Shown here in pieces: positions 1 through 10,487 of a DNA stretch of 10,487 bases. A model generated the notes under the pieces. It was given only the letters and a program-made list of their open reading frames with translations, searched no databases and was not told the DNA's origin. Location of the stretch: NCBI GenBank assembly GCA_005879255.1, contig VBKY01000319.1, positions 1 to 10,487 on the forward strand, read 5' to 3'. The DNA is from Deltaproteobacteria bacterium (GTDB lineage Bacteria > Desulfobacterota_B > Binatia > UBA9968). Positions within the stretch are counted from its first letter, which is position 1, and each line of letters starts with the position of its first letter. Position numbers and translations under genes: made by a program.

Positions 1-2
1 TC

Positions 3-317
3 AACAATCCGGCAGAGTGCGTGAGCCACTGGAAGAACGGAACTGTGCGGCCGCTCGGCGTGTTCGACACGGCGCGTATTCCGGTCGGCGATTGGAAGAC
101 CATTCCGACCATCAAGGAAGCGCTTGGATCGGATATTCACTATCTGATGCTGCGGGGCATTTTCGGCGCTCCCGATATGCCCAAGGACGCCCTCGAGTGG
201 TACGTGGGCTTCCTCAAAAAAGTTTACGACACTCCCGACTTCCAGAAGTACATGGAGGATAACGCGCTCAAGCCGGCCTTTGCCTCGGGAACGGAATATG
301 TGAAGTGGGTGGAGTAG
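3..317 (+). CDS. Tripartite tricarboxylate transporter solute-binding protein (TctC/Bug family), 5'-partial, cut short by an amber codon
   Basis: This is the C-terminal ~104 residues of a periplasmic Bug/TctC binding protein, which captures a carboxylate (or similar small acid) and delivers it to the TctA-TctB membrane pair. The frame is open to the left edge, so the N-terminus and signal peptide lie outside. Family-like features are the 'RPLGVF' strand, 'TIPTIKEA' (the usual 'VPTLKE' segment) and the late 'FASGTEYVKWVE' helix. tctB and tctA follow directly, which fixes the assignment to the TTT system. The oddity is a TAG at 315-317, inside the last helix. The same frame continues for 17 more family-like codons to a second TAG at 369-371. 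Substrate cannot be told from this fragment. Family call is firm; whether the truncation is real is open. Confidence 0.85.
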   Translation, partial: NNPAECVSHWKNGTVRPLGVFDTARIPVGDWKTIPTIKEALGSDIHYLMLRGIFGAPDMPKDALEWYVGFLKKVYDTPDFQKYMEDNALKPAFASGTEYVKWVE

Positions 318-371
318 AATGAAAAGCTCCATCGCGACCTGATGGCCAAAGGCGGTCTGCTTAAGAAGTAG
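315..371 (+). other. In-frame amber codon and detached C-terminal tail of the TctC-like gene
   Basis: After the TAG at 315-317 the frame encodes NEKLHRDLMAKGGLLKK and stops at 369-371. Bug/TctC proteins usually end in just this way: an acidic-aromatic helix, then a short 'L(M/I)..(A/G)GL' tail. The ancestral codon at 315 was probably CAG (Gln), one transition away from TAG. With the downstream stop, the gap to tctB is only 5 bases, typical of an operon junction; with the upstream stop it is 59. This may be a strain-level nonsense mutation, an assembly error, or a tolerated truncation. Pyrrolysine is not suggested by the context. Confidence 0.7.
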
Positions 372-376
372 ATCCG

Positions 377-838
377 ATGCGCGCCGCAGAACTCGTTACG
401 GCATCGGTGTTGATGCTTCTCGGCGGCGTCGTCCTTTTCGATGCCGTTCGGCTCGGCTTCGGGTGGGGGCCGGACGGGCCTAGAAGTGGATTCTTTCCAT
501 TCTGGCTGGCCTTGATCATGGTCGTCGTGTGCGGCGTGATTTTCGTACAGGCCGCGCGGGGTGGTCAGGGCAAGAGCTTCGTCAGCCGCGAGCAGCTTGC
601 CCCGGTTCTCAAAGTGCTCTGGCCGGCCGTCGCCGCCGTCTTCTTGATGCATTTCGTCGGCCTCTACGTCGCGTCCGCGCTCTACATGGGTTTTTACATG
701 CGCTGGGTGGGCCGCCACTCGTGGGCGATGGTCGTCCTCATCGCGCTCGGCGTCTCGATCGGCTCCTTCCTGGTTTTCGAGAAATGGTTTCTCGTGCCGA
801 TGCCCAAGGGGCCGCTCGAAGAGTGGCTGGGGTTTTGA
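377..838 (+). CDS. tctB: TctB-family small membrane subunit of a tripartite tricarboxylate transporter
   Basis: The 153-residue product is the small integral membrane subunit that partners TctA in Bug-dependent secondary uptake of carboxylates. Four hydrophobic segments are visible, roughly residues 5-26, 40-60, 82-106 and 115-137. The family hallmark, a Gly/Pro-rich loop leading into 'SGFFPFW', lies between segments 1 and 2. Length and topology are normal for the family. The ATG sits 5 bases after the second (ancestral) stop of the tctC-like gene, and the gene ends 3 bases before the tctA start, so the three genes read as one operon in the order tctC-tctB-tctA. Confidence 0.9.
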   Translation: MRAAELVTASVLMLLGGVVLFDAVRLGFGWGPDGPRSGFFPFWLALIMVVVCGVIFVQAARGGQGKSFVSREQLAPVLKVLWPAVAAVFLMHFVGLYVASALYMGFYMRWVGRHSWAMVVLIALGVSIGSFLVFEKWFLVPMPKGPLEEWLGF

Positions 839-841
839 CCG

Positions 842-2368
842 ATGGGAATCGAAAATCTTTGGATGGGCTTTCACATCGCGATCACGCCGTTCAATCTTTG
901 GATGGCGGTCGTCGGCATCCTGCTCGGCACGATCATCGGCGTGCTGCCGGGGCTCGGCGGGGCCAACGGCGTGGCCATTCTGCTTCCCGTAACGTTCACG
1001 ATGCCGCCGACATCCGCCATCATTCTTCTGACTTCCATCTACTGGGGCGCGCTTTTCGGCGGCGCCATCACCTCGATACTTTTTAACATTCCCGGCGAGC
1101 CGTGGTCGGTCGCCACGACTTTCGACGGCTACCCGATGGCGCGGCAAGGACAAGGCGGTCAGGCGCTGACCGGGGCATTTACCTCGTCCTTTATCGGCGC
1201 TTTTTTCTCGATCGTGTTGATCACGTTCTTCGCTCCAGTCTTGGCGCGGATCGCTCTCCGGTTCGGCCCGCCGGAAATCTTTGCCATTCAATTTCTGACT
1301 TTTTCCAGTTTCGTGGGGCTCGGCGGCGGCAACCCGCTCAAGTCGCTGGTATCTATTCTAATCGGCTTTATCCTCGCCACCGTCGGGCTCGACATCGTCA
1401 CCGGCCAGCTGCGCCTTACTTTCGGAATCACCGAGCTGATGAAAGGCTTTGACTTCATCATCGCCGTCATCGGCCTGTTCGGCATTGGCGAGATCCTGCT
1501 GAGCGTCGAGGAGGGGCTCAGCTTTCAGGGCACGAAGACCGGCATGAACCTGCGCGTGGTGCTCGACACCTGGAAAATTTTGCCGCGCTACTGGCGCACG
1601 TTCGTGCGCAGCTCATTTATCGGTTTCTGGATGGGTTTCAAACCGGGGGGCGCCACACCGGCGTCATTTATGAGCTACGCCTTTGCGAAACGCTTCTCGA
1701 AAAACGCCGCCAATTTCGGCAAAGGCGAGCTGGAAGGGGTGGTGGCGCCGGAGACCGCGGCCCACGCGGCGGGCATCGCCGCGATGCTGCCGATGATCAC
1801 CCTCGGCATTCCCGGCTCGCCCACGGCTGCGGTGATGCTCGGCGGGCTGATTATCTGGGGTTTGCAGCCCGGTCCGCTGCTATTCAAAGAAAATCCGGAT
1901 TTCGTCTGGGGGCTCATCGCGAGCATGTACACCGGCAACGTCATCGGCGTGCTCATGGTATTGGCCTTCGTGCCGCTGTTCGCGGCCATACTGCGCATAC
2001 CGTTCGCGATCTTGACGCCGCTCATCGTCGTGGTCTGCGCGATCGGATCTTACGCCGTGCACAACAGCATGCTCGATATCTGGTACATGCTGATCTTTGG
2101 CGTGATCGGTTACGTCTTCAAAAAGCTGGACTATCCCCTGGCGCCGTTCGTGTTGGCACTGGTGCTCGGCGACATGGCGGAGAACGCGCTGCGTCAGAGC
2201 CTGATCATGTCGCAAGGGTCGCTGGCGATTTTCTTCAACCGGCCGATCGCGGGAGCGATCACTTCGGTAGCCGTCTTCTTTTTCATCCTGCCCATCATCA
2301 CCCCGTGGTGGCGGCGAATGCGCGGCGTGCCTCCAGCACCGCTCAAACCGATCGCCATGGATTCCTGA
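842..2368 (+). CDS. tctA: TctA-family large membrane subunit of a tripartite tricarboxylate transporter
   Basis: This 508-residue polytopic inner-membrane protein is the carrier subunit that uses an ion gradient to move the carboxylate delivered by the Bug protein. The sequence shows the family's first signature 'GVLPGLGG' (residues 33-40), the 'NIPGEPWSVATTFDGYPMA' loop (82-100), and the symmetric second-half signature 'GIPGSPTAAVMLGG' followed by 'LQPGPLLF' (about residues 322-350). About ten hydrophobic segments are spread along the chain. Length is typical and no lesion is visible. It starts 3 bases after tctB stops, indicating translational coupling. No clear intrinsic terminator follows; the 224 bases to the next gene show no conserved element I can name. 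Confidence 0.95.
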   Translation: MGIENLWMGFHIAITPFNLWMAVVGILLGTIIGVLPGLGGANGVAILLPVTFTMPPTSAIILLTSIYWGALFGGAITSILFNIPGEPWSVATTFDGYPMARQGQGGQALTGAFTSSFIGAFFSIVLITFFAPVLARIALRFGPPEIFAIQFLTFSSFVGLGGGNPLKSLVSILIGFILATVGLDIVTGQLRLTFGITELMKGFDFIIAVIGLFGIGEILLSVEEGLSFQGTKTGMNLRVVLDTWKILPRYWRTFVRSSFIGFWMGFKPGGATPASFMSYAFAKRFSKNAANFGKGELEGVVAPETAAHAAGIAAMLPMITLGIPGSPTAAVMLGGLIIWGLQPGPLLFKENPDFVWGLIASMYTGNVIGVLMVLAFVPLFAAILRIPFAILTPLIVVVCAIGSYAVHNSMLDIWYMLIFGVIGYVFKKLDYPLAPFVLALVLGDMAENALRQSLIMSQGSLAIFFNRPIAGAITSVAVFFFILPIITPWWRRMRGVPPAPLKPIAMDS

Positions 2369-2580
2369 CCCAGACAGCCGTGGAAAATGCCGCCGACACG
2401 GCCGGCGCCCCCCGACACGTCGTAAAATTTATATGCTGTTCTGAATCGGTTAAATCGCCTGCGCCGCACACAAGACCGCGCGGAGTAGACGGGCCTTCGA
2501 TCAAACAAAGACTTTTAAAAAGAGGGATGGCATCGCTACTGCGATTTGGATTAAGATGCCTTTAACTCGGCTCTGATTGG

Positions 2581-2587
2581 AAAGGAG
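2581..2587 (+). promoter_or_regulatory. Strong ribosome binding site of the aldo/keto reductase
   Basis: AAAGGAG lies 5 bases upstream of the ATG at 2593. It fixes the start that leaves the complete twin-arginine signal at the N-terminus. Confidence 0.8.
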
Positions 2588-2592
2588 CAGTC

Positions 2593-3594
2593 ATGAAAAC
2601 ACGCTGGTCACGTCGTGATTTTCTAAAAAGCACTACCGCTGCCGTTGTGCTGGGCGCCGCGGAAAGAGCCTTGGGCGCAGCTGGAACCTCATTGTCCAAG
2701 CGTCGGCTGGGAAAGACCGGCGAAATGATTTCCTGCATCGCCTTTGGCTCCGGCAGCCGTTTTTGCTCCATCGAAAACGAAGACGCCGCGCAGGCGCTAC
2801 TCGAACAGGCTTTCGCTCTGGGCATCAACTACTTCGATACCGCCGGCTCTTATACGCGCCGGCCCATCGAACGATTGAGCGAGAAGCGGCTCGGGGAGTT
2901 TTCCAAGAAGCGGCGCAAAGAAATCTTTCTCGCCACTAAGATCGATCCCAGAGATCGCGAAGGCGCGCTGCGCTCGGTCGAAACGAGTCTAAAATTCCTG
3001 CAAACCGATTACCTCGATCTGATCCAAATCCACAGCTTGAGCAGTCTTGAAGACCTCGACCGCATTGGCAGCTCCAACGGCGTCCTTGCCGCCGTCCAGG
3101 AGTTGAAGAATCAGAAGGTGTCCCGTTTCATCGGCATCACGGGCCACAACGACGGCGCCGCTATGACGGAAGCCCTGCGGCGCCACGATTTCGACACGGT
3201 CTTGATGGCGCTCAACGCAGCGCAATCCGCCAATCCGATTGCGCAGCGAAAAATGGAACCGATCCCCGCGTTTGAGAATTCCGCTCTGCCGGTGGCGCTG
3301 CAAAAGAACATGGGTATCCTTTCGATGAAAGTTATGGGTCAGGGAATGCTTGTCGGCAACGGCGCCGGCCGCGCCTCCCCTGCCGAGCTTCTGCAATTCA
3401 ATCTAAGCCAGCCCGTCGCCAGCGTCGTCATCGGCTGCGAACAACTCGCGCCGCTCGAACAAAACGTCCAAGCGGCACTGAACTTCACACCGATCAGCGA
3501 AAGCGGCAGGCAACGCTTACAAGAAAAAGTTGCCCCGTCGCGCTCGGCATGGGAGAATTTCCTTCGGACGCATGAGGATACGGTACCGGTGTGA
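2593..3594 (+). CDS. Tat-exported aldo/keto reductase
   Basis: The 333-residue product is an NAD(P)H-dependent aldo/keto reductase of the AKR TIM-barrel superfamily, reducing an unknown carbonyl substrate. The N-terminus carries a twin-arginine motif SRRDFLK (residues 6-12), then a hydrophobic stretch with an AxA-like end near residues 26-30, so it is probably exported folded with its cofactor. The AKR catalytic tetrad is present: Asp82 ('FDTA'), Tyr87 ('GSYTR'), Lys116 ('LATK') and His147 ('QIHSL'). The cofactor-side motif 'VVIGCE' appears near residue 276. The family's last helix is followed by an extra tail ending 'HEDTVPV'. A decayed copy of this 3' end occurs at about 9068-9219. The gene stands alone on the + strand, with the mer-like operon converging on it from the right. 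Confidence 0.9.
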   Translation: MKTRWSRRDFLKSTTAAVVLGAAERALGAAGTSLSKRRLGKTGEMISCIAFGSGSRFCSIENEDAAQALLEQAFALGINYFDTAGSYTRRPIERLSEKRLGEFSKKRRKEIFLATKIDPRDREGALRSVETSLKFLQTDYLDLIQIHSLSSLEDLDRIGSSNGVLAAVQELKNQKVSRFIGITGHNDGAAMTEALRRHDFDTVLMALNAAQSANPIAQRKMEPIPAFENSALPVALQKNMGILSMKVMGQGMLVGNGAGRASPAELLQFNLSQPVASVVIGCEQLAPLEQNVQAALNFTPISESGRQRLQEKVAPSRSAWENFLRTHEDTVPV

Positions 3595-3653
3595 GGAAAT
3601 GAAACGTTCGCGCAGGGATGAATTAGTGTGCAAAGCGCGCCGAAATACGGCGA

Positions 3654-4127
3654 CTACTTGAATGGCTTGAATTGCAATACTTTCAGTTGGAGAGGCTCGG
3701 CGGAATCATCGACGGTCCCCTCAATCGAGAACGAGCCTTCGGAGAGAATTTTAGGAGAAGCCACCAGAAGAAACTTATCTTTACTTGCCACAAAGAACCG
3801 CTTACCGCCTTCTTCATGGACACGGCCTCGGGCAATAATTCGGAACCGCACCACCTCCACTCCCGCTTTCCCCACCGCGTCGCGAATGTCCCGTGGCTGG
3901 AAACTGGCCCCCGACTTATAGGTAACCTGGAATCTCTGCTCCGAGACGCTTATGGAAATCTTGTCGACACCGTCCAGGCGTCTTAGAGCGATCTCCATGA
4001 CCGCCGCGCAAGAAGGTCAGGTAATTCCCTTTGCATCCGCCATCACCTTGCTCACCTGCGCTAATACCGGGTTACCTACGACCAGCATCAGCAACGCTGG
4101 CAACCAAATGTGTGTTCCCCGCTTCAT
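3654..4127 (-). CDS. HMA-domain (MerP-like) exported metal-binding protein, candidate selenoprotein with a UxxC motif
   Basis: Reading the UGA at 4017-4019 as selenocysteine gives a 157-residue protein. Residues 1-24 form a signal peptide ending 'VLAQ'. Residues ~31-95 form a heavy-metal-associated (ferredoxin-like) domain whose metal loop reads 'GIT-Sec37-PSC40', where the family has GMTCxxC. The UGA therefore replaces the first metal-binding Cys and the second is kept. The expected 'ALRRLDGV' helix end, paired strands and a 'DAVGKAGVEV' second helix follow. Residues ~96-157 look like a small beta-rich OB-fold-type domain, unusual for MerP. The ATG at 4127 has an AAGGG ribosome site 8 bases upstream. 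A naive ORF from the internal ATG at 3998 would lose the signal and the metal site. A SECIS-like hairpin follows the UGA. The gene lies 54 bases after the MerT-like gene, in merT-merP order. It could instead be a nonsense-mutated gene, but no other lesion is seen. Confidence 0.82.
3988..4004 (-). promoter_or_regulatory. SECIS-like hairpin downstream of the HMA-gene UGA
   Basis: On the - strand, GCGGTC (4004-3999) pairs with GATCGC (3993-3988) around the 5-base loop ATGGA (one G-U pair; a further G-U pair is possible at the base). The stem begins 12 bases after the UGA and the loop begins 18 bases after it. The 17-base hairpin with GG in its loop resembles the minimal E. coli fdhF SECIS in size, spacing and loop. 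Bacterial SECIS elements lie inside the coding region just after the UGA, as here. Folding was done by eye. Confidence 0.65.
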
Positions 4128-4130
4128 TTC

Positions 4131-4138
4131 CAAATCCC
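4131..4138 (-). promoter_or_regulatory. Ribosome binding site that decides the HMA-gene start
   Basis: On the - strand an AAAGGGAT stretch lies about 7-8 bases before the ATG at 4127. This start adds the signal peptide upstream of the UGA and supports reading through it; the internal ATG at 3998 lacks a comparable site. Confidence 0.6.
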
Positions 4139-4181
4139 TTTGCCAGCCGATGTCACTTCATAAGATCGAGAGATAAATCTC

Positions 4182-4502
4182 TTACCAGTAACGAAACCAT
4201 AGCACGACCCAGGAACCTAGGACTGCGAGATTCACAACGAGGCTCGTGCCCAGAGTCGCCTTGACTCCCATGGTGCGCAAACCAGGCAGCTGGCGCCGCA
4301 CGAGCCAGCTCTCATAGGCGAGCGATCCGAGCGCCACCGTGAGGAAAACCGGTTGCAAGCGCTGTAGCCAGAACAAGCAACCGGCGCTCAGTAATGAAAA
4401 TAGACCAAGTCCTGCCAGGACTTGAGGTAACACTCATCAACTGGGCAGCAGCAGGGCAGCAATGATGGACAAAAGTCCCGATCGTTTCGGATCCGTTTCC
4501 AT
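4182..4502 (-). CDS. MerT-like membrane metal transporter, candidate selenoprotein with tandem Sec-Sec
   Basis: Reading two consecutive UGA codons (4434-4439) as selenocysteine gives a 106-residue protein. It starts with ATG at 4502 (METDPKRSG...), and segment 1 reads 'IIAALLLPS-Sec22-Sec23-VLPQVLAGLG'. In mercuric transporter MerT the first membrane helix has a Cys-Cys pair (Cys24-Cys25) in the same setting, followed by a Pro/Leu-rich stretch and Ala-Leu-Gly. Three hydrophobic segments are visible (about 10-38, 40-66, 81-105), and 'LQRLQPVFLTVALGSLAYESW' parallels MerT's second helix. The second Cys pair in MerT's cytoplasmic loop is absent; the only Cys is Cys42. The order with the HMA gene is merT-merP. 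A perfect hairpin follows the UGAs. A naive call gives only an 83-residue fragment from a GTG at 4433. The MerT relationship rests on motif position, topology and neighbour, not on an alignment score. Confidence 0.8.
4405..4425 (-). promoter_or_regulatory. SECIS-like hairpin downstream of the tandem UGA in the MerT-like gene
   Basis: On the - strand CAAGTCCT (4424-4417) pairs perfectly with AGGACTTG (4413-4406) around the loop GGC, and a U-G pair at 4425/4405 extends it. The stem begins 8 or 9 bases after the second UGA (12 after the first, for the perfect part) and the loop begins 17 bases after the second. A GG at the loop start and this spacing match the bacterial SECIS pattern. It lies inside the coding region, where such a long perfect stem has no other obvious reason to exist. 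Confidence 0.75.
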
Positions 4503-4509
4503 TTCGAAA

Positions 4510-4539
4510 TTTATACGATCCGGCTGTTCCGACTGTCAA
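4510..4539 (-). promoter_or_regulatory. Sigma70-type promoter of the mer-like operon, probably giving a leaderless mRNA
   Basis: On the - strand TTGACA (4539-4534) and TATAAA (4515-4510) are separated by 18 bases. Only 7 bases separate the -10 box from the ATG at 4502, so transcription should begin at or within a base or two of the start codon. There is no ribosome binding site, consistent with a leaderless message. No clear MerR-type dyad is seen in the spacer. The promoter independently supports the start upstream of the tandem UGA. Confidence 0.65.
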
Positions 4540-4697
4540 GATTTGGGCGAGTCAGGGAACTAAAGGCGATCTTCGTCGGCTTGCATTCTTCTCGCCGGGC
4601 CACACGGGCTTACGCCAAGGCCACCAGCACGGGCGGCTCGGGCAACATCGTCCGCCGATCAAACTGTAGAGCTTTATCTTGACAGCATGGCGTCGCA

Positions 4698-4703
4698 TAT
4701 AAT
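4698..4703 (+). promoter_or_regulatory. -10 box of the beta-propeller gene
   Basis: A perfect TATAAT lies 52 bases before the ATG at 4756. A TTGACA is present at 4679-4684, but the 13-base spacer is too short for an ordinary sigma70 promoter, so the true -35 is uncertain. The position makes the upstream in-frame ATG at 4687 unlikely as a start. This promoter and that of the mer-like operon diverge across about 140 bases. Confidence 0.45.
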
Positions 4704-4739
4704 AGCTCTGGCTCAACTACGTAGAGTAGATTCCTGGAC

Positions 4740-4746
4740 GGAAGGG
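4740..4746 (+). promoter_or_regulatory. Ribosome binding site that decides the beta-propeller start
   Basis: GGAAGGG lies 9 bases before the ATG at 4756. It favours that start over the in-frame ATG at 4687, which has no such site. Confidence 0.65.
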
Positions 4747-4755
4747 CAGAAACTT

Positions 4756-6975
4756 ATGAGCCGGAGTTATCGATTGCGATGGACTTATCGGGTGATGTTT
4801 CTGACTCTAATGGCGGTGATCGCCGGATGGATCTTGGTGGCGGGGAATGTCAAACTTCCCGAGCTTGTCACCGCGGCCTTACGGCAACCCACCGGCTCTG
4901 CCGACCTAGTCTATTACGATCCATTGCCTGCAGGGACAATGGACGACGAAAAGTGCGAGTGGGTGCCTGCCAGCGCCGGCACCGTTCTCGCGGCCGCTCC
5001 GCAAGACGGAGCTCCGGCCCTTGCTGACGCGTCCGGGAAAAAACCGGTGCGCATGATCCGCGACCGCTACGCTTCTTATAGCGCCGTGGCGGTTGATCCG
5101 AGCAATAACGAAGTAGTTCTCACCGACGAAAACCTGTTCAATGTGCTGGTCTATAACCGGCTGGTCAATACGTCTGCCGCTGCCAGAACCGAGCCGAAGC
5201 GCGCCATCGGCGGACTGAAGACCAAGATCGAGTTCCAAAGCGGCGTCTATATAGACCCTAAGAACGGCGATATTTACGCCGTGAACAACGACACGGTGGA
5301 TACACTCGTGGTCTTTTCACGTCAGGCCAAAGGAGATGTGCGCCCCGATCGTGAGCTTCAAACCCCACATGGAACATTTGGCATAGCCGTGGATGAGGAG
5401 CACCAGGAGCTTTTACTTGCCGTGCAACATGATAGCGCCGTGGTAACGTTCGAAAAGACCGCCGAATCCGAAGACGCGCCCATTCGGCTTCTCCAGGGCG
5501 AACACACGCTGCTTGCGGACCCGCACGGAATCGCTTTGGATACGAAAAATGACCTGATATTCGTCACCAACCATGGCAGCGTCCATCAGGTTCGCCCGGG
5601 CGCTGTGGCCGCCAGTGGACGCAGGCGGGACCGCAATCTTCAAAAATCGAATTGGCCGCTGGGATTCAGCAATGCCATCCCTGGTTCCGGCAAGATCTTG
5701 CCTCCTTCCGTTACGGTTTATCCCCGAACCGCCAGCGGCGACGCCGCTCCGCTTCGTGTCATTCAAGGCCCCAACACTCAAATGAACTGGCCGACGGGAA
5801 TTGCCTTTGATCCGCGGCGCAACGAACTCTACGTCGCCAATGACATGGGAGATTCGATCTTGGTCTTCAATGCCTCCGCGAGCGGCGACGTGGCGCCGAT
5901 CCGAGTTCTCAAAGGTCCCAAGACTCTCATGAAAAATCCCACCGGGATCCACGTCGACACCAACAACGACGAGCTCTGGGTGGCTAACTTCGGCAACCAT
6001 ACAGCGACGGCCTATAAACTCAGCGCGGCCGGCGACACAGCGCCTTTGCGCGTCATCCGCAGCGCGCCGGCCGATCAACCGACCTTGAGCATCGGGAATC
6101 CGCACCCGGTGGCCTACGACAGCAAGCGGGAACAGCTTCTCGTACCCAACTGAGTGGTGCATCCGCAGATTGCGGCATTCGCCAGGCTGGCGGATGGAAA
6201 TGCCAAACCAGTTCGGAAAATCGAAGGACAAAAGACGCTGTTAGGGCGGACCATGCACTCCATCGCCTACGATGAAATTCATGATGAGTTCGTCGTGCCG
6301 CAGCAATTCGGCCAGGCGATACTGACTTTTCGCGGCGGCGCCGATGGTGAGGAAGTTCCGGTTCGGGTGATCCAGGGTTCACTCACCCAGCTGCGCAATC
6401 CCGACCGGCTGGCGATCGATCCGGTGCACAACGAAATTTTTGTTCCCCAGGGGAACGCGGTTCTGGTCTTCCCGCGGGAAGCAAAAGGAAACGTGGCGCC
6501 GATCCGAGTTCTAAAGGGTCCCGACACGCAGCTGGGCGCCAGCGCACTCGCCGTAGACCCCGTCCACGACTTGCTCATTGTCGGCGGCAACGTTAGAGGC
6601 AGGGGAAGCCGCCTGCTGATTTTTAACCGCACCGACGAAGGAAATATGAAACCCAAGGCGATCATCGGCGGCCCCAACAGCGGCCTCACACAGATCAGCG
6701 GACCCTTCGCGGTCTATCCACCCAAAAACGCGATCGTCGTGAGCGTCCGGGGATCGAGCAGCGAGAGCAACGAGATGTCCTCCGATGAATGCTTTGTCGG
6801 AGTGTGGAGCACCCAAGACAACGGAGATGTACCCCCGCGGTGGACCATCGGGGGACCGAAAGGCATATTGAGGATGGTGCGCGGCGTTGATCTAGACCCC
6901 AAAAACAAGAGTGTCATCGTTACAGATAAGAGGCTCAATGCTGTGTTAACATTTTACTTTCCTGAAATGTTTTGA
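4756..6975 (+). CDS. Membrane-anchored or secreted NHL/YVTN-like beta-propeller protein with an in-frame UGA (candidate selenoprotein)
   Basis: If the UGA at 6151-6153 is read, the gene encodes 739 residues. An N-terminal hydrophobic segment (about residues 14-31, after a basic start) acts as signal or anchor. The rest is about twelve repeats of 45-60 residues, with the pattern 'P.GIA.D...NELYVAN....ILVF....GD.APIRVLKG', typical of NHL/lactonase-type propeller blades; twelve would fit two six-bladed propellers. The UGA is codon 466, inside the seventh repeat ('LLVPN-UGA-VVHPQIAAF'). It splits a blade in half, so two natural separate genes are unlikely. Simple callers would report 4756-6153 and a GTG-started 6154-6975. 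Both sides are otherwise intact. A SECIS-like hairpin follows. The alternative is TGG or TGC mutated, or misread, to TGA. Ligand and role are unknown. It is divergent from the mer-like operon. Confidence 0.75.
6176..6196 (+). promoter_or_regulatory. SECIS-like hairpin downstream of the beta-propeller UGA
   Basis: CATTCGCC (6176-6183) pairs with GGCGGATG (6189-6196), with one U-G pair, around the loop AGGCT. The stem begins 22 bases and the loop 30 bases after the UGA, inside the usual range for bacterial SECIS elements but longer than in the two mer-like genes. The loop resembles the AGGUCU loop of E. coli fdhF. GC-rich repeats can form such hairpins by chance, so this counts as moderate support. 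Confidence 0.45.
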
Positions 6976-7104
6976 TTCGGAAACTCCTCAAGAGCCGCCG
7001 CTGGCCGTGATATAGTTTTCGATCACAGTTCCGCTATCCGGTTAATTGCGCAGGGGCTCACTGCCAACTTCCTGTTAAGCGACAGTCTTCAGGGAGCGTA
7101 ACTT

Positions 7105-7112
7105 AGAAGGAG
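7105..7112 (+). promoter_or_regulatory. Ribosome binding site of the methyltransferase
   Basis: AGAAGGAG lies 7 bases before the ATG at 7120 and fixes the start that includes the signal peptide. Confidence 0.75.
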
Positions 7113-7119
7113 TCGTTTT

Positions 7120-7794
7120 ATGCCCCATCAGAATTGTCACTCGCGAACACTTTTTCAAATCACTATGGGACTCGTTATGTTGGTGGCTGTAGCCGAGGCG
7201 CAGGCACAGCTAGGATCGCGGGAAACCAAAGAATGGATTCAAAATCTGGACCGGCCCGAAAGGATCGCCGGGCTCAAGATAGACAAGGTCTTGCCGCTGC
7301 TGAAGCTAAAGCCGGGGGACAAGGTGGCGGACATCGGCGCTGGCGCGGGCGCTTTCTCACTCCCTTTCGCCAAGGAAGTCGCGCCGTCCGGGACAGTTTA
7401 TGCGGTTGATATCGATGCGGGGCTTTTGGATTACATCGCCCAAAAAGCAAAAAAAGAGAACATAGCGAATATCCAAACGGTCCAGGGGGAATTCAGCGAC
7501 CCCAAGCTGCCGATCCATGACGTCGATCTAGCGTTTTTTCATGACGTACTTCATCACATTGAAAACCGTCAAGCTTATCTGAAGGCACTTGCCAGTTACA
7601 TAAAACCGAGCGGCCGGATCGCGCTGATCGAGATGAATCGAGATGATCCCAAGACTCCCCACCGGAACAATCCGGATATGCTCTTGAGCAAGGACGAAAT
7701 TAGAAAGTGGATGGCGGCTGCCGGCTTTTATCCAGCGGAAGAGTTCGATGTATTCGGTAACCCGAAGTGGTTTATCATTTATACGCGGCATTAA
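7120..7794 (+). CDS. Class I SAM-dependent methyltransferase with an N-terminal signal peptide
   Basis: The 224-residue product has a Rossmann-type methyltransferase fold. Motif I is 'VADIGAGAGAF' (residues 69-79, the SAM glycine loop). The acidic end of strand 2 is 'VYAVDID' (93-99), and the post-motif region is 'DVDLAFFHDVLHHI' (134-147). A strand 'GRIALIEM' (165-172) is followed by the usual C-terminal helix and hairpin. Residues 1-30 look like a signal peptide (hydrophobic core 12-25, ending 'AEAQAQ'). That is odd for an enzyme needing cytosolic SAM, although leader-bearing members of this family occur in several environmental phyla. Substrate is unknown. The gene has its own strong ribosome site and 144 bases separate it from the propeller gene, so separate transcription is possible. 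No broken motif is seen. Confidence 0.85.
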   Translation: MPHQNCHSRTLFQITMGLVMLVAVAEAQAQLGSRETKEWIQNLDRPERIAGLKIDKVLPLLKLKPGDKVADIGAGAGAFSLPFAKEVAPSGTVYAVDIDAGLLDYIAQKAKKENIANIQTVQGEFSDPKLPIHDVDLAFFHDVLHHIENRQAYLKALASYIKPSGRIALIEMNRDDPKTPHRNNPDMLLSKDEIRKWMAAAGFYPAEEFDVFGNPKWFIIYTRH

Positions 7795-7823
7795 TGGGCA
7801 ATGCCTCGCGATCGGAAAGCAGA

Positions 7824-7868
7824 GGTTCAGGCTTCGACAAATCAACAAAGGTCATCGAAGCCTGACCC
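7824..7868 (+). terminator. Stem-loop downstream of the methyltransferase gene
   Basis: GGTTCAGGCTTCGA (7824-7837) and TCGAAGCCTGACCC (7855-7868) are complementary at 13 of 14 positions around a 17-base loop. It begins 29 bases after the stop codon. No clean U-tract follows, so it is a possible rather than certain terminator. Confidence 0.45.
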
Positions 7869-7879
7869 TAATGTGGTTT

Positions 7880-7920
7880 GCGGCGTCGGATGAATTAGTA
7901 TTCTGGAATTTCTAACGCCA
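7880..7920. repeat. Copy of a short dispersed intergenic repeat
   Basis: The segment containing GGATGAATTAGTATT, then CTGGAATTTCT, resembles 9204-9234 (GATAAATTAGTATT ... CTGGGATTTCT). Its first half also resembles 3617-3629, just after the aldo/keto reductase. All three copies lie in gene-end flanks. Similarity was judged by eye, and the function is unknown. Confidence 0.35.
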
Positions 7921-7947
7921 CGCCGCCCAAAACGAGCAAAGTCTATT

Positions 7948-7970
7948 CGTCAGGTTATCCACGCCTGACG
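7948..7970 (-). terminator. Possible terminator hairpin of the ABC solute-binding protein gene
   Basis: CGTCAGG (7948-7954) and CCTGACG (7964-7970) form a perfect 7-base stem with a 9-base loop. It lies about 25 bases beyond the stop of the - strand gene that ends at 7995. The following - strand bases are only partly T-rich, so termination strength is uncertain. Confidence 0.4.
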
Positions 7971-7994
7971 CCAAAGTTCTCACCCCGGTCTCGA

Positions 7995-8957
7995 CTACTT
8001 CGGCCTAATTCCCAGCTCCTTTTGCGCTTCTCTCAGGATCGAGAGATCGGCGATCTCGTTGAGCGGTATTTCGCGCTCCACTTTGGCGGTTTTTTTCGCT
8101 TCGTCGATGATCAGCCGGAGGCCCGCATCCGGCGGCGCGCCGTCGTCGTTGAAAACCCGCACGGCGCTGTCGTAGTTGGCGGTCGCCGTTTCCCGATTGA
8201 CTTTCTGCCATTCCATCAAAAACTGGATCGTTCCCTCGCGCTGGCTGCGAATATACCGATTGGCCTTGATGCCGGCCCGAATCACGCGTTTCACCTCGTC
8301 CGGCTTCTCTTTGATTTTTTTCACGGTGGCGATCAGTCCGTCTTCAGGGTAGGTAAGAATCTCGTCGGCTCGGACGAGCGAGTTGAAGCCGAGCTTTTTC
8401 CCCTGAAAATCGAACGGCGGCGGTATCAAGCCTACGGCGTAGAGCCCCTGCTCGAGAGCGAGAAACGTCCGCTCGTGTGAGTTCAAGTAGACGAACTTCA
8501 CGTCCTTATCCGGATTCACGCCAAGATGCCTGAGCGAGAGCTTGGCGATCACGTCCGGCGAGCTGCCGGGTGGCGCGCCGATGCCCATGGTTTTGCCCTT
8601 GAGATCCTGCGCCGACTTGAACTCGGGGCGCGACATTACCACGAAGGGCGGACAGGTCACATAAGCGGCGACGACCTTGACCGGCAAACCTAAGATCGCC
8701 GATTGGACGATGAAGGCGATGGTCGTGTAATAATCGATATCGCCGCTGACCAGAGCCGATCTGCCGGACGGACCGGTGATGCGAACGATCTCCGCGTCGA
8801 ATCCTTCCTCTTTGAAAAAGCCCTTTTGTTGCGCCAAGGGAAAAACCATCCAATGCACGACTTGTTGCGGCACGCCGATTCTAATTTTATCCGCGGCTCG
8901 AACGGCGCCTGACAGAAGCATGAAAATCGTGACTGCGGCCATAAGAATGTTTTTCAT
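7995..8957 (-). CDS. NitT/TauT-type (SsuA/THI5-like) ABC transporter solute-binding protein
   Basis: The 320-residue product is a periplasmic type II binding protein of the NMT1/THI5-like and SsuA superfamily, which feeds small organic ligands to ABC importers. Residues 1-22 are a signal peptide ending 'GAVRA', followed by the first strand 'KIRIGVP'. Family-typical segments are 'QQKGFFKEEGFDAEIV', 'ALVSGDIDYYT', 'DLKGKTMGIG' (the lobe-crossing segment) and 'FVYLNSHERTFLALEQG'. The ATG at 8957 was chosen over the in-frame start at 8996 because it places the basic signal-peptide start right after a GGGGGT ribosome site. No permease or ATPase gene lies beside it in the window. Orphan binding proteins of this type are frequent in soil and sediment lineages. 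The ligand cannot be inferred. Confidence 0.88.
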   Translation of the reverse strand: MKNILMAAVTIFMLLSGAVRAADKIRIGVPQQVVHWMVFPLAQQKGFFKEEGFDAEIVRITGPSGRSALVSGDIDYYTTIAFIVQSAILGLPVKVVAAYVTCPPFVVMSRPEFKSAQDLKGKTMGIGAPPGSSPDVIAKLSLRHLGVNPDKDVKFVYLNSHERTFLALEQGLYAVGLIPPPFDFQGKKLGFNSLVRADEILTYPEDGLIATVKKIKEKPDEVKRVIRAGIKANRYIRSQREGTIQFLMEWQKVNRETATANYDSAVRVFNDDGAPPDAGLRLIIDEAKKTAKVEREIPLNEIADLSILREAQKELGIRPK

Positions 8958-9067
8958 CGCGCACCCCCGATCGACCGGTTCCACGGAACGTACCAAAGGG
9001 GAGAAAATTAACCAAGAGCTGAGACAAGCCTGGGACTAGACAAACCGGTGAGCGATCCTAAGATCCG

Positions 9068-9180
9068 ATCGAGCTAACCCGAAGCAAAAGCTTCCGGCGA
9101 GTCCCGGCGAGAAAAGGCGCTCCGCCACGCGCAGCATGGCAGAATTTTCTGCGACGCACGAGGATTCAGTAACGGTGTGA
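9068..9180 (+). pseudogene. Decayed fragment of an aldo/keto reductase 3' end
   Basis: Translation of about 9103-9146 gives 'APPRAAWQNFLR'. After a one-base frame change, 9148-9180 gives 'THEDSVTV' and a stop. The intact gene at 2593-3594 ends 'APSRSAWENFLRTHEDTVPV' and a stop. Similarity goes past the stop: the 35-38 bases following both stop codons (3595-3631 and 9181-9218) also align closely. Nothing of the catalytic barrel is left. This is the relic of a second copy, either a duplication or a lost paralogue. Confidence 0.65.
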
Positions 9181-9240
9181 GAGAAAAGAAACCTTCGCGC
9201 AAAGATAAATTAGTATTGTCTCTCTGGGATTTCTGCTGGC
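9181..9240. repeat. 3'-flank repeat shared with the aldo/keto reductase and methyltransferase flanks
   Basis: GAAACCTTCGCGCAAAGATA (9188-9207), followed by AATTAGTATTG, matches GAAACGTTCGCGCAGGGATG (3601-3620), followed by AATTAGTGTG, with few mismatches. The second half resembles 7889-7915. See the pseudogene entry just upstream. Confidence 0.45.
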
Positions 9241-9337
9241 GAGGGGAAAGAATAACGGACTTCCGAAAGTAAGCGCGGAACTTCCAGATGGCGCAAAACT
9301 TATTGACCTTCGCGCATTGGGCTGCTCGAAGAACTTC

Positions 9338-9393
9338 AACCCAAGCACAAGGGAGGGCCTCGATGCGAGGCGCCCTCCCTTGTGCTTTGGGTT
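9338..9393. terminator. Very long inverted repeat, probable terminator of the downstream beta-propeller gene
   Basis: The arm at 9338-9358 is complementary to 9372-9393 over 21 pairs with a single bulged base. The 13-base loop can itself pair (CCTCG / CGAGG around ATG). It begins about 50 bases past the stop of the - strand gene ending at 9444. Neither side has a U-tract, so it may be a transcript-end stabiliser or a mobile palindromic element rather than a classic intrinsic terminator. The rest of 8958-9443 holds only the relic described above. Confidence 0.55.
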
Positions 9394-9443
9394 CAGTCCG
9401 TTGCTGTCACGGACTTGAGGGCGATCATTACTAATCGCCAGAG

Positions 9444-10487
9444 TCACTCAGCGTCCCCAACGACGATGCGACCACTCGCGATTGGCGTTCCCCCCACGCC
9501 GAGGAGCGTTACGCCGCCGATCAGGGGTTCACCAAGGAGAGTCCCCTCGCAGCTTATGTGATCGGTCGGTTTGGCGTCCCGCGTACACTTTACCAATTCA
9601 TTACCAACGGTGGTCGTCACGTTAAGTAAGATATTGCTACCACTGGGCACGTGGTTGAGCTTGGCTCGGGCATTGTGGGCGGCAAAATGCACGGTCCCCC
9701 GCGTGCGGAAGTTTCCGAACGGTCGCATGGGGGCATCAGCCTCTTCCACTTCACCTTGAGCTAGGGGCGCGGGATCGTGAAGAACAAGCACCCCCGGACT
9801 ATTGGTCGCAGTGCTGTTCGGATTGGCGGGAAACTGTCTGGCTCCTACATAGACATTGTTGTGAATGGGATCGACACCTATGCCGTGTCCATTACGTCCC
9901 GAGCAATCGGCTCCTACGATCGTGGCTACGTTGTTAGGTGACGTATGCGCAGCGAATACTCCGACGACGGGAAATACCGGTGGGGTGTCCGCGGTCGAAG
10001 GGCACAGGACACCGCTATTCGTATTGTTGCTGGACGCCGTATACCAGCGGCGGAGATTGGGGTTAAAGTACAACGTATCGGTACCGGTAACACCAGGGAA
10101 GGTGTTCAGGACGGCTCCACTACTGAGATCGAGCTGAAACTGCGCGGCACTGAGGGCGCACCCCACAATAGCCGTGTTCGTTAACGGATCGATGTCGATG
10201 CCGCGGACCGCGCAACCTGCTGGCGGAGCCAACTTACCGACAATGGCCGCAGCTCCACTCTTCGTTGGGTTAATGCGCAGCACTGAATCATTCGGACCTC
10301 CGGTGGCGATGGTGCCATCGTCGGGGATCGTTTGGTAGATCATTCCATCGATCGGATTGAAGCGCGGTTGCTCGGGATTGGAAGGCAGCGGGATCTGATC
10401 GACGATCGTATTGCTGATAAGGTCAACGACCGTCAAGAAAAAAGGCGACTTGGTGTTGGCCACGTAAGCCCGGTGGTTGATCGGATC
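9444..10487 (-). CDS. Secreted YVTN-type beta-propeller protein, 5'-partial
   Basis: The frame is open to the right edge, so the N-terminus lies outside; about 347 residues are present. The sequence begins within a repeat ('DPINHRAYVANTKSPFFLTVVDL') and continues with blade-like units such as 'GIDIDPLTNTAIVGCA' and 'GIGVDPIHNNVYVGAR', typical of YVTN/lactonase-like propellers. The last ~100 residues leave the repeat pattern and look like a beta-sandwich-type C-terminal domain with two Cys ('LVKCTRDAKPTDHISCEG') that could form a disulfide. Richness in Asn, Thr, Ser and Pro fits a secreted or surface protein. A start codon at 10463 (GTG) is formally possible, but the repeat clearly continues upstream of it. 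The binding partner is unknown. It differs from the 4756-6975 propeller in repeat wording and has no in-frame stop. Confidence 0.75.
   Translation of the reverse strand, partial: DPINHRAYVANTKSPFFLTVVDLISNTIVDQIPLPSNPEQPRFNPIDGMIYQTIPDDGTIATGGPNDSVLRINPTKSGAAAIVGKLAPPAGCAVRGIDIDPLTNTAIVGCALSAAQFQLDLSSGAVLNTFPGVTGTDTLYFNPNLRRWYTASSNNTNSGVLCPSTADTPPVFPVVGVFAAHTSPNNVATIVGADCSGRNGHGIGVDPIHNNVYVGARQFPANPNSTATNSPGVLVLHDPAPLAQGEVEEADAPMRPFGNFRTRGTVHFAAHNARAKLNHVPSGSNILLNVTTTVGNELVKCTRDAKPTDHISCEGTLLGEPLIGGVTLLGVGGTPIASGRIVVGDAE

Follow-up and report, generated by a model that had tools for sequence, protein, structure and literature searches.

The window, meaning here the whole 10,487-nucleotide stretch of DNA that was analysed (contig VBKY01000319.1), contains a divergent gene cluster in which in-frame UGA codons lie within the genes for a MerT-like small membrane protein, a MerP-like protein and an NHL beta-propeller (Table 1). 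The merT and merP genes are both on the - strand, separated by 54 bases, and the propeller gene runs divergently from them on the + strand. An initial annotation, made from the letters of the sequence, had placed a mer-like transport operon at positions 3654-4539; this interval covers both merT and merP, whose order and spacing are as it described. The divergent propeller gene with its UGA is a third predicted recoding site, beyond that interval. The same annotation held the promoter to be intact, a claim not borne out by a promoter scan, which finds no promoter-like site under its rule; the arrangement TTGACA-18-TATAAA is visible by eye. Its ribosome site can be seen before merP (AAGGGA, 7 bases before the ATG) but not before merT, where no Shine-Dalgarno sequence is seen and TATAAA stands 7 bases before the ATG. 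The order TctA, aldo-keto reductase, merP, merT, propeller, methyltransferase is kept in a related locus, L001. Neither merA nor merR is present among the subset of open reading frames scanned in the window and in the neighbourhoods of seven related loci (L001-L007). Elsewhere in the window, positions 9444-10487 of the - strand hold an open-ended reading frame of 347 amino acids that has no Pfam match.

Table 1. Genes, in-frame UGA codons and candidate SECIS hairpins of the divergent cluster.
Feature	Position	Strand	Remarks
MerP-like protein: signal-like N-terminus, HMA domain, all-beta C-terminal extension	3654-4127	-	157 codons, one UGA read through; PF00403
Candidate SECIS hairpin GCGGUC-AUGGA-GAUCGC (merP)	3988-4004	-	GG 20 nt past UGA
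In-frame UGA, first Cys of CxxC (GITUPSC)	4017-4019	-	
MerT-like small membrane protein	4182-4502	-	106 codons, two UGAs read through; PF02411 21.1 bits
Candidate SECIS hairpin CAAGUCCU-GGC-AGGACUUG (merT)	4406-4424	-	8 pairs standard in 14/14 loci
Two consecutive in-frame UGAs, predicted Sec-Sec at MerT Cys-Cys site	4434-4439	-	
NHL beta-propeller, N-terminal membrane-like segment	4687-6975	+	762 codons, one UGA read through; PF01436
Cys90 codon, other conserved Cys of propeller family	4954-4956	+	
In-frame UGA, codon 489 of propeller (LLVPNUVVHPQIA)	6151-6153	+	
Candidate SECIS hairpin UUCGCCA-GGC-UGGCGGA (propeller)	6178-6194	+	GG 31 nt past UGA
Methyltransferase, signal-like N-terminus (by eye)	7120-7794	+	recurrent neighbour

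With both UGAs read through, the merT product is a protein of 106 amino acids (METDPKRSGLLSIIAALLLPSUUVLPQVLAG..., U denoting predicted selenocysteine, Sec) whose hydrophobic stretches span residues 7-47 and 82-103. It is like known MerT proteins (PF02411; NF033560, NF010314) in being small and hydrophobic and in that its UGA pair falls on the vicinal Cys pair of the first membrane segment; it differs from them in that Sec-Sec is predicted in place of Cys-Cys and in having no conserved Cys past residue 42. Profile searches bear out the proposed family assignments in part. The HMA domain of the MerP-like protein, with UxxC read as CxxC, scores 33.0 bits against PF00403 and passes the cut-off of 24.8, whereas the MerT-like protein stays below the cut-off of PF02411 (32.9 bits) and the MerP-like protein, at 32.1 bits, does not reach the 92.55 of TIGR02052. 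At E <= 1e-5, two NCBIfam MerT models match two and one, respectively, of eight members of the family; the protein of the window is not among these.

The placing of UGA at the Cys-Cys metal site of MerT holds up across genomes: TGATGA stands at the site in all 14 loci, that is, in the window and in 13 of 13 close genomic relatives, whose MerT-like proteins are 55-85% identical to that of the window. The first seven of these loci came from a contig scan, and their records are labelled Deltaproteobacteria, Acidobacteria, Terriglobia and Luteitalea; the total of 13 genomes was reached through profile searches of 395, 396, 35, 11 and 7 genomes, sets that overlap in part. In the closest relative's phylum (395 genomes), a UGA-UGA MerT was found only in that relative, alongside four weak matches without a stop, and among 35 genomes of its order the MerT profile finds that relative alone. 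Two UGA-UGA MerTs and nine weak stop-free matches were found in 396 genomes of the phylum of another genome, G003. Because at most 12 candidates per genome were scored for MerT, and at most five for the propeller, these wide phylum searches may miss members. Ordinary, weakly matching MerT-like proteins without a stop number 13, and all 7 of these whose alignments are listed have Cys-Cys at the UGA-UGA columns; the two UGAs align with this vicinal pair in the first membrane segment.

None of the best 120 of 294 MerT-like database relatives shows Cys-Cys at the site; 107 of the 120 begin at or beside the residue that follows the UGAs, 12 miss the motif used (10 of these are shorter forms that begin further in), and one crosses the site, with Trp-Trp, as translation with code 4 would give. 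The relatives of MerP follow suit, with 102 of 110 beginning just past the UGA site by the motif used and 4 of 110 crossing it, two with Trp, which fits code-4 translation, and two with Arg (P0121 and P0125; no contig named). The Arg, which may be a read error or a genuine substitution, tells against the Sec reading. Since gene callers cut most of the listed proteins at UGA, both families are hidden in the databases. A strict tandem-UGA motif has no matches in viral contigs; a loose pattern returned 30, which were set aside as their translations near the site are unlike MerT.

The read-through product of merP has 157 amino acids (MKRGTHIW...GITUPSCAAVMEIAL...), and the earlier assignment of its UGA to the first Cys of the CxxC motif is borne out by comparison with other loci. 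In 13 merP genes, the site codon is UGA in six (the window, L001, L003, L007, L030 and L047) and TGC or TGT in seven. The expected alternation between Cys and UGA in homologues is thus seen directly for MerP; close MerT relatives are UGA-UGA in 13 of 13, and Cys-Cys appears at these columns in ordinary MerTs. One UGA-UGA locus, L045, has no merP motif within 1300 bases past merT. The structure model of the MerP-like protein (mean pLDDT 87.8) consists of the HMA domain followed by five strands. The top matches of the HMA domain in the PDB are copper-binding HMA domains (copper ATPase domains and chaperones), and MerP (1osd) ranks 16th. The all-beta C-terminal extension comprises residues 93-157 and lies outside the HMA domain. 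Two catalogued selenoprotein families come near to the MerP-like protein without including it: NF041115, a UxxU metal-binding (seleno)protein, is matched at 41.1 bits (cut-off 95), whereas the motif here is UxxC, and NF045683, a MerT/CopZ fusion-like selenoprotein, at 16.0 bits (cut-off 375), whereas the genes here are separate.

The propeller gene encodes a protein that scores 52.1 bits against PF01436, above the cut-off of 20, and is 84.8% identical to that of L001; translation may in fact begin at the ATG at 4756. NHL-repeat and YncE-like propellers share the repeats with it, and differ at the site of the UGA, where the homologues have Cys: of the best 120 of 3334, 118 have Cys in this column, one has Trp and one is gapped. 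Among the genes examined, comprising the window, 20 loci from the first scan and 60 more that were chosen to include the three listed stop-free matches covering the column, the site codon is UGA in 78 of 81 and Cys in 3. One listed match outside these 81 carries TAG besides TGA. Propeller homologues are present in all 13 genomes with a UGA-UGA MerT. Several genomes contain large paralogous sets, with at least 33 matches in the genome that has most (pieces counted) and at least 20 propeller genes with a verified UGA in G841, a genome of 3.4 Mb. At E <= 1e-80 the propeller is found in 3 of 199 genomes of the G003 phylum. It may occur without the transporter, since one of these three genomes (G549, locus L158) has a UGA propeller and is absent from the MerT matches of the phylum search. 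A Cys-form propeller piece (L100, in G831) lies near the UGA-UGA merT of L045, the locus that has no merP motif nearby.

A further Cys of the propeller, Cys90, is conserved in 114 of the 114 homologues that cover its column (among the best 120) and in 22 of the 28 genomic loci that cover it, window counted, where the alignment is loose. It is possible that Cys90 is the partner of Sec489. In an AlphaFold2 model (mean pLDDT 86.6) the protein is built of beta-strands, with Sec489 between two of them and pLDDT below 50 around Cys90; its best PDB matches are WD and tandem propellers, at low TM-scores of 0.16-0.33 by query length. The UGA propellers possibly form a previously unreported selenoprotein family.

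According to the initial annotation, each UGA is followed by a hairpin with GG in its loop. Such hairpins do follow the UGAs of both merT and merP, although that of merP is not the minimum-energy fold in the window. The folding-energy z-scores of the three window stretches (-2.0, -0.7 and -1.5) are, taken alone, weak evidence. In merT, the GG begins 20 nt past the first UGA and 17 nt past the second, and the loop is GGC in 13 loci and GGU in one. One two-sided change, from A-U to C-G, occurs in L043-L045 and is probably a single event. The four central codons of the hairpin have invariant third positions across the 14 loci, and the two outer codons vary there only through the L043-L045 change (0.75 bits), compared with 0.6-2.0 bits at the third positions of most other merT codons. 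The merT hairpin also resembles an intrinsic terminator, a reading that was dropped because the T-rich tail is not conserved in L003 and L007.

The candidate SECIS of merP can be compared between Sec and Cys forms of the same gene. Its stem pairs are standard in 36 of 36 cases in the six UGA genes, versus 20 of 42 in the seven Cys genes, and two of its pairs carry two-sided changes in L007. The predicted probability of pairing is at least 0.79 in four of the six UGA genes, 0.21 in L007 and 0.1 in the window, where another fold is preferred over the hairpin given in Table 1; in six of the seven Cys genes it is near zero, and in L002 the inner four pairs are kept. G occupies only the third and fourth bases of the loop, AUGGA, a departure from the bacterial SECIS rule, and of the three candidate hairpins this is the weakest. 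Although the competing fold speaks against the merP hairpin in the window, it leaves our estimate for Sec as it was, because it alters nothing in the pairing of the six UGA genes as a set and the other two sites are independent of it.

The largest sample is that of the propeller hairpin, in which 511 of 525 pair cells are standard over 75 distinct UGA genes; when the partners are slid by 1, 2, 3 or 6 bases as a control, 18-55% are standard. Both bases have changed, with standard pairing kept, at pairs 30-42, 31-41 and 32-40, and with a non-standard outcome at pair 29-43 in three genes. In 69 of the 75 UGA genes the outer six pairs are all unbroken, versus none of the three Cys genes, and 61 of 77 UGA genes have a mean pairing probability above 0.5, versus 0 for the three Cys genes. 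The GG is a poorer guide. It stands at its usual place in 66 of the 75 UGA propellers and in all three Cys propellers, and it occurs in the loop stretch of two Cys merP genes (L005 and L006); nine UGA propellers lack it at the usual place, five of them having GG one base earlier. The GG is therefore not diagnostic of the UGA form.

The machinery for Sec insertion is found in the relatives. SelB scores over its cut-off in all 13 genomes with a UGA-UGA MerT, and also in 7 of 9 relatives without one. In the genomes of L001-L007, SelD is present in 7 of 7, the best match in each having a TGA of its own, SelA is over its cut-off in six with a fragment in the seventh, and a tRNA-Sec with a UCA anticodon is found in six. 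The closest relative, G001, has no tRNA-Sec over the cut-off; selD (partial), selB and selA lie together on one of its contigs. Rfam and tRNA scans of the window returned nothing of use. UGA also serves here as an ordinary stop, since TGA closes several genes of the window, namely those for TctB, TctA, the aldo-keto reductase and the propeller.

Taken together, the conservation of the codons, their position on Cys columns, the hairpins and the Sec machinery of the relatives make it very likely that these UGAs are recoded as Sec, to judge by comparative sequence evidence. Support is good at the MerT and MerP sites, given the conservation, the alternation of Cys and Sec in MerP, the conserved hairpins and the relatives' machinery. 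The naive chance of all UGAs falling on conserved Cys columns is 3e-7, a figure that is not leaned on here, as the case for recoding rests on conservation across genomes. Against this reading, the UGAs might be true stops that split the genes, the downstream part restarting (in merT at a GTG directly after UGA-UGA) to give short proteins, or the genes being in decay. This is what gene callers choose, with the result that products of 83 and 114 amino acids dominate the listed database matches, and TGATGAGTG would permit coupled re-initiation. True stops are nonetheless improbable: the residues before the merT UGAs are conserved though their third positions vary, UGA falls on a Cys column in all three families, the hairpins show co-variation and invariant bases at silent sites, and split propellers in 78 genes would be odd. 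Reassignment of UGA throughout the genome (to Trp, Gly or Cys), or an odd tRNA that reads UGA as Cys, is a shade less probable still. It would account for the database proteins with Trp at these columns (P0032, P0122, P0123 and P0280), as code-4 translation gives, but not for the TGA ends of the four genes named above, for the position of the in-frame UGAs at Cys columns with a hairpin after each, or for SelA, SelB, SelD and tRNA-Sec(UCA) in relatives. That the UGAs are errors of sequencing or assembly is the least probable of all: the window is a single record of unknown coverage, yet 13 other genomes carry these codons too, both in MerT and in the propeller, which refutes error for the family.

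The explanation that competes most seriously concerns function and takes Sec itself to be real. Instead of mercury transport, the cluster might serve redox, with a relay of selenols reducing or repairing thiols of the envelope, or the uptake of Cu(I). The HMA domain finds its closest PDB relatives in copper ATPase domains and chaperones, no merA or merR lies among the scanned neighbours, none of which points to a particular metal, and the two conserved Cys/Sec positions of the propeller could form a redox pair. On the other side stand the vicinal Cys-Cys in the first membrane segment, which is the MerT arrangement, and the pairing of genes, since a CxxC-HMA protein beside MerT makes up the mer transport pair. 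We regard a redox or copper role as a real possibility, if a doubtful one. The preferred reading, which we consider probable, is that the UGAs of the divergent cluster are read as Sec (Sec-Sec in MerT, and Sec in MerP and the propeller) and that the products likely serve to bind soft metal ions outside the inner membrane and to transport them through it. The cluster thus likely represents selenium-based handling of soft metals in the cell envelope, perhaps of mercury; the present evidence is compatible with Hg(II), Cu(I) and other soft metals alike.

In the mechanism proposed for soft-metal handling, Sec would be inserted at all sites, one SECIS serving both UGA codons of MerT. Sec37 and Cys40 of the HMA domain would take up the metal and pass it to Sec22-Sec23 in the first membrane segment of MerT; family resemblance makes such a relay, from HMA UxxC to MerT Sec-Sec, plausible. 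The propeller, probably exported, might capture metal or keep the selenols reduced through Sec489 and Cys90, which is the weakest step. The fuller scheme, an envelope-wide selenolate relay in which one SECIS directs two consecutive Sec and a heavily duplicated family of propeller selenoproteins captures or guards metal outside, has in our estimate an even chance of being correct. The spacing between a UGA and its SECIS is generally regarded as narrowly constrained. A pair of adjacent UGAs followed by one hairpin raises the question of whether a single SECIS can serve both codons via SelB, for which 14 natural MerT sequences are available. As a metal ligand in a transporter, Sec-Sec would be out of the ordinary.

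Parts of this system have precedents in print. The initial annotation guessed that Sec-containing relatives of mercury transport proteins had been noted before, and rightly so: a table of the Global Ocean Sampling survey (PMC2398784) lists both MerP and a putative mercuric transport protein as selenoproteins. The MerP-like protein shares with that Sec-MerP its type and a predicted Sec, a comparison made by the table entry, which gives no domain or motif. A putative mercuric transport selenoprotein of the same family as MerT (PF02411) is entered in the inventory of PMC13188914 with one Sec and the motif C/SxxU, whereas two adjacent Sec codons are found here; PMC9312934 carries the same entry. 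The table of 119 prokaryotic selenoprotein families in PMC13188914 (2026) includes no propeller and no UU motif, so that the propeller would add a fold missing from that table. The largest bacterial selenoproteome recorded in the same source has 63 genes, in a Methylomirabilota MAG. A term search of the available text of PMC12013277 gives nothing on these families, the portion of PMC4807772 at hand does not touch them, and literature searches show, among the matches listed, no report of a Sec-Sec MerT or of propeller selenoproteins. Sec-MerP and a one-Sec MerT are thus already published, and the tandem Sec-Sec and the propeller go beyond what was found in print.

The methyltransferase gene downstream of the propeller may also belong to the cluster. 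It is in the same place in L001 (100-801), and the methyltransferase of L004 (4232-4969), 52% identical, lies just upstream of merT and ends 28 bases before it.
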